Source: Gammaproteobacteria bacterium (GTDB taxonomy: Bacteria; Pseudomonadota; Gammaproteobacteria; GCA-002705445; GCA-002716945). From it: a DNA stretch of 48,936 nt. Below, in pieces: positions 1-48,936 of the stretch (positions within the stretch are counted from its first letter, which is position 1; the number at the start of each line of letters is the position of its first letter). Under the pieces are notes generated by a model, which saw only the letters and a program-made list of their open reading frames with translations, was not told where the DNA came from and ran no database searches. The DNA lies in assembly GCA_018670435.1 (NCBI GenBank), contig JABHRC010000010.1:1-48936 (forward strand). Reading direction: 5' to 3'. The position numbers and the translations under genes are program-made.

Positions 1-1107
1 GACTGCCTAGGTGGCATAAAGGATGTTAAATTCTATAATGCTGAGCAATATTATTTGGACAATTTCTCTAATTCTCAAAAAGATTTTTTAGCCTATACAG
101 TTAAATGCATTGTTTTATCAACAATGCCTAGATATATAATTGAAATAATCGCATTTGGTGGATTTTTTAGCGTGATACTTTATATGAAATTTATTGGGGC
201 TGATATATCACTACATTTGCCAATCATTAGCTTATTCATATTAGCTGCTTATAGATTATTACCTGCAATTAATCAAATATATTCTTTATCATCAAGCTTA
301 AGATTCCATATGCCTGCATTAGATATAATTCATCAAGTTGTTACTCTGAAAAGAAATCATATGCATAACTATAGTATTGAAAAAATAGGTCCTCAAATTA
401 TTTTTGATGATGTAAGTTTTTCATATAATAACCAAGATCCTGTACTATTAAACGTTAATCTTGAAATAAAATCGTCAACTATTAATGCTATAATTGGTGA
501 AACAGGTTCAGGAAAGACAACATTACTTGACTTACTACTGGGTTTTTATAAACCTACAAGTGGAAAAATAAAGATCAATGAGAATCTTGTTAATCATTCA
601 AACAATAAAATAAAAATAGGATATGTATCACAAAAAGTTTCTTTTGTAGACGATAGTGTAGCTAAGAATATTGCATTCGGTTTATCAAAAGATGAAATTA
701 ATATTGAGAAAATTAACAGACTTATTGATATTGTCATTTTGAAAGAAGTTATAAACATGTTACCCAATAAACTCAATGAAAAAATTGGAGAAGATGGTGC
801 AAAACTAAGTGGTGGTCAGCTTCAGAGAATTGGGATAGCGAGGGCTCTATATCTTGAACCCGAAATACTTGTTTTAGATGAAGCAACCAATGCATTAGAT
901 ATAAATACAGAGAGATTACTTTTTAATTCAATTAAAAAACATTTTAAAAATATTACTATTATTTGGATTACTCATAGAGCATCTTCACTATCACTATGCA
1001 ATAATATTTACCATTTAAATAAAAATAATATTAAGTTAGTTGATAATTTTAAAAATAATACAACTAATGACGAATATATTAATAAAATTTTGACAAAGGA
1101 GACATAA
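1..1107 (+). CDS. ABC transporter, PglK/MsbA-type glycolipid flippase (5' end missing)
   Basis: The reading frame is open from base 1, so the gene starts outside the window and only the last part of the membrane domain and the whole ATPase domain are present. The visible membrane part has two hydrophobic stretches (about bases 100-300). The ATPase domain shows a Walker A motif (GETGSGKT, bases 496-519), the signature LSGGQ (about 804-818) and Walker B with LDEAT (about 870-890). Single-chain ABC exporters of this kind (PglK, MsbA) flip lipid-linked glycans across the inner membrane. Being directly upstream of a sugar operon and in the absence of wzx, it is probably the exporter of the glycan made here. 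A lipid A or peptide exporter is less likely but possible. Confidence 0.88.
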   Translation, partial: DCLGGIKDVKFYNAEQYYLDNFSNSQKDFLAYTVKCIVLSTMPRYIIEIIAFGGFFSVILYMKFIGADISLHLPIISLFILAAYRLLPAINQIYSLSSSLRFHMPALDIIHQVVTLKRNHMHNYSIEKIGPQIIFDDVSFSYNNQDPVLLNVNLEIKSSTINAIIGETGSGKTTLLDLLLGFYKPTSGKIKINENLVNHSNNKIKIGYVSQKVSFVDDSVAKNIAFGLSKDEINIEKINRLIDIVILKEVINMLPNKLNEKIGEDGAKLSGGQLQRIGIARALYLEPEILVLDEATNALDINTERLLFNSIKKHFKNITIIWITHRASSLSLCNNIYHLNKNNIKLVDNFKNNTTNDEYINKILTKET

Positions 1108-1108
1108 G

Positions 1109-2122
1109 ATGCAATTTTTAAAAAATAAAAATGTATTAGTTACTGGGGCAGACGGTTTTATCGGCTCACATTTAGTGGAGCATCTAACTTCTTTAGGATG
1201 CAATGTTAAGGCTATGTGTATTTATAATTCTTTTAATTCATGGGGTTGGCTAGATACTCTAGATTCTACTATTACTAACAATATTAATATTACTTTAGGT
1301 GATATTAGAGATATTAAATCAGTAAATAATGCATGTAAAAATATAGATTATGTTTTTCACTTAGCCTCACTTATAGCAATCCCTCACTCATATAACTCCC
1401 CTTATTCATATCTTCAAACAAATGCTCTTGGGGCAATGAATATTATGGAAGCATGTTTGAGTAATAATGTGGAGCATGTTATACATACATCAACTAGCGA
1501 GGTATATGGAAATCTTGATAAAATGCCTATTAGTGAGAATGATCAAATATTTGCAAAATCACCATATTCAGCTACTAAGATTGCAGCTGATCAAATAGCT
1601 CATTCTTACTATAGCAGCTTTGATCTACCTGTATCAATCGTAAGACCATTTAATACATATGGCCCAAGACAGTCTAATAGAGCTATAATTCCAACAATCA
1701 TCACTCAAGTTCTTACTAATAATAAGTCTATTAAATTAGGCGCTTTATATCCAACCAGGGACTTTTCTTATATAAAAGACACAGTAAGAGGATTCATTTT
1801 AGCGGCAAAGTCTAAAAAAAGTATAGGAGAGACTATAAATATTGGATCTGGATATGAAATATCTATTGGAGATTTATATGATATTGTTTGCAAGATTACT
1901 AATATTGAACTTAAAGTTAAAAAAGATGCGTCTAGAGTAAGACCAAAAAAAGGCGAAGTATTTAGGCTGAAAGCAGATAATAGAAAAGCTAAAAAACTAA
2001 TCGGATGGACTCCGCAATATGCTAACCGCAAAGGATTAATCAAGGGGTTAAAAGAAACCATTGATTGGTTCAAAATTGATAGTAATTTGGTGAAATATAA
2101 ATCTGATAGGTACACTACATAA
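1109..2122 (+). CDS. legB: LegB-type NDP-N-acetylglucosamine 4,6-dehydratase
   Basis: An extended short-chain dehydrogenase/reductase of 337 residues. The NAD-binding motif TGADGFIG is at residues 12-19 and the catalytic pair Y153/K157 (YSATK) is clear, with TSTSEVYG before it. LegB removes water from NDP-GlcNAc to give the 4-keto-6-deoxy sugar, the first committed step of legionaminic acid synthesis. An AAGGAG ribosome site lies at 1096-1101, seven bases before the ATG. The next genes are legC, legG and legI, so the assignment rests on both sequence and context. In the Campylobacter pathway the substrate is GDP-linked, and the ptmE-like gene downstream suggests the same here (inference). Confidence 0.88.
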   Translation: MQFLKNKNVLVTGADGFIGSHLVEHLTSLGCNVKAMCIYNSFNSWGWLDTLDSTITNNINITLGDIRDIKSVNNACKNIDYVFHLASLIAIPHSYNSPYSYLQTNALGAMNIMEACLSNNVEHVIHTSTSEVYGNLDKMPISENDQIFAKSPYSATKIAADQIAHSYYSSFDLPVSIVRPFNTYGPRQSNRAIIPTIITQVLTNNKSIKLGALYPTRDFSYIKDTVRGFILAAKSKKSIGETINIGSGYEISIGDLYDIVCKITNIELKVKKDASRVRPKKGEVFRLKADNRKAKKLIGWTPQYANRKGLIKGLKETIDWFKIDSNLVKYKSDRYTT

Positions 2123-2124
2123 TA

Positions 2125-3273
2125 ATGATTAATCACATAATTGATAAAATAAAATCTTGTTTACCAGATAAGTATAAACAATTAGATATACATGAACCAT
2201 CCTTTCAAAGGAAAGATATTGATAATGTTGCTAAGTGTATTGAATCAACTTATGTTTCAACAAAGGGAAAATATATTGATCATTTTACTGAAAAGTTGAC
2301 AAAAGTTACCGGATCTAAAAATATCTTATTGACCAATAGTGGTACTTCAGCACTATTTTTATCATTAAAAACTATAAATATTGATAGTTGTGAAGTATTA
2401 ATGCCATCTATGACTTTTGTTGCCACCGCAAACTCAGTGATAGACGCAGGTGGTATACCAAATTTTATCGATAGTTCTTCAGAATCTCTTAATGCATGTC
2501 CCATTAGTATAGAAAAATATTTGAAAAGCATAGCGACTTATAAAAATAAATTATGTTTAAATAAATTTACTGGTAGAGTAATTAAGGCTTTAATTGTTGT
2601 GCATGCATATGGTGAACCAGCAAACTTAACTGCAATAAAAAGAATTACAAAGAAATATAATATTCAAGTCATAGAAGATGGTGCTGGGGCCCTCGGTTCC
2701 CATGTAAATGATAAGCATATAGGCTTGAGTAGTAGATTTTGTATCTTGAGTTTTAATGGAAATAAGATAGTTACTACAGGTATGGGTGGAGCAATATTAA
2801 TTAAAAATAAAAAAGATTACGAGTCTATAAAGCATTTGATTAGTACTGCTAGAGTACCCCATCCATGGAAAGTTGAGCATGATAAGGCAGGCTATAATCT
2901 TAGGATGGCAAATATAAATGCAGCATTAGGCGATGGTCAACTCTCACGTATTAGGAGTATATTAAATAATAAGAAAAAATTACATAGTAAATATAGGAAT
3001 GCTTTTCATGATAATAAATATTGTTTTCTACATGAATACAACAGCTCCATCAAACCTAATCATTGGATCACAAATTTATATCTAAAAGAGAAATATAAAA
3101 AATATCATCAAGTATTAATAGAAGCATTACACAAAGAAAATATCATGGTAAGGGAGTTATGGAAGCCACAGCATTTGAACAATATGTATAGAAAGATGCC
3201 TAAGTCAACTATTGTTAATGCTAATAAACATTGGAAAACAGGAATTAGTTTACCAAGCTCCTATTATAAATGA
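2125..3273 (+). CDS. legC: LegC-type PLP-dependent sugar 4-aminotransferase
   Basis: A DegT/DnrJ/EryC1-fold aminotransferase of 382 residues. The PLP lysine is K214 in SFNGNK, followed by TTGMGG, and the ring-nitrogen aspartate is D185 in EDGAGALG. It is expected to aminate C4 of the 4-keto sugar made by LegB. It starts two bases after the legB stop and its stop overlaps the ATG of legG (ATGA), so translation is likely coupled. The position between legB and legG/legI supports LegC rather than a perosamine-type enzyme. Confidence 0.87.
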   Translation: MINHIIDKIKSCLPDKYKQLDIHEPSFQRKDIDNVAKCIESTYVSTKGKYIDHFTEKLTKVTGSKNILLTNSGTSALFLSLKTINIDSCEVLMPSMTFVATANSVIDAGGIPNFIDSSSESLNACPISIEKYLKSIATYKNKLCLNKFTGRVIKALIVVHAYGEPANLTAIKRITKKYNIQVIEDGAGALGSHVNDKHIGLSSRFCILSFNGNKIVTTGMGGAILIKNKKDYESIKHLISTARVPHPWKVEHDKAGYNLRMANINAALGDGQLSRIRSILNNKKKLHSKYRNAFHDNKYCFLHEYNSSIKPNHWITNLYLKEKYKKYHQVLIEALHKENIMVRELWKPQHLNNMYRKMPKSTIVNANKHWKTGISLPSSYYK

Positions 3274-4418
3274 ATATTAAACGCAAAATTTGCATCGTGT
3301 CATCAAGTAGAGCTGACTATAACCATTTGTATACATTAATGTTAGGAGTTAAAAAATCAAAGAATCTTAAGCTACAACTAATTGTAACAGGCATGCATCT
3401 TCTGCCTAAGTATGGCTCGACTTATAAGGAAATATTAACAGATGGTTTTACTATTGATGGAAAAATTAAATCGCATCAAAGTAATACTAATGATAATGAC
3501 ATATTAGGATCTATTTCATGTCAAATTGGAAATTGTTCTAAAACTTTAAATAAACTCAAACCAGATATAATTGTTTTATTGGGAGATAGATATGATATTT
3601 TGCCAATAGCGATTGCCTGCCATATAATGGGTATACCATTGGCTCATATTCATGGCGGAGAAGTGACTTATGGAGTAATAGATGATTCCATAAGACATAT
3701 GATAACTAAAATGGCTGATATACATTTTGTTGCAAGCACTAGCTTTAAAAAAAGAGTTATGCAGTTAGGTGAGAATTCAAAAAATATATTCAACATTGGC
3801 TCATTAGGTATAGATGCAATGAAGAATCTAGTATTCAAGAAAAAAGAAGATACATATAAAATATATAACATACCAATTTCAAAAAAATACTTAGTAGTAT
3901 CAATACACCCAGAAACTATAAATAAACGCAATGATCAAATGATAAATAGTTTATTAAAAGCATTAGATTCATATCAAGAATATTTCTTCATATTTACATA
4001 TCCAAACTCTGATACAGGCAGTAACGAAATATTAAATGCCATTAAAGAATTTGTTAACAATAATAAATCATCATTTTTGATTAAATCAGCAGGAAGAATA
4101 GATTATTTGAGTCTCTTAAAATACTCTATAGGCCTTATAGGAAATTCATCATCTGGATTAGTGGAGGCCCCTGCACTAAATGTACCATCTATAAACATAG
4201 GTGATAGACAGTCTGGTAGGCCAAACGCAAAATCTGTTATATCTTGTAAGAGTTCGAGACAAGATATTGTTAAATCAATTAAGAAACTTAATGGTACAAA
4301 GAAAAATAAAAGCATATCATACAAAGGCAAGAATAAAATTGAAAAAGTATTAAAAGTGCTATCAACAACTGAATTAAGCAATATTAAGTTGAAAAAGTTT
4401 TATGATATTAATCAATAA
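3270..4418 (+). CDS. legG: LegG-type NDP-sugar 2-epimerase, hydrolysing (NeuC family)
   Basis: A 382-residue GT-B-fold epimerase of the NeuC/LegG family. Typical motifs are SSSRADY (11-17), LGDRYD (104-109), IHGGEVT (127-133) and, near the C-terminus, GNSSSGLVEAP. The enzyme releases the NDP and inverts C2 to give 2,4-diacetamido-2,4,6-trideoxymannose, the substrate of LegI. The ATG overlaps the legC stop by four bases. Its own 3' end overlaps legI by 17 bases, as is common in tightly packed operons. Confidence 0.88.
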   Translation: MNIKRKICIVSSSRADYNHLYTLMLGVKKSKNLKLQLIVTGMHLLPKYGSTYKEILTDGFTIDGKIKSHQSNTNDNDILGSISCQIGNCSKTLNKLKPDIIVLLGDRYDILPIAIACHIMGIPLAHIHGGEVTYGVIDDSIRHMITKMADIHFVASTSFKKRVMQLGENSKNIFNIGSLGIDAMKNLVFKKKEDTYKIYNIPISKKYLVVSIHPETINKRNDQMINSLLKALDSYQEYFFIFTYPNSDTGSNEILNAIKEFVNNNKSSFLIKSAGRIDYLSLLKYSIGLIGNSSSGLVEAPALNVPSINIGDRQSGRPNAKSVISCKSSRQDIVKSIKKLNGTKKNKSISYKGKNKIEKVLKVLSTTELSNIKLKKFYDINQ

Positions 4419-5505
4419 TAAAAAAGTATATATTATCGCAGAAATAGGTGTAAACCATAATGGTTCACTAACAAGAGCTAAAAAAATGATCAAAGCATGT
4501 AAAGTAGTTGGTGCCGATGCCGTTAAGTTTCAAACATATAAAGCAATTAATGTCGCCGACACACTTGTTTCTAAAGCTGAATATCAAAAAAAAGATAATA
4601 AAAAAGATTCCCAATATGAAATGCTGAAAAAGTATGAATTAAATGACAAAGACTTTATTATATTGCATGAATATGCAAAAAACCTTAACATAGATTTCAT
4701 TTCTACGGCGGTAGATACTATAAGCCTGAGATTTTTAATTTCTAAATTAAAACTTAAAACAATAAAGATAGGATCATCAGATCTAACAAATATACAGTTA
4801 TTATTAAAGGCAGGAAGAACAAAAAAGAATATTATAATTTCATGTGGTTTGGCTAATATCGACAATATAGATATAGCTTTATCTGCTCTCTGTTATGGAT
4901 ATGTAAATAAAGATTTTAATTTTAACTATAAAAGAGATCAGAAATTATATTTAAAACACGATAAATATTTATCTACTAAAGTTTCATTGCTACATTGTAC
5001 AACGGACTATCCCGCATTAATTGATGAGTTAAATTTAAATGTAATACATACTCTAAAAGATAGATATAAAACTTCGATTGGTTATTCTGACCATTCAAAT
5101 AACCTTATCACTCCAATAATTGCAACATCTAAAAAAATATCTATGATTGAAGTGCATGTGACACAAAATAAATTATTAAAAGGGCCTGACCATAAAAGCT
5201 CTTTAAATTTTAAAGAATTTTCTCAATATATTAAAAATGTTAGAAAAACTGAGTTAATGTCTGGCTCTCATTCTAAAAAAGTTACTCCTTCTGAGAAAAG
5301 GAATCTAGCTTCGGTACGTAAGAAACTCGTTTATAAAAATAATTTAACAAAAGGTCATAAGATAACTGATAGTGACTTAACTGCCAAACGAACTAAGTCG
5401 GGTGTTTCAGCATTAGAATTTAGCAATGTAATTAATTGCACTTTATTGAAAAATATTAAGAAAAATTCGATCGTTAGATTAAGTGATTATTTAAAAAAAA
5501 CATGA
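4402..5505 (+). CDS. legI: N,N'-diacetyllegionaminate synthase (NeuB family)
   Basis: A 367-residue PEP-dependent nonulosonate synthase. The N-terminal TIM barrel begins with IIAEIGVNHNG (11-21), including the metal- and substrate-binding E14, N18 and H19, and has YSDHS in the middle. An antifreeze-like SAF domain follows at about 300-365. It condenses PEP with the mannose-configured sugar from LegG to form legionaminic acid. A second, quite different NeuB homologue occurs at 26240, so the window has two nonulosonate synthases. The ATG at 4402 fits the family start; overlap with legG is 17 bases. Confidence 0.88.
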   Translation: MILINNKKVYIIAEIGVNHNGSLTRAKKMIKACKVVGADAVKFQTYKAINVADTLVSKAEYQKKDNKKDSQYEMLKKYELNDKDFIILHEYAKNLNIDFISTAVDTISLRFLISKLKLKTIKIGSSDLTNIQLLLKAGRTKKNIIISCGLANIDNIDIALSALCYGYVNKDFNFNYKRDQKLYLKHDKYLSTKVSLLHCTTDYPALIDELNLNVIHTLKDRYKTSIGYSDHSNNLITPIIATSKKISMIEVHVTQNKLLKGPDHKSSLNFKEFSQYIKNVRKTELMSGSHSKKVTPSEKRNLASVRKKLVYKNNLTKGHKITDSDLTAKRTKSGVSALEFSNVINCTLLKNIKKNSIVRLSDYLKKT

Positions 5506-6518
5506 ATAATCTTAAATCAAATATAATTGGAATTGATAGTGACATGGCATTGGCAATTGAGTCTCTTCAAAAATCTATTATTAAATTAGTGCTAATAGTT
5601 GAAAGTAATAAACTAATTGGGACAATTACTGACGGTGACATAAGAAGAGCTTTATTGAGCGGTAAGAATCTTCAAACTAGTTGTAAAGATGTAATGAATT
5701 TGGATCCTAAATGCGCCTTGGTAGATGACTATAAGAATATAAACAAATTATTGATTTCTTATAAATATATACCATTAATAGATCGTAATAATAACATTAT
5801 TGATATTATTACGAATGAAAATGCACCGCAAAGTTATTCGTTGACAAATCCAGTGATTATTATGGCGGGTGGAGAAGGAAAAAGGCTTCTGCCTCTAACA
5901 TTAAACACTCCTAAACCACTTTTACCTGTTAATCAAAAACCACTAATCCATGAAATCGTAAACAAGCTTGACCAGCATGGGCTGAAAGAGATATATATTT
6001 CAATATTTTATAAGGCTGAAATGGTTAAAAAATACTTTAATAGTTTAAATGATACTCGATTCAACATTAAGTTTCTAGAAGAAGAGAAACCTTTGGGCAC
6101 AGCTGGATGTTTATATTTATTGAAGAATAAAAAAATTACAGATCCTATAATTATCATAAATGGTGATGTTCTCACTGATATGGATTATCGTCAGTTGATT
6201 GACTACCATAATAAGTCAAATAAACTTATTACAGTCTGCGCTGCGATATATGACATTCAAATTCCATTTGGAACCATAGAGTTAGATGAAGATAAATTAT
6301 CAAATATTGTTGAAAAACCAATTAAGAAGTATTTGATAAATGCTGGAATTTATATACTTAATCCTGAGCTATTGAATGATCTACAGGATAATACTGTTAT
6401 TAATATGACTGATATTATTGCCAAGAATATTAAAAAAGATTCTGTTGGTATATTCCCATTACATGAGCAGTGGCTAGATATTGGGAGCCATAAAGATTAT
6501 GAAAAAGCTCAAAAATAA
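5502..6518 (+). CDS. ptmE: CBS-domain sugar-1-phosphate nucleotidyltransferase, PtmE-like
   Basis: Two CBS motifs (about residues 5-110, with TDGDIRRALL at 43-52) precede a nucleotidyltransferase domain whose signature MAGGEGKRL (121-129) and TPKPLLPV (136-143) are intact. In Campylobacter, PtmE is the glucosamine-1-phosphate guanylyltransferase that commits GDP-sugars to legionaminic acid. The same order of ptmE, ptmF, legF, ptmA is seen here, which supports a GDP-linked route (inference). The CBS pair probably senses an adenine nucleotide or a pathway metabolite. The ATG overlaps the legI stop (ATGA). Confidence 0.82.
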   Translation: MNNLKSNIIGIDSDMALAIESLQKSIIKLVLIVESNKLIGTITDGDIRRALLSGKNLQTSCKDVMNLDPKCALVDDYKNINKLLISYKYIPLIDRNNNIIDIITNENAPQSYSLTNPVIIMAGGEGKRLLPLTLNTPKPLLPVNQKPLIHEIVNKLDQHGLKEIYISIFYKAEMVKKYFNSLNDTRFNIKFLEEEKPLGTAGCLYLLKNKKITDPIIIINGDVLTDMDYRQLIDYHNKSNKLITVCAAIYDIQIPFGTIELDEDKLSNIVEKPIKKYLINAGIYILNPELLNDLQDNTVINMTDIIAKNIKKDSVGIFPLHEQWLDIGSHKDYEKAQK

Positions 6519-7527
6519 TCAAGAAGGTTATGCTGCAGACTATTTGGTCATAGGCACAGGTAATATCGCATTACGGCATATAGATAATATTATAAATATG
6601 TCTAATAAAAAATCAATTTATGTTTGCAAGAGGTTTGGCATTAAACTAAATCGAATGTTAAATGAAAAAGATATACATATTGTTGATAACTTAAAAAATA
6701 TTTACCCTAAGAGTAAAAAATCTATTGCAGTTATATGTTCAGCAGCTTCGAACCATGTTGCTGATGCAGTAGTTTTAGCAAGAAAAGGTTTTAATATCTT
6801 TTTAGAAAAACCATTAACGATTCCCGACATAAAAATTAATAAATTAATTAAGATATGCAATGATAATAAACTAAAAACATTAGTTGGTTACAACATGAGG
6901 TTTACAAATCGTATTAAAAGTATTTTTAATATTATAAAAAATAGAAAATATGGCGCGATTAAAGAAATCGATATATGTGTTGAAACTGATTTTAGAAAAT
7001 GGAGAAAAGGATTAAATTACAAAGATTCTGTATCTTTTAATAAAGATCTAGGTGGTGGTGTAATTAATGAATTAAGTCATGAAATTGATTATTTATACTT
7101 ATTATTTGGTAAGCCAAGCAAAGTTATGGTCAATAATAACACTATCAAAGATAGTCAATATAATATTGAGACTCATATCATTGCGACCTTTGAATATAGT
7201 AAAAACATGCCTATTGTCAGGATGAATCTGAATATGATCTCCACAAAGGAGAAAAGGTATTGCAAGATCTACTTCGAAAAATCAACTATTGAAGTTAATC
7301 ATATAATGAACTCTTTAATGATTAAAACTGGTAAACAAGAAAAACTGAAAATATTTAAAGATAAAATAAATGATTCATATGTCAGAGAATTAAATGATCT
7401 TATTAAATCAATAGAAAATAATACCACCTCTAAGTTAACGATAGAAGAATGTAAAAATACACAATTTATAATTAATGCAATGCAAAAATCTTTAAAATCA
7501 AATAAAACAGAGGCGATAAGTCAATGA
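6499..7527 (+). CDS. ptmF: Gfo/Idh/MocA-family oxidoreductase, PtmF-like
   Basis: An NAD(P)-dependent oxidoreductase of 342 residues from the ATG at 6499; a TTG at 6481 would add six residues and is less likely. The N-terminal Rossmann motif is VIGTGNIALRH, and LEKPL is the family EKP motif. The C-terminal half resembles the Gfo/Idh substrate domain. It occupies the place of Campylobacter ptmF, whose exact reaction is not well established; a part in supplying the glucosamine precursor has been proposed. It overlaps the ptmE-like gene by 20 bases. Confidence 0.78.
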   Translation: MKKLKNNQEGYAADYLVIGTGNIALRHIDNIINMSNKKSIYVCKRFGIKLNRMLNEKDIHIVDNLKNIYPKSKKSIAVICSAASNHVADAVVLARKGFNIFLEKPLTIPDIKINKLIKICNDNKLKTLVGYNMRFTNRIKSIFNIIKNRKYGAIKEIDICVETDFRKWRKGLNYKDSVSFNKDLGGGVINELSHEIDYLYLLFGKPSKVMVNNNTIKDSQYNIETHIIATFEYSKNMPIVRMNLNMISTKEKRYCKIYFEKSTIEVNHIMNSLMIKTGKQEKLKIFKDKINDSYVRELNDLIKSIENNTTSKLTIEECKNTQFIINAMQKSLKSNKTEAISQ

Positions 7528-8219
7528 AAAAAGTTGCATTTATTTTTGCCAGAGGTGGATCAAAAGGTTTGCCTGGAAAGAATATGAAACTATTTTCAGG
7601 AAAACCACTTATTGCTCATACAATAATTAAAGCGATTGAATCAAATCTCTTTTCGGACATTGTTGTATCAACTGATTGCGAGGAAATAGCTAAAACATCA
7701 TTAGAATATGGTGCCAGTGTACCATTCATGCGTCCGTCTAATCTTGCCGGAGATACAACAGATGAGTGGATATGTTGGCAACATGCGGTTAAAAACTATT
7801 TAAAAGATATCGATTTATTTATTACATTACCATGTACATCTCCACTTAGAAATTATAAAACTATTGAGAAAATGATTGATTGCTATACATCTAATAATTT
7901 TGATGCTGTTTTAGGTATTACCAAGAGTAATCACTCACCAAATTTCAATATAGTAGTTAAAAATGATGAGGGCATAGTTCAAATTATGAATCAAAGTAAA
8001 AAACAAATTAACAGAAGACAAGATGCAGAAGAATGTTATATGATTACCACTTATGCTTATATAACAAGCCCTGATTATATAACTAGTTCTAATAGTTTAT
8101 TTGATGGGAAAATTCGAGGTTTTGAGGTTCCTAGGGATGAGAGCGTTGATATAGATGATCAGTATGATTTTGATATAGCTTCCTACATATATAGTAAGAA
8201 TAATGAATATAAAAATTGA
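7524..8219 (+). CDS. legF: CMP-N,N'-diacetyllegionaminic acid synthetase
   Basis: A 231-residue cytidylyltransferase of the NeuA/LegF family. The CTP-binding motif FARGGSKGLPGKN is at residues 8-20, VSTDCEEIA follows, and a conserved QDAEECYM stretch binds the sugar acid. It activates legionaminic acid with CTP. It is in the ptmB/legF position between ptmF- and ptmA-like genes. A second CMP-sugar synthetase is at 28137. The ATG overlaps the preceding stop (ATGA). Confidence 0.87.
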   Translation: MKKVAFIFARGGSKGLPGKNMKLFSGKPLIAHTIIKAIESNLFSDIVVSTDCEEIAKTSLEYGASVPFMRPSNLAGDTTDEWICWQHAVKNYLKDIDLFITLPCTSPLRNYKTIEKMIDCYTSNNFDAVLGITKSNHSPNFNIVVKNDEGIVQIMNQSKKQINRRQDAEECYMITTYAYITSPDYITSSNSLFDGKIRGFEVPRDESVDIDDQYDFDIASYIYSKNNEYKN

Positions 8220-9006
8220 AAATTTAAATCTAAGCAAGAAAACATCCATAATTACTGGTGGTGCAGGCCATCTAGGCATGTGTATAGCAGATAAATTATC
8301 GTTATGTGGGTCAAATCTGATACTTATTGATCTCGATGAGAAAAGTCTTAATAAAGCAAAAAAGAAGCTTGAGAAAAAAAATAGGATTAAGGTAAGAACT
8401 TTTCCTCTAGATTTGACAAATAAAAAAGAAAGAATAGATTGTATAAAATTAATAAAGAAAGAATATAAGGTTATAGATATAATGGTCAATTCAATTGGGA
8501 TGGTCGGTACTGATAACATGAAAGGCTGGAATGAAAGTTTTGAAAATCAATGTTATGATGCATGGAATAAAGCTATAGATACAAATTTAACTTCAATTTT
8601 CTTTCTGATACAAGGCATCTATAAAATAATGAAAAAATCAAAGAATGCGTCTATCATAAACGTATCTTCAATATATGGTGTTAATGCTCCTGACTGGGAT
8701 CTTTACAAAGGTACCGCTATAAATAATCCAGCGGCTTACTCAGTTTCGAAAGCTGGTTTAATTTATATGACTAAATGGCTAGCTTCTACATTGGCACCTA
8801 ATATCAGAGTTAATGCAGTATCGCCAGGTGGAATTGAGAGAAGCCAAGAAAAATATTTTATAAAGAAATATAATAAAAAAACTTTATTAAACCGTATGGC
8901 AACTGAATCTGATGTATCGGAGCCAGTGCTCTTTTTAGCTAGCAATATGTCATCATATATAACTGGTCAAAATTTAATAATAGATGGCGGTTGGACTATA
9001 AAATAA
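8203..9006 (+). CDS. ptmA: Short-chain dehydrogenase/reductase, PtmA-like
   Basis: A classical SDR of 267 residues with the cofactor motif TGGAGHLG at about 18-25, the VNSIG stretch, the INVSSIYG serine region and the YSVSK active site. PtmA of Campylobacter is an SDR at the same place in the legionaminic cluster and is thought to act early, in supply of the glucosamine precursor, together with PtmF. The reaction here is not proven. It overlaps legF by 17 bases; its stop overlaps the next ATG by one base. Confidence 0.78.
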   Translation: MNIKIENLNLSKKTSIITGGAGHLGMCIADKLSLCGSNLILIDLDEKSLNKAKKKLEKKNRIKVRTFPLDLTNKKERIDCIKLIKKEYKVIDIMVNSIGMVGTDNMKGWNESFENQCYDAWNKAIDTNLTSIFFLIQGIYKIMKKSKNASIINVSSIYGVNAPDWDLYKGTAINNPAAYSVSKAGLIYMTKWLASTLAPNIRVNAVSPGGIERSQEKYFIKKYNKKTLLNRMATESDVSEPVLFLASNMSSYITGQNLIIDGGWTIK

Positions 9007-10325
9007 TGAATAAGTCAAAAATAATTATAAATTCACCAAATAAGATTGATCTATCAGAATTTAAAAAAGAAAATAGTACTGTGACAAAATACGGTCTTCC
9101 ACCTGAAATAAAATTTTGTAAAAAATGTGTTATTTCTAATCAACGTCCTAATTCAGCTGTTGAATTTAAGCATACAGAAAACTCCAAAAAAAAGACTATT
9201 AATTTTAATGAGGATGGAATATGTGATGCATGTATTGCCACAGAGAAAAAAAATGAAAATATTGATTGGGAAAAAAGAGAAAGTGAACTAATAGAGCTAT
9301 GTAATCAATATAGGAGTAACAATGGCTCTTATGATTGTCTTGTTCCTGGATCTGGTGGTAAAGATAGCTTTTATGCTTCCCATGTCCTTAAGTATAAATA
9401 TAATATGAATCCACTGACCGTAACATGGGCCCCAAATATGTATACACAGTGGGGCTGGGAGAACTTTCAGGCATGGATTCACTCAGGCTTAGATAATTAT
9501 CTTATGACTCCAAATGGGAGAACTCATCGTTTAATGACTAGATTAGCTGTGGAGAAATTATTTCATCCTTTTCAACCTTTTATATTAGGTCAAAAATGTT
9601 TTGCTCCAAAGATGGCAATAAAGTTTGATATCCCTTTAATATTTTATGGGGAACAAGAATCTGAATATGGAACTCCAGTTAATGAGGCTATGTCTTCAAA
9701 AAGAGACTGGACATTTTCTGCTCTTAGCGAAAGAGATGAAATGTTTTTTGGTGGTGTTGCCTATGAATCATTAAAGAATGACTTTGGTTTAACAGATAAT
9801 GATTTATCTATATACGTGCCTGAGGCAATTGGAAATATAAAGAAGACTTCGATAGACTTTAGGTATCTTGGTTACTATTTAAAATGGCATCCTCAATCAA
9901 ATTATTATTATGCTGCGGAGCATAGTGACTTCAAAGCATCTCCAGAAAGAACTTTGGGAACATATAGTAAATATAATAGTATAGATGATAAAATTGATGA
10001 TTTTTTTTACTATACAATGGGAATAAAGTTTGGAATAGGAAGGGCCACAACAGATGCATCTCAAGAAATAAGATCAGGAGACATTAATAGAGAAGAGGGC
10101 GTGCTTTTAGTGAATAAATTTGATCATGAATTCCCCGAACGGTTTTCTAAAGAAATATATAAATACTTAAGTATAAACAAGAAAGAGTTTCCAGTTGCTA
10201 GTAAAGTATTTGAAGAACCTATATTTACTAAAGATTATTTCTTAAGGTTATGTGATAAATTTCGCTCGCCACATATATGGAAATATTTTAATGGTCAGTG
10301 GAAACTTAGAAAACAAATCAAATAA
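9006..10325 (+). CDS. N-acetyl sugar amidotransferase, PseA/WbpG/PtmG family (copy 1)
   Basis: A 439-residue PP-loop ATPase. A zinc-type cysteine pair in FCKKCVISNQRP and a second pair in CDAC frame the N-terminus; the ATP-binding PP-loop is SGGKDS. Members such as PseA, PtmG and WbpG turn an acetamido group of a sugar into an acetamidino group, using ammonia from HisH/HisF partners. It has the expected hisF- and hisH-like genes next to it, and a second paralogue after them. The ATG at 9006 overlaps the ptmA-like stop; a TTG at 8991 is a weaker alternative. The substrate is probably the legionaminic acid (inference). Confidence 0.86.
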   Translation: MNKSKIIINSPNKIDLSEFKKENSTVTKYGLPPEIKFCKKCVISNQRPNSAVEFKHTENSKKKTINFNEDGICDACIATEKKNENIDWEKRESELIELCNQYRSNNGSYDCLVPGSGGKDSFYASHVLKYKYNMNPLTVTWAPNMYTQWGWENFQAWIHSGLDNYLMTPNGRTHRLMTRLAVEKLFHPFQPFILGQKCFAPKMAIKFDIPLIFYGEQESEYGTPVNEAMSSKRDWTFSALSERDEMFFGGVAYESLKNDFGLTDNDLSIYVPEAIGNIKKTSIDFRYLGYYLKWHPQSNYYYAAEHSDFKASPERTLGTYSKYNSIDDKIDDFFYYTMGIKFGIGRATTDASQEIRSGDINREEGVLLVNKFDHEFPERFSKEIYKYLSINKKEFPVASKVFEEPIFTKDYFLRLCDKFRSPHIWKYFNGQWKLRKQIK

Positions 10326-10332
10326 GTATAGA

Positions 10333-11103
10333 ATGGCGAGCAATATTAGATTAATAGCAAGATTAGATATCAAAGGCCCAAATTTGATAAAAGGCATACA
10401 TCTTGAAGGTTTAAGAGTTATGGGTAACCCTAATGAATTTGCAAAAAAATATTATAATGATGGTGTAGATGAAATTATATATATGGATACTGTTGCAAGC
10501 TTATATGGAAGAAATAATTTAAGTGATATTGTTAAAAAAGCAGTGAAAGATGTATATGTTCCTATTACAGTTGGTGGAGGATTACGTTCTATTGATGATG
10601 TCAAATATCTCCTTAGATGCGGTGCAGAGAAAGTTGCAATTAATACCGCTGCAACGAAAGATCCAAAGCTGATAACTGAAGTTTCAAGAAAGTTTGGTTC
10701 CCAATGCATGGTGCTATCAATCGAAGCAAAAAGAAATGGAGATGATTCATGGGAAGTATACACTGAAAATGGTAGACAAAAAACTGGAATGGATGTGCTT
10801 GAATGGGCTAAACAAGGTGAAAGTCTTGAGGCAGGAGAAATCTTATTGACTTCAGTAGATAACGAAGGCACTAAAAAGGGTTTTGATTACGAATTAATAA
10901 AAAAGGTATCTGAATCTGTTTCTATTCCCGTTATTGCAAGTGGTGGAATGGGTTGTCTAAATGATTTGTCTAAAGTTGTAAATGACTCAAGTGCTGATGC
11001 AGTTGCCATGGCTGACATATTGCATTATGACCGTTCAAATATAAAACTGATAAGAGAGCATTGTCAGGAAAATAATATTAATGTCAGAGACTATGAAGCC
11101 TAA
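10333..11103 (+). CDS. hisF: HisF-like cyclase subunit of sugar amidation (LPS HisF)
   Basis: A 256-residue (beta/alpha)8 barrel of the HisF family, starting at the ATG 10333 (RLIARLDIKG). The family's first catalytic aspartate is kept at D12, but the second, in the motif normally written AIDAK, is a glutamate (SIEAKR, E131). No histidine biosynthesis genes are nearby; it lies between two sugar amidotransferases and beside hisH. It therefore most likely serves as an ammonia channel for acetamidino formation, as HisF2 does in Pseudomonas O-antigen synthesis. A start at 10252 would overlap the previous gene by 74 bases and is unlikely. Confidence 0.85.
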   Translation: MASNIRLIARLDIKGPNLIKGIHLEGLRVMGNPNEFAKKYYNDGVDEIIYMDTVASLYGRNNLSDIVKKAVKDVYVPITVGGGLRSIDDVKYLLRCGAEKVAINTAATKDPKLITEVSRKFGSQCMVLSIEAKRNGDDSWEVYTENGRQKTGMDVLEWAKQGESLEAGEILLTSVDNEGTKKGFDYELIKKVSESVSIPVIASGGMGCLNDLSKVVNDSSADAVAMADILHYDRSNIKLIREHCQENNINVRDYEA

Positions 11104-11731
11104 AATAAGTATTGTAGATTATGGTTTATGCAACTTATACAATGTTAGTAATGCTCTAGAACATATAGGTGCAAATATTACGATCATTGATAAGCCTCAT
11201 GATATTGAAAAGGCAAGCCATATAATACTCCCTGGGGTAGGTGCATTTAAAAATGGAATGAGAGGACTAAATTTGAGAGAGTTAGTTCAGCCTTTGAAAG
11301 AACACATCGAAAAAAATAGACCATTTTTAGGAATTTGCTTGGGCATGCAAATGATGCTAAGTAAAAGTTATGAATTTGGAGAAATAGAGGGTTTAGATAT
11401 TATAGATGGGGATGTTGAAAAAATTCCAAAAATAAATTCGAGTAATATTACTCATAAAATTCCACATATCGGATGGAATAAAGTTATCATTAATGAAAAT
11501 GTTAGAAATCATCATCTCCTTACGGGGCAAGATGATAAGTCATCTATGTACTTTGTTCATTCATATAGAGTTAACTGTAATAATAAAGATAATATTATGG
11601 CTACAACTAATTATAATGATGTTAATATAACTGCAATTATCAATAAAAATAATGCGTATGGATGTCAATTTCATCCTGAAAAGAGTGGAAAATACGGCCT
11701 AAATATTTTAAAACAATTTGTTAAATCATAG
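11081..11731 (+). CDS. hisH: HisH-like glutamine amidotransferase subunit
   Basis: A class I glutamine amidotransferase of 216 residues. The oxyanion region LPGVGAF is present, the nucleophile is the cysteine in GICLGMQ, and the His-Glu pair is in FHPEKSG near the C-terminus, so glutaminase activity should be intact. It would release ammonia from glutamine for the HisF-like partner and the sugar amidotransferases at 9006 and 11740. Start at 11081 overlaps hisF by 23 bases; an ATG at 11093 is also possible. Confidence 0.86.
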   Translation: MSETMKPKISIVDYGLCNLYNVSNALEHIGANITIIDKPHDIEKASHIILPGVGAFKNGMRGLNLRELVQPLKEHIEKNRPFLGICLGMQMMLSKSYEFGEIEGLDIIDGDVEKIPKINSSNITHKIPHIGWNKVIINENVRNHHLLTGQDDKSSMYFVHSYRVNCNNKDNIMATTNYNDVNITAIINKNNAYGCQFHPEKSGKYGLNILKQFVKS

Positions 11732-11739
11732 GAGTGATA

Positions 11740-12984
11740 ATGGGTAAAATAATAAAATCATCAGACGATATTCTTGATAAACAGCTAGGTCTTCTTCCAA
11801 AAGAGATCAAGTTTTGCAATAACTGTGTCGTATCAAATCAAAGACCAAGAATAGCATGGGATCAAAAAATTAAAGGTCAATGCTCAGCATGTGATTATGC
11901 ATATGAAAAGGATAATATAATAGATTGGGAAAAAAGAGAGAAAGAGCTGCAAGCGGTATGTGACAAATATAGATCTAAGGATGGTTCATGGGATGTTATT
12001 GTTCCTGGCTCTGGTGGAAAAGATAGTGGCATGGTCACGCATAAATTAAAGCATAAATATGGCATGAATCCTTTAACTGTAACATGGGCCCCATTTCTAT
12101 ATACAGATATTGGCTGGAAAAACTTTACAGCTTTAAAAGATAAAGGCTATGACAATATTCTTATACATCCTGATGGTAAACTACATAGGAAACTTTCTAT
12201 GCTAGCTTTTGACTTACATGGTGATGCATGGGATCCATTCGGCTATGGACAACAATATATGGCTTATCATTTATCAATTAAATTCAATATTCCATTTATC
12301 TTTTTCGGTGAAAATGGAGAAATAGAATATGGTGGATCTCTTAAACAAAAAGATATGGTGGAGGCGCCATGGGAAGACTGCGAAGAAATATTTTATAAAG
12401 GAAGTGGAGTACATAAATTAATTGAAGCTGGACTAAAAAGAAATATTTTTACAAAGGAAGAAATTAAATCTACATCTTTAGATTTTTACCAACCACCAAA
12501 AATGGAAGATTTAAAGCGCGTAGGTAGCAAAGGACATTGGATGTCATATTATGAAAGATGGACCCCTCAGCATAATTATTACTATGCAGTGGAAAACTGT
12601 GGTTTTGAAGCAAATCCAGATAGATCAGAAGGTACATATCAGAAATATGGAAGTATTGATGACAAGCTAGATGGATTCCATTGGTGGATGGCATATATGA
12701 AATTTGGGATTTGTAGAGCAACATATGATGCTGCCCATGAGATAAGAGATCACCATATTAATAGGGAAGAAGGAGTTGCTCTAGTACATAAATATGATGG
12801 AGAATTTCCCATAAAGTATTGGAAAGATTTTTTAGAATATCTAGATATCTCAGAGAAAGAGTTCTGGTATATTGCTGACAAGTATAGAAGCAGACATGTA
12901 TGGACACCAACAGGTGCTAAATTTAGCGGGTATTCGCCTGAAGCTCAATACAAGCTTTGGAAATTAAATGAACAAGTCAAGTAA
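11740..12984 (+). CDS. N-acetyl sugar amidotransferase, WbpG family (copy 2)
   Basis: A 414-residue paralogue of the protein at 9006, with the same cysteine pairs (FCNNCVVSNQRP and CSAC), the PP-loop SGGKDS and the ending typical of the family. GGAG at 11731-11734 is spaced five bases from the ATG at 11740, which decides the start over an in-frame GTG at 11734. The substrate region differs: GENGEIEYGG here against GEQESEYGT in copy 1, so the two copies probably amidate different positions or sugars (inference). Both share a single HisH/HisF pair. Confidence 0.86.
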   Translation: MGKIIKSSDDILDKQLGLLPKEIKFCNNCVVSNQRPRIAWDQKIKGQCSACDYAYEKDNIIDWEKREKELQAVCDKYRSKDGSWDVIVPGSGGKDSGMVTHKLKHKYGMNPLTVTWAPFLYTDIGWKNFTALKDKGYDNILIHPDGKLHRKLSMLAFDLHGDAWDPFGYGQQYMAYHLSIKFNIPFIFFGENGEIEYGGSLKQKDMVEAPWEDCEEIFYKGSGVHKLIEAGLKRNIFTKEEIKSTSLDFYQPPKMEDLKRVGSKGHWMSYYERWTPQHNYYYAVENCGFEANPDRSEGTYQKYGSIDDKLDGFHWWMAYMKFGICRATYDAAHEIRDHHINREEGVALVHKYDGEFPIKYWKDFLEYLDISEKEFWYIADKYRSRHVWTPTGAKFSGYSPEAQYKLWKLNEQVK

Positions 12985-12992
12985 GGTTGTTT

Positions 12993-13286
12993 ATGAATAA
13001 GGAAGATATTATAAATATAATTTATTTGGCAATTGATGACTATAACCAAATAAACCCAAATAGTTTGATTGCTAAAGAAAGTAATACATTGCTATATGGA
13101 CAAGATGGTAAGCTTGATTCGCTAGGGTTGGTCAACCTAATATTGGCGATAGAAGAGAAGCTTCTTGACAACTTTAATAAGAGTATTAGCTTGGCAGACG
13201 ACAAAGCATTTTCAGAAAAAACTAGCCCATTCTCAAGTGTTTCAGTATTAGCAGATTTTATCTATAATAAGATTGATGATAAATAA
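12993..13286 (+). CDS. Acyl carrier protein
   Basis: A small acidic helical protein of 97 residues with the phosphopantetheine attachment motif LDSLGLVNL, serine S43. The AAGG at 12983-12986 supports the ATG at 12993 over an in-frame TTG at 12987. It is too diverged to be the housekeeping AcpP, which is normally next to fabF. Followed by an SDR reductase and an adenylating ligase, it probably carries a short acyl group to be placed on a sugar amine (inference). Confidence 0.82.
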   Translation: MNKEDIINIIYLAIDDYNQINPNSLIAKESNTLLYGQDGKLDSLGLVNLILAIEEKLLDNFNKSISLADDKAFSEKTSPFSSVSVLADFIYNKIDDK

Positions 13287-13983
13287 AAGTAATCAACAAG
13301 TTATACTTGTTACTGGGACTAGCAAGGGTATAGGTAAATTAATTGCTGAACACTATCTTAAGTTATCAAATAACTTAGTCATTGGTTGCAGTAGATCAAA
13401 ATCATCTATTAGCAATAATAATTATATTCATTATGAGCTAGATTTATCAAAGAATAGTGCCGTCAATGATTTAATGATTAAAATAAGAAAAAGCACCAAT
13501 AGGTTAAATGTTCTAATAAATAACGTAGGTGTAGCATCAATGAATCATTTATTATTATCTACTCCTGAGAAAATAGATCAGATAATTGATGTTAATTTAA
13601 AATCTGTAATTAATTTAACAAGAGAAGCGTCCAAATTAATTAAAAAAGAGAAGAATGGCAGGATTATTAATATGACAACAGTAGCATCGCCACTCAATCT
13701 TGAGGGTGAGTCTGTATATGTCAGTTCTAAAGCAGCAATTGAAGCATTCACAAAAGTGACAGCAAAAGAATTAAGCGCATTTGGAATCACAGTAAACGCA
13801 GTAGGCCCAGGTCCAGTAAAAACAGATTTAATTAAAAATATTCCAACTCATAAGATTAACAGGATTATATCCCAATTATCCTCAAAATCTTACACAAGTA
13901 TAGATGATATATTAAATATTTTAGATTTTTTTATGAAAAAAGAGAGCCAATTAGTAAATGGGCAAATCATTTACCTTGGCTAA
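13276..13983 (+). CDS. SDR-family 3-oxoacyl-ACP-reductase-like protein (FabG-like)
   Basis: A classical SDR of 235 residues with the cofactor motif TGTSKGIG (13-20), NNVG, and the catalytic YVSSK. The shortened C-terminus ends in the usual VNGQIIYLG. Located between an acyl carrier protein (11-base overlap) and an acyl ligase, it is likely to reduce a carrier-bound oxoacyl group, for example to a 3-hydroxyacyl group. A sugar reductase role cannot be excluded. Start chosen at the ATG 13276; a TTG precedes it directly. Confidence 0.75.
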   Translation: MINKSNQQVILVTGTSKGIGKLIAEHYLKLSNNLVIGCSRSKSSISNNNYIHYELDLSKNSAVNDLMIKIRKSTNRLNVLINNVGVASMNHLLLSTPEKIDQIIDVNLKSVINLTREASKLIKKEKNGRIINMTTVASPLNLEGESVYVSSKAAIEAFTKVTAKELSAFGITVNAVGPGPVKTDLIKNIPTHKINRIISQLSSKSYTSIDDILNILDFFMKKESQLVNGQIIYLG

Positions 13984-13990
13984 AATAAAA

Positions 13991-15328
13991 ATGCTTACCA
14001 ATCTTCTTAATAAATTAAATGACTATAAGTCAGATATACTCTTGATAGATGGAGACAAGAGAATATCGTATAAGGATCTATTAATAAGAATTTCTAAATT
14101 TGAAGCATTTTATAAGCAAAATAAAATTAAGAATACAGATGTTATTTTAATTAGCTCAAAGCTGACTATTGAATTTATAGCCCTATTTATTGTTCTTCTA
14201 AAAAATAACAATGTCATTATCCCTATAGAGGAAGCATCAAAAATAAACTGTACTGAAATATATAATATTACAAAATATGATTTATTGATTAAAGTGCGTG
14301 AAGATAATGTGTCAATATCTATTAATGATATAGCTAGTAAACATAATTTAATTCACGAGATTCATAAGAGAAATGTGCCAGGTATCATACTTTTTACATC
14401 TGGGACAAGCGGAGCTCCAAAAGCTATTCTTCACGATGCAGGAAAGTTATTAAATCTATATAAGGTGGAAGGCAGGAGATATAGAACATTTCTTTTTATG
14501 TCCCATGATCATATAGGTGGTTTAAATACATTATTATACAATTTATTTAATGGAGGCACCTTAATTCTAAACAATACATATAATGTAGATATTATTCTAG
14601 GCGAGATAGAAAAACATCATGTAACGCTTTTACCGACGACTCCATCTTTCTTAAACATGATGTTACTTACTAATAGTTTTAATAAATATAATTTATCATC
14701 ATTGCGTCTTATTACATATGGTACGGAACCAATGGATAAAAGAACATTGACTAAACTAAATGAAAGCTTCCCAGAAATCAAATTACGCCAAACATATGGT
14801 ATGACAGAAATAGGAATATTAAATATTAAATCAAGAAATTCAGGATCTTTAGAAATTAAAATAGATAAAGAAAAAAATGACTACAAAGTTATTAATGATA
14901 TATTGTATATCAAATCAGATACATCAATGATAGGATACTTAAATTATAAATCTCCTTTCACAGACGATGGATGGATGAACACCGGAGATAGAGTATTCGT
15001 GAATGGCGAGTATATTACAATCCTAGGAAGAGAATCTGAATTAATTAATGTTGGTGGAGAAAAAGTATTCCCTATTGAAGTTGAAACTATACTTAAAGAA
15101 TATGAAAATGTTTCTGATGCAGTGGTTTATGCAAAAGAAAATAGAATTCTTGGTCATATAGTTGCTGCTGATATTGTGTTAATAAATGAAACTAAAAAAG
15201 AAAATGATTTTATTTTATCCATAAAAAGATACTGTACAGAAAAGTTAGAGAATTATAAAGTCCCAGTTAAGATTAATCTTGTTAACAAAATTAGAATAAG
15301 TAATAGATATAAAAAAGTTAGAATATGA
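13991..15328 (+). CDS. AMP-dependent acyl ligase (ANL superfamily)
   Basis: An adenylate-forming ligase of about 445 residues, somewhat short for the family. Motifs in order: the phosphate loop FTSGTSGAPK, the YGMTE motif, TGD in WMNTGDR, and GRESELINVGGEKV before the C-terminal domain. The final lysine region reads NRYKKVRI. It should activate a carboxylic acid with ATP and load it on the neighbouring acyl carrier protein. Two starts are plausible: ATG 13991, seven bases after the previous stop, and ATG 13958, overlapping it by 26 bases. The acid is unknown. Confidence 0.8.
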   Translation: MLTNLLNKLNDYKSDILLIDGDKRISYKDLLIRISKFEAFYKQNKIKNTDVILISSKLTIEFIALFIVLLKNNNVIIPIEEASKINCTEIYNITKYDLLIKVREDNVSISINDIASKHNLIHEIHKRNVPGIILFTSGTSGAPKAILHDAGKLLNLYKVEGRRYRTFLFMSHDHIGGLNTLLYNLFNGGTLILNNTYNVDIILGEIEKHHVTLLPTTPSFLNMMLLTNSFNKYNLSSLRLITYGTEPMDKRTLTKLNESFPEIKLRQTYGMTEIGILNIKSRNSGSLEIKIDKEKNDYKVINDILYIKSDTSMIGYLNYKSPFTDDGWMNTGDRVFVNGEYITILGRESELINVGGEKVFPIEVETILKEYENVSDAVVYAKENRILGHIVAADIVLINETKKENDFILSIKRYCTEKLENYKVPVKINLVNKIRISNRYKKVRI

Positions 15329-15957
15329 GTAAAAATATTATATTGATTGGTGCTGGTGGTCTCGGAAAAGAAGTTTTCCATTGGTTTAGTCGAGATGAAA
15401 AATTTACAGAGAATATAAAAGGTTTCCTTGATAAATCTGATCCTGATTTTTCTAAATGTAAGATTAAAGCTAATTTTCTTGGTAATGAAGATACTTATGA
15501 ATTTAATGATGATGATTATGTTGTTATAACAATAGCAGATGTCAAAGTTAGATCAAAAATCTATTCTAAGCTTAAAAATAAAGTGCAGTTTATAAATCTT
15601 ATTCACTCAAAAGCTATTATTTCTGAGAATGTGATGATGGGTACTGGGAATATAATATGTCCGAACTGTATAATTTCTAATAACGTATCTATGGGTAACA
15701 ATAACTTTATAAATATTAATGCTTCTATCTGCCATGAAAGCATTATTCGCAACAATGTCATACTTTCGCCCTATAGCCTTGTTAATGGCCAATGCATTAT
15801 TGATGATGATGTATTCATAGGTTCTCATGCAACTGTTTTTCAAAATTCAAGAATTGGAAAAGAATCCTCAATAGAAGCCAATACTTTGGTAAAGGGTGAT
15901 ATTAAAAAAAATCTTTATGTTTGTGGAGTACCAGGGAGAATTCTTCCTAAAAAGTAA
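15325..15957 (+). CDS. PglD/NeuD/LegH-type sugar acyltransferase
   Basis: A 210-residue protein with an N-terminal Rossmann-like nucleotide-sugar domain (IILIGAGGLGKEV) and a C-terminal left-handed beta-helix built of hexapeptide repeats, about 95-205. The catalytic histidine is H137 in INASICHES, and the end GVPGRIL is family typical. It is the only candidate in the window for LegH, the N-acetyltransferase acting on the LegC product. It may equally transfer the acyl group from the carrier protein two genes upstream. The ATG overlaps the ligase stop. Confidence 0.8.
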   Translation: MSKNIILIGAGGLGKEVFHWFSRDEKFTENIKGFLDKSDPDFSKCKIKANFLGNEDTYEFNDDDYVVITIADVKVRSKIYSKLKNKVQFINLIHSKAIISENVMMGTGNIICPNCIISNNVSMGNNNFININASICHESIIRNNVILSPYSLVNGQCIIDDDVFIGSHATVFQNSRIGKESSIEANTLVKGDIKKNLYVCGVPGRILPKK

Positions 15958-15963
15958 TTTATT

Positions 15964-16761
15964 ATGAATATATTTGAGCTAATAAAAAAAATTATACAAG
16001 TCAACAAAGGGCAAATTTACAACATAATCTCCACAGAAGCCTTATTAAGGGCGATAGCTTGGTATGTCACACCAATATTTTACTATTTACGTATAACGCC
16101 AAACGTCATTAGTGTTATTGCTTTATTAACTGGAGTTTTGGCATCATTTGTAATAATGATCGGGGGGAAAGATCTTTATCTCTATGGAGTTATGATTTAT
16201 GTTTTATCCATTATATTTGATCATTGTGATGGTAATATAGCACGCTTGAGAAATATGCCTACGTTTTTTGGAAGATTTATGGATGGTCTATTTGATATTA
16301 TCGTACAAGGCTTTATGCAGATTGCTTTGTTATCATTGATTCTTACAGATGTACTACCAAGTATCCAAGAAACATCAACAACTCATATAATGGGTTTTGA
16401 AGTTAATTTAATTCTCATCCTAGGAATAACGTTATTAAGTTTATTTTCGACACCTATGCAACATATGATTCCGGATAGATATGGAGCATATTGTCGTTGG
16501 ATCAATGAAGAGCATAAACTGTCTCTGAGCCCAACACTTAGAACAGATGTTTCTTTTAGATTTGTAGATATCCTTAATGATATCCAATTGATATTCATCA
16601 TCTTAGGAGTTCTTTCAAATCAATTCATATTTATTTATTTCATTATGAATCTAGTATCATCAATTACAATGGTAAGTTTTTATTTTTACTATGCAAAAAA
16701 AAGAATGTCAATTCATGCAAATGATCATAGAACATATTTGAATGAAAAAGATAAGTTATAA
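15964..16761 (+). CDS. CDP-alcohol phosphatidyltransferase family membrane protein
   Basis: A membrane protein of 265 residues with several hydrophobic helices (about 48-85, 110-130, 140-165, 200-235). The complete CDP-alcohol phosphotransferase motif is at 86-111: D86, D89-G90, A93-R94, G103, D107 and D111. Such enzymes join an alcohol and a CDP-activated partner with loss of CMP. The usual phospholipid enzymes sit elsewhere in genomes; here it lies in a glycan operon beside sulfotransferase and kinase-like genes, suggesting a phospho-linked decoration or lipid anchor. The substrates are unknown. Confidence 0.82.
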   Translation: MNIFELIKKIIQVNKGQIYNIISTEALLRAIAWYVTPIFYYLRITPNVISVIALLTGVLASFVIMIGGKDLYLYGVMIYVLSIIFDHCDGNIARLRNMPTFFGRFMDGLFDIIVQGFMQIALLSLILTDVLPSIQETSTTHIMGFEVNLILILGITLLSLFSTPMQHMIPDRYGAYCRWINEEHKLSLSPTLRTDVSFRFVDILNDIQLIFIILGVLSNQFIFIYFIMNLVSSITMVSFYFYYAKKRMSIHANDHRTYLNEKDKL

Positions 16762-16764
16762 ATA

Positions 16765-18060
16765 ATGACTAGCTATAAAACAATATATATTGCAGGAATC
16801 AATAGAAGTGGTGGTTCGCTATTAAGTAGATTATATGACAATCATAGTAGTATATTGAGTTATCCAACAGAGCTAGGCTTTCCCTCTGACAATAGTTTCT
16901 ATGATATAGTTGACTCATATGCTGGAGTTCCACAATCAATCCCTGACTATTTTAAATCTCAAGATCAAGATTTATTTTCATTACTTGATTTACCAAAAAA
17001 ACAGGCAGTATATTCTACACAGTGGGGTAAAGAAAAAAGTGAACCATTAGGAGTCAGAGAAAATTATCTAGAAAAAAACTTTTATGGAAATATAAAAACA
17101 TATTTTGATTATGATATGTTTATTGAAATATTTAATGAAAAGTCTATTCATGCTCAAAATATTAAAGAACTATATGATGCAAGACACTATGCATATTTCA
17201 GTGCCTGGGAGAATGGGAAGTATCTAAAAGATCAATCTCATGTAGTTATGCAAGATAGTGGAGGTATATATCTAACCAATATTGAGAGATATTTTAATGA
17301 GTTTACAGACTCTATTCTTTTATATCCAATTAGAGATATTACAGGCTATGTAGCAACCGAAAAAGTACGATATGCGCGTAGGTTTTATGGATCTAGAAGG
17401 TTTGCGTCACCGCAACTCCCAAACTATTTTGTTAAAAACTATAACTATTATGATATCGAGGAACAGATTAAAGGATGGCTGTGCGCAGTTACACGTGTTA
17501 GATTATTACAGGAAAAATATGGTATCAATGACAGATTCGTTATCTATAACCATTCTGCATTAACTTCTTATCCTGAATTGACAATGAAGAGTTTAATAAA
17601 TAAATCTTCATTAAAATATGAAGAAACCCTAGTTAACCCTACCATCGGCGGAAAAGACTGGCTAGGTAATTCGCATTATGGGCCAACAAAGGGAATCTCA
17701 AACAGTATTAATAAAAACTACAATAAAGTTCTTAGAAGAGATGAGTTGGATATAATTAGCTCATTATCTGGAGAATTATGTAGTCATATAGATAATAAAA
17801 ATACTCCTGTTAGTTTATTAGATATACCAGAAAATCTATTTTATGATTATGAAATTCAAAAAAAATATATTGATGATGAACAAAAGATATCACTATATTA
17901 TGCTTTAACAAATTCAACAAAAAGAAGATATAAAATTACACAAGCTCCCATATATTCTATTTTCGCTATAATATTTTCATTGATTGTCAGATTAGCTCAT
18001 ATCCCTAGAATACTTAAGCTTAGATATTTCAAAGGAAAAGGAAAACAGAATTATACTTAA
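16765..18060 (+). CDS. Sulfotransferase-family protein
   Basis: A 431-residue protein with a P-loop-like phosphosulfate motif at the N-terminus (GINRSGGSLLSRL, about 11-23) followed by HSSILSYPTEL, as in carbohydrate sulfotransferases. A second conserved patch is LYPIRDI, resembling the 3'-phosphate-binding part. A hydrophobic segment near residues 395-415 may attach it to the membrane. An adenylylsulfate-kinase-like gene lies two genes on, so sulfation of a sugar is plausible, yet no ATP sulfurylase is present in the window. Family-level assignment only. Confidence 0.68.
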   Translation: MTSYKTIYIAGINRSGGSLLSRLYDNHSSILSYPTELGFPSDNSFYDIVDSYAGVPQSIPDYFKSQDQDLFSLLDLPKKQAVYSTQWGKEKSEPLGVRENYLEKNFYGNIKTYFDYDMFIEIFNEKSIHAQNIKELYDARHYAYFSAWENGKYLKDQSHVVMQDSGGIYLTNIERYFNEFTDSILLYPIRDITGYVATEKVRYARRFYGSRRFASPQLPNYFVKNYNYYDIEEQIKGWLCAVTRVRLLQEKYGINDRFVIYNHSALTSYPELTMKSLINKSSLKYEETLVNPTIGGKDWLGNSHYGPTKGISNSINKNYNKVLRRDELDIISSLSGELCSHIDNKNTPVSLLDIPENLFYDYEIQKKYIDDEQKISLYYALTNSTKRRYKITQAPIYSIFAIIFSLIVRLAHIPRILKLRYFKGKGKQNYT

Positions 18061-18072
18061 CAAGGAATCATT

Positions 18073-19035
18073 ATGACTAAGCTATTTATAACTTTAGGAC
18101 CATCAACCCTTAAAAAAGATTTTCTAGAATCATTGAAAGCTAAATATGTTAAATTATTAAGAATTAACTTATCACATACAAGTATTGATGATCTACCTAA
18201 AATTGTCAGATATATCAGAAAGTATAGTAAAATTAATATATGTTTTGATACTGAGGGAGCGCAAATTAGAACTTCACGAATAAAGAACAAAACAGTAACG
18301 CTTAAGAAAAATACTTATATTCATATAAATAAAAATAACAAGGACAGTAATAATATTACACTTACACCAGATAGAATATATGAAAAACTAAAGGTTAATG
18401 ATACTCTGTATATAGATTTTAATAGTGCTGAAATTAAAATCATTAGTGAAAATATTAAAACTTATAAATGTAAAGTTATAGAAGGTGGGGTAATTGGTTC
18501 AAATAAAAGTATTTCTGTAAATAGACATATTAATATACCTGCATTCACAAAAAAAGATATGCTAGCAATTAAATTAGCAAAAGAGTTAGATATAAAAAAT
18601 ATTGCGTTATCATTTACATCTAACGCTAAAGACGTCAAGACCCTCAGATCATACTTTGACAAGAAAGTAATAATTACTTCAAAAATAGAATCAAAAAAAG
18701 CTCTTACTAATCTTGGTGAGATATTAAAAGAAGCAGACAATATACTTATTGATAGAGGTGATTTATCAAAAGAAATACCTTTGCCACTGATCCCAAAGAA
18801 GCAAAAAGAAATTATTAAGATAGCGAATAGAAACAAAGTTCCCGTATATGTGGCGACAAATCTTTTAGAGTCCATGGTAACTAAGCAAGAACCCACAAGA
18901 GCAGAAGTCAATGATATATATAATACGTTGATTGATGGAGCAGATGGACTGGTATTAGCTGCTGAAACTGCAATTGGAAAGTATCCTGCCGAATGCATTG
19001 ATATGGTTATAAAAGTATCAAGAACCATTAAATAA
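18073..19035 (+). CDS. Pyruvate-kinase-like protein without C-terminal domain
   Basis: A 320-residue protein matching the catalytic part of pyruvate kinase, which is normally about 470 residues. Visible are RINLSH (30-35), DTEG (59-62), a B-domain-sized insert (about 70-155), SKIE with K204 and E206, RGD (228-230, D230) and PTRAEVND (274-281) with AAETAIGKYPAE. The regulatory C-terminal domain is absent; the stop comes straight after the barrel. AAGGA at 18062-18066 gives a good ribosome site. It is unlikely to be the glycolytic enzyme, given its operon. A phosphotransfer from or to PEP within sugar decoration is a guess. Confidence 0.8.
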   Translation: MTKLFITLGPSTLKKDFLESLKAKYVKLLRINLSHTSIDDLPKIVRYIRKYSKINICFDTEGAQIRTSRIKNKTVTLKKNTYIHINKNNKDSNNITLTPDRIYEKLKVNDTLYIDFNSAEIKIISENIKTYKCKVIEGGVIGSNKSISVNRHINIPAFTKKDMLAIKLAKELDIKNIALSFTSNAKDVKTLRSYFDKKVIITSKIESKKALTNLGEILKEADNILIDRGDLSKEIPLPLIPKKQKEIIKIANRNKVPVYVATNLLESMVTKQEPTRAEVNDIYNTLIDGADGLVLAAETAIGKYPAECIDMVIKVSRTIK

Positions 19036-19036
19036 A

Positions 19037-19579
19037 TTGTCTAAATATAAAGAATCTAAGATCATATGGTTAACTGGCATGTCTGGTGCTGGAAAATCAT
19101 TCTATTCTAAATACCTATATGAGAAATATAAATCATTAAGTAAAAAAATACAAATACTAGACGGCGACACAATACGCGACAAATACGATACCCCACTGGG
19201 TTATTCTAAAGAGGATATATTTAAAAATAATATGTTCATAGCCGATATTTGTGATAAGAATTATAAGAATTATGATGTAACTATTGTTTCTGTCATTTCA
19301 CCTTATGAATCAATCAGAAATAAAATAAAAGGAAAATTTAAAAATAATATTTATTTTATATTTGTAAAAGCAGACATAGAAAGTTTAAAAGCAAGAGATA
19401 CTAAGAAACTATATTTTAAAGCTGATAATAATGAAATAAAGGATCTTATTGGATATTCTAATAGCTCAAAATATGAAAAACCTATAAACCCAGATCTAAT
19501 TCTTAATACTTCAGAATGTAGTAAACCAGATGACAACTATAATATTTTAGATAGTTTTTTCAAGCTTACTAATGAATAA
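19037..19579 (+). CDS. Adenylylsulfate-kinase-like P-loop kinase
   Basis: A 180-residue P-loop kinase with Walker A GMSGAGKS (14-21), LDGDTIRD (41-48) and SVISPYESIR (85-94), the hallmarks of CysC. The conserved arginines that follow the LGYS motif in true CysC are not evident. The start is TTG at 19037, since no ATG or GTG lies between the preceding in-frame stop and the P-loop. In Campylobacter a CysC-like protein of a capsule cluster phosphorylates cytidine diphosphoramidate instead of APS, so the substrate should be left open. Confidence 0.78.
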   Translation: MSKYKESKIIWLTGMSGAGKSFYSKYLYEKYKSLSKKIQILDGDTIRDKYDTPLGYSKEDIFKNNMFIADICDKNYKNYDVTIVSVISPYESIRNKIKGKFKNNIYFIFVKADIESLKARDTKKLYFKADNNEIKDLIGYSNSSKYEKPINPDLILNTSECSKPDDNYNILDSFFKLTNE

Positions 19580-21212
19580 TACTAAACTAATAATCTTATC
19601 AAATTTGAAAGATAGGCCACTAGAAAAAGATATAAACTATCTTACTTTTTCTAAGACGATGTTCTGCAAATATGAGAATAATTATAACATTAAATACTTC
19701 TTTGATATTAGCCCTAACATAAATGAACCTATAGAGCTTGAAAGTCTAGAAAGTAATTTATTTATTGAATCTAAAAAAGAAAGTAATAGATGGTTTGTAT
19801 TGTCATTTAAATTCATATACAAATACCTACTTACGTATAATCAATTCTATAATAGACTAAGGCAATATCTGAATAGTAATGAAAATATAAAATCTTTAGA
19901 GATAAGTAGTAAGATTAGCTTTATACTTAATCTAGTGATAGATAATATATCTCAAGCACATAATATTAAGATAATAAAGAATAATAAAGATTTTGATAAT
20001 TTTAGTTATAGACACTCACAATTTATGGGGAGTGATATCCCAGATCATTTAAATTTAGATAAATATAATATATTTTTATACATTCATGCATTATATTTAC
20101 GATTTACAAATCATAATATATTTATTTTTCCGTCATCATTTATAAGTAAAATGCCATTTAAGGTAAATATATTTCGTATCTCCATATTTACTATATATTC
20201 AAAGATTAAAAGGAAGTTTGGTTTTCAAAAAAATAAGAAATACTTACGGTATATTCCGATAATTGATTTCTCAGAAAAACCTGAGATAAGATATAATTTA
20301 GACAAAAAAATATGGAGTGGCTATAGAAATGATCAGCTTGAGTTAATACAGAACATAATTAATGTCTTCTTTAGTGCATATAAGTATGAATATATTGATA
20401 ATTTAAAGAACAAAGTGACGCTTTATCTAAAGGCAAGCAAGACTAAAAAAGTAATTTTAGATGAAACAATTGACTCATTTAGGAGATTAATATGTCTTAT
20501 ATGTAGAGAAAATTCTATATCAATTGAATTTACACCACATGGCATCATAGACGAAGATTTACAGTTCCCTCTAACCAAGAATCAGAATTACAGTAATAAG
20601 TATATTCCAGATATTTTGACATGGAATTCTGAATCAGCGACATATCTATCAAATAAAGGCCTTAAATGTAGGCCTATATCATATCCACTAGCACTATATC
20701 CTTATAAGCCCGATGATAAGAAAGATATACTAGTTATGTTGAGTTATGGTGACAGAGTAAACTTAAATGCATTTGAAGAGTATATTATAGATATAATTCC
20801 TTTGGCAAAAGATAAAAATTATTCTATTGATTGGAAAATTCATAAAAATATATTTGAAGATTCAAATATTTCAATGAAACAACAAAAAGAAAATATTGAA
20901 AACGAATACAATGTTAACATAAATCTAATACCACATGATATTAATGCCTCTTCTATTTTAAAAAATTATAAAACGATAATTTTTACAACATGGACAACAG
21001 GAATATATGAAGCTGCAATGCTCAACATACCATTCGTTATTTATACAAAGGAAAATGAAACTATAAGAGCATTAGAAAGTATAAGTATACCTGTCGCAGA
21101 AAATATTCATCATTTATATCAATTAATTAAGGACTCTGATGTTAGGTACTTGAATCAAATCAAAGAATCTCTTACTAAAAATCTAAGTCTTAGCAGTTAC
21201 TTAAGTAATTAA
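19572..21212 (+). CDS. Unrecognised protein, possible GT-B glycosyltransferase
   Basis: A 546-residue protein I do not recognise. The C-terminal third looks like the donor-binding half of a GT-B transferase: a PHG loop, DILTWNSES, a WKIHKN segment and TTWTTGIYEAAMLNIPFVIY, with a small Thr/Gly patch and a Glu, similar in style to capsule and CDP-glycerol transferases. The N-terminal half is lysine- and asparagine-rich and has no motif I can name. No signal peptide or obvious membrane helix. As no known nonulosonate transferase is visible in the window, it is a candidate for that role (inference). Confidence 0.6.
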   Translation: MNNTKLIILSNLKDRPLEKDINYLTFSKTMFCKYENNYNIKYFFDISPNINEPIELESLESNLFIESKKESNRWFVLSFKFIYKYLLTYNQFYNRLRQYLNSNENIKSLEISSKISFILNLVIDNISQAHNIKIIKNNKDFDNFSYRHSQFMGSDIPDHLNLDKYNIFLYIHALYLRFTNHNIFIFPSSFISKMPFKVNIFRISIFTIYSKIKRKFGFQKNKKYLRYIPIIDFSEKPEIRYNLDKKIWSGYRNDQLELIQNIINVFFSAYKYEYIDNLKNKVTLYLKASKTKKVILDETIDSFRRLICLICRENSISIEFTPHGIIDEDLQFPLTKNQNYSNKYIPDILTWNSESATYLSNKGLKCRPISYPLALYPYKPDDKKDILVMLSYGDRVNLNAFEEYIIDIIPLAKDKNYSIDWKIHKNIFEDSNISMKQQKENIENEYNVNINLIPHDINASSILKNYKTIIFTTWTTGIYEAAMLNIPFVIYTKENETIRALESISIPVAENIHHLYQLIKDSDVRYLNQIKESLTKNLSLSSYLSN

Positions 21213-21213
21213 A

Positions 21214-22239
21214 ATGAAACGTGTCACTATACAGCCATTATTTAAATATTCTATATTATTTAATGCAGTATTATCACCTGCTAAAGATATTAACTCAAAT
21301 TTATTTATGTCAGGTAGATATGCTTTAGAGCGATCATTATTAGAACTAATAAAAAAACATAAACAATTTGAAAAAATATATATTCCTAATCTTATTTGCG
21401 AAGAAGTAGTTACGATAATTGAAAATACAGGTATTAAAATTGAATATTATAATATTAATCATCGATTACAGATAGATACCAAGATGTTAGAAGAAAGCAT
21501 TACAGATAAATTATCAGTGATATTGATAGTAAATTACTTTGGATTCCCGTCACAATGGGGCCGGATAAATGAGATGAGAAAAAGAAAGCAATGTATTATT
21601 ATCGAAGATAATACACATTCTCTTTATTCGTCATTAAATAAAAAAAAGCTAGGGTGCTATGGTGATATATCTTTCAATAGTTTTAGAAAAATATTGCCAC
21701 TTTTGAGTGGATCAGAATTGATATCAAATACGAAAGATATCGTTTTTAAAAATACACATGAATCAAGAGGCCTCAATATAAGTGAAATCATGTATTCTTT
21801 AAGAGGATTTAAGAATCTTTTTATGAAAAAATCCTCGAGGAAAAAAAATATTAATAAAAATAAATATCTTCCTCCTGAACCAATAGATATATTTTCAAAG
21901 AGAATACTAGGTAACTATAAATTTGATAAAAATAAAATAAAAATGATCAGAGTTAAAAACTATCATTTTTGGTATAATTATCTAAGAAATCAAGATTTAA
22001 ATTTTTTTGATGATTTAAAATTGAATGAAAACATATGTCCATATGTTTTTCCTTGTTATGCGGACAACAATGAAATAGTTAATAAATGGATCAAATGGGG
22101 CAATGAGCATAATATAAATATTATTACATGGCCAAAGTATCATCCATCGACTATTCCGTTTCTTAATGATGATTTTAAGAAGAGGATTTTGTGTTTCCCA
22201 GTTAACCAGCAATTTGATTTAACCCATATAATTCGTTAG
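21214..22239 (+). CDS. DegT/DnrJ/EryC1-like aminotransferase, divergent active site
   Basis: A 341-residue protein with the fold features of sugar aminotransferases: SGRYALERSL at the N-terminus, EDNTHSLYSS in place of the usual EDAAH motif, and GCYGDISFNSFRK in place of GxxGDxxxFSFxxxK. A lysine is present in SFRKILPLL, but the spacing to the following glycine differs from typical members. It may be an active variant subfamily or a non-catalytic relative. It sits directly before a 4,6-dehydratase gene, so a 4-keto sugar is the likely substrate. Start ATG directly after the previous stop. Confidence 0.68.
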   Translation: MKRVTIQPLFKYSILFNAVLSPAKDINSNLFMSGRYALERSLLELIKKHKQFEKIYIPNLICEEVVTIIENTGIKIEYYNINHRLQIDTKMLEESITDKLSVILIVNYFGFPSQWGRINEMRKRKQCIIIEDNTHSLYSSLNKKKLGCYGDISFNSFRKILPLLSGSELISNTKDIVFKNTHESRGLNISEIMYSLRGFKNLFMKKSSRKKNINKNKYLPPEPIDIFSKRILGNYKFDKNKIKMIRVKNYHFWYNYLRNQDLNFFDDLKLNENICPYVFPCYADNNEIVNKWIKWGNEHNINIITWPKYHPSTIPFLNDDFKKRILCFPVNQQFDLTHIIR

Positions 22240-22254
22240 TATTATATAGATAAT

Positions 22255-24183
22255 ATGAAAAAGTACTTAATAAGTTTATCCAGGTCTCGTAAAAGGCAAA
22301 TTCTAATCTTTGCTGATTTTTGCACAATATCTCTTTCGCTATGGATATCGTTAATGATTAGACAAGATAACTATTTTACATTTTCAGAAGGGTATGAATT
22401 AACAGGTGCAACCTCAGATGATTTATATCTTTTACTGCTATTAGCAATTGTAAGCATTATACCTGTTTTAATTATTACAAGATTATATCGCTCCATTACA
22501 CGATATATCAATATAGAGACATATGTTAAGATCACAAAAGCTTCAGTTATAGGATCAGCTATTTGGGCATTTATAATACTTACGCTACATATACCTGTGC
22601 CTAGATCTGTTTTAATAATATTTTTCGTGCTATCAACTTTATTACTTTATATGACTCGCTATATTGCGAGAGCATTATTAACACAACAAAGAATTAATAA
22701 TATGAGAAAAGTTCTTATTTATGGCACCAGTAATTCCTCAATTCAAATTGCAGAGATGCTAAAAAACGACAACAATATCTTGCCGATAGGCTTTATTGCA
22801 GACGATATTATTGATGGGAAGACAACTATATCTGAATTAAAGGTGCATCAGATACATAAGATAAAAGATATAATTACTGATAAAGATGTGAAAGAAATTC
22901 TCCTTACAAATGTATATCAAAAAAAGACTAAATTACAAAAGATTATTTCAGGACTTAAGGAACATCAAAAACTCATAAGGAAGCTCCCAAATATTGAAGA
23001 ACTAACGAATGGAAAGATGAAGATCTCTCAGACAAAAAGAATTAACATAGATGATTTGCTAGGTAGAGATACAGTAGCTCCTGATCCATATCTGTTAAAA
23101 GCGTGTATAGAAGGTAAGTCTGTTCTTATAACAGGCTGCGGTGGCTCTATCGGTTCAGAGTTAGCAAGACAAATTATCAAGCTTAACCCTATTAAAATTA
23201 TTTTATTAGAGCAATCAGAATACTTTCTTTATGAAATAGACCATGAATTAAATGAATATAAAAACAATAACCAATCTACTGTTGAATTAAAATCTTATCT
23301 TGGATCAGTATCTGACCCTGACTTTATAGAGACTATCTTTGCTAATGAAAAAATTGATACTGTTTATCATGCGGCCGCAAATAAGCATGTTCCATTAGTT
23401 GAGCACAATCCTTTGGCAGCCATAAAAACAAATATTCTTGGAACACTTACTGTTGCCAATCAATCATATAAAAATAATATTGAAAACTTTGTTCTGATAT
23501 CAAGTGATAAGGCTGTCAGGCCGACTAATATTATGGGTGCAACAAAAAGATTTGCTGAATTAACACTTCAATCTTTGCAAGATGTTGTTGATGATATGCC
23601 GTCGTCTCAGTCTCGAACTAAATTTTGCATGGTAAGATTTGGAAACGTACTTGATACATCGGGCAGTGTAGTTCCTTTATTTAAAAAACAGATAAAATCT
23701 GGAGGGCCTGTAACTGTAACAGATCCAAAAGTTATACGTTACTTTATGACCATTAGTGAAGCAACAGAATTAGTCATACAAGCCGGATCACTAAGCAAAG
23801 GTGGTGATGTATTTTTGCTAGAAATGGGAGAACCTATAGGAATATTAGATTTAGCAAAAGAAATGATTCATCTGAGCGGCAAAGAGATCAAAGACGATGA
23901 TAATTTATCAGGTGATATTGAAATTAAATATACAGGCCTCAGAGATGGAGAGAAATTATATGAAGAACTTCTTATAGGAGACAATGTAAGCAAAACTATT
24001 CATGATCATATTATGTCTGCCAATGAAGAAAAATTAAGTCATGAAAAAATACAGTATTTTATTGACAAAATAAAAGGGTTGAATTCAAAATCATCTTTAT
24101 CTGAGATACAAGCTATATTATTTGAAGCTGTAAGTGGTTATAAGCCGTTTAAAGCTAGTAATGTAATTAATATAAATAAATAA
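22255..24183 (+). CDS. Membrane NDP-sugar 4,6-dehydratase, PglF/WbpM/CapD family
   Basis: A 642-residue protein with four to five N-terminal membrane helices (about 10-145), a linker Rossmann-like domain (about 148-270) and a C-terminal SDR domain with TGCGGSIGSE near 293. The active site has SSDKAVRPTNIMGATK, that is the Ser-Met-Lys arrangement known from WbpM and PglF rather than Ser-Tyr-Lys. It converts UDP-GlcNAc to UDP-4-keto-6-deoxyGlcNAc, the source of bacillosamine, QuiNAc or FucNAc. It may supply the WecA/WbpL-type transferase at 33876 through the SDR at 34835. Confidence 0.9.
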   Translation: MKKYLISLSRSRKRQILIFADFCTISLSLWISLMIRQDNYFTFSEGYELTGATSDDLYLLLLLAIVSIIPVLIITRLYRSITRYINIETYVKITKASVIGSAIWAFIILTLHIPVPRSVLIIFFVLSTLLLYMTRYIARALLTQQRINNMRKVLIYGTSNSSIQIAEMLKNDNNILPIGFIADDIIDGKTTISELKVHQIHKIKDIITDKDVKEILLTNVYQKKTKLQKIISGLKEHQKLIRKLPNIEELTNGKMKISQTKRINIDDLLGRDTVAPDPYLLKACIEGKSVLITGCGGSIGSELARQIIKLNPIKIILLEQSEYFLYEIDHELNEYKNNNQSTVELKSYLGSVSDPDFIETIFANEKIDTVYHAAANKHVPLVEHNPLAAIKTNILGTLTVANQSYKNNIENFVLISSDKAVRPTNIMGATKRFAELTLQSLQDVVDDMPSSQSRTKFCMVRFGNVLDTSGSVVPLFKKQIKSGGPVTVTDPKVIRYFMTISEATELVIQAGSLSKGGDVFLLEMGEPIGILDLAKEMIHLSGKEIKDDDNLSGDIEIKYTGLRDGEKLYEELLIGDNVSKTIHDHIMSANEEKLSHEKIQYFIDKIKGLNSKSSLSEIQAILFEAVSGYKPFKASNVININK

Positions 24184-24199
24184 GATAGTTATATATAAA

Positions 24200-24892
24200 T
24201 TGCCAAAAATATTAATTTTAGCAGGTGGGTTCGGCACAAGATTATATAGTGTTGTAAATGAACTACCCAAACCTTTGGCGCCTATTGAAGGTAAACCATT
24301 TCTTGATTATCAGATTTCTGAACTAAGAAAGTATTACAATGACACAAAGATTTACCTGCTAACACATCATTTATCAGATAAGATAGAATCATACTACTCT
24401 AACACAAGCAATGTAGAGATTATCAAAGAAGATATACCATTAGGTACAGGTGGAGCAATTAAGAATGCTATAAAAGCCATAGGTTTGACAAATAATGATA
24501 GTTTGCTTGTGTTGAATGGCGATACATATATGAAACCAGACTTATATGAATTTATAAATCAATCCTCATATGATGTAAATATTCTAAGCATGCATCAAAA
24601 AGATTGTGAAAGATCAAGTACATTAATAGTTGAAGATAAAACGATAAAAGAATTCTCTGAACAAGGTAAAAGAAAAAGAGATTCATACATAAGTATGGGC
24701 TGCTACTATATCAAAGATAGTAGTTTTATTATCAATAATCATAAAAAATGTTTTATGATTGAAAATGAATTTATTGAATATATTAAAAAAGATAAAATTG
24801 GAACATATCTATATGAAGGAGTGTTTATAGATATTGGTATTCCAAAAGATTATGAAAAAATGAGAGAGTATATTAAAAAAAATGAAAATTAA
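24200..24892 (+). CDS. Sugar-1-phosphate nucleotidyltransferase, HddC-like
   Basis: A 230-residue nucleotidyltransferase with the signature LAGGFGTRL (7-15) and LPKPLAPIEGKPF, followed by NGDTY, the metal-binding aspartate. Proteins of this length resemble HddC, the heptose-1-phosphate guanylyltransferase. The next gene encodes a HddA-like kinase, as in heptose pathways, but gmhA and gmhB are not in the window, so the sugar may not be a heptose. The only sensible start is TTG at 24200. The 3' end overlaps the kinase gene by 11 bases. Confidence 0.8.
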   Translation: MPKILILAGGFGTRLYSVVNELPKPLAPIEGKPFLDYQISELRKYYNDTKIYLLTHHLSDKIESYYSNTSNVEIIKEDIPLGTGGAIKNAIKAIGLTNNDSLLVLNGDTYMKPDLYEFINQSSYDVNILSMHQKDCERSSTLIVEDKTIKEFSEQGKRKRDSYISMGCYYIKDSSFIINNHKKCFMIENEFIEYIKKDKIGTYLYEGVFIDIGIPKDYEKMREYIKKNEN

Positions 24893-26243
24893 TAAATATT
24901 TAGTAAACAAAAATGAAAAACTAGAATCTGTTTTAGAGCTAATTGATGCAAATAAGATTGGAGCAGTATTTATAGAAGACAAGGGTGCAGTCATTGGGGT
25001 TGCTACTGATGGTGATATTAGGCGAATTCTATTAAAAGAGAAGAATTTGAATCTTAAGATTAATAAATGCATAAATAAAGATTTTATATTTTTATATGAG
25101 GAAAATGCGAGCAAAGAGAATATTTTAAAACTTCTTGATACTAGAATTCGCATAATCCCAATCCTTAATAAAAAGAAAAAATTAATAACTGTTGTCTCAG
25201 AAAAGAATATAATTTGGAATGAAAAAGAAAAAGTTATCTCTAAAGCCAAATCACCAGTGAGGATAAGTTTTGCTGGAGGTGGAACAGATTTAACAACTTA
25301 TTTTTATAAAGAAACCGGGGTTGTTCTTAATGCAACAATTAATAAATTTACACATGCAGTATTAGAAAAAAGGAATGATAAAAAAATATCAATACATTCT
25401 AATGATTTAAATATAAAACTTAATTTTGATAATATAGGCGACATTAGGTTAAATGGGGAATTAGATCTTATAAAGTCTGTAATAGAAATATTAAAGCCAG
25501 ACTTTGGTTTTGACTTGATGACATATAGTGATGTCCCTCCTGGCTCTGGTCTTGGTGGGTCTGCTGTTCTTTTAAGTGCTATAATTGGTGCATTCAATAA
25601 TTTTAAAGAAAATAAATATAGTGATTATGAAATTGCTGAGCTAGCATTTCATGCTGAACGCGTTGTTATGAATCTTTCTGGAGGCTGGCAAGATCAGTAT
25701 GCTACTGTATTTGGTGGATTTAACTTTATTGAGTTTAAAGATGATGAAAATATTGTTAATCCTTTAAGAATTAGTGATGATATAAAAAATGAATTAGAGG
25801 ATTCTTTGATATTATGTTACACGGGTTTCAACCATGACTCTGGTAAAATCCATAATGATCAAAAAAGTAAGATGAATAATATCAAGCAGAAGAAATATGC
25901 TGAAGTTTCCAAAGATATTGCTCATGAAATGAAATCTAAATTGCTTAAAGGTCAGATGGATAACTTTGGTGAATTATTAGGGAAAGCTTGGAAAACTAAG
26001 AAAAAATTCTCGTCCAAGATAACAAATAAGCTATTAGATGATATATATGATTATGGTATAAAGCATGGGGCTTTAGGTGGAAAACTTCTGGGTGCAGGGT
26101 CTGGCGGATTCTTTCTTTTTTATGTGCCGACATATTCCAAAGTCAAGCTGATGAATGCGTTAACGAAAAAAGGTCTACAGATGGAAACTATTACTTTTGA
26201 TAGTGCTGGTTTACGAAGATGGATTACGAAGAAAAAAATATGA
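24882..26243 (+). CDS. CBS-domain / GHMP sugar kinase fusion, HddA-like
   Basis: A 453-residue fusion. Residues 1-115 form a CBS pair (VATDGDIRRIL), very like the one on the ptmE-like enzyme. Residues about 122-450 are a GHMP kinase with SPVRISFAGGGTD, the ATP loop PPGSGLGGSA and a C-terminal GAGSGGFFLF, matching heptose-7-phosphate kinase HddA. The kinase would make a sugar-1-phosphate for the nucleotidyltransferase before it. Ligand control by the CBS pair is inferred. HddA proteins usually lack such a domain. Confidence 0.83.
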   Translation: MKINKYLVNKNEKLESVLELIDANKIGAVFIEDKGAVIGVATDGDIRRILLKEKNLNLKINKCINKDFIFLYEENASKENILKLLDTRIRIIPILNKKKKLITVVSEKNIIWNEKEKVISKAKSPVRISFAGGGTDLTTYFYKETGVVLNATINKFTHAVLEKRNDKKISIHSNDLNIKLNFDNIGDIRLNGELDLIKSVIEILKPDFGFDLMTYSDVPPGSGLGGSAVLLSAIIGAFNNFKENKYSDYEIAELAFHAERVVMNLSGGWQDQYATVFGGFNFIEFKDDENIVNPLRISDDIKNELEDSLILCYTGFNHDSGKIHNDQKSKMNNIKQKKYAEVSKDIAHEMKSKLLKGQMDNFGELLGKAWKTKKKFSSKITNKLLDDIYDYGIKHGALGGKLLGAGSGGFFLFYVPTYSKVKLMNALTKKGLQMETITFDSAGLRRWITKKKI

Positions 26244-28135
26244 TTATTGATAATTTTAGAATAAATGACCATGGAAAAATATTTATCATTGCTGAAATAG
26301 GTATGAATCATAATGGGTTTTATGATAAAGCTATAGAATTAATAGATATTGCAATTAAAGCAGGAGCTGATTGTGTTAAATTTCAGATGAGATGTCTAGA
26401 AGAACTATATTCTCAAGATGCATTAGATGTCTCCAAAGGTGATCTGTCAACGCAGTATACTATTGGCTTATTAAGAAAGTTTGAATTAAGTTATGATGAA
26501 TATAAGAAATTAGCTAAATACTGTCATGATAATAATATAATCTTCTTGTGTACTCCCTGGGATATAAAAAGTGCTGACTTAATAGAAAAAATTGGCGTGT
26601 CTGCATATAAAGTCGCATCAGCAGATATGACTAACTATGCGTTATTAGATCATCTATGTGAGAAAGGTAAACCATTGATTTTATCTACTGGGATGTCTAA
26701 AAAGTCTGAAATAGACAATGTTGTTAAATATTTAAATAGTAAAAAAAAGAAGGTAAAGTTTGCCTTATTACATTGTAACTCAACATATCCAGCACCATTC
26801 AAAGATATCAATCTAAATTATTTAAAAACAATGTCTGAATATGATATCCCGATTGGATATTCAGGACATGAACGCGGGATAGCTGTGACTTTAGCAGCAG
26901 TAGCTTTAGGAGCTACTATCGTAGAGAGACATATTACACTAGATAGAAAAATGGAAGGACCTGATCATTCAGCAAGTCTAGAAAAAAAAGATTTTGAGTC
27001 ATTAGTAAAAGGAATACGTGAGATCGAAAAAGCATTGGGGAGTAGTAAAGATAGAGTGATTACTCAAGGTGAATTAATCAATAGAGAAAACTTGTCGAAA
27101 AGTATTTATGCAAACATTGATATACGTAAGAATGATGTTTTTGAAGAAAGTATGTTTGTTTTTAAAAGTCCAGGACAAGGACTTCAACCAAGTGAGTTAG
27201 TAAAACTACTTGGCAAGAAAGCAATTACTGAAATTAAAAAAGGTAAACCTATTTTCAAATCTCATTACAAGAACATAGTTAACGCTAAAAAAGATTATAA
27301 ATTTAAAAGAAAATGGGCATTACCTGTAAGATATCATGATATAAATAAACTCTTAGAGACTACTGCACCAGACTTAGTAGAATTTCATATGAGTTTTAAT
27401 GATTTAGATGAATCACCTGATGATTTTTTAAATAGTAAATACAATTGTGGTTTTTTGGTACATGCACCAGAATTATTTGAAGACGATCATCTTTTAGATC
27501 TATGTACACATGATAGAAGTTATAGGGAACAGTCGGTTATACATATGCAAAAATTAATCAATGTTACAATTAATCTAAAAAAATATTTTCCCACTACTGT
27601 CAAACCTCTCATAATTGTTAATTGCGGTGGTTTCTCTAAAGACAGTTTTATAGAGGATAGCTTGAAAGATGATTACTATGAAAATTTAATAAAGTCTTTG
27701 AGTAGTTTGGATTCAGATGGTGTTGAAATTATTCCACAAACAATGGCTCCTTATCCATGGCATTTTGGAGGACAAAGATATCAGAACTTGTTCATGAATC
27801 CAAAGGAAATTATTGATTTTAATAAAAAAACAGGTATTAGAATGTGTCATGATATATCGCACTCTTTTCTAGCATGTAATGAATATAAATGGGATCATTT
27901 AGAGTATACAAAATTATTAGCTCCATTTACTGCTCATTATCATATTTCTGATGGAAGTGGCGTGGATGGTGAAGGATTGCAAATAGGAGAGGGTGATATA
28001 AATTTTAGAGAGTTATTACCTATTATCAATGAATATTCAAAAGATATTTCTTTTATACCCGAGGTATGGCAAGGACATACAAATAATGGAGAAGGTTTCT
28101 GGATTAGTTTAGATAAGTTAGAAGGGAAACTATAA
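26240..28135 (+). CDS. NeuB-family synthase fused to SAF and a xylose-isomerase-like TIM barrel
   Basis: A three-part protein of 631 residues. Residues about 1-275 are a NeuB-type barrel (IIAEIGMNHNG, TPWDIKSAD, YSGHERG, ERHITLDR, GPDHSASL). An SAF domain covers about 280-345. The C-terminal 260 residues form a second barrel of the xylose-isomerase/AP-endonuclease-2 type with likely metal ligands in EIIPQTMAPYPW, CHDISHS, HYHISDGSG and FIPEVWQG. The first part joins PEP to an N-acylmannosamine-like sugar; the second could be an epimerase or isomerase supplying it. Start at ATG 26240 overlaps the kinase stop (ATGA); ATG 26219 is an alternative. Confidence 0.85.
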   Translation: MIIDNFRINDHGKIFIIAEIGMNHNGFYDKAIELIDIAIKAGADCVKFQMRCLEELYSQDALDVSKGDLSTQYTIGLLRKFELSYDEYKKLAKYCHDNNIIFLCTPWDIKSADLIEKIGVSAYKVASADMTNYALLDHLCEKGKPLILSTGMSKKSEIDNVVKYLNSKKKKVKFALLHCNSTYPAPFKDINLNYLKTMSEYDIPIGYSGHERGIAVTLAAVALGATIVERHITLDRKMEGPDHSASLEKKDFESLVKGIREIEKALGSSKDRVITQGELINRENLSKSIYANIDIRKNDVFEESMFVFKSPGQGLQPSELVKLLGKKAITEIKKGKPIFKSHYKNIVNAKKDYKFKRKWALPVRYHDINKLLETTAPDLVEFHMSFNDLDESPDDFLNSKYNCGFLVHAPELFEDDHLLDLCTHDRSYREQSVIHMQKLINVTINLKKYFPTTVKPLIIVNCGGFSKDSFIEDSLKDDYYENLIKSLSSLDSDGVEIIPQTMAPYPWHFGGQRYQNLFMNPKEIIDFNKKTGIRMCHDISHSFLACNEYKWDHLEYTKLLAPFTAHYHISDGSGVDGEGLQIGEGDINFRELLPIINEYSKDISFIPEVWQGHTNNGEGFWISLDKLEGKL

Positions 28136-28136
28136 T

Positions 28137-28829
28137 ATGAATATCATATGCATAATACCAGCAAGAGGCAATAGCAAGGAAATTATAGACAAAAATATAA
28201 TTAACTTTTGTGGAAAACCATTAATAGCTTGGAGTATAGAGCAAGCCTTGGCTAGTGAAGGTATAAAAGATGTCTATGTCTCATCTGATAGCGATAAAAT
28301 ATTACAGATATCAAAAGAATATGGTGCAAAAGAAATTAAGCGTCCAGATAATATTGCTCGTGATGAATCTACAAGTGAAGAGGCATTGATACATGCGATT
28401 AATGAAATAGAGAGAGATAATGGTAAAATTGATTTAGTAGTATTTCTTCAAGGTACTTCTCCATTAAGAAGTTCAGAAGATATAGATAAAGCAATAGCGT
28501 TATTTATAAATAATCAACTTGATTCACTCTTCTCAGCATGTGATTTAAAAGATTTAATGGTATGGAAGAATATCGAGGATAATTTAACAAGTATTAATTA
28601 TGATTATGAAAATAGAAAAAGACGTCAAGACATGCAAAAACAATATGGTGAGAATGGGTCAATTTATATATTTAAGCCAAAAGTTATAAAACAAAACATG
28701 AATAGGCTTGGTGGAAAAATTGGTATATATATTATGAATGAATGGAAGATCCATGAAATAGATACTAAGGAAGATATTGGAATATGCGAATATTTTATGA
28801 ATAAAAAAGAATTAGTGAAAAATAAATAA
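28137..28829 (+). CDS. CMP-sugar-acid synthetase, NeuA family (second copy)
   Basis: A 230-residue cytidylyltransferase with IIPARGNSKEIIDKN (5-19), FCGKPLIAWSI and VSSDSDKIL. The substrate region (RRQDMQKQYGENGSIYIF) fits the NeuA group closely. It follows the NeuB fusion by one base and should activate its product with CTP. It differs clearly from legF at 7524, so two distinct CMP-nonulosonates are probably made. The usual third residue pattern ARGGSKG is ARGNSKE here, seen in many NeuA proteins. Confidence 0.85.
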   Translation: MNIICIIPARGNSKEIIDKNIINFCGKPLIAWSIEQALASEGIKDVYVSSDSDKILQISKEYGAKEIKRPDNIARDESTSEEALIHAINEIERDNGKIDLVVFLQGTSPLRSSEDIDKAIALFINNQLDSLFSACDLKDLMVWKNIEDNLTSINYDYENRKRRQDMQKQYGENGSIYIFKPKVIKQNMNRLGGKIGIYIMNEWKIHEIDTKEDIGICEYFMNKKELVKNK

Positions 28830-28851
28830 ATCTTAAAATATAGGAAAAATT

Positions 28852-29832
28852 ATGACTAGAGAAAGAAAAGTTTATATGAATGGAAAGTTTATAAAAGAGT
28901 CTGACGCAAAAATATCGATTTTTGATTCAGCTTTAATGTTTGGTGATATGGTTTTTGAGATGACGCGATCATTTAATAAGAAACATTTTAAGCTAAAAGA
29001 ACATATTGAAAGACTATTTACTGGTTTAAAGATTTTACGGTATGACTTATCAATAACAAAGGAAGAGCTATATGATATATGTATAGAGACCGCAAGACAG
29101 AATGAGCCAGCATTTGAAAAAGATGATGAACATAGATTAATGATAGATGTTTCTAGAGGTGTTTTAGGTATTTATGAGGATATTGATGGAATACACAATG
29201 GACCGAATATAATTGTCGCAGATTTTCCATTAAAATGGACTGTCAAAGGTATGTCAAAATTATATAAAAGCGGCATCAATAATGTAGTTACATCACAACG
29301 AGTAATTCCATCGCACTTAATGGATCCTAAAATAAAGAATAGAAGCCGATTATTTTATTTAATGGCTAATATAGAGGCATCATTATTTAAAGGCGAGAAT
29401 AACTGGGCATTAATGTTAGACCCTGATGGATTTATTGCAGAAGGTAGCGGTGATAATTTTTTTATCATTAAAGATGGCGTATTAATCTCTCCTGAAGGCA
29501 GGAACATGCTAAGAGGTATTACTCGTCAGTATATAATGGAAGAACTGGCCCCAAGGTTGAATATACCAGTAAAAGAAAAGAATATTGAATTATTTGATGC
29601 CTATGAAGCAGACGAAGCATTCATCTGCGCAACTCCCTTTTGCATGATTCCTGTCACATCAATTAATAGTGTAAAAATAGGTAATGGAAAGCCGGGTGAG
29701 CTTTTCAAGTCATTAATTAAAGAGTGGTCAAGTATGGTCGGTATAGATATAATTAAACAGGTAGAAAATTGGAATAAAGATAGTAGTAAAAAAAGTACTA
29801 AAAATAAAGTGACTCCATATAAGTTTAAATGA
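28852..29832 (+). CDS. Class IV PLP aminotransferase (BCAT / D-amino-acid type)
   Basis: A 326-residue fold-type IV aminotransferase. The PLP lysine is K162 in PKIKNRSRL, and AEGSGDNFFI holds the glutamate that contacts the PLP ring. A good ribosome site (AGGA) precedes the ATG. Members handle branched-chain amino acids, D-amino acids or aminodeoxychorismate; the last is ruled out as pabC is at 47269. Its place between a CMP-sugar synthetase and a dioxygenase is unusual and suggests making an amino acid or keto acid used as a sugar substituent (inference). Confidence 0.82.
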   Translation: MTRERKVYMNGKFIKESDAKISIFDSALMFGDMVFEMTRSFNKKHFKLKEHIERLFTGLKILRYDLSITKEELYDICIETARQNEPAFEKDDEHRLMIDVSRGVLGIYEDIDGIHNGPNIIVADFPLKWTVKGMSKLYKSGINNVVTSQRVIPSHLMDPKIKNRSRLFYLMANIEASLFKGENNWALMLDPDGFIAEGSGDNFFIIKDGVLISPEGRNMLRGITRQYIMEELAPRLNIPVKEKNIELFDAYEADEAFICATPFCMIPVTSINSVKIGNGKPGELFKSLIKEWSSMVGIDIIKQVENWNKDSSKKSTKNKVTPYKFK

Positions 29833-30581
29833 GGGATTATAAAAAAATTGTTGAAACATTAACTAATAATAACTTTGTTATTATTAAAAACTTCTTTACT
29901 CAAAATACTTTAAGGATAATTAAAAGTGAAATTAAAAAGTTAGAGAAAAAAGATTTAAATAAACGCGATAAACATTATGTTCTTAATGATAAAAACCAAA
30001 ATGTTCTAAGTAGTATGCATAATATACATCTATATTCTAAATTTTATAAAGATCTTATAAGTGAATGTGATTTGAAGCATGTTATATTGGAAAGATATGG
30101 TTCTCGAAGCAAAAGAATATTCAATGCTTCTTTGTTTGCTAAACCTAAGTCCTATGGATTGCCAACTAAAATTCATCAAGACAATGCTTTTTTTAATTTA
30201 GAAAATGCGGAAGCTTTAACATGCTGGGTTGCATTAGATTCATCTAATAAAAGAAATGGTAGTTTATTCTATTATAAGGGTTCTTCTGAATTAGGTTTAC
30301 AAAATCATATCCCTGAAGGTAATTTAGGCGCATCAATGACTATAGAGCAAAGCACTTCTTTTTTAAAAAATATAAAAAAGTATAAAAAAATATATATAGA
30401 TGTTAAGCCAGGTGATTGTGTTATACATGATGCGCTAGTTGTACATGGTAGTGAAGGCAACAAATCATCCACGAATAGAAGAGCAATAAATTTTTCTATA
30501 TCAAGCTTAGATAAAGTAGATAAAATAAAACTCAAGATATATAAAGATAAGCTTAGAAAATTTCTTAATAAGAAAAAATGA
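29829..30581 (+). CDS. Phytanoyl-CoA dioxygenase (PhyH) family protein
   Basis: A 250-residue Fe(II)/2-oxoglutarate oxygenase of the PhyH type. The facial triad is visible: HQD (about residues 116-118) and a later histidine in VVHGSEGNKSS, with RRAIN providing the arginine for 2-oxoglutarate. Start ATG overlaps the preceding stop (ATGA) and its own stop overlaps the next ATG. PhyH proteins hydroxylate small acids, sugars and lipids; the neighbouring genes suggest hydroxylation of the sugar or its acyl group. The substrate is unknown. Confidence 0.8.
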   Translation: MRDYKKIVETLTNNNFVIIKNFFTQNTLRIIKSEIKKLEKKDLNKRDKHYVLNDKNQNVLSSMHNIHLYSKFYKDLISECDLKHVILERYGSRSKRIFNASLFAKPKSYGLPTKIHQDNAFFNLENAEALTCWVALDSSNKRNGSLFYYKGSSELGLQNHIPEGNLGASMTIEQSTSFLKNIKKYKKIYIDVKPGDCVIHDALVVHGSEGNKSSTNRRAINFSISSLDKVDKIKLKIYKDKLRKFLNKKK

Positions 30582-31645
30582 TGAATTATACACAACATTT
30601 TAAAAACAAAAAAGTACTTATAACTGGTCATACTGGTTTTAAAGGATCATGGCTATGTAAGTGGTTATCGCTACTTGGTGCGGATCTCTATGCTGTTTCT
30701 CTTGATATTCCAACAAGCCCATCTCATTATGAGCTGTTAAATATCAATTTTAAATCTGATGAACGATATGATATTTCATCATTTGATTATATATATAAGT
30801 CTATAGAAGTTATTAGGCCAGATTTTATTTTTCATTTAGCTGCACAACCATTGGTTCTTAAATCATATGAAAATCCATATGCAACATATATGTCTAATAG
30901 TATGGGGACATTGAATATTCTTGAATCCTTGAAAAGACAAAATCATGTGTGTAGCACCGTGATTATCACAAGTGATAAATGCTATGAAAACATTGGAAAG
31001 AAAGTTGATTATTCAGAGGAAGATAGATTAGGTGGTATTGACCCATACAGTACTTCTAAAGCTTCTGCAGAGTTAATATTTAAAGGTTACTGTAATGCAT
31101 TTTTTAATACCTCAAAGTCAAATGTAAGAATTGCATCAGCACGTGCAGGTAATGTAATTGGTGGTGGAGATTGGGCGATAGATAGAATTGTTCCGGATTG
31201 CATGAAATCATGGTCTAAACAAGAAAATGTAATCCTAAGGAACCCTACAGCAACAAGACCCTGGCAACATGTATTAGAACCAATTAATGGTTATTTAAAA
31301 CTAGCAGTAGAATTAACAAATAATGAGAAGATTAACTGTGAATCCTTTAATTTTGGTCCTATTGAGCCTATATCTTACACTGTAGAAAATCTTGTATCAG
31401 AACTATCTGAATTTTTTGAGGGCTCAAAGTGGTCAATAGAAGATGATGCTAATAACTTATATGAAGCAAATCTTCTAAGCTTAAATTGTAATAAAGCTTT
31501 TAAGTTATTGAATTTTAGGTCGAAATTAAATTTTAAATTGACATCTGAGTGGACAAGTAAATGGTATTCATCATTTTATAAAAAGAATATGAGGGAGCAC
31601 TCAAAATTTACAGAACAACAGATAATGGAATTTTCTGAAAAATAA
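30578..31645 (+). CDS. rfbG: CDP-glucose 4,6-dehydratase
   Basis: An extended SDR of 355 residues with TGHTGFKGSW at about 16-25, the HLAAQPLV motif and the SDKCYEN and YSTSKASAE active-site motifs characteristic of RfbG. It forms CDP-4-keto-6-deoxyglucose. The partner cytidylyltransferase rfbF is two genes on. Two ATG codons in tandem (30578, 30581) serve as start; both overlap the dioxygenase stop. Confidence 0.9.
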   Translation: MMNYTQHFKNKKVLITGHTGFKGSWLCKWLSLLGADLYAVSLDIPTSPSHYELLNINFKSDERYDISSFDYIYKSIEVIRPDFIFHLAAQPLVLKSYENPYATYMSNSMGTLNILESLKRQNHVCSTVIITSDKCYENIGKKVDYSEEDRLGGIDPYSTSKASAELIFKGYCNAFFNTSKSNVRIASARAGNVIGGGDWAIDRIVPDCMKSWSKQENVILRNPTATRPWQHVLEPINGYLKLAVELTNNEKINCESFNFGPIEPISYTVENLVSELSEFFEGSKWSIEDDANNLYEANLLSLNCNKAFKLLNFRSKLNFKLTSEWTSKWYSSFYKKNMREHSKFTEQQIMEFSEK

Positions 31646-31647
31646 CT

Positions 31648-32073
31648 ATGATTGAAGGCTTAATACTTACCAAGCTAAACACTTTCTCTTCTGATGAAGG
31701 CTCAGTTTATCATTGTCTGAGATCAGATGACCCTAATTATGTTGGCTTTGGTGAATCATACTTCTCTTTTATTAACTATAATGCAATTAAAGCATGGAAA
31801 ATTCATCAAGAAATGACCCTAAATCTTGTGGTCCCAATAGGAATGGTGAGATTTAACTTCATTGATATAAGAGAGTATTCTGAAACATTTGGCGAAAGAA
31901 TTGAAGTCACTTTATCTTTTAGTAATTACCAGAGGATTACTGTCCCACCTAATGTATTATTTGGATTCAAAGGAGTAGGAGAAGATATAAATATGATTTC
32001 TAATATTACAGATATGGTTCATACAGATAAGGAATGTATTAACGTAGACATTAACAAATATGAGTTTAAATAA
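31648..32073 (+). CDS. dTDP-4-dehydrorhamnose 3,5-epimerase-like cupin
   Basis: A small 141-residue cupin related to RmlC. KAWKIHQEMTLNLVVPIG and VPPNVLFGFKGVG are the usual RmlC-like strands, although the catalytic histidine region is reduced compared with full RmlC of about 180 residues. Between rfbG and rfbF it should act on a CDP-4-keto-6-deoxyhexose, as C3 and/or C5 epimerase. Confidence 0.78.
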   Translation: MIEGLILTKLNTFSSDEGSVYHCLRSDDPNYVGFGESYFSFINYNAIKAWKIHQEMTLNLVVPIGMVRFNFIDIREYSETFGERIEVTLSFSNYQRITVPPNVLFGFKGVGEDINMISNITDMVHTDKECINVDINKYEFK

Positions 32074-32075
32074 AT

Positions 32076-32789
32076 ATGAAAGTAATAATTCTTGCAGGTG
32101 GATATGGTACTAGACTAGGTGAAGTTACCGATTTAATACCAAAGCCAATGGTAGAAATTGGGGGGAAGCCGATAATAGTACATATAATGGAATTATATGC
32201 AAACTATGGACATACTGATTTTTATATTGCCTTAGGATACAAAGCTGATGTTATAAAAAATTATTTTAATAATATTACTAGTCCATGGAACATTAACATG
32301 ATTGACACTGGTCTTGATACTCTAACTGGCGGTAGATGTAAAATTATTAGTAAAAGTATTGGGAATGAAACATCATTTTTAACCTATGGAGATGGGCTCT
32401 CAGATATAAATATTGATAAGTTACTAAAGTTTCATAAAAAAAATCAAAAACTCATAACAGTTTCAGCCGTACACCCAAGCGCAAGATTTGGAGAATTAGA
32501 CTTGGATGGGGATAGAGTGCTAGCATTTAAGGAAAAACCACAGCTTCAAAGAGGATGGATAAACGGAGGGTTTTTTGTTGTGGAGCCTGGTTTCTTTAAT
32601 TATATTGATAATCCAAATGTAATGCTAGAAAGAGAACCTATTGAAAAAGCTACTTTAGATTCAGAACTATATGCTTACAAACATGAAGGTTTTTGGCAGT
32701 GTATGGATACAAGAAGAGATCATGAGTTACTAGAGATCCTATGGAAGGATAACAAAGCACCTTGGGCAAAAATATCACCAAAAAAATAA
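32076..32789 (+). CDS. rfbF: Glucose-1-phosphate cytidylyltransferase
   Basis: A 237-residue nucleotidyltransferase with the signature LAGGYGTRLGEVT, PKPMVEIGGKPI, and the RfbF-typical MDTGLDTLTGGR and YGDGLSDI. It is about 20 residues shorter than most RfbF proteins. It forms CDP-glucose for the dehydratase at 30578. Start ATG is two bases after the epimerase stop. Confidence 0.9.
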   Translation: MKVIILAGGYGTRLGEVTDLIPKPMVEIGGKPIIVHIMELYANYGHTDFYIALGYKADVIKNYFNNITSPWNINMIDTGLDTLTGGRCKIISKSIGNETSFLTYGDGLSDINIDKLLKFHKKNQKLITVSAVHPSARFGELDLDGDRVLAFKEKPQLQRGWINGGFFVVEPGFFNYIDNPNVMLEREPIEKATLDSELYAYKHEGFWQCMDTRRDHELLEILWKDNKAPWAKISPKK

Positions 32790-33892
32790 AAACAATCACA
32801 TTGGTATCCAATAATTATTGGACATTATATAAATTTAGATATGATGTCGTCCAGATGTTTATAAAAAAAGAATACAAAGTTATCTTAATAGCTGGCAAAG
32901 ATTCTTTTCATACAAATTTTAAAAATAATAATATAACGAAAATATTTTTACCTATAGATGAGAGGGGAATGAATCCATTCTCTGAAATAAAAACTATATT
33001 AAGCTTATATAGAATTTATAAACATATCAAAACAGATCTAGTAATGCATTTTACGATCAAACCAAATATATATGGATCTTTAATGTCTAAGATTTTAGAT
33101 ATAAAATCGATATCATTTATTACAGGGATTGGGCATATATTTCTTAAAAAGAAATCATTGATTAAAACTTTAATTACAATAGTTTATAAATATGCATTGA
33201 GTAGCAATAAAGAGGTTTGGTTTACTAATAAATCAGACAAAGATCTTTTTATAAAAAACAGAATAATTAATAATGATACAAATATTAGAATTGTGCCAGG
33301 AGCAGGAGTTGTTTTTAAAAAATATCCAATAATGCCTAAAAAAAAAGATATGACGAGTTTTCTTATGATTGCGCGAATAATCAAGGATAAAGGAGTTATG
33401 GAGTTTTTGAAGATAGCAGAAATTTATAAAAATGATCCTAATACTACATTTACATTAATAGGCGCGCTAAATGAGAATGAAAGAGGATCAATAGACAGAG
33501 AATACCTTAAAAAATATATCCAAAGTAAAGCTATTATATATTCAGATTATCAGGACGATGTAACCATCCCACTCAGAGAAGCATCATGCCTAATACACCC
33601 ATCTTATCGGGAAGGTATATCAACTGTACTTCTTGAAGCAGCATCTATCAAAACACCTATAATAACCACTACAGTACCTGGATGTATTGACGTAGTACCT
33701 GATGAAAGTTATGGTTTATTATGTGAACCAAGAAATGTTAATTCATTAAGAAGAGCCGTGGAGAATTTTTTATCTTTAGATCAAGACGGAAAAGATAAGA
33801 TGACCGGAAAGACATTTATCTATGTAAAAAAGAACTACTCAAGAGAGGCAGTCCTTAAAAACTATGAGAGGCTAGATGACTATATTAATTAA
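32762..33892 (+). CDS. Glycosyltransferase, GT4 family (GT-B)
   Basis: A GT-B protein of about 376 residues. The acceptor half begins LVSNNYWTLYKFR, the donor half has MIARIIKDKGVMEFL, and HPSYREGISTVLLEAA carries the E-x7-E motif of retaining GT4 transferases. No ATG is available near the N-terminus: TTG at 32762 (28-base overlap with rfbF) or TTG at 32801 are the candidates. It is most like the WbpT/PglA-type transferases that add the second sugar to a lipid-linked one, right before a WecA-type gene. Confidence 0.83.
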   Translation: MGKNITKKIKTITLVSNNYWTLYKFRYDVVQMFIKKEYKVILIAGKDSFHTNFKNNNITKIFLPIDERGMNPFSEIKTILSLYRIYKHIKTDLVMHFTIKPNIYGSLMSKILDIKSISFITGIGHIFLKKKSLIKTLITIVYKYALSSNKEVWFTNKSDKDLFIKNRIINNDTNIRIVPGAGVVFKKYPIMPKKKDMTSFLMIARIIKDKGVMEFLKIAEIYKNDPNTTFTLIGALNENERGSIDREYLKKYIQSKAIIYSDYQDDVTIPLREASCLIHPSYREGISTVLLEAASIKTPIITTTVPGCIDVVPDESYGLLCEPRNVNSLRRAVENFLSLDQDGKDKMTGKTFIYVKKNYSREAVLKNYERLDDYIN

Positions 33893-34838
33893 TTACTTGA
33901 TATCTTTTTTATCTACAGCTTTTGTAACATTTTTACTTATAAAGAAACCAATATCTATTTCAATACCAAGTGATAGGGGTTTACATTATGAAAGAATGCC
34001 TTCATCTGGCGGTATTGCCATCCTTTTTGGGCTATTAATTTTTTATGGACAATTCTCCGATAATATCCTATTTGCTCTTTTATTTTCAGCAATAATAGGA
34101 TTTTTAGATGACAAATATTCTCTATCTAAGATAATTAGATTCTTATCACAGTTTTTCATAGCGTCATTCATTATATCAACTCATTTTGAATATTCTCTCA
34201 TAACTATTTTTTGGATTATATTTATAATGTATTTTATTAATATTTATAACTTTATGGACGGTATAGATTCTTTAGCTTCTTCTCAATCAATCTATTTCAT
34301 TTCATCAATAGCACTGCTTTATAGTTTTTTTCCCGCTACAGTAATTCCAATAATTGCTTTTTTATTATTTAATATCACTCCCGCAAAAATATTTTTAGGA
34401 AATTCTGGTAGTTATCTATTAGGAACCTTATTAGCTTCTTATCTATTCAATATGGGGTATGATTTTTTGTATATAAATGAAATAATTATTTATCTAATTC
34501 TGTTGACAATTTTTTTAGCAGATTCTACTTATACTTTAATAAGAAGATTTATTTACAAACATATAGAGCAAAAAGAAACTTTTATAAAATCTATACAATA
34601 TGTCACTGACGCACATTCTACTCATAATTATCAAATATTAGCTAAAAAATTTAAAAGTCATTCGACCGTAGTCTTATTATTAATGACTTATAATATTTTT
34701 TGGTGCTTACCTCTTGCTTATTTGGTATTTGATGGAAACAACGATATTTTTACTTCTCTAATATTCTTATTGTTAAGTTATATTCCTTATATTATCTGGT
34801 GTTATAAAAATGATGCGGGGTTACCAAAAGAGTTATGA
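33876..34838 (+). CDS. Undecaprenyl-phosphate sugar-1-phosphate transferase, WecA/WbpL family
   Basis: A polytopic membrane protein of 320 residues. Diagnostic motifs are GFLDDKYSL (D78, D79, Mg binding), NIYNFMDGIDSLA (N125, D128, D131) and FLGNSGSYLLG. A HSTHNYQ stretch in the last cytoplasmic loop stands for the HxxHH motif. It starts the lipid-linked glycan with an N-acetyl hexosamine-type phosphate. Next to an epimerase/reductase gene, it resembles WbpL, which uses UDP-QuiNAc or FucNAc. Overlaps the GT4 gene by 17 bases. Confidence 0.88.
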   Translation: MTILINYLISFLSTAFVTFLLIKKPISISIPSDRGLHYERMPSSGGIAILFGLLIFYGQFSDNILFALLFSAIIGFLDDKYSLSKIIRFLSQFFIASFIISTHFEYSLITIFWIIFIMYFINIYNFMDGIDSLASSQSIYFISSIALLYSFFPATVIPIIAFLLFNITPAKIFLGNSGSYLLGTLLASYLFNMGYDFLYINEIIIYLILLTIFLADSTYTLIRRFIYKHIEQKETFIKSIQYVTDAHSTHNYQILAKKFKSHSTVVLLLMTYNIFWCLPLAYLVFDGNNDIFTSLIFLLLSYIPYIIWCYKNDAGLPKEL

Positions 34839-35740
34839 ATGTACTTATTACTGGCGGAAGTGGATTAATTGCCGGTCGCTTATGTGAATATATTAAAAAA
34901 ATACATAATGTAACAATTGTTAGTAGATCGAAAGTCAATCCTATAGAAAATGTCAAAACACTCGTTGCTAATAAAATAGATTCTAGCATCCTTTCATCTC
35001 AAGACATCATCGTGCATACAGCCGGCCCGAACCATCATCATTGTGAGGATGTGATTATTAGAGAAAAATATCTGAAAGAAACAAAGATACTGATTGATAA
35101 TGCAAGCAGGAGTGGTATTAAAAAATTTATATTTACTTCCTCAACAAGGGTATATGGTAAGTTTCCAACTGGAAATATCGATGAGGAGTCAGATACATTG
35201 ATAGAGGATAATTACTCTCTCGTAAAAAAAGAAATTGAAGATTATTTGGAACAAGTACCATCTAATTTAGAGAGATATTCATTAAGGATATCGAACAGTT
35301 ATGGTTATCCTACGATCAAGGAGGCTGAATGCTGGAGTTTAGTGATTATGTATGCCTGTAAACAAGCATTTATAGATAATAAAGTTGCCTTAAGGTCAAA
35401 TGGTGAAGAATATAAGGATTTCATACCTATAATGTCAGTAGTTGAAGCAATCAATAACTTAATCATGATTAAAGGCAGTCAAACACATAAAGTATATAAT
35501 GTTACATCTGGCAATACAGAAAAAGTGAAAAATATCCTTAATTATCTTATTGATATGATCAATACTTTGAATAAAAAACAAGTAAAACTCATACTTTCCA
35601 ACAATCAGAAAACGTATCCTAAGTATCAAATACATAGTGATTTAAAAAGCATAAATTGCAACCCAGTTGTCAACCATACCAAAGAAATGGAGATATTAAT
35701 CAAATACTGTCAAAAAAATTATAACAGAGAAAATATCTAA
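34835..35740 (+). CDS. NAD-dependent epimerase/dehydratase (possible WbpV/WbpK-type reductase)
   Basis: An extended SDR of 301 residues with TGGSGLIAGR at the N-terminus, FTSSTRVYG and the active site YSLVK. The ATG overlaps the stop of the WecA-like gene. SDRs joined to WbpL-type genes are commonly 4-keto reductases that turn the PglF/WbpM product into UDP-QuiNAc or UDP-FucNAc, which I think is the likeliest role. Reduction of the CDP-4-keto sugar made by RfbG is an alternative. Confidence 0.75.
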   Translation: MNVLITGGSGLIAGRLCEYIKKIHNVTIVSRSKVNPIENVKTLVANKIDSSILSSQDIIVHTAGPNHHHCEDVIIREKYLKETKILIDNASRSGIKKFIFTSSTRVYGKFPTGNIDEESDTLIEDNYSLVKKEIEDYLEQVPSNLERYSLRISNSYGYPTIKEAECWSLVIMYACKQAFIDNKVALRSNGEEYKDFIPIMSVVEAINNLIMIKGSQTHKVYNVTSGNTEKVKNILNYLIDMINTLNKKQVKLILSNNQKTYPKYQIHSDLKSINCNPVVNHTKEMEILIKYCQKNYNRENI

Positions 35741-35746
35741 GAAGAT

Positions 35747-36649
35747 ATGAAGATTTCAATTATCTTACCAACATATAATCGTGCAGAATTATTTCTTGAG
35801 CGAGCAATTGATTCAGTAGTAAATCAGTCGTATAAAGATTGGGAGCTAATAATAATCGACAATAATTCAACTGATAATACAAAAGTCTTAGTAGATTCTT
35901 ATAAAGATAAGCAAATTTATTTATATGGTATTTCAAATAATGGTAATATCGCCAAGTCTCGCAACTTGGGGATAGCTAAGGCAAAAGGTGAGTTTATAGC
36001 ATTCTTAGATTCGGATGACTATTGGCAAGCTAATAAACTTGAGAAATGCATGGCGGTATTGACAAGTAATCCAGGCTATGACGGTGTGTGCCATGCTGAG
36101 TACTGGCTATATCCGAAATTGAATCAAGTCATAAAAAAATATGGTCCTGAAAAATACTTCAATTATAAAAGCCTACTTTTGAGAGGAAACTCGGTATCAC
36201 TCTCTGCCATGATCATAAGAAAGAGGAATCTTATTCAGGCAAATAATTTTTCCGAGAATTCAGAGATGATAACAGCTGAAGATTATGATTTGTGGATAAA
36301 ATTGGCTAAGAATCGAACAAATATCGCATTCACTAATGAACCTTTAGGTTATTATCAAATACATGGTGCATCAGAAAGTTCAAATATATCTAAGAACACA
36401 AGCGCTATTATTTCAGTTATAAAAAAACACTTGAGCGGAGAGAGAAAAATGCTGAGACTTGCGCTTGCTAATTGTTGGAAAAATACAGGCAAGCAATATT
36501 ATCTAAACTGTTCTAACTATAGATCATGTAAAGCATATTTAAAATCAATTAAATATAATTATATAAATATAGAAATATATCTATTAGTTCTGACAACTAT
36601 AATTCCTGCAGAAATATACAAATATTTGACCTATAAAAAGAGTAAATGA
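35747..36649 (+). CDS. Glycosyltransferase, GT2 family (GT-A)
   Basis: A 300-residue GT-A transferase with IILPTYNRAE at the N-terminus, IIDNNSTDNT and the metal-binding DSDD in AFLDSDDYW. EDYDLWIKLA is the catalytic ED-type motif. The C-terminal 60 residues are basic and hydrophobic and may touch the membrane. Donor and acceptor cannot be read from the sequence. Confidence 0.88.
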   Translation: MKISIILPTYNRAELFLERAIDSVVNQSYKDWELIIIDNNSTDNTKVLVDSYKDKQIYLYGISNNGNIAKSRNLGIAKAKGEFIAFLDSDDYWQANKLEKCMAVLTSNPGYDGVCHAEYWLYPKLNQVIKKYGPEKYFNYKSLLLRGNSVSLSAMIIRKRNLIQANNFSENSEMITAEDYDLWIKLAKNRTNIAFTNEPLGYYQIHGASESSNISKNTSAIISVIKKHLSGERKMLRLALANCWKNTGKQYYLNCSNYRSCKAYLKSIKYNYINIEIYLLVLTTIIPAEIYKYLTYKKSK

Positions 36650-37842
36650 TAAAGAATATTTTAAAAACAATTGGCAAATATATATTCTATATACCAAAAA
36701 CCTTGATACCAAAATCCGATATAGTTCTTTTTAGTTGTCATGATTATCAAGAATATTCTGGAAATAGTAGGTTTCTATATGAATACTTGTCTAAACATTC
36801 TAATCTCAATGCTTATTGGATCACAAATAATTCAACAGTAAAAGATCATTTAACATCACAATCTCTTAAGTATATTTCTTATAGCAATATACTTAAGTCT
36901 ATCTGGATTATGTTAAGAACAAAAATTGTAGTTAGTTCAGGAGATGCATATGTTGACTTATTTTCGATTCTTGAAAATAAAAACGTTTATAAAGTATCTA
37001 TTACGCATGGTTTTGGTCCTAAAACTGATAGGTTGAAATTAGACTCAGATTTAATTAGGAAAATTCATAGATTCGATTATGTCAATTTTCCATCTAAATA
37101 TACATGTGATAATAATGGTAGTAAACTTTACAAATTACCTAAGGAAAAAATTATATCATATGGTTATCCTAAAAATGATGGGCTATATGATGTGAAAGAT
37201 GGAGATCAAAAATATAAAAATAAGTCACTAATTAAGAAACTTTTCCCTGATTTAGATCTAATAAGTCCAATAGTGATCCTATATACACCAACATGGAGGG
37301 ATTATGAAACAGAGATTCCTCTGGTAAATATTAAAGGTTTTACAGAAGATAGGTTTTCAGACTTTTTAGAAGAAAAAAATATCATCTTTATATATTCTCC
37401 TCATCCAATTAATCGACCAAACATATCTATCAATAACAGAAGGTTTGCTTCAATAAAAAATGACAAGACCTTAATCGATATCAATAATTTAATGCATGAA
37501 ACAGACATATTAATGAATGATTATTCAACAACATCTATCGATTACTGCATCACTGATAAACCGCAAATATTCTGTTTACCTGATCATCAAATATATAAAA
37601 AACATGTGAGTTTAGATGAAGATTACCTATATTCATTACCTGGCCATTGGATAAATAGTTTTGAAAAACTTGAATCTATAATAAATAAGATAATTTTAAA
37701 CAAAAAAGAATATGTAGAAAAATATCATAATAAGGTTCAACGATATTTGAATAAATATTATGACATAGAAAATAAAAGATCGTCTGAAATGCTCACAAAA
37801 TTCTTCATAAAATTAATTAATAGTAGTTCAAAGAAATTTTAA
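36646..37842 (+). CDS. CDP-glycerol glycerophosphotransferase-like protein (TagB/TagF family)
   Basis: A 398-residue protein of the teichoic-acid polymerase family. Visible are THGFGPKTDR with the catalytic-type histidine, SYGYPKNDGL, TPTWRDYE, SPHPINRP and DYSTTSIDYC near the C-terminus. In Gram-positives these add glycerol phosphate from CDP-glycerol; Gram-negative relatives add glycerol or ribitol phosphate to O-antigen or capsule. No CDP-glycerol synthesis gene is visible in the window. The ATG overlaps the GT2 stop. Confidence 0.85.
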   Translation: MIKNILKTIGKYIFYIPKTLIPKSDIVLFSCHDYQEYSGNSRFLYEYLSKHSNLNAYWITNNSTVKDHLTSQSLKYISYSNILKSIWIMLRTKIVVSSGDAYVDLFSILENKNVYKVSITHGFGPKTDRLKLDSDLIRKIHRFDYVNFPSKYTCDNNGSKLYKLPKEKIISYGYPKNDGLYDVKDGDQKYKNKSLIKKLFPDLDLISPIVILYTPTWRDYETEIPLVNIKGFTEDRFSDFLEEKNIIFIYSPHPINRPNISINNRRFASIKNDKTLIDINNLMHETDILMNDYSTTSIDYCITDKPQIFCLPDHQIYKKHVSLDEDYLYSLPGHWINSFEKLESIINKIILNKKEYVEKYHNKVQRYLNKYYDIENKRSSEMLTKFFIKLINSSSKKF

Positions 37843-38547
37843 ATGTCTGATTTTTCTGAAATACTTATTAAATCCATAAAGATTATTCTAGACCTTCAAG
37901 GTAACTATATTGATATAATTATCATTTCACTCCATGTTTCTTTAACTGCAATATTGATATCTAGTATTATTTGTATACCCTTGGCAACTATAATTACTAT
38001 TAATAATTTTTACTTGAAAAACGTATTAATGATATTTATAAACTCATTATTAGCGTTGCCACCCGTGGTAGTAGGACTAATAATATACATATTACTTTCC
38101 AGATTTGGAATATTTGGAGAATATAATCTTTTATATACAATTTCAGCGATGATAATTGCTCAAGTAATTTTAATATCACCAATTCTAATTAGTTTAACAA
38201 AAGAAACGATGGATGATTGTTATAAAAAGTATAAAGATTATCTAGTATCTGTTCATTCTACAGGATATAGAAAATTAATTACATTAATATGGGAATCTAA
38301 AATAAATCTATTTATTCATATATTAGTTGCACTTGGTCGAGCATTATCAGAAGTGGGAGCAATTTTAATTGTAGGGGGTAATATTGAAAATGTGACAAGA
38401 ACCATGACTACTGGTATAGTTCTGGAGACATCTAAAGGGGAGCTTTCTATTGCTTTAAGTCTAGGATTAACATTACTTTTAATTTCATTATTTATAAACA
38501 TAATTCTTTATATGATAAAAAAAAGGATCACAATAAATTATGCCTAA
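37843..38547 (+). CDS. tupB: Tungstate ABC transporter, permease
   Basis: A 234-residue inner-membrane protein with about five hydrophobic helices and the binding-protein-dependent permease loop (GRALSEVGAILIVGGN). The end of the TagF-like gene and this ATG are directly adjacent. With the ATPase and a TupA-type binding protein following, it forms a tungstate importer rather than a molybdate one. Confidence 0.87.
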   Translation: MSDFSEILIKSIKIILDLQGNYIDIIIISLHVSLTAILISSIICIPLATIITINNFYLKNVLMIFINSLLALPPVVVGLIIYILLSRFGIFGEYNLLYTISAMIIAQVILISPILISLTKETMDDCYKKYKDYLVSVHSTGYRKLITLIWESKINLFIHILVALGRALSEVGAILIVGGNIENVTRTMTTGIVLETSKGELSIALSLGLTLLLISLFINIILYMIKKRITINYA

Positions 38548-39160
38548 TACTATTAGTTTAAAAAATATTTCATTTAAAAGTAATAATAAAATAATACTCA
38601 ATAAGATATCTTTAACAATCAGTACAAATAAAATTACAGTCATTACAGGTCATAACGGAGCTGGGAAAACTTCTTTATTAAAAATTATGGGTAATATTAT
38701 TGTTCCAACTCATGGAAGTGTTACATATGGAGATATAACTGATCTCAATAAAACCGCATTTTCTTTTCAAGAACCTGTGTTTCTTAATCGAACAGTGGCA
38801 TCTAATCTTGAGCATGCACTTATATGTTATAATGGTTATTACACTCAAAAATATAAATCATTAATACAAGGTATATTATCAGAATTTAATATTATGAGAC
38901 TTTCAAACATGATTGCTAGCAAGCTATCAACTGGTGAAAAAAAAATAATTTCCTATATAAGATGTATTATTTTAAATCCTAAGATACTTTTCTTAGACGA
39001 GCCATATGCTCATCTTGATCAGAAATATGTAGATCTTATATCCAATCATATAAAAAGTATATCTGATAAAATCAATATATTCATGGTCACTCACTCAAAC
39101 AATAACCTTGATGATCTTCCATGCAATATTATTAAAATGCAACAAGGAAATGTAGAGTGA
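38540..39160 (+). CDS. tupC: Tungstate ABC transporter, ATP-binding protein
   Basis: A 206-residue ABC ATPase: Walker A GHNGAGKT (37-44), a Q-loop in FQEPVF, the signature LSTGE near 128 and Walker B LFLDEPYAHLD. The ATG overlaps tupB by eight bases. The domain is short, without the C-terminal regulatory part found in some molybdate ATPases. Confidence 0.87.
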   Translation: MPNTISLKNISFKSNNKIILNKISLTISTNKITVITGHNGAGKTSLLKIMGNIIVPTHGSVTYGDITDLNKTAFSFQEPVFLNRTVASNLEHALICYNGYYTQKYKSLIQGILSEFNIMRLSNMIASKLSTGEKKIISYIRCIILNPKILFLDEPYAHLDQKYVDLISNHIKSISDKINIFMVTHSNNNLDDLPCNIIKMQQGNVE

Positions 39161-39969
39161 AAAAAATCTTTTTATTCTTATTTTTAATTATTAATGTTAA
39201 TTCTGTTTATGCATCAGATAATAATATAGTCAAACTTCTTAGCACTACCTCAACTCGTGACTCTGGCTTATATGGTTATATACTTCCTATATTTGAAAAT
39301 GAATTTAATATAAAAGTTTATGTTATAGCAACTGGAACTGGCCAGGCGCTTAAAAATGCACAGAATTGCAATGGTGATTTATTGATTACACATGCCACTG
39401 AATTAGAAAATGAGTTTGTTAAAAATGGGTTTGGTATATCCAGGCACAACCTTATGTATAATGATTTTATATTAGTAGGACCCAAGCATCATTCTAACAA
39501 TATTAAAAAGTCTAAAAATATTATTGAAGCATTCAATTTAATTTCAGACAATAAAGAAAAGTTTATTTCTCGTGGTGATAATAGTGGTACTAATATTTCT
39601 GAACTAAATATTTGGAATAAAACTAATGTTGATATCCAAAAATATAGTGGCGATTGGTATCTAGAAACAGGGCAGGGCATGGGAGCAACATTAAATATTG
39701 CAATCGCAACTGATTCTTTTGTATATACTGATAGATCAACTTGGCTAAAATTTAATAATAAACAGGAGCATGTCGTTGTCTATGAAAATGACCCAATGAT
39801 GTTTAATCAATATGGCGTAGTGCAAATTAATCCAAAACATTGTAATATGACTAATTACAATTATTCTAATATTTTTTTTAAATGGATAACCTCAAAAAAA
39901 GGACAAGAGTTAATAAGAAGCTATAAACTTAATGGAAAATCATTATTTATACCAAACTTCAGTGAATAA
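39157..39969 (+). CDS. tupA: Tungstate-binding periplasmic protein
   Basis: A 270-residue secreted protein. A signal peptide (about 1-20, cleavage after VYA) leads to TTSTRDSGLYGYILP and ATGTGQAL, the TupA oxyanion-binding motifs, then ITHATELE. The start codon is GTG at 39157, overlapping the tupC stop, with AAGGA upstream. It captures tungstate in the periplasm. Tungsten enzymes were not seen in the window. Confidence 0.88.
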   Translation: MKKIFLFLFLIINVNSVYASDNNIVKLLSTTSTRDSGLYGYILPIFENEFNIKVYVIATGTGQALKNAQNCNGDLLITHATELENEFVKNGFGISRHNLMYNDFILVGPKHHSNNIKKSKNIIEAFNLISDNKEKFISRGDNSGTNISELNIWNKTNVDIQKYSGDWYLETGQGMGATLNIAIATDSFVYTDRSTWLKFNNKQEHVVVYENDPMMFNQYGVVQINPKHCNMTNYNYSNIFFKWITSKKGQELIRSYKLNGKSLFIPNFSE

Positions 39970-39992
39970 ATTATTTAAAGACAAGGTTGATT

Positions 39993-40610
39993 ATGAAATA
40001 TTGGGATGAATTCTATCAAAGTGACTTTGTCGATAAGTCCATAAATGATGTTCCTTCACAGTTTGCTATTTTCGCACTTAATGAAATGTTCAATGAAAAC
40101 ATTAATCATGTTGTTGAATTTGGATGTGGAACTGGTAAAGACAGCATTTTTTTTACTAACAATAATATGCATGTATTAGCCTTCGATAAGAGTAAATCTG
40201 CTATAAAATTATGCCAAGATAACTTAAACAATAAATTAGGTACTTTTGTAAAAATTGATAATTTTGATGAAACAAAAGACACGATTCAATCGATTCGTGA
40301 GAAAATATGTATTTATACAAGATTTTTTATCCATGCATTATCTGATGAAGATATACTTAGTTTCATGATACATTTATCTGAAATAACTAAGCCACATGAT
40401 CTATTTATTTCTGAGTTTAGAATTATAGGCGATGAAAAAAATACAAAAGAAACCTCAAAACATTTTCGTAACTTTATAGATCCTAGTAAATTCTTGTGTT
40501 CAATGAATGATCATAACTTTAAAGTTAGATATAAAATCACCGGCACAGGCTATGCAAAGTATAAGGATGATGATGCATTAGTAATGCGAGTAATTGGTGA
40601 AAAAATGTGA
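39993..40610 (+). CDS. SAM-dependent methyltransferase (class I)
   Basis: A 205-residue class I methyltransferase with the SAM-binding motif VVEFGCGTGKDS and LAFDKSKSAI. It begins MKYWDEFYQSD, like small-molecule (Tpm/TehB-like) methyltransferases. AAGG at 39983-39986 selects the ATG at 39993 over a TTG at 39987. A 23-base gap separates it from tupA; it seems to be the last gene of the long + strand operon. Substrate unknown. Confidence 0.78.
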   Translation: MKYWDEFYQSDFVDKSINDVPSQFAIFALNEMFNENINHVVEFGCGTGKDSIFFTNNNMHVLAFDKSKSAIKLCQDNLNNKLGTFVKIDNFDETKDTIQSIREKICIYTRFFIHALSDEDILSFMIHLSEITKPHDLFISEFRIIGDEKNTKETSKHFRNFIDPSKFLCSMNDHNFKVRYKITGTGYAKYKDDDALVMRVIGEKM

Positions 40611-40732
40611 TCAACCCATTATAAAAGTATTATTATCGACATAATATATATTATACGAACATATATGCTAGAAAACGAATACTTCTATATAACCCTACCC
40701 GACACAATCAAGGGTGATAAGATAAATAACAT
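40611..40732 (+). other. Intergenic region with possible promoter and inverted repeats
   Basis: This is the only + strand gap of more than about 30 bases. It holds a perfect 14-base palindrome (ATAATATATATTAT, 40641-40654) and a short inverted repeat ACCCT/AGGGT (40692-40696 with 40711-40715). Very AT-rich stretches could serve as a -10 element, but I see no -35/-10 pair with good spacing. It may end the long operon and begin the next transcript. Confidence 0.35.
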
Positions 40733-41491
40733 ATGAAAAAGGCAATCAAATACATACTTAAAATGTGTGGCTACAAGCTAGTTAAAGACAATGCTATTCA
40801 GTATGACATAGACTATGACCCTGAGTTTATTAGTGAATTTGAAACTTTAGAGCCTAATACTGCAACTAGTATTGAGAGAATGCATGCTCTTAAAGAAGCT
40901 GTAAAGTATGTTATTGCTAACAATATAGCTGGTGACTTAGTTGAATGTGGTGTCTGGAAAGGTGGCTCATGCATGCTAATTGCTCGTACACTGTTAGAAT
41001 ATGATCAAAATGACAGATTATTATGGCTTTATGATACTTTTGAAGGAATGACGCTGCCCACAAATGAAGATATTGAGAAAGAAACAGGCATCAAAGGTGG
41101 TGATTTGTTGGAAAATATAGAAAAGAATACCGATAAATACAACATGTGGGCCTATGCTCCTGAAGACATAGTAAGAAAAAATATGGAATCTACGAAATAT
41201 CCATCAGATAAAATAAAATATATCAGAGGAAAGGTAGAGGATACCTTAAATGAGACAAAGCCAGAGTCAATTGCTCTACTAAGACTTGATACAGACTGGT
41301 ACGAGTCTACAAAAGCAGAAATGGATGCACTCTACCCTCTTATAGCTAAGGGTGGCGTACTAATTATAGATGATTATGGGCACTTTGAAGGAGCTAGAAA
41401 AGCTATTGATGAATACTTCGATAGCGTTAAAGAACAGCCGCTTATGCACCGTATAGATTACACAGGCAGGATGATTATCAAGAAATCTTGA
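40733..41491 (+). CDS. TylF/MycF-family O-methyltransferase
   Basis: A 252-residue protein of the macrocin-O-methyltransferase family. DLVECGVWKGGSCM is the SAM-binding motif, and LRLDTDWYESTK with IDDYGHF gives the metal-binding aspartates. Members methylate sugar hydroxyls of antibiotics and surface glycans. Codon use is somewhat richer in G and C than in the previous genes. It is the first gene after the intergenic region and may be transcribed separately. Confidence 0.87.
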   Translation: MKKAIKYILKMCGYKLVKDNAIQYDIDYDPEFISEFETLEPNTATSIERMHALKEAVKYVIANNIAGDLVECGVWKGGSCMLIARTLLEYDQNDRLLWLYDTFEGMTLPTNEDIEKETGIKGGDLLENIEKNTDKYNMWAYAPEDIVRKNMESTKYPSDKIKYIRGKVEDTLNETKPESIALLRLDTDWYESTKAEMDALYPLIAKGGVLIIDDYGHFEGARKAIDEYFDSVKEQPLMHRIDYTGRMIIKKS

Positions 41492-41518
41492 TACACATAA
41501 ATAACATCAAAATATACT

Positions 41519-43009
41519 ATGATTAACTCAGATCTCCATATAACTCTAGGAAATCACCTCTTTCACCCGAAATATCTAAAAAAAGTAAATCCTAAATCAG
41601 TATTCATGAGAGAGGATATTGGTTTATGCACCTACCAAAAACATCATAAACAGAAAATCATACTGTTTTTATCAGCTATGAGATCCTATAAAGATGAGCT
41701 GGAGAAAATAAAAATTAAAGTTCATTATGAATACATAAATAAAGACAAAACAACAACTTATGTAATATCATTGATAAATTATATAAAGAAAAATAATGTT
41801 AAAACTATAAGCATATTTGAGATAGAAGATAAATGGTTTGAGAAGGAAATAAACAAGGTTAGGCCGTATATAGATAATTTAATAATGTTGGATACACCAA
41901 TGTTTATGACAACAAGGTCACAATTCAAAGAACTATGCCCTATTAGAAAAAAACCAAAATATAAGATGGCTGATTTTTACATAAATTGTAGAAAAAAAAA
42001 TCAAGTTTTAATGGATGATGATAAACCAGTAGGCGGCAAATGGTCTTTTGATACAGAAAATCGCAGAAAAATACCAAAAGATATAGAAGTCCCCTTACAG
42101 ACCAAACATGATCAAACGAAACATACTAATGATCTTAAAGCATATGTGGATGAAAACTTCTCATCACATTATGGAAATTCCGATGATTTTAATTACCCTA
42201 CTACAAGAAAAACAGCTATAAATACATTAGATGATTTTTTAAAAAACAAAATAGCAAAGTTTGGAGATTATGAAGACTCGGTAGATGAAAGATCTCCTTT
42301 CTGGTTTCACTCAGTTCTAAGCCCTCTTTTAAATATTGGACTTCTAACTCCACATGATATTCTGTCAAAGATCAATAAGATAAAAGGTATTCCTATGAAC
42401 TCTTTTGAAGGCTACATCAGACAAGTAATCGGCTGGAGAGAATTTATGAGGGGCGTATATCAACTAGAAGGAAGATTGATCGAAAAATCGAATTTTTTTG
42501 GAAACACGAGAGTGATGAAGAATACTTGGTATATAGGAAATACAGGTCTTTTGCCACTAGATTACAGCATAAAAAGTACTCTGAAATATTCATATTCGCA
42601 TCATATTGAAAGACTCATGATCCAAGCCAATATTATGAATCTGTGTGAAATTAATCCAAAAGCATCTTATAATTGGTTTATGGAGATGTATATAGATTCA
42701 TCAGACTGGGTTATGACTCCAAATGTATATAGTATGGGCATGTTTGCTGATGGAGGAATTTTAGCCACAAAGCCATATGTTTGTGGGTCAAATTACATAA
42801 GAAAGATGATGAATTTCAAGAAAGGTGACTGGTGTGATATTCTAGACGGGCTTTTTTGGAGATTTGTAAACAATAATAAAAAATTTTTTAAAGAAAATGC
42901 GCGCCTTAGCATGATGACTATTATTTTGGATAAAATGGAAGATGATAAAAAACTACGTCTCTTCTCTTTAGCGGAAAATTTTATAGAGAAAAACACCTCA
43001 AGCAAATGA
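41519..43009 (+). CDS. Photolyase/cryptochrome of the FeS-BCP (PhrB-like) group, lacking the Fe-S cysteines
   Basis: A 496-residue flavoprotein of the photolyase family. The N-terminal part has LGNHLFHPKYL; the FAD part has SPFWFHSVLSP, GYIRQVIGWREFMRG, SHHIERLM and WVMTPNVYSMGMFADGG, as in the bacterial (6-4) photolyases such as Agrobacterium PhrB. Those carry a 4Fe-4S cluster on four cysteines. Here only the last is kept (C439); the first is replaced by proline and the YCxxC pair is lost (MNFKKGDW). It probably repairs UV damage in DNA or acts as a light sensor. Confidence 0.86.
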   Translation: MINSDLHITLGNHLFHPKYLKKVNPKSVFMREDIGLCTYQKHHKQKIILFLSAMRSYKDELEKIKIKVHYEYINKDKTTTYVISLINYIKKNNVKTISIFEIEDKWFEKEINKVRPYIDNLIMLDTPMFMTTRSQFKELCPIRKKPKYKMADFYINCRKKNQVLMDDDKPVGGKWSFDTENRRKIPKDIEVPLQTKHDQTKHTNDLKAYVDENFSSHYGNSDDFNYPTTRKTAINTLDDFLKNKIAKFGDYEDSVDERSPFWFHSVLSPLLNIGLLTPHDILSKINKIKGIPMNSFEGYIRQVIGWREFMRGVYQLEGRLIEKSNFFGNTRVMKNTWYIGNTGLLPLDYSIKSTLKYSYSHHIERLMIQANIMNLCEINPKASYNWFMEMYIDSSDWVMTPNVYSMGMFADGGILATKPYVCGSNYIRKMMNFKKGDWCDILDGLFWRFVNNNKKFFKENARLSMMTIILDKMEDDKKLRLFSLAENFIEKNTSSK

Positions 43010-43362
43010 TTAAAGTTCTATTTAATAATAACTGCTCTATCTGTTCTCAAGAAATTAATCATTATAAAAAATTCAATATCAAAGATATAAATTGGGTAGA
43101 TATTAATGATTTATCGGTGGCAACTAAGTTATCAGGGAAAACTCATAAAGAATTGTTGAGGCGTCTGCATGTAATCACAGATAATGGAGTTTACTCAGGT
43201 GTAGATGCATTTATAATAATGTGGAAATCAATTCCAAGATATAAATGGCTATCTAGAGTTATATCCTTTCCAGTAATATATTATATATCTATACTTGTTT
43301 ATGAAATAATAGCAGTGTTTCTATATATCAAAAACTATTCGCAACTTAATGAAAAAAAATAA
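43006..43362 (+). CDS. DCC-family thiol-disulfide oxidoreductase-like protein (DUF393)
   Basis: A 118-residue protein beginning IKVLFNNNCSICSQE, with the CxxC motif of the thioredoxin-like DCC family, and a hydrophobic segment near 92-112 that may bind the membrane. The ATG overlaps the photolyase stop (ATGA), so the two are co-translated. DCC proteins are frequent partners of photolyases; the role is not known. Confidence 0.82.
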   Translation: MIKVLFNNNCSICSQEINHYKKFNIKDINWVDINDLSVATKLSGKTHKELLRRLHVITDNGVYSGVDAFIIMWKSIPRYKWLSRVISFPVIYYISILVYEIIAVFLYIKNYSQLNEKK

Positions 43363-43474
43363 TTTGCCAGAAAAACTTTGTCCTATATGTAAGCGAAAAT
43401 TTCGTTGGAGAAAGAAATGGGAAAACATATGGGATAAAGTTAAATATTGTTCAAAAAAATGTTCTAACAATTGA
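43349..43474 (+). CDS. Small DUF2256 protein with two CxxC-type pairs
   Basis: A 41-residue protein from the ATG at 43349 to the TGA at 43472-43474, overlapping the DCC gene by 14 bases. It carries LCPICKRKFRWRKKW and, 20 residues later, YCSKKC, which match the DUF2256 pattern of two cysteine pairs, likely a zinc ribbon, separated by a Trp/Arg/Lys-rich stretch. DUF2256 genes often occur beside photolyase/cryptochrome genes. Short length makes it easy to miss. Function unknown. Confidence 0.82.
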   Translation: MKKNNLPEKLCPICKRKFRWRKKWENIWDKVKYCSKKCSNN

Positions 43475-43483
43475 TAGAGATGA

Positions 43484-43942
43484 TTAATCAAACCCTATAA
43501 GCATCTGTTTTCTTTCAATCAAATATTGCTCTTCATCAATATAACCCTTCACATATCGTACTTTTAACTTCTCTAATTTATCAAGAGTGTCTGACACAAG
43601 CTTTTGATATTTCTCGCCGCGCGGCTTAGCGCAGCCATTATTGCTATATAATTTTAAAAGGTGATCTTTGCGTTCAGATGCATTATATTCCGCATGAATT
43701 GAAGTTCCGTAGGTAACAAAATATGCTGGAAAGAAAAACAAGCCTGATAGAATATTCTCACTTGTTAATCCTTTATCGGAATGTGCTAAATCCTCATTTA
43801 AACTTGCTGTTTGTATGGCCAGCTTTAATTCGTTACAGGACATGGTTTCATCATTAGCTTGAACAATATCAATTGCTTTAGGCGTAGCACATGAGACAAG
43901 AAACATCATAGTCATCAGTAATATGAGTATTTTTCTATACAT
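43484..43942 (-). CDS. Small lipoprotein with SHOCT-like C-terminus
   Basis: A 152-residue predicted lipoprotein: the N-terminal helix ends in the lipobox LVSC (C18). A short hydrophobic stretch (LFFFPAYFV) occurs mid-protein. The last 30 residues (LEKLKVRYVKGYIDEEQY) resemble the SHOCT motif of short C-terminal domains. It converges with the DUF2256 gene with nine bases between the stops. No function can be given. Confidence 0.75.
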   Translation of the reverse strand: MYRKILILLMTMMFLVSCATPKAIDIVQANDETMSCNELKLAIQTASLNEDLAHSDKGLTSENILSGLFFFPAYFVTYGTSIHAEYNASERKDHLLKLYSNNGCAKPRGEKYQKLVSDTLDKLEKLKVRYVKGYIDEEQYLIERKQMLIGFD

Positions 43943-44007
43943 CAGCTTCAGTCCAGCAAAGGTTTCATTAATGTAATTTTATTAAAAAAAATTGATCATA
44001 GATAGTC

Positions 44008-44024
44008 TTATTATCAGATAATAA
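44008..44024. repeat. Inverted repeat TTATTATC-A-GATAATAA
   Basis: A perfect 8-base inverted repeat with a single central base, just downstream of the nuclease gene stop on the - strand and upstream of the lipoprotein gene. On the - strand a run of eight T follows about 17 bases later, which is too far for a classical terminator. It could be a weak terminator or an operator; AT-rich chance matches are common here. Confidence 0.35.
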
Positions 44025-44025
44025 A

Positions 44026-44508
44026 TTACTTTTTTAATTTTCTATATGTCCATGGCTCTATTGCATCTTCACTATGCCATAATCCCCTCTTATAGTATAT
44101 TGCATCCTTTTCAAGATTAATAAGATAAGTATTGCTTCTATTTGACTTATATACCCATGCATTACCACTCTTAATCATTTTTGCATTGATATAAGTTGGG
44201 GTATCAGAACCATAAAGAAATATTTCGCAAAGTTCTCTACCATAAAAATCCTTTTTAGCACATGAAACAGTCACGGTCTTATTTAAGATGATATTCTCTA
44301 GAAACTCTTTAGACTCCATACCATAAGCCTGCTTAAGCTCTGGAGCATCAATATATAGCAGTCTAATCTTTAATTTATTTCCTTTATATATAACATGAAT
44401 TGAGTCTCCATCCGTAACCTTAGAAACAATAGCATTATATTCACTGCTATAAGCAAAATTGAATAATGTTAATGATAATAAAAATATTATGGAAATAGTT
44501 ATTTTCAT
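44026..44508 (-). CDS. Secreted thermonuclease-family protein (SNase-like)
   Basis: A 160-residue protein with a signal peptide (about 1-21, cleavage after AYS) and a staphylococcal-nuclease-like domain: VTDGDSIHV, IRLLYIDAPE, and YGRELCEIFL, which carry the metal aspartate and catalytic arginines. Two cysteines may form a disulfide. It probably cuts nucleic acids outside the cytoplasm. The start overlaps the metX stop by four bases. Confidence 0.85.
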   Translation of the reverse strand: MKITISIIFLLSLTLFNFAYSSEYNAIVSKVTDGDSIHVIYKGNKLKIRLLYIDAPELKQAYGMESKEFLENIILNKTVTVSCAKKDFYGRELCEIFLYGSDTPTYINAKMIKSGNAWVYKSNRSNTYLINLEKDAIYYKRGLWHSEDAIEPWTYRKLKK

Positions 44509-45662
44509 ACATTTTTAATGAATAGGCTTATCTCTTTAGAGAAAGTTCCAGTATCTGCTAGAAAAGAATCATGCCCTTGAATACAAGTTAATTCTTTATA
44601 TTCAACTTTAGCATTTGATAACGATAAGTTTTCTGCTATCTCTTTTTGTTGTTGAGGAGGAAACAATGTATCTGTATCAACACCCAAGACAAGAGCTTTG
44701 TTTATATTTATTTTAGAGAAAGCATCTAGGCTAGATTTCCCAAGGCTAGCCACATCAAACCAATCCATAGCCCTAGAAAGATATAGATAGCAGTTTGCAT
44801 CGAATATATTTTGAAACTTTACGGCCTGATGCTCCAAATATGATTCGATTTCAAATTCAAAACTAGTATTTTCAATTCCAAACGTGTTCTGATTCAGTTT
44901 ATTTTCAACTGATTTTTTTCTACCAAACCTTTGAGCCCATTCATTAGCAGATCTATATGATGTCATGCCAATTTTCCTAGCAATCCTAACTCCATTCAAA
45001 GGCGGCTTTTCATAAGAATAAAAACCATTGTTCCATAGAGGATCTTTTCTTATAACTTCTCTTTGAAGAGATCTAAGTGCAATTGCGTAAGGTAATGCCT
45101 GTGTAGCAGTGGAAATAAGGATCATATTATCCACCGTAGTATTATGTAATATTGAAAAAGCGAGTGCTTTCATCCCCCCAAGCGAAGGTCCTATCAATAT
45201 ATGTATTTTTTTAATACCAATTTTTTCAAGCAATAAATGTGACGCATTAGCCATATCTTCCACAGTTAATTCTGGAAAAGTTAATCTATATGGCTGATTT
45301 GTTTGTTTATTAAGTGAAACTGGACTTGTTGAGCCAAAACAACTTCCAAGCGTGTTAATACAGATAACATAATATTTATTAGTGTCAATTGCCTTGCCCT
45401 CACCCACCATGGCTTCCCACCATCCAGGAGCTTGATCACTTAGCGAGGAAGTTACATGAGAGCTTGCTGATAGTCCTGTAAAAATTACAATTACATTGGA
45501 CTTATCTGAGTTTAAACTGCCCCAAGTTTCATATGCAATATGAAGATTAGAAAGCTGCCCTCCTCTTTTCATGTCAAAGGCATCTGCAACACTCATAATT
45601 TTAGCCGACATATTGGCATGTTTGAACATTTCTACAACTTTACTATCTGAGCTATTTTTCAT
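44505..45662 (-). CDS. metX: Homoserine O-acyltransferase
   Basis: An alpha/beta-hydrolase of 385 residues. The nucleophile serine is in GPSLGGMKAL, the acid in VDTDTLFPP and the histidine in IQGHDSFLAD. NTLGSCFGSTSP is diagnostic of MetX. It acylates homoserine for methionine synthesis; acetyl or succinyl donor cannot be decided by eye. No metW follows. It sits after holB at nine bases' distance, a place often held by tatD-like genes in relatives. Confidence 0.9.
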   Translation of the reverse strand: MKNSSDSKVVEMFKHANMSAKIMSVADAFDMKRGGQLSNLHIAYETWGSLNSDKSNVIVIFTGLSASSHVTSSLSDQAPGWWEAMVGEGKAIDTNKYYVICINTLGSCFGSTSPVSLNKQTNQPYRLTFPELTVEDMANASHLLLEKIGIKKIHILIGPSLGGMKALAFSILHNTTVDNMILISTATQALPYAIALRSLQREVIRKDPLWNNGFYSYEKPPLNGVRIARKIGMTSYRSANEWAQRFGRKKSVENKLNQNTFGIENTSFEFEIESYLEHQAVKFQNIFDANCYLYLSRAMDWFDVASLGKSSLDAFSKININKALVLGVDTDTLFPPQQQKEIAENLSLSNAKVEYKELTCIQGHDSFLADTGTFSKEISLFIKNV

Positions 45663-45671
45663 AGAAGAATG

Positions 45672-46649
45672 TTAGTATAATTCCTTATTTAAAACAATTA
45701 ATAAGTTGTCATATAAGAACTTCTTATTTATGTTGCTTCTAATCTCATGCTTATAATTATATAGCAGCCTAATTACCGCAATAGACCTAGACGGGGATAT
45801 TGATATTTTTTTACACAATGCATTATAAGCAAACTTTTGTTTAGCATTATCATTTAAAAAAGATCCCCGCATTAGTAAACTAAACATTTCAATCAGGTAG
45901 TCTAAAAATATAGCTCCCCTTTTAGACCACGTTTCCGATAACTCTAATGGATTTATTCTATTTTCAATTAATCCCCTTACTTCATCATCTATCGAATTAT
46001 AATCTTCAAAATAATTATGATCTTTGGTTAGATCTTTTAGTTTAGATTTTTTTGAGAAAAAATAATCAAAGAATAGATAGGAAGGGTTATCTTCTGACAT
46101 ATAATCATATAAAAAACAATGACACCTACTCTTAATGGTATCTTTGATATGACCCAAGTCTGGAGTAAGTAAAATAAATATAGCAGGGCAATTAGTCTCT
46201 TCCAATGTTTTTAAGAGGGCTGCTGAAGCTTGATTATTAAGATAGTTACAATTATTTATAATAATAAACTTGTGTCTATAATGCGGGGATAAAAATGTAA
46301 AATCATTTAAATCCCGAACTTGATCAATAGTAATTTCAGTACCAACTCTATTGTTCTCAAATTTATCCTCGAAGCCAAATTCATACATTAATCGTTCTTC
46401 ATTTGTAAGAACCCTATTTTTATTTCCTGACTTATCATAGATAGGTAACGAGATATACATGATATCCGGTGATGACATGATATTACCCGGTATTATTATA
46501 TTATTCACTTTATAATAGTCCTCAATCATTGATACAACAAAGTCATATTTTCCAGTCCCATTAGGTGAATTTATAATAATATTATAGTTTCTTTTTGAGA
46601 AATCATATTGTGATTTAAACTGCTTAGTATTTCTCTCTAAATTATTCAT
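45672..46649 (-). CDS. holB: DNA polymerase III subunit delta'
   Basis: A 325-residue clamp-loader ATPase with the P-loop NSPNGTGK, the IDQVRDL segment, the LLKTLEE helix and the sensor SRC in IKSRCHCF. Compared with E. coli delta', the zinc-binding cysteine cluster after the P-loop is missing (the region reads MSSPDIMYISLPIYDK). The gene is overlapped by tmk (eight bases), as usual in proteobacteria. Confidence 0.85.
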   Translation of the reverse strand: MNNLERNTKQFKSQYDFSKRNYNIIINSPNGTGKYDFVVSMIEDYYKVNNIIIPGNIMSSPDIMYISLPIYDKSGNKNRVLTNEERLMYEFGFEDKFENNRVGTEITIDQVRDLNDFTFLSPHYRHKFIIINNCNYLNNQASAALLKTLEETNCPAIFILLTPDLGHIKDTIKSRCHCFLYDYMSEDNPSYLFFDYFFSKKSKLKDLTKDHNYFEDYNSIDDEVRGLIENRINPLELSETWSKRGAIFLDYLIEMFSLLMRGSFLNDNAKQKFAYNALCKKISISPSRSIAVIRLLYNYKHEIRSNINKKFLYDNLLIVLNKELY

Positions 46650-47262
46650 TTATCAATACATCAAGACGTTTTTGAATATTTTTTTGCACAATACTTATAT
46701 CTTCATCTGTAAGAATTTTTGTAACTTTGTTATTTTCTAAAAATATTTTTTCATAAGATGTTTTTATTTTAATCAAAAATTTCTCTCCTTGTTCTTCAAA
46801 TTTATCAGAAACCTCTCTTGACCCAATCCTATTCAAACAAGTTTCAATAGAAGCATCTAAATGAAATACCAAAGAGATATGTTCTGAAAAATATGAATCC
46901 AATGTTTTATGAAGATCGATGACTGTCTCATTGTTTTCTGCTATGCCTTGATAAACTAGTGTTGAGTAATGAAACCTATCACATATTACATATTTATTAT
47001 CATTAAGAGCTTTCAAGATTATATTATTATAATTGAATACTCTAGAGGCATAAAATAACATTGCTTCAGAGAGTGAATCTAAGTCTGAATTTTTATCCAA
47101 CAAAATGGATCTTACGCTTTCTCCAAAATTAGTGCCACCAGGTTCTCTAGTTACAATATGATCAATTTTTTTTTGTGTCAGGTAATCAGAGGCATATTTG
47201 ATATGAGTTGACTTACCAGTCCCCTCGTTACCCTCGAATACTATAAATTTTTTATGTGCCAT
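46642..47262 (-). CDS. tmk: Thymidylate kinase
   Basis: A 206-residue kinase with the P-loop FEGNEGTGKST (8-18), TREPGGT and the DR motif in VICDRFHYS. It phosphorylates dTMP to dTDP. It lies directly between pabC (six-base gap) and holB; the mltG gene that commonly separates pabC and tmk is absent. Confidence 0.93.
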   Translation of the reverse strand: MAHKKFIVFEGNEGTGKSTHIKYASDYLTQKKIDHIVTREPGGTNFGESVRSILLDKNSDLDSLSEAMLFYASRVFNYNNIILKALNDNKYVICDRFHYSTLVYQGIAENNETVIDLHKTLDSYFSEHISLVFHLDASIETCLNRIGSREVSDKFEEQGEKFLIKIKTSYEKIFLENNKVTKILTDEDISIVQKNIQKRLDVLINE

Positions 47263-47268
47263 TCTATA

Positions 47269-48105
47269 TTAGTATATAAAGCTTTTAAGTATATTATATA
47301 GCATCTCAGGCTTTGAGAATTTATTTTTTCCCATTCTATCTATAAATACAAGGCCTTTGATTGAGTTTACTTTAAAGCATGCCGAATATTTCTGTAAATT
47401 ATTTTTTTTAATATTTATGATATTAGATTTGATTTTTTTCTTTTGAAGAAATTCAAGAATCTTTTGTCGTATTATGCCGTTGACTCCAAAACTACTGATA
47501 ATAGGCGTATCAAAAACATAATTATTTTTTATTTTTTTTACAAAAAATAAGTTTGACGATAAAGTTTCAATTATATTTTTATCATGAGTAACCGCAAGAT
47601 CATCATACTGGTTTTCAAGAGCTCCCAGCTCGCTTGCAATCAGGCATTGGTCTAGCCTATTAAGATGTTTAATTTTAGATAATGTATTATTATTCGCTGG
47701 CTTATATTTTGAAAAACCAACATTAATCTTTTTTTCTGTAACTATTTTTTCTTTTATATCATGGACTTTAATAAAATAGAGATTCGGTATTAATTTTTTC
47801 GAGAACTGATAACCAAATTTATCTGCACCTCTTGATAAAACTATTTTTAGGATGCAATTCTTTGAACTTCCAATCGCTCGCTTAACATGCTCTCTGATTA
47901 GTGAAAAAGATGGCTTCTTAAGCAAAAGAGTTTCGCATCCTCTGTGCAGCCTATTTACATGTTCTTTCAAGTATATTGCATTGCCATCCTTGATTAATAA
48001 AGTTTCAAATAGACCATCTCCATAATTAAAAGCTCTGTCATTAATGGGGATTGTTTTTTTATTAATAAAAATATTAAAATTAGAATCAATCATTCTTACA
48101 TTCAA
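47269..48105 (-). CDS. pabC: Aminodeoxychorismate lyase
   Basis: A class IV PLP enzyme of 278 residues with [11 protein letters not shown] and the PLP lysine in [11 protein letters not shown]. Its position next to fabF and tmk is the standard location of pabC, which releases p-aminobenzoate for folate. It is related in fold to the aminotransferase at 28852 but clearly distinct. Start overlaps the fabF stop by four bases. Confidence 0.9.
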
Positions 48106-48936
48106 TCATACTTTGAGAATACAAGTGAGCCATTTGTTCCGCCAAAACCAAAAGAGTTGCTAAGTGCATGCTTAATATCAACATCTTTGCTTGATAGTAT
48201 ATTGAAATCCAGATCACACTCAGGCTCTTGATTCTCTACATTGATAGTTTGATGTAATTTTTGATTCTTTAACGATAAAACAGTAACCAATGCTTCTACT
48301 CCACCAGCAGCCCCTAACAGATGTCCTATCATTGATTTTGTAGAATTAACTATAAGATTTCTTGAATGCTCATTGAAAGTTGATTTAATAGCTCTTGATT
48401 CTACAATATCTCCCGCAGGAGTAGATGTTCCATGAGCATTTATATATCCAATTTCTTCTGGTGAAAGACCTGCATCTTTTAATGAATTTTTCATACATCT
48501 CTGCGCGCCTTCTCCGGTTTCGGATGGCAATGTCATATGGTATGCATCAGCACTCATTCCATATCCAGAAACCTCTGCATATATTTTTGCTCCACGTCTT
48601 TTTGCGTGCTCCAATTCTTCCAATACAAGTACTCCAGCTCCATCACCAAGAACAAAACCATCTCGCCCAGTATCCCATGGTCTGCTTGCCTTCTGAGGAT
48701 CATCATTTCTCGTTGATAATGCTCTAGCAGCTGCAAAACCACCTATTCCCAAAGGTGTTGTAGCCATCTCTGCACCACCACATATCATCACATCTGCATG
48801 AGAGTACTGTATTTGACGAAAACCTTCGCCAATATTATGTGTTCCTGTAGTGCAAGCTGTAACAATTGAAAGATTTGGTCCTTTATAGCCATATTTGATA
48901 GATAAATTACCAGATATCATATTAATTATTGTGGCA
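48102..48936 (-). CDS. fabF: Beta-ketoacyl-ACP synthase II (5' end outside the window)
   Basis: The frame is open to the right edge, so only the last 278 or so residues are present; the ATG at 48920 is internal. The active-site cysteine is in TACTTGTH, the histidines in HGTSTPAGD and [10 protein letters not shown], and the end is [13 protein letters not shown]. It extends fatty acids on AcpP. Confidence 0.93.

Follow-up and report, generated by a model that had tools for sequence, protein, structure and literature searches.

Why should an operon for surface glycans carry what looks like a pyruvate kinase (PK) without its regulatory domain? We analysed a window of 48,936 nucleotides (the whole stretch of gammaproteobacterial DNA, contig JABHRC010000010.1), in which the open reading frame at 18073–19035 on the forward strand encodes 320 amino acids from an ATG start in an undamaged frame. 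The PF00224 barrel covers the protein from profile position 4 to 328 of 328 (218 bits, E 1.9e-64, against a cut-off of 30 bits), no second Pfam domain is present, and the alignment shows the frame ending with the barrel. The protein is an intact PK barrel with its B domain, ending where the C-terminal domain should begin. The original prediction had described such a core, with the catalytic residues kept, a good ribosome site and a stop about 150 residues early, and these points held. R30, N32, K204, E206, D230 and the RAEVND motif (276–281) are all present and align with PK catalytic residues; an AAGGA ribosome-binding-like site lies at 18062–18066 (+), about 7 nt upstream of the ATG; and the full-length PK of the same genome, at 478 aa, is about 158 residues longer in the alignment.

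That full-length PK, which the original prediction had proposed to look for, lies on contig C35 of the window's genome (G000; 0.97 Mb in 41 contigs, 84% complete). It scores 324 bits in a frame of about 479 codons and shares 35% identity with the short protein over the barrel. The short protein itself scores under every NCBIfam PK cut-off (TIGR01064, 262 versus 306 bits; PRK05826, 272 versus 432; PRK06739, 175 versus 564). Since the curated models fail and the C-terminal domain is missing, we would not classify it as a pyruvate kinase, though it may work like one. We refer to it as SAPK, for sulfate-activation-associated PK-like protein, and annotate it from PF00224, its signature residues, its clade and purifying selection. 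Another weak PK match in the same genome, on contig C6 (L031:1425–2258), is a 277-residue PK-like barrel with neither B nor C domain and without the catalytic Arg/Asn/Lys/Asp set; it looks like a PK pseudoenzyme, and weak matches of comparable length turn up in further genomes of the family. We dropped it as a candidate part of the SAPK system for its missing B domain and catalytic residues.

SAPK belongs to a tight co-directional run, with 12 nt separating it from the preceding gene and 1 nt from the following one. The following gene (19037–19579, +) encodes an APS kinase-like protein of 180 amino acids with a TTG start (PF01583, 116 bits; TIGR00455, 128 bits, slightly under the cut-off of 138.7), which is the sole APS-kinase match in the genome. 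Next to it, a 546-amino-acid protein (19572–21212, +) without a Pfam match is a putative GT-B glycosyltransferase by its AlphaFold model (pLDDT 71), its position after the APS kinase in genus members and Foldseek matches mainly to GT-B glycosyltransferases and UDP-GlcNAc 2-epimerases (best E 1.3e-4). Upstream lie a CDP-alcohol phosphatidyltransferase (15964–16761, +; PF01066, 55.7 bits), clustered with SAPK in all five carriers of the genus, and a 431-amino-acid protein (16765–18060, +) with an N-terminal P-loop-like AGINRSGGSLL. The latter has no confident Pfam match, and its orthologue in G001 weakly matches Sulfotransfer_3. Its AlphaFold model is of low confidence (pLDDT 58); the top 14 Foldseek matches in the PDB (E up to 0.001) are all PAPS-type sulfotransferases, the best being 4gbm (E 1.4e-5, prob 1.00). 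The operon's PAPS sulfotransferase is therefore a candidate by fold match only, from a low-confidence model. The remaining window is a surface-glycan locus with a NeuB-type synthase, amidotransferases and sugar nucleotide enzymes.

We then compared the operon across the genus. Four of the six other genomes carry SAPK orthologues of 319–326 amino acids (62–73% identity), and the remaining two have an ordinary PK only. Within the genus dN/dS is about 0.11 where synonymous sites are unsaturated. All five carriers share the same gene order, namely CDP-alcohol phosphatidyltransferase, 431-amino-acid protein, SAPK, APS kinase-like protein directly downstream and 546-amino-acid protein (in G003 this last gene is cut by the contig end). 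APS kinase tracks SAPK, occurring in 5/5 genomes with SAPK versus 0/2 without; the two genomes lacking both are 90% and 99% complete. ATP sulfurylase is present in all seven genomes and absent from the window operon. In the window's genome sat adjoins aprB and aprA on contig G000:C17, and APS is therefore an intermediate of that pathway, so that a source of APS for a PAPS cassette is found outside the operon.

Relatives outside the genus show what else SAPK is kept with. The best plasmid matches, on megaplasmids of Sinorhizobium chiapasense and Ensifer adhaerens, are 44–45% identical to SAPK, versus at most 34% for ordinary PKs. The rhizobial SAPK forms the N-terminal part of a protein of 726–736 amino acids whose remainder is a complete ATP sulfurylase (PUA_2 and ATP-sulfurylase domains), and the next gene encodes an APS kinase. 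With a short-PK profile we searched 398 genomes from across the phylum, 369 from the window's own class and 385, 48 and 78 from three other classes, and found six further members; the class of 78 genomes gave zero matches. Three of the six have both a PK-ATP sulfurylase fusion and a neighbour of interest for sulfation or sulfate activation: G163 (APS kinase, adjoining a TPR-sulfotransferase), G953 (APS kinase) and G574 (a sulfotransferase, together with an exchanger akin to that of the rhizobia). The sulfotransferases of G163 and G574 are Pfam matches. G939 has the fusion within a NeuB-containing glycan locus, G194 a stand-alone SAPK followed by a separate ATP sulfurylase, and G857 a stand-alone SAPK with an APS kinase and no glycan genes. 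G1078, at the listing threshold, was excluded for its ordinary PK residues. The profile search of contigs returned a single match, L004, which is the same contig as in G005, and no SAPK member was found on the viral contigs searched. Near the fusion, a CPA2-type sodium/proton exchanger (42% identical) occurs both in rhizobia (L033:16815–18071) and in a gammaproteobacterium (L057:5856–7055).

Each of the 13 sequences of the SAPK clade is joined to ATP sulfurylase, by fusion or as a neighbouring gene, or adjoins APS kinase, or both. Counting the genus as one lineage and the rhizobia as another, the linkage to sulfate activation holds in 8/8 SAPK lineages of Pseudomonadota versus 0/17 ordinary PK loci (examined to ~1.5 kb), a split whose chance is ~1e-6 by simple arithmetic, several of the 17 being near relatives. 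The profile was built on PK sequence alone, so the neighbours were not built into the search. We show that SAPK is intact and conserved, stands apart from the housekeeping PK and, through a shared operon or a gene fusion, is associated in every case with ATP sulfurylase and/or APS kinase; it is very probably part of sulfate (or sulfate-like) activation. The expected glycan context needs narrowing accordingly: the window does contain a surface-glycan locus, yet what accompanies SAPK throughout is sulfate activation and not glycan synthesis generally. Homologues without the C-terminal domain, which the original prediction had proposed to seek together with their neighbours, do exist and are linked to sulfate activation, but not always to glycan genes, as G857 shows. 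A short contig of the glycan locus in G003 (G003:C38; L049:1–2418) also carries an ATP-sulfurylase-like gene, a very divergent PK-like gene (438 aa) and an APS-kinase-like gene in a row. This is apparently a separate instance of the association, in an assembly with 5% reported contamination from which the trio may derive.

In a maximum-likelihood tree the 13 members group together (support 100/100) on a long branch, separate from housekeeping PK. The fusions form one subgroup (support 100/99), in which ATP sulfurylase occupies the place of the C-terminal domain, consistent with a single PK-ATP sulfurylase fusion event. Absence of the C-terminal domain is not a loss peculiar to the window operon, because the whole subfamily is without it. 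Its residue signature is divided between what is kept and what is changed. R30, N32, S34, H35, D59, R66, K204, E206, D230 and T262 retain the PK state, and among them the catalytic residues and metal ligands R30, N32, S34, D59, K204, E206, D230 and T262 are invariant in 13/13, as in ordinary PKs. Some 11 substitutions are fixed across the clade, in states absent from a table of 17 ordinary PKs: T36, E61, A63, Q64, N144, D227, S232, N263 and A296 are common to all 13 members, F116 to all save an alignment gap in G574, and position 151 is R or K. By rabbit numbering, as we assign it, the changes include K114E, P116A, E117Q, D177F, A292D, Q328N and S361A. We take these sites to be the nucleotide/acceptor and proton-relay side of the enzyme, and the retained residues to be presumably its PEP, Mg2+, K+ and phosphate ligands. 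Acceptor-side PK residues (A292, Q328, S361, D/N177, K or E117 and others, same numbering) are replaced in 13/13, and true PK activity of SAPK should therefore not be assumed.

The conserved length, the selection and the invariant catalytic residues rule out a remnant or frameshifted PK. The view that the gene encodes a functional specialised protein is borne out by equal-length orthologues in four of six genus-mates, strong purifying selection, catalytic residues invariant in 13/13 and the separate full-length PK. That SAPK is just a truncated or duplicated housekeeping enzyme, an ordinary second pyruvate kinase with incidental neighbours, would fit the PF00224 match over the full barrel and the 35% identity to the genome's own PK, but is very improbable against a separate long-branch clade (100/100) with its own signature, the 8/8 versus 0/17 linkage and scores under every NCBIfam PK cut-off.

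The partner enzymes carry changes of their own. Among the linked ATP sulfurylases, QTRN has become H-S/G/T-RN in five cases; the fusion of G953 has intact HTRN and GRDH motifs. In G163 and G574 the active site is visibly decayed, QTRN, HxxH and GRDH being lost from the fused ATP sulfurylase domains at L038:8463–10619 and L057:7365–9524, and the PK part is intact in both, so PK-like activity is under stronger constraint than the fused ATP sulfurylase. The APS kinases linked to SAPK keep their P-loop and DGD motifs and vary from E. coli CysC in the APS-contacting segment, most of all in the rhizobial enzyme. With partner enzymes altered in this way, we caution against assuming exactly which reactions the cassette carries out. 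In G001 and G003 the SAPK module adjoins a PRK05849-family kinase fusion, a gamma-glutamyl-CDP-amidate hydrolase-like protein and a nucleotidyltransferase. These phosphoramidate-like genes lie next to the module at L026:2925–7142 and L028:4779–8972, and the cytidylyltransferase is fused to the PRK05849-type kinase. The corresponding interval of G000, G002 and G005, identified by synteny, contains no glutamine kinase, phosphoglutamine cytidylyltransferase or gamma-glutamyl-CDP-amidate hydrolase.

What SAPK does within sulfate activation is a more tentative matter. It probably consumes PEP to power or feed the sulfation of surface sugars. Judged from its sequence relationships, it may be a PEP-dependent phosphotransferase of a distinct pyruvate-kinase subfamily, serving as a dedicated accessory of sulfate activation, a description in which we place slightly less than even confidence. 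SAPK would bind PEP, Mg2+ and K+ as PK does and would transfer the phosphoryl group of PEP to ADP as APS kinase releases it, so that ATP and pyruvate form in place. ADP would thereby be removed, APS kinase (and, in the fusions, ATP sulfurylase) would be resupplied with ATP, and the unfavourable sequence from sulfate through APS to PAPS would be pulled forward. A sulfotransferase, which adjoins SAPK in several cases, would then use PAPS for sulfation of a surface glycan, the predicted product. The sat-aprM-aprBA sulfur pathway could supply APS in the window's organism, and this may explain the absence of a dedicated ATP sulfurylase from the operon. In one in vitro system PAPS synthesis needed PK/PEP regeneration, without which PAPS was practically missing (PMC9885120); eukaryotic fusions of APS kinase, ATP sulfurylase and pyrophosphatase are believed to pull this pathway forward (PMC4220642).

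Regeneration of ATP from the ADP made by APS kinase is the simplest reading and our working proposal, held at a little under an equal chance of being right. The fixed acceptor-side substitutions suggest that ADP may not be the acceptor, and a second ATP regenerator is of no obvious use where a full-length PK is at work and ATP stands at millimolar levels. Where the motifs of the fused ATP sulfurylase are lost, in G163 and G574, fuelling that domain cannot be the role of SAPK.

The same substitutions, invariant in 13/13 beside untouched PEP-side residues, point to the main rival, possible though rather unlikely, in which SAPK uses PEP but phosphorylates another acceptor of the same route, for instance a nucleotide resembling APS or PAP, or else a small molecule. 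From such a small molecule the ATP-sulfurylase-like and APS-kinase-like partners would then make a 3'-phosphorylated, nucleotide-activated donor distinct from PAPS, in the way that Cj1415–Cj1418 handle phosphoramidate in Campylobacter jejuni. The H-S/G/T-RN motif of the partner ATP sulfurylases and the departures of the APS kinases from CysC in the APS-binding segment, largest in rhizobia, agree with this, as does the resemblance of the module genes in G001 and G003 to the phosphoramidate pathway (PMC11800397). Against it, sulfotransferases of ordinary type stand beside SAPK in G163 and G574 and point to PAPS, and the window operon and several others have no phosphoramidate-type genes. SAPK also keeps H35, N32, R66 and K145, which we take to be the equivalents of PK's contacts with the ADP phosphates. 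A phosphoramidate pathway as the shared function was rejected, its genes being limited to G001 and G003 with none in the window, and was kept as a rival only; an earlier idea taken from the CDP-alcohol transferase neighbour, phosphonate synthesis in place of PEP mutase, was dropped after the ATP sulfurylase fusions were found. More generally, it is doubtful, if conceivable, that SAPK and its ATP-sulfurylase-like and APS-kinase-like partners build a nucleotide-activated donor by an undescribed route around a PEP-using kinase with a non-ADP acceptor. No less doubtfully, such a route might be PEP-driven activation of sulfate, or activation of a non-sulfate group, for decoration of bacterial surface glycans.

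Improbable, in our estimate, is a regulatory or scaffold role, with the SAPK domain acting as a PEP-binding sensor of carbon or energy state that gates APS kinase or ATP sulfurylase without turnover. The residue equivalent to S361 is A in 13/13, the fused ATP sulfurylase domains are decayed in G163 and G574, the decayed PK-like barrel of the same genome shows that the fold can lose catalysis, and in fungi a catalytically altered APS-kinase-like domain regulates ATP sulfurylase (PMC4220642). Sensing alone, however, does not require the catalytic Lys, both metal ligands, the Arg and the K+ ligands that are invariant in 13/13, and SAPK exists also as a stand-alone protein.

Known systems resemble SAPK in part. 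It shares with pyruvate kinase (EC 2.7.1.40; PF00224 plus the C-terminal PK domain; TIGR01064) the barrel and B domain, the PEP, Mg2+ and K+ ligands and the catalytic Lys and Thr, but differs in lacking the C-terminal regulatory domain, in ~11 invariant acceptor-side substitutions, in scoring under the TIGR01064 cut-off, in its linkage to sulfate activation and in occurring in a genome that has its own PK. NCBIfam NF005234 (PRK06739), a 352-position 'pyruvate kinase' model too short for the C-terminal domain, has about the length of a PK without that domain, but at 175 bits versus a cut-off of 564 SAPK is not of the same family. PAPS synthases, bifunctional ATP sulfurylase/APS kinases and the diatom and oomycete pyrophosphatase fusions likewise join sulfate-activation enzymes, by fusion or adjacency, to a further enzyme that is believed to draw the reaction onward. 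Here, by contrast, the additional module is PK-like, uses PEP and is no pyrophosphatase; it precedes ATP sulfurylase in the fusion, and APS kinase mostly has a gene of its own. In the CDP-phosphoramidate pathway of C. jejuni (Cj1415–Cj1418) an APS-kinase-like enzyme makes a 3'-phosphorylated nucleotide donor for capsule decoration, and similar genes adjoin the SAPK module in G001 and G003, but the four required enzymes include no PK-like protein (PMC11800397) and the window has no other genes of the pathway. In the open-access literature we found neither a description of the SAPK subfamily nor a case of PK being fused to, or sharing a gene cluster with, ATP sulfurylase or APS kinase; in that literature, a PK subfamily kept next to or fused to PAPS-making enzymes was previously unremarked.

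PK is a textbook glycolytic enzyme; in this branch the regulatory domain is gone, the acceptor side has been altered, and the protein has become tied to sulfate activation across several lineages of proteobacteria. If SAPK regenerates ATP on the spot, nature uses the biochemists' own trick for making PAPS; if it has another acceptor, it would be an unrecognised step toward activated sulfate or a related donor. Either way, the label 'pyruvate kinase' on SAPK in genomes is probably mis-assigned.

The glycan locus of the window has further unusual arrangements. At 8991–12984 a single HisF/HisH pair is flanked by two different WbuX-type N-acetyl sugar amidotransferases, which suggests two amidination reactions fed by one ammonia-channel pair. 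A NeuB-type sialic acid synthase at 26219–28135 is fused to a xylose-isomerase-like TIM barrel (638 aa). The locus ends with an ABC transporter (37843–39969), by eye of the tungstate/molybdate type, with a permease, an ATPase and a periplasmic TTSTRDSG protein.
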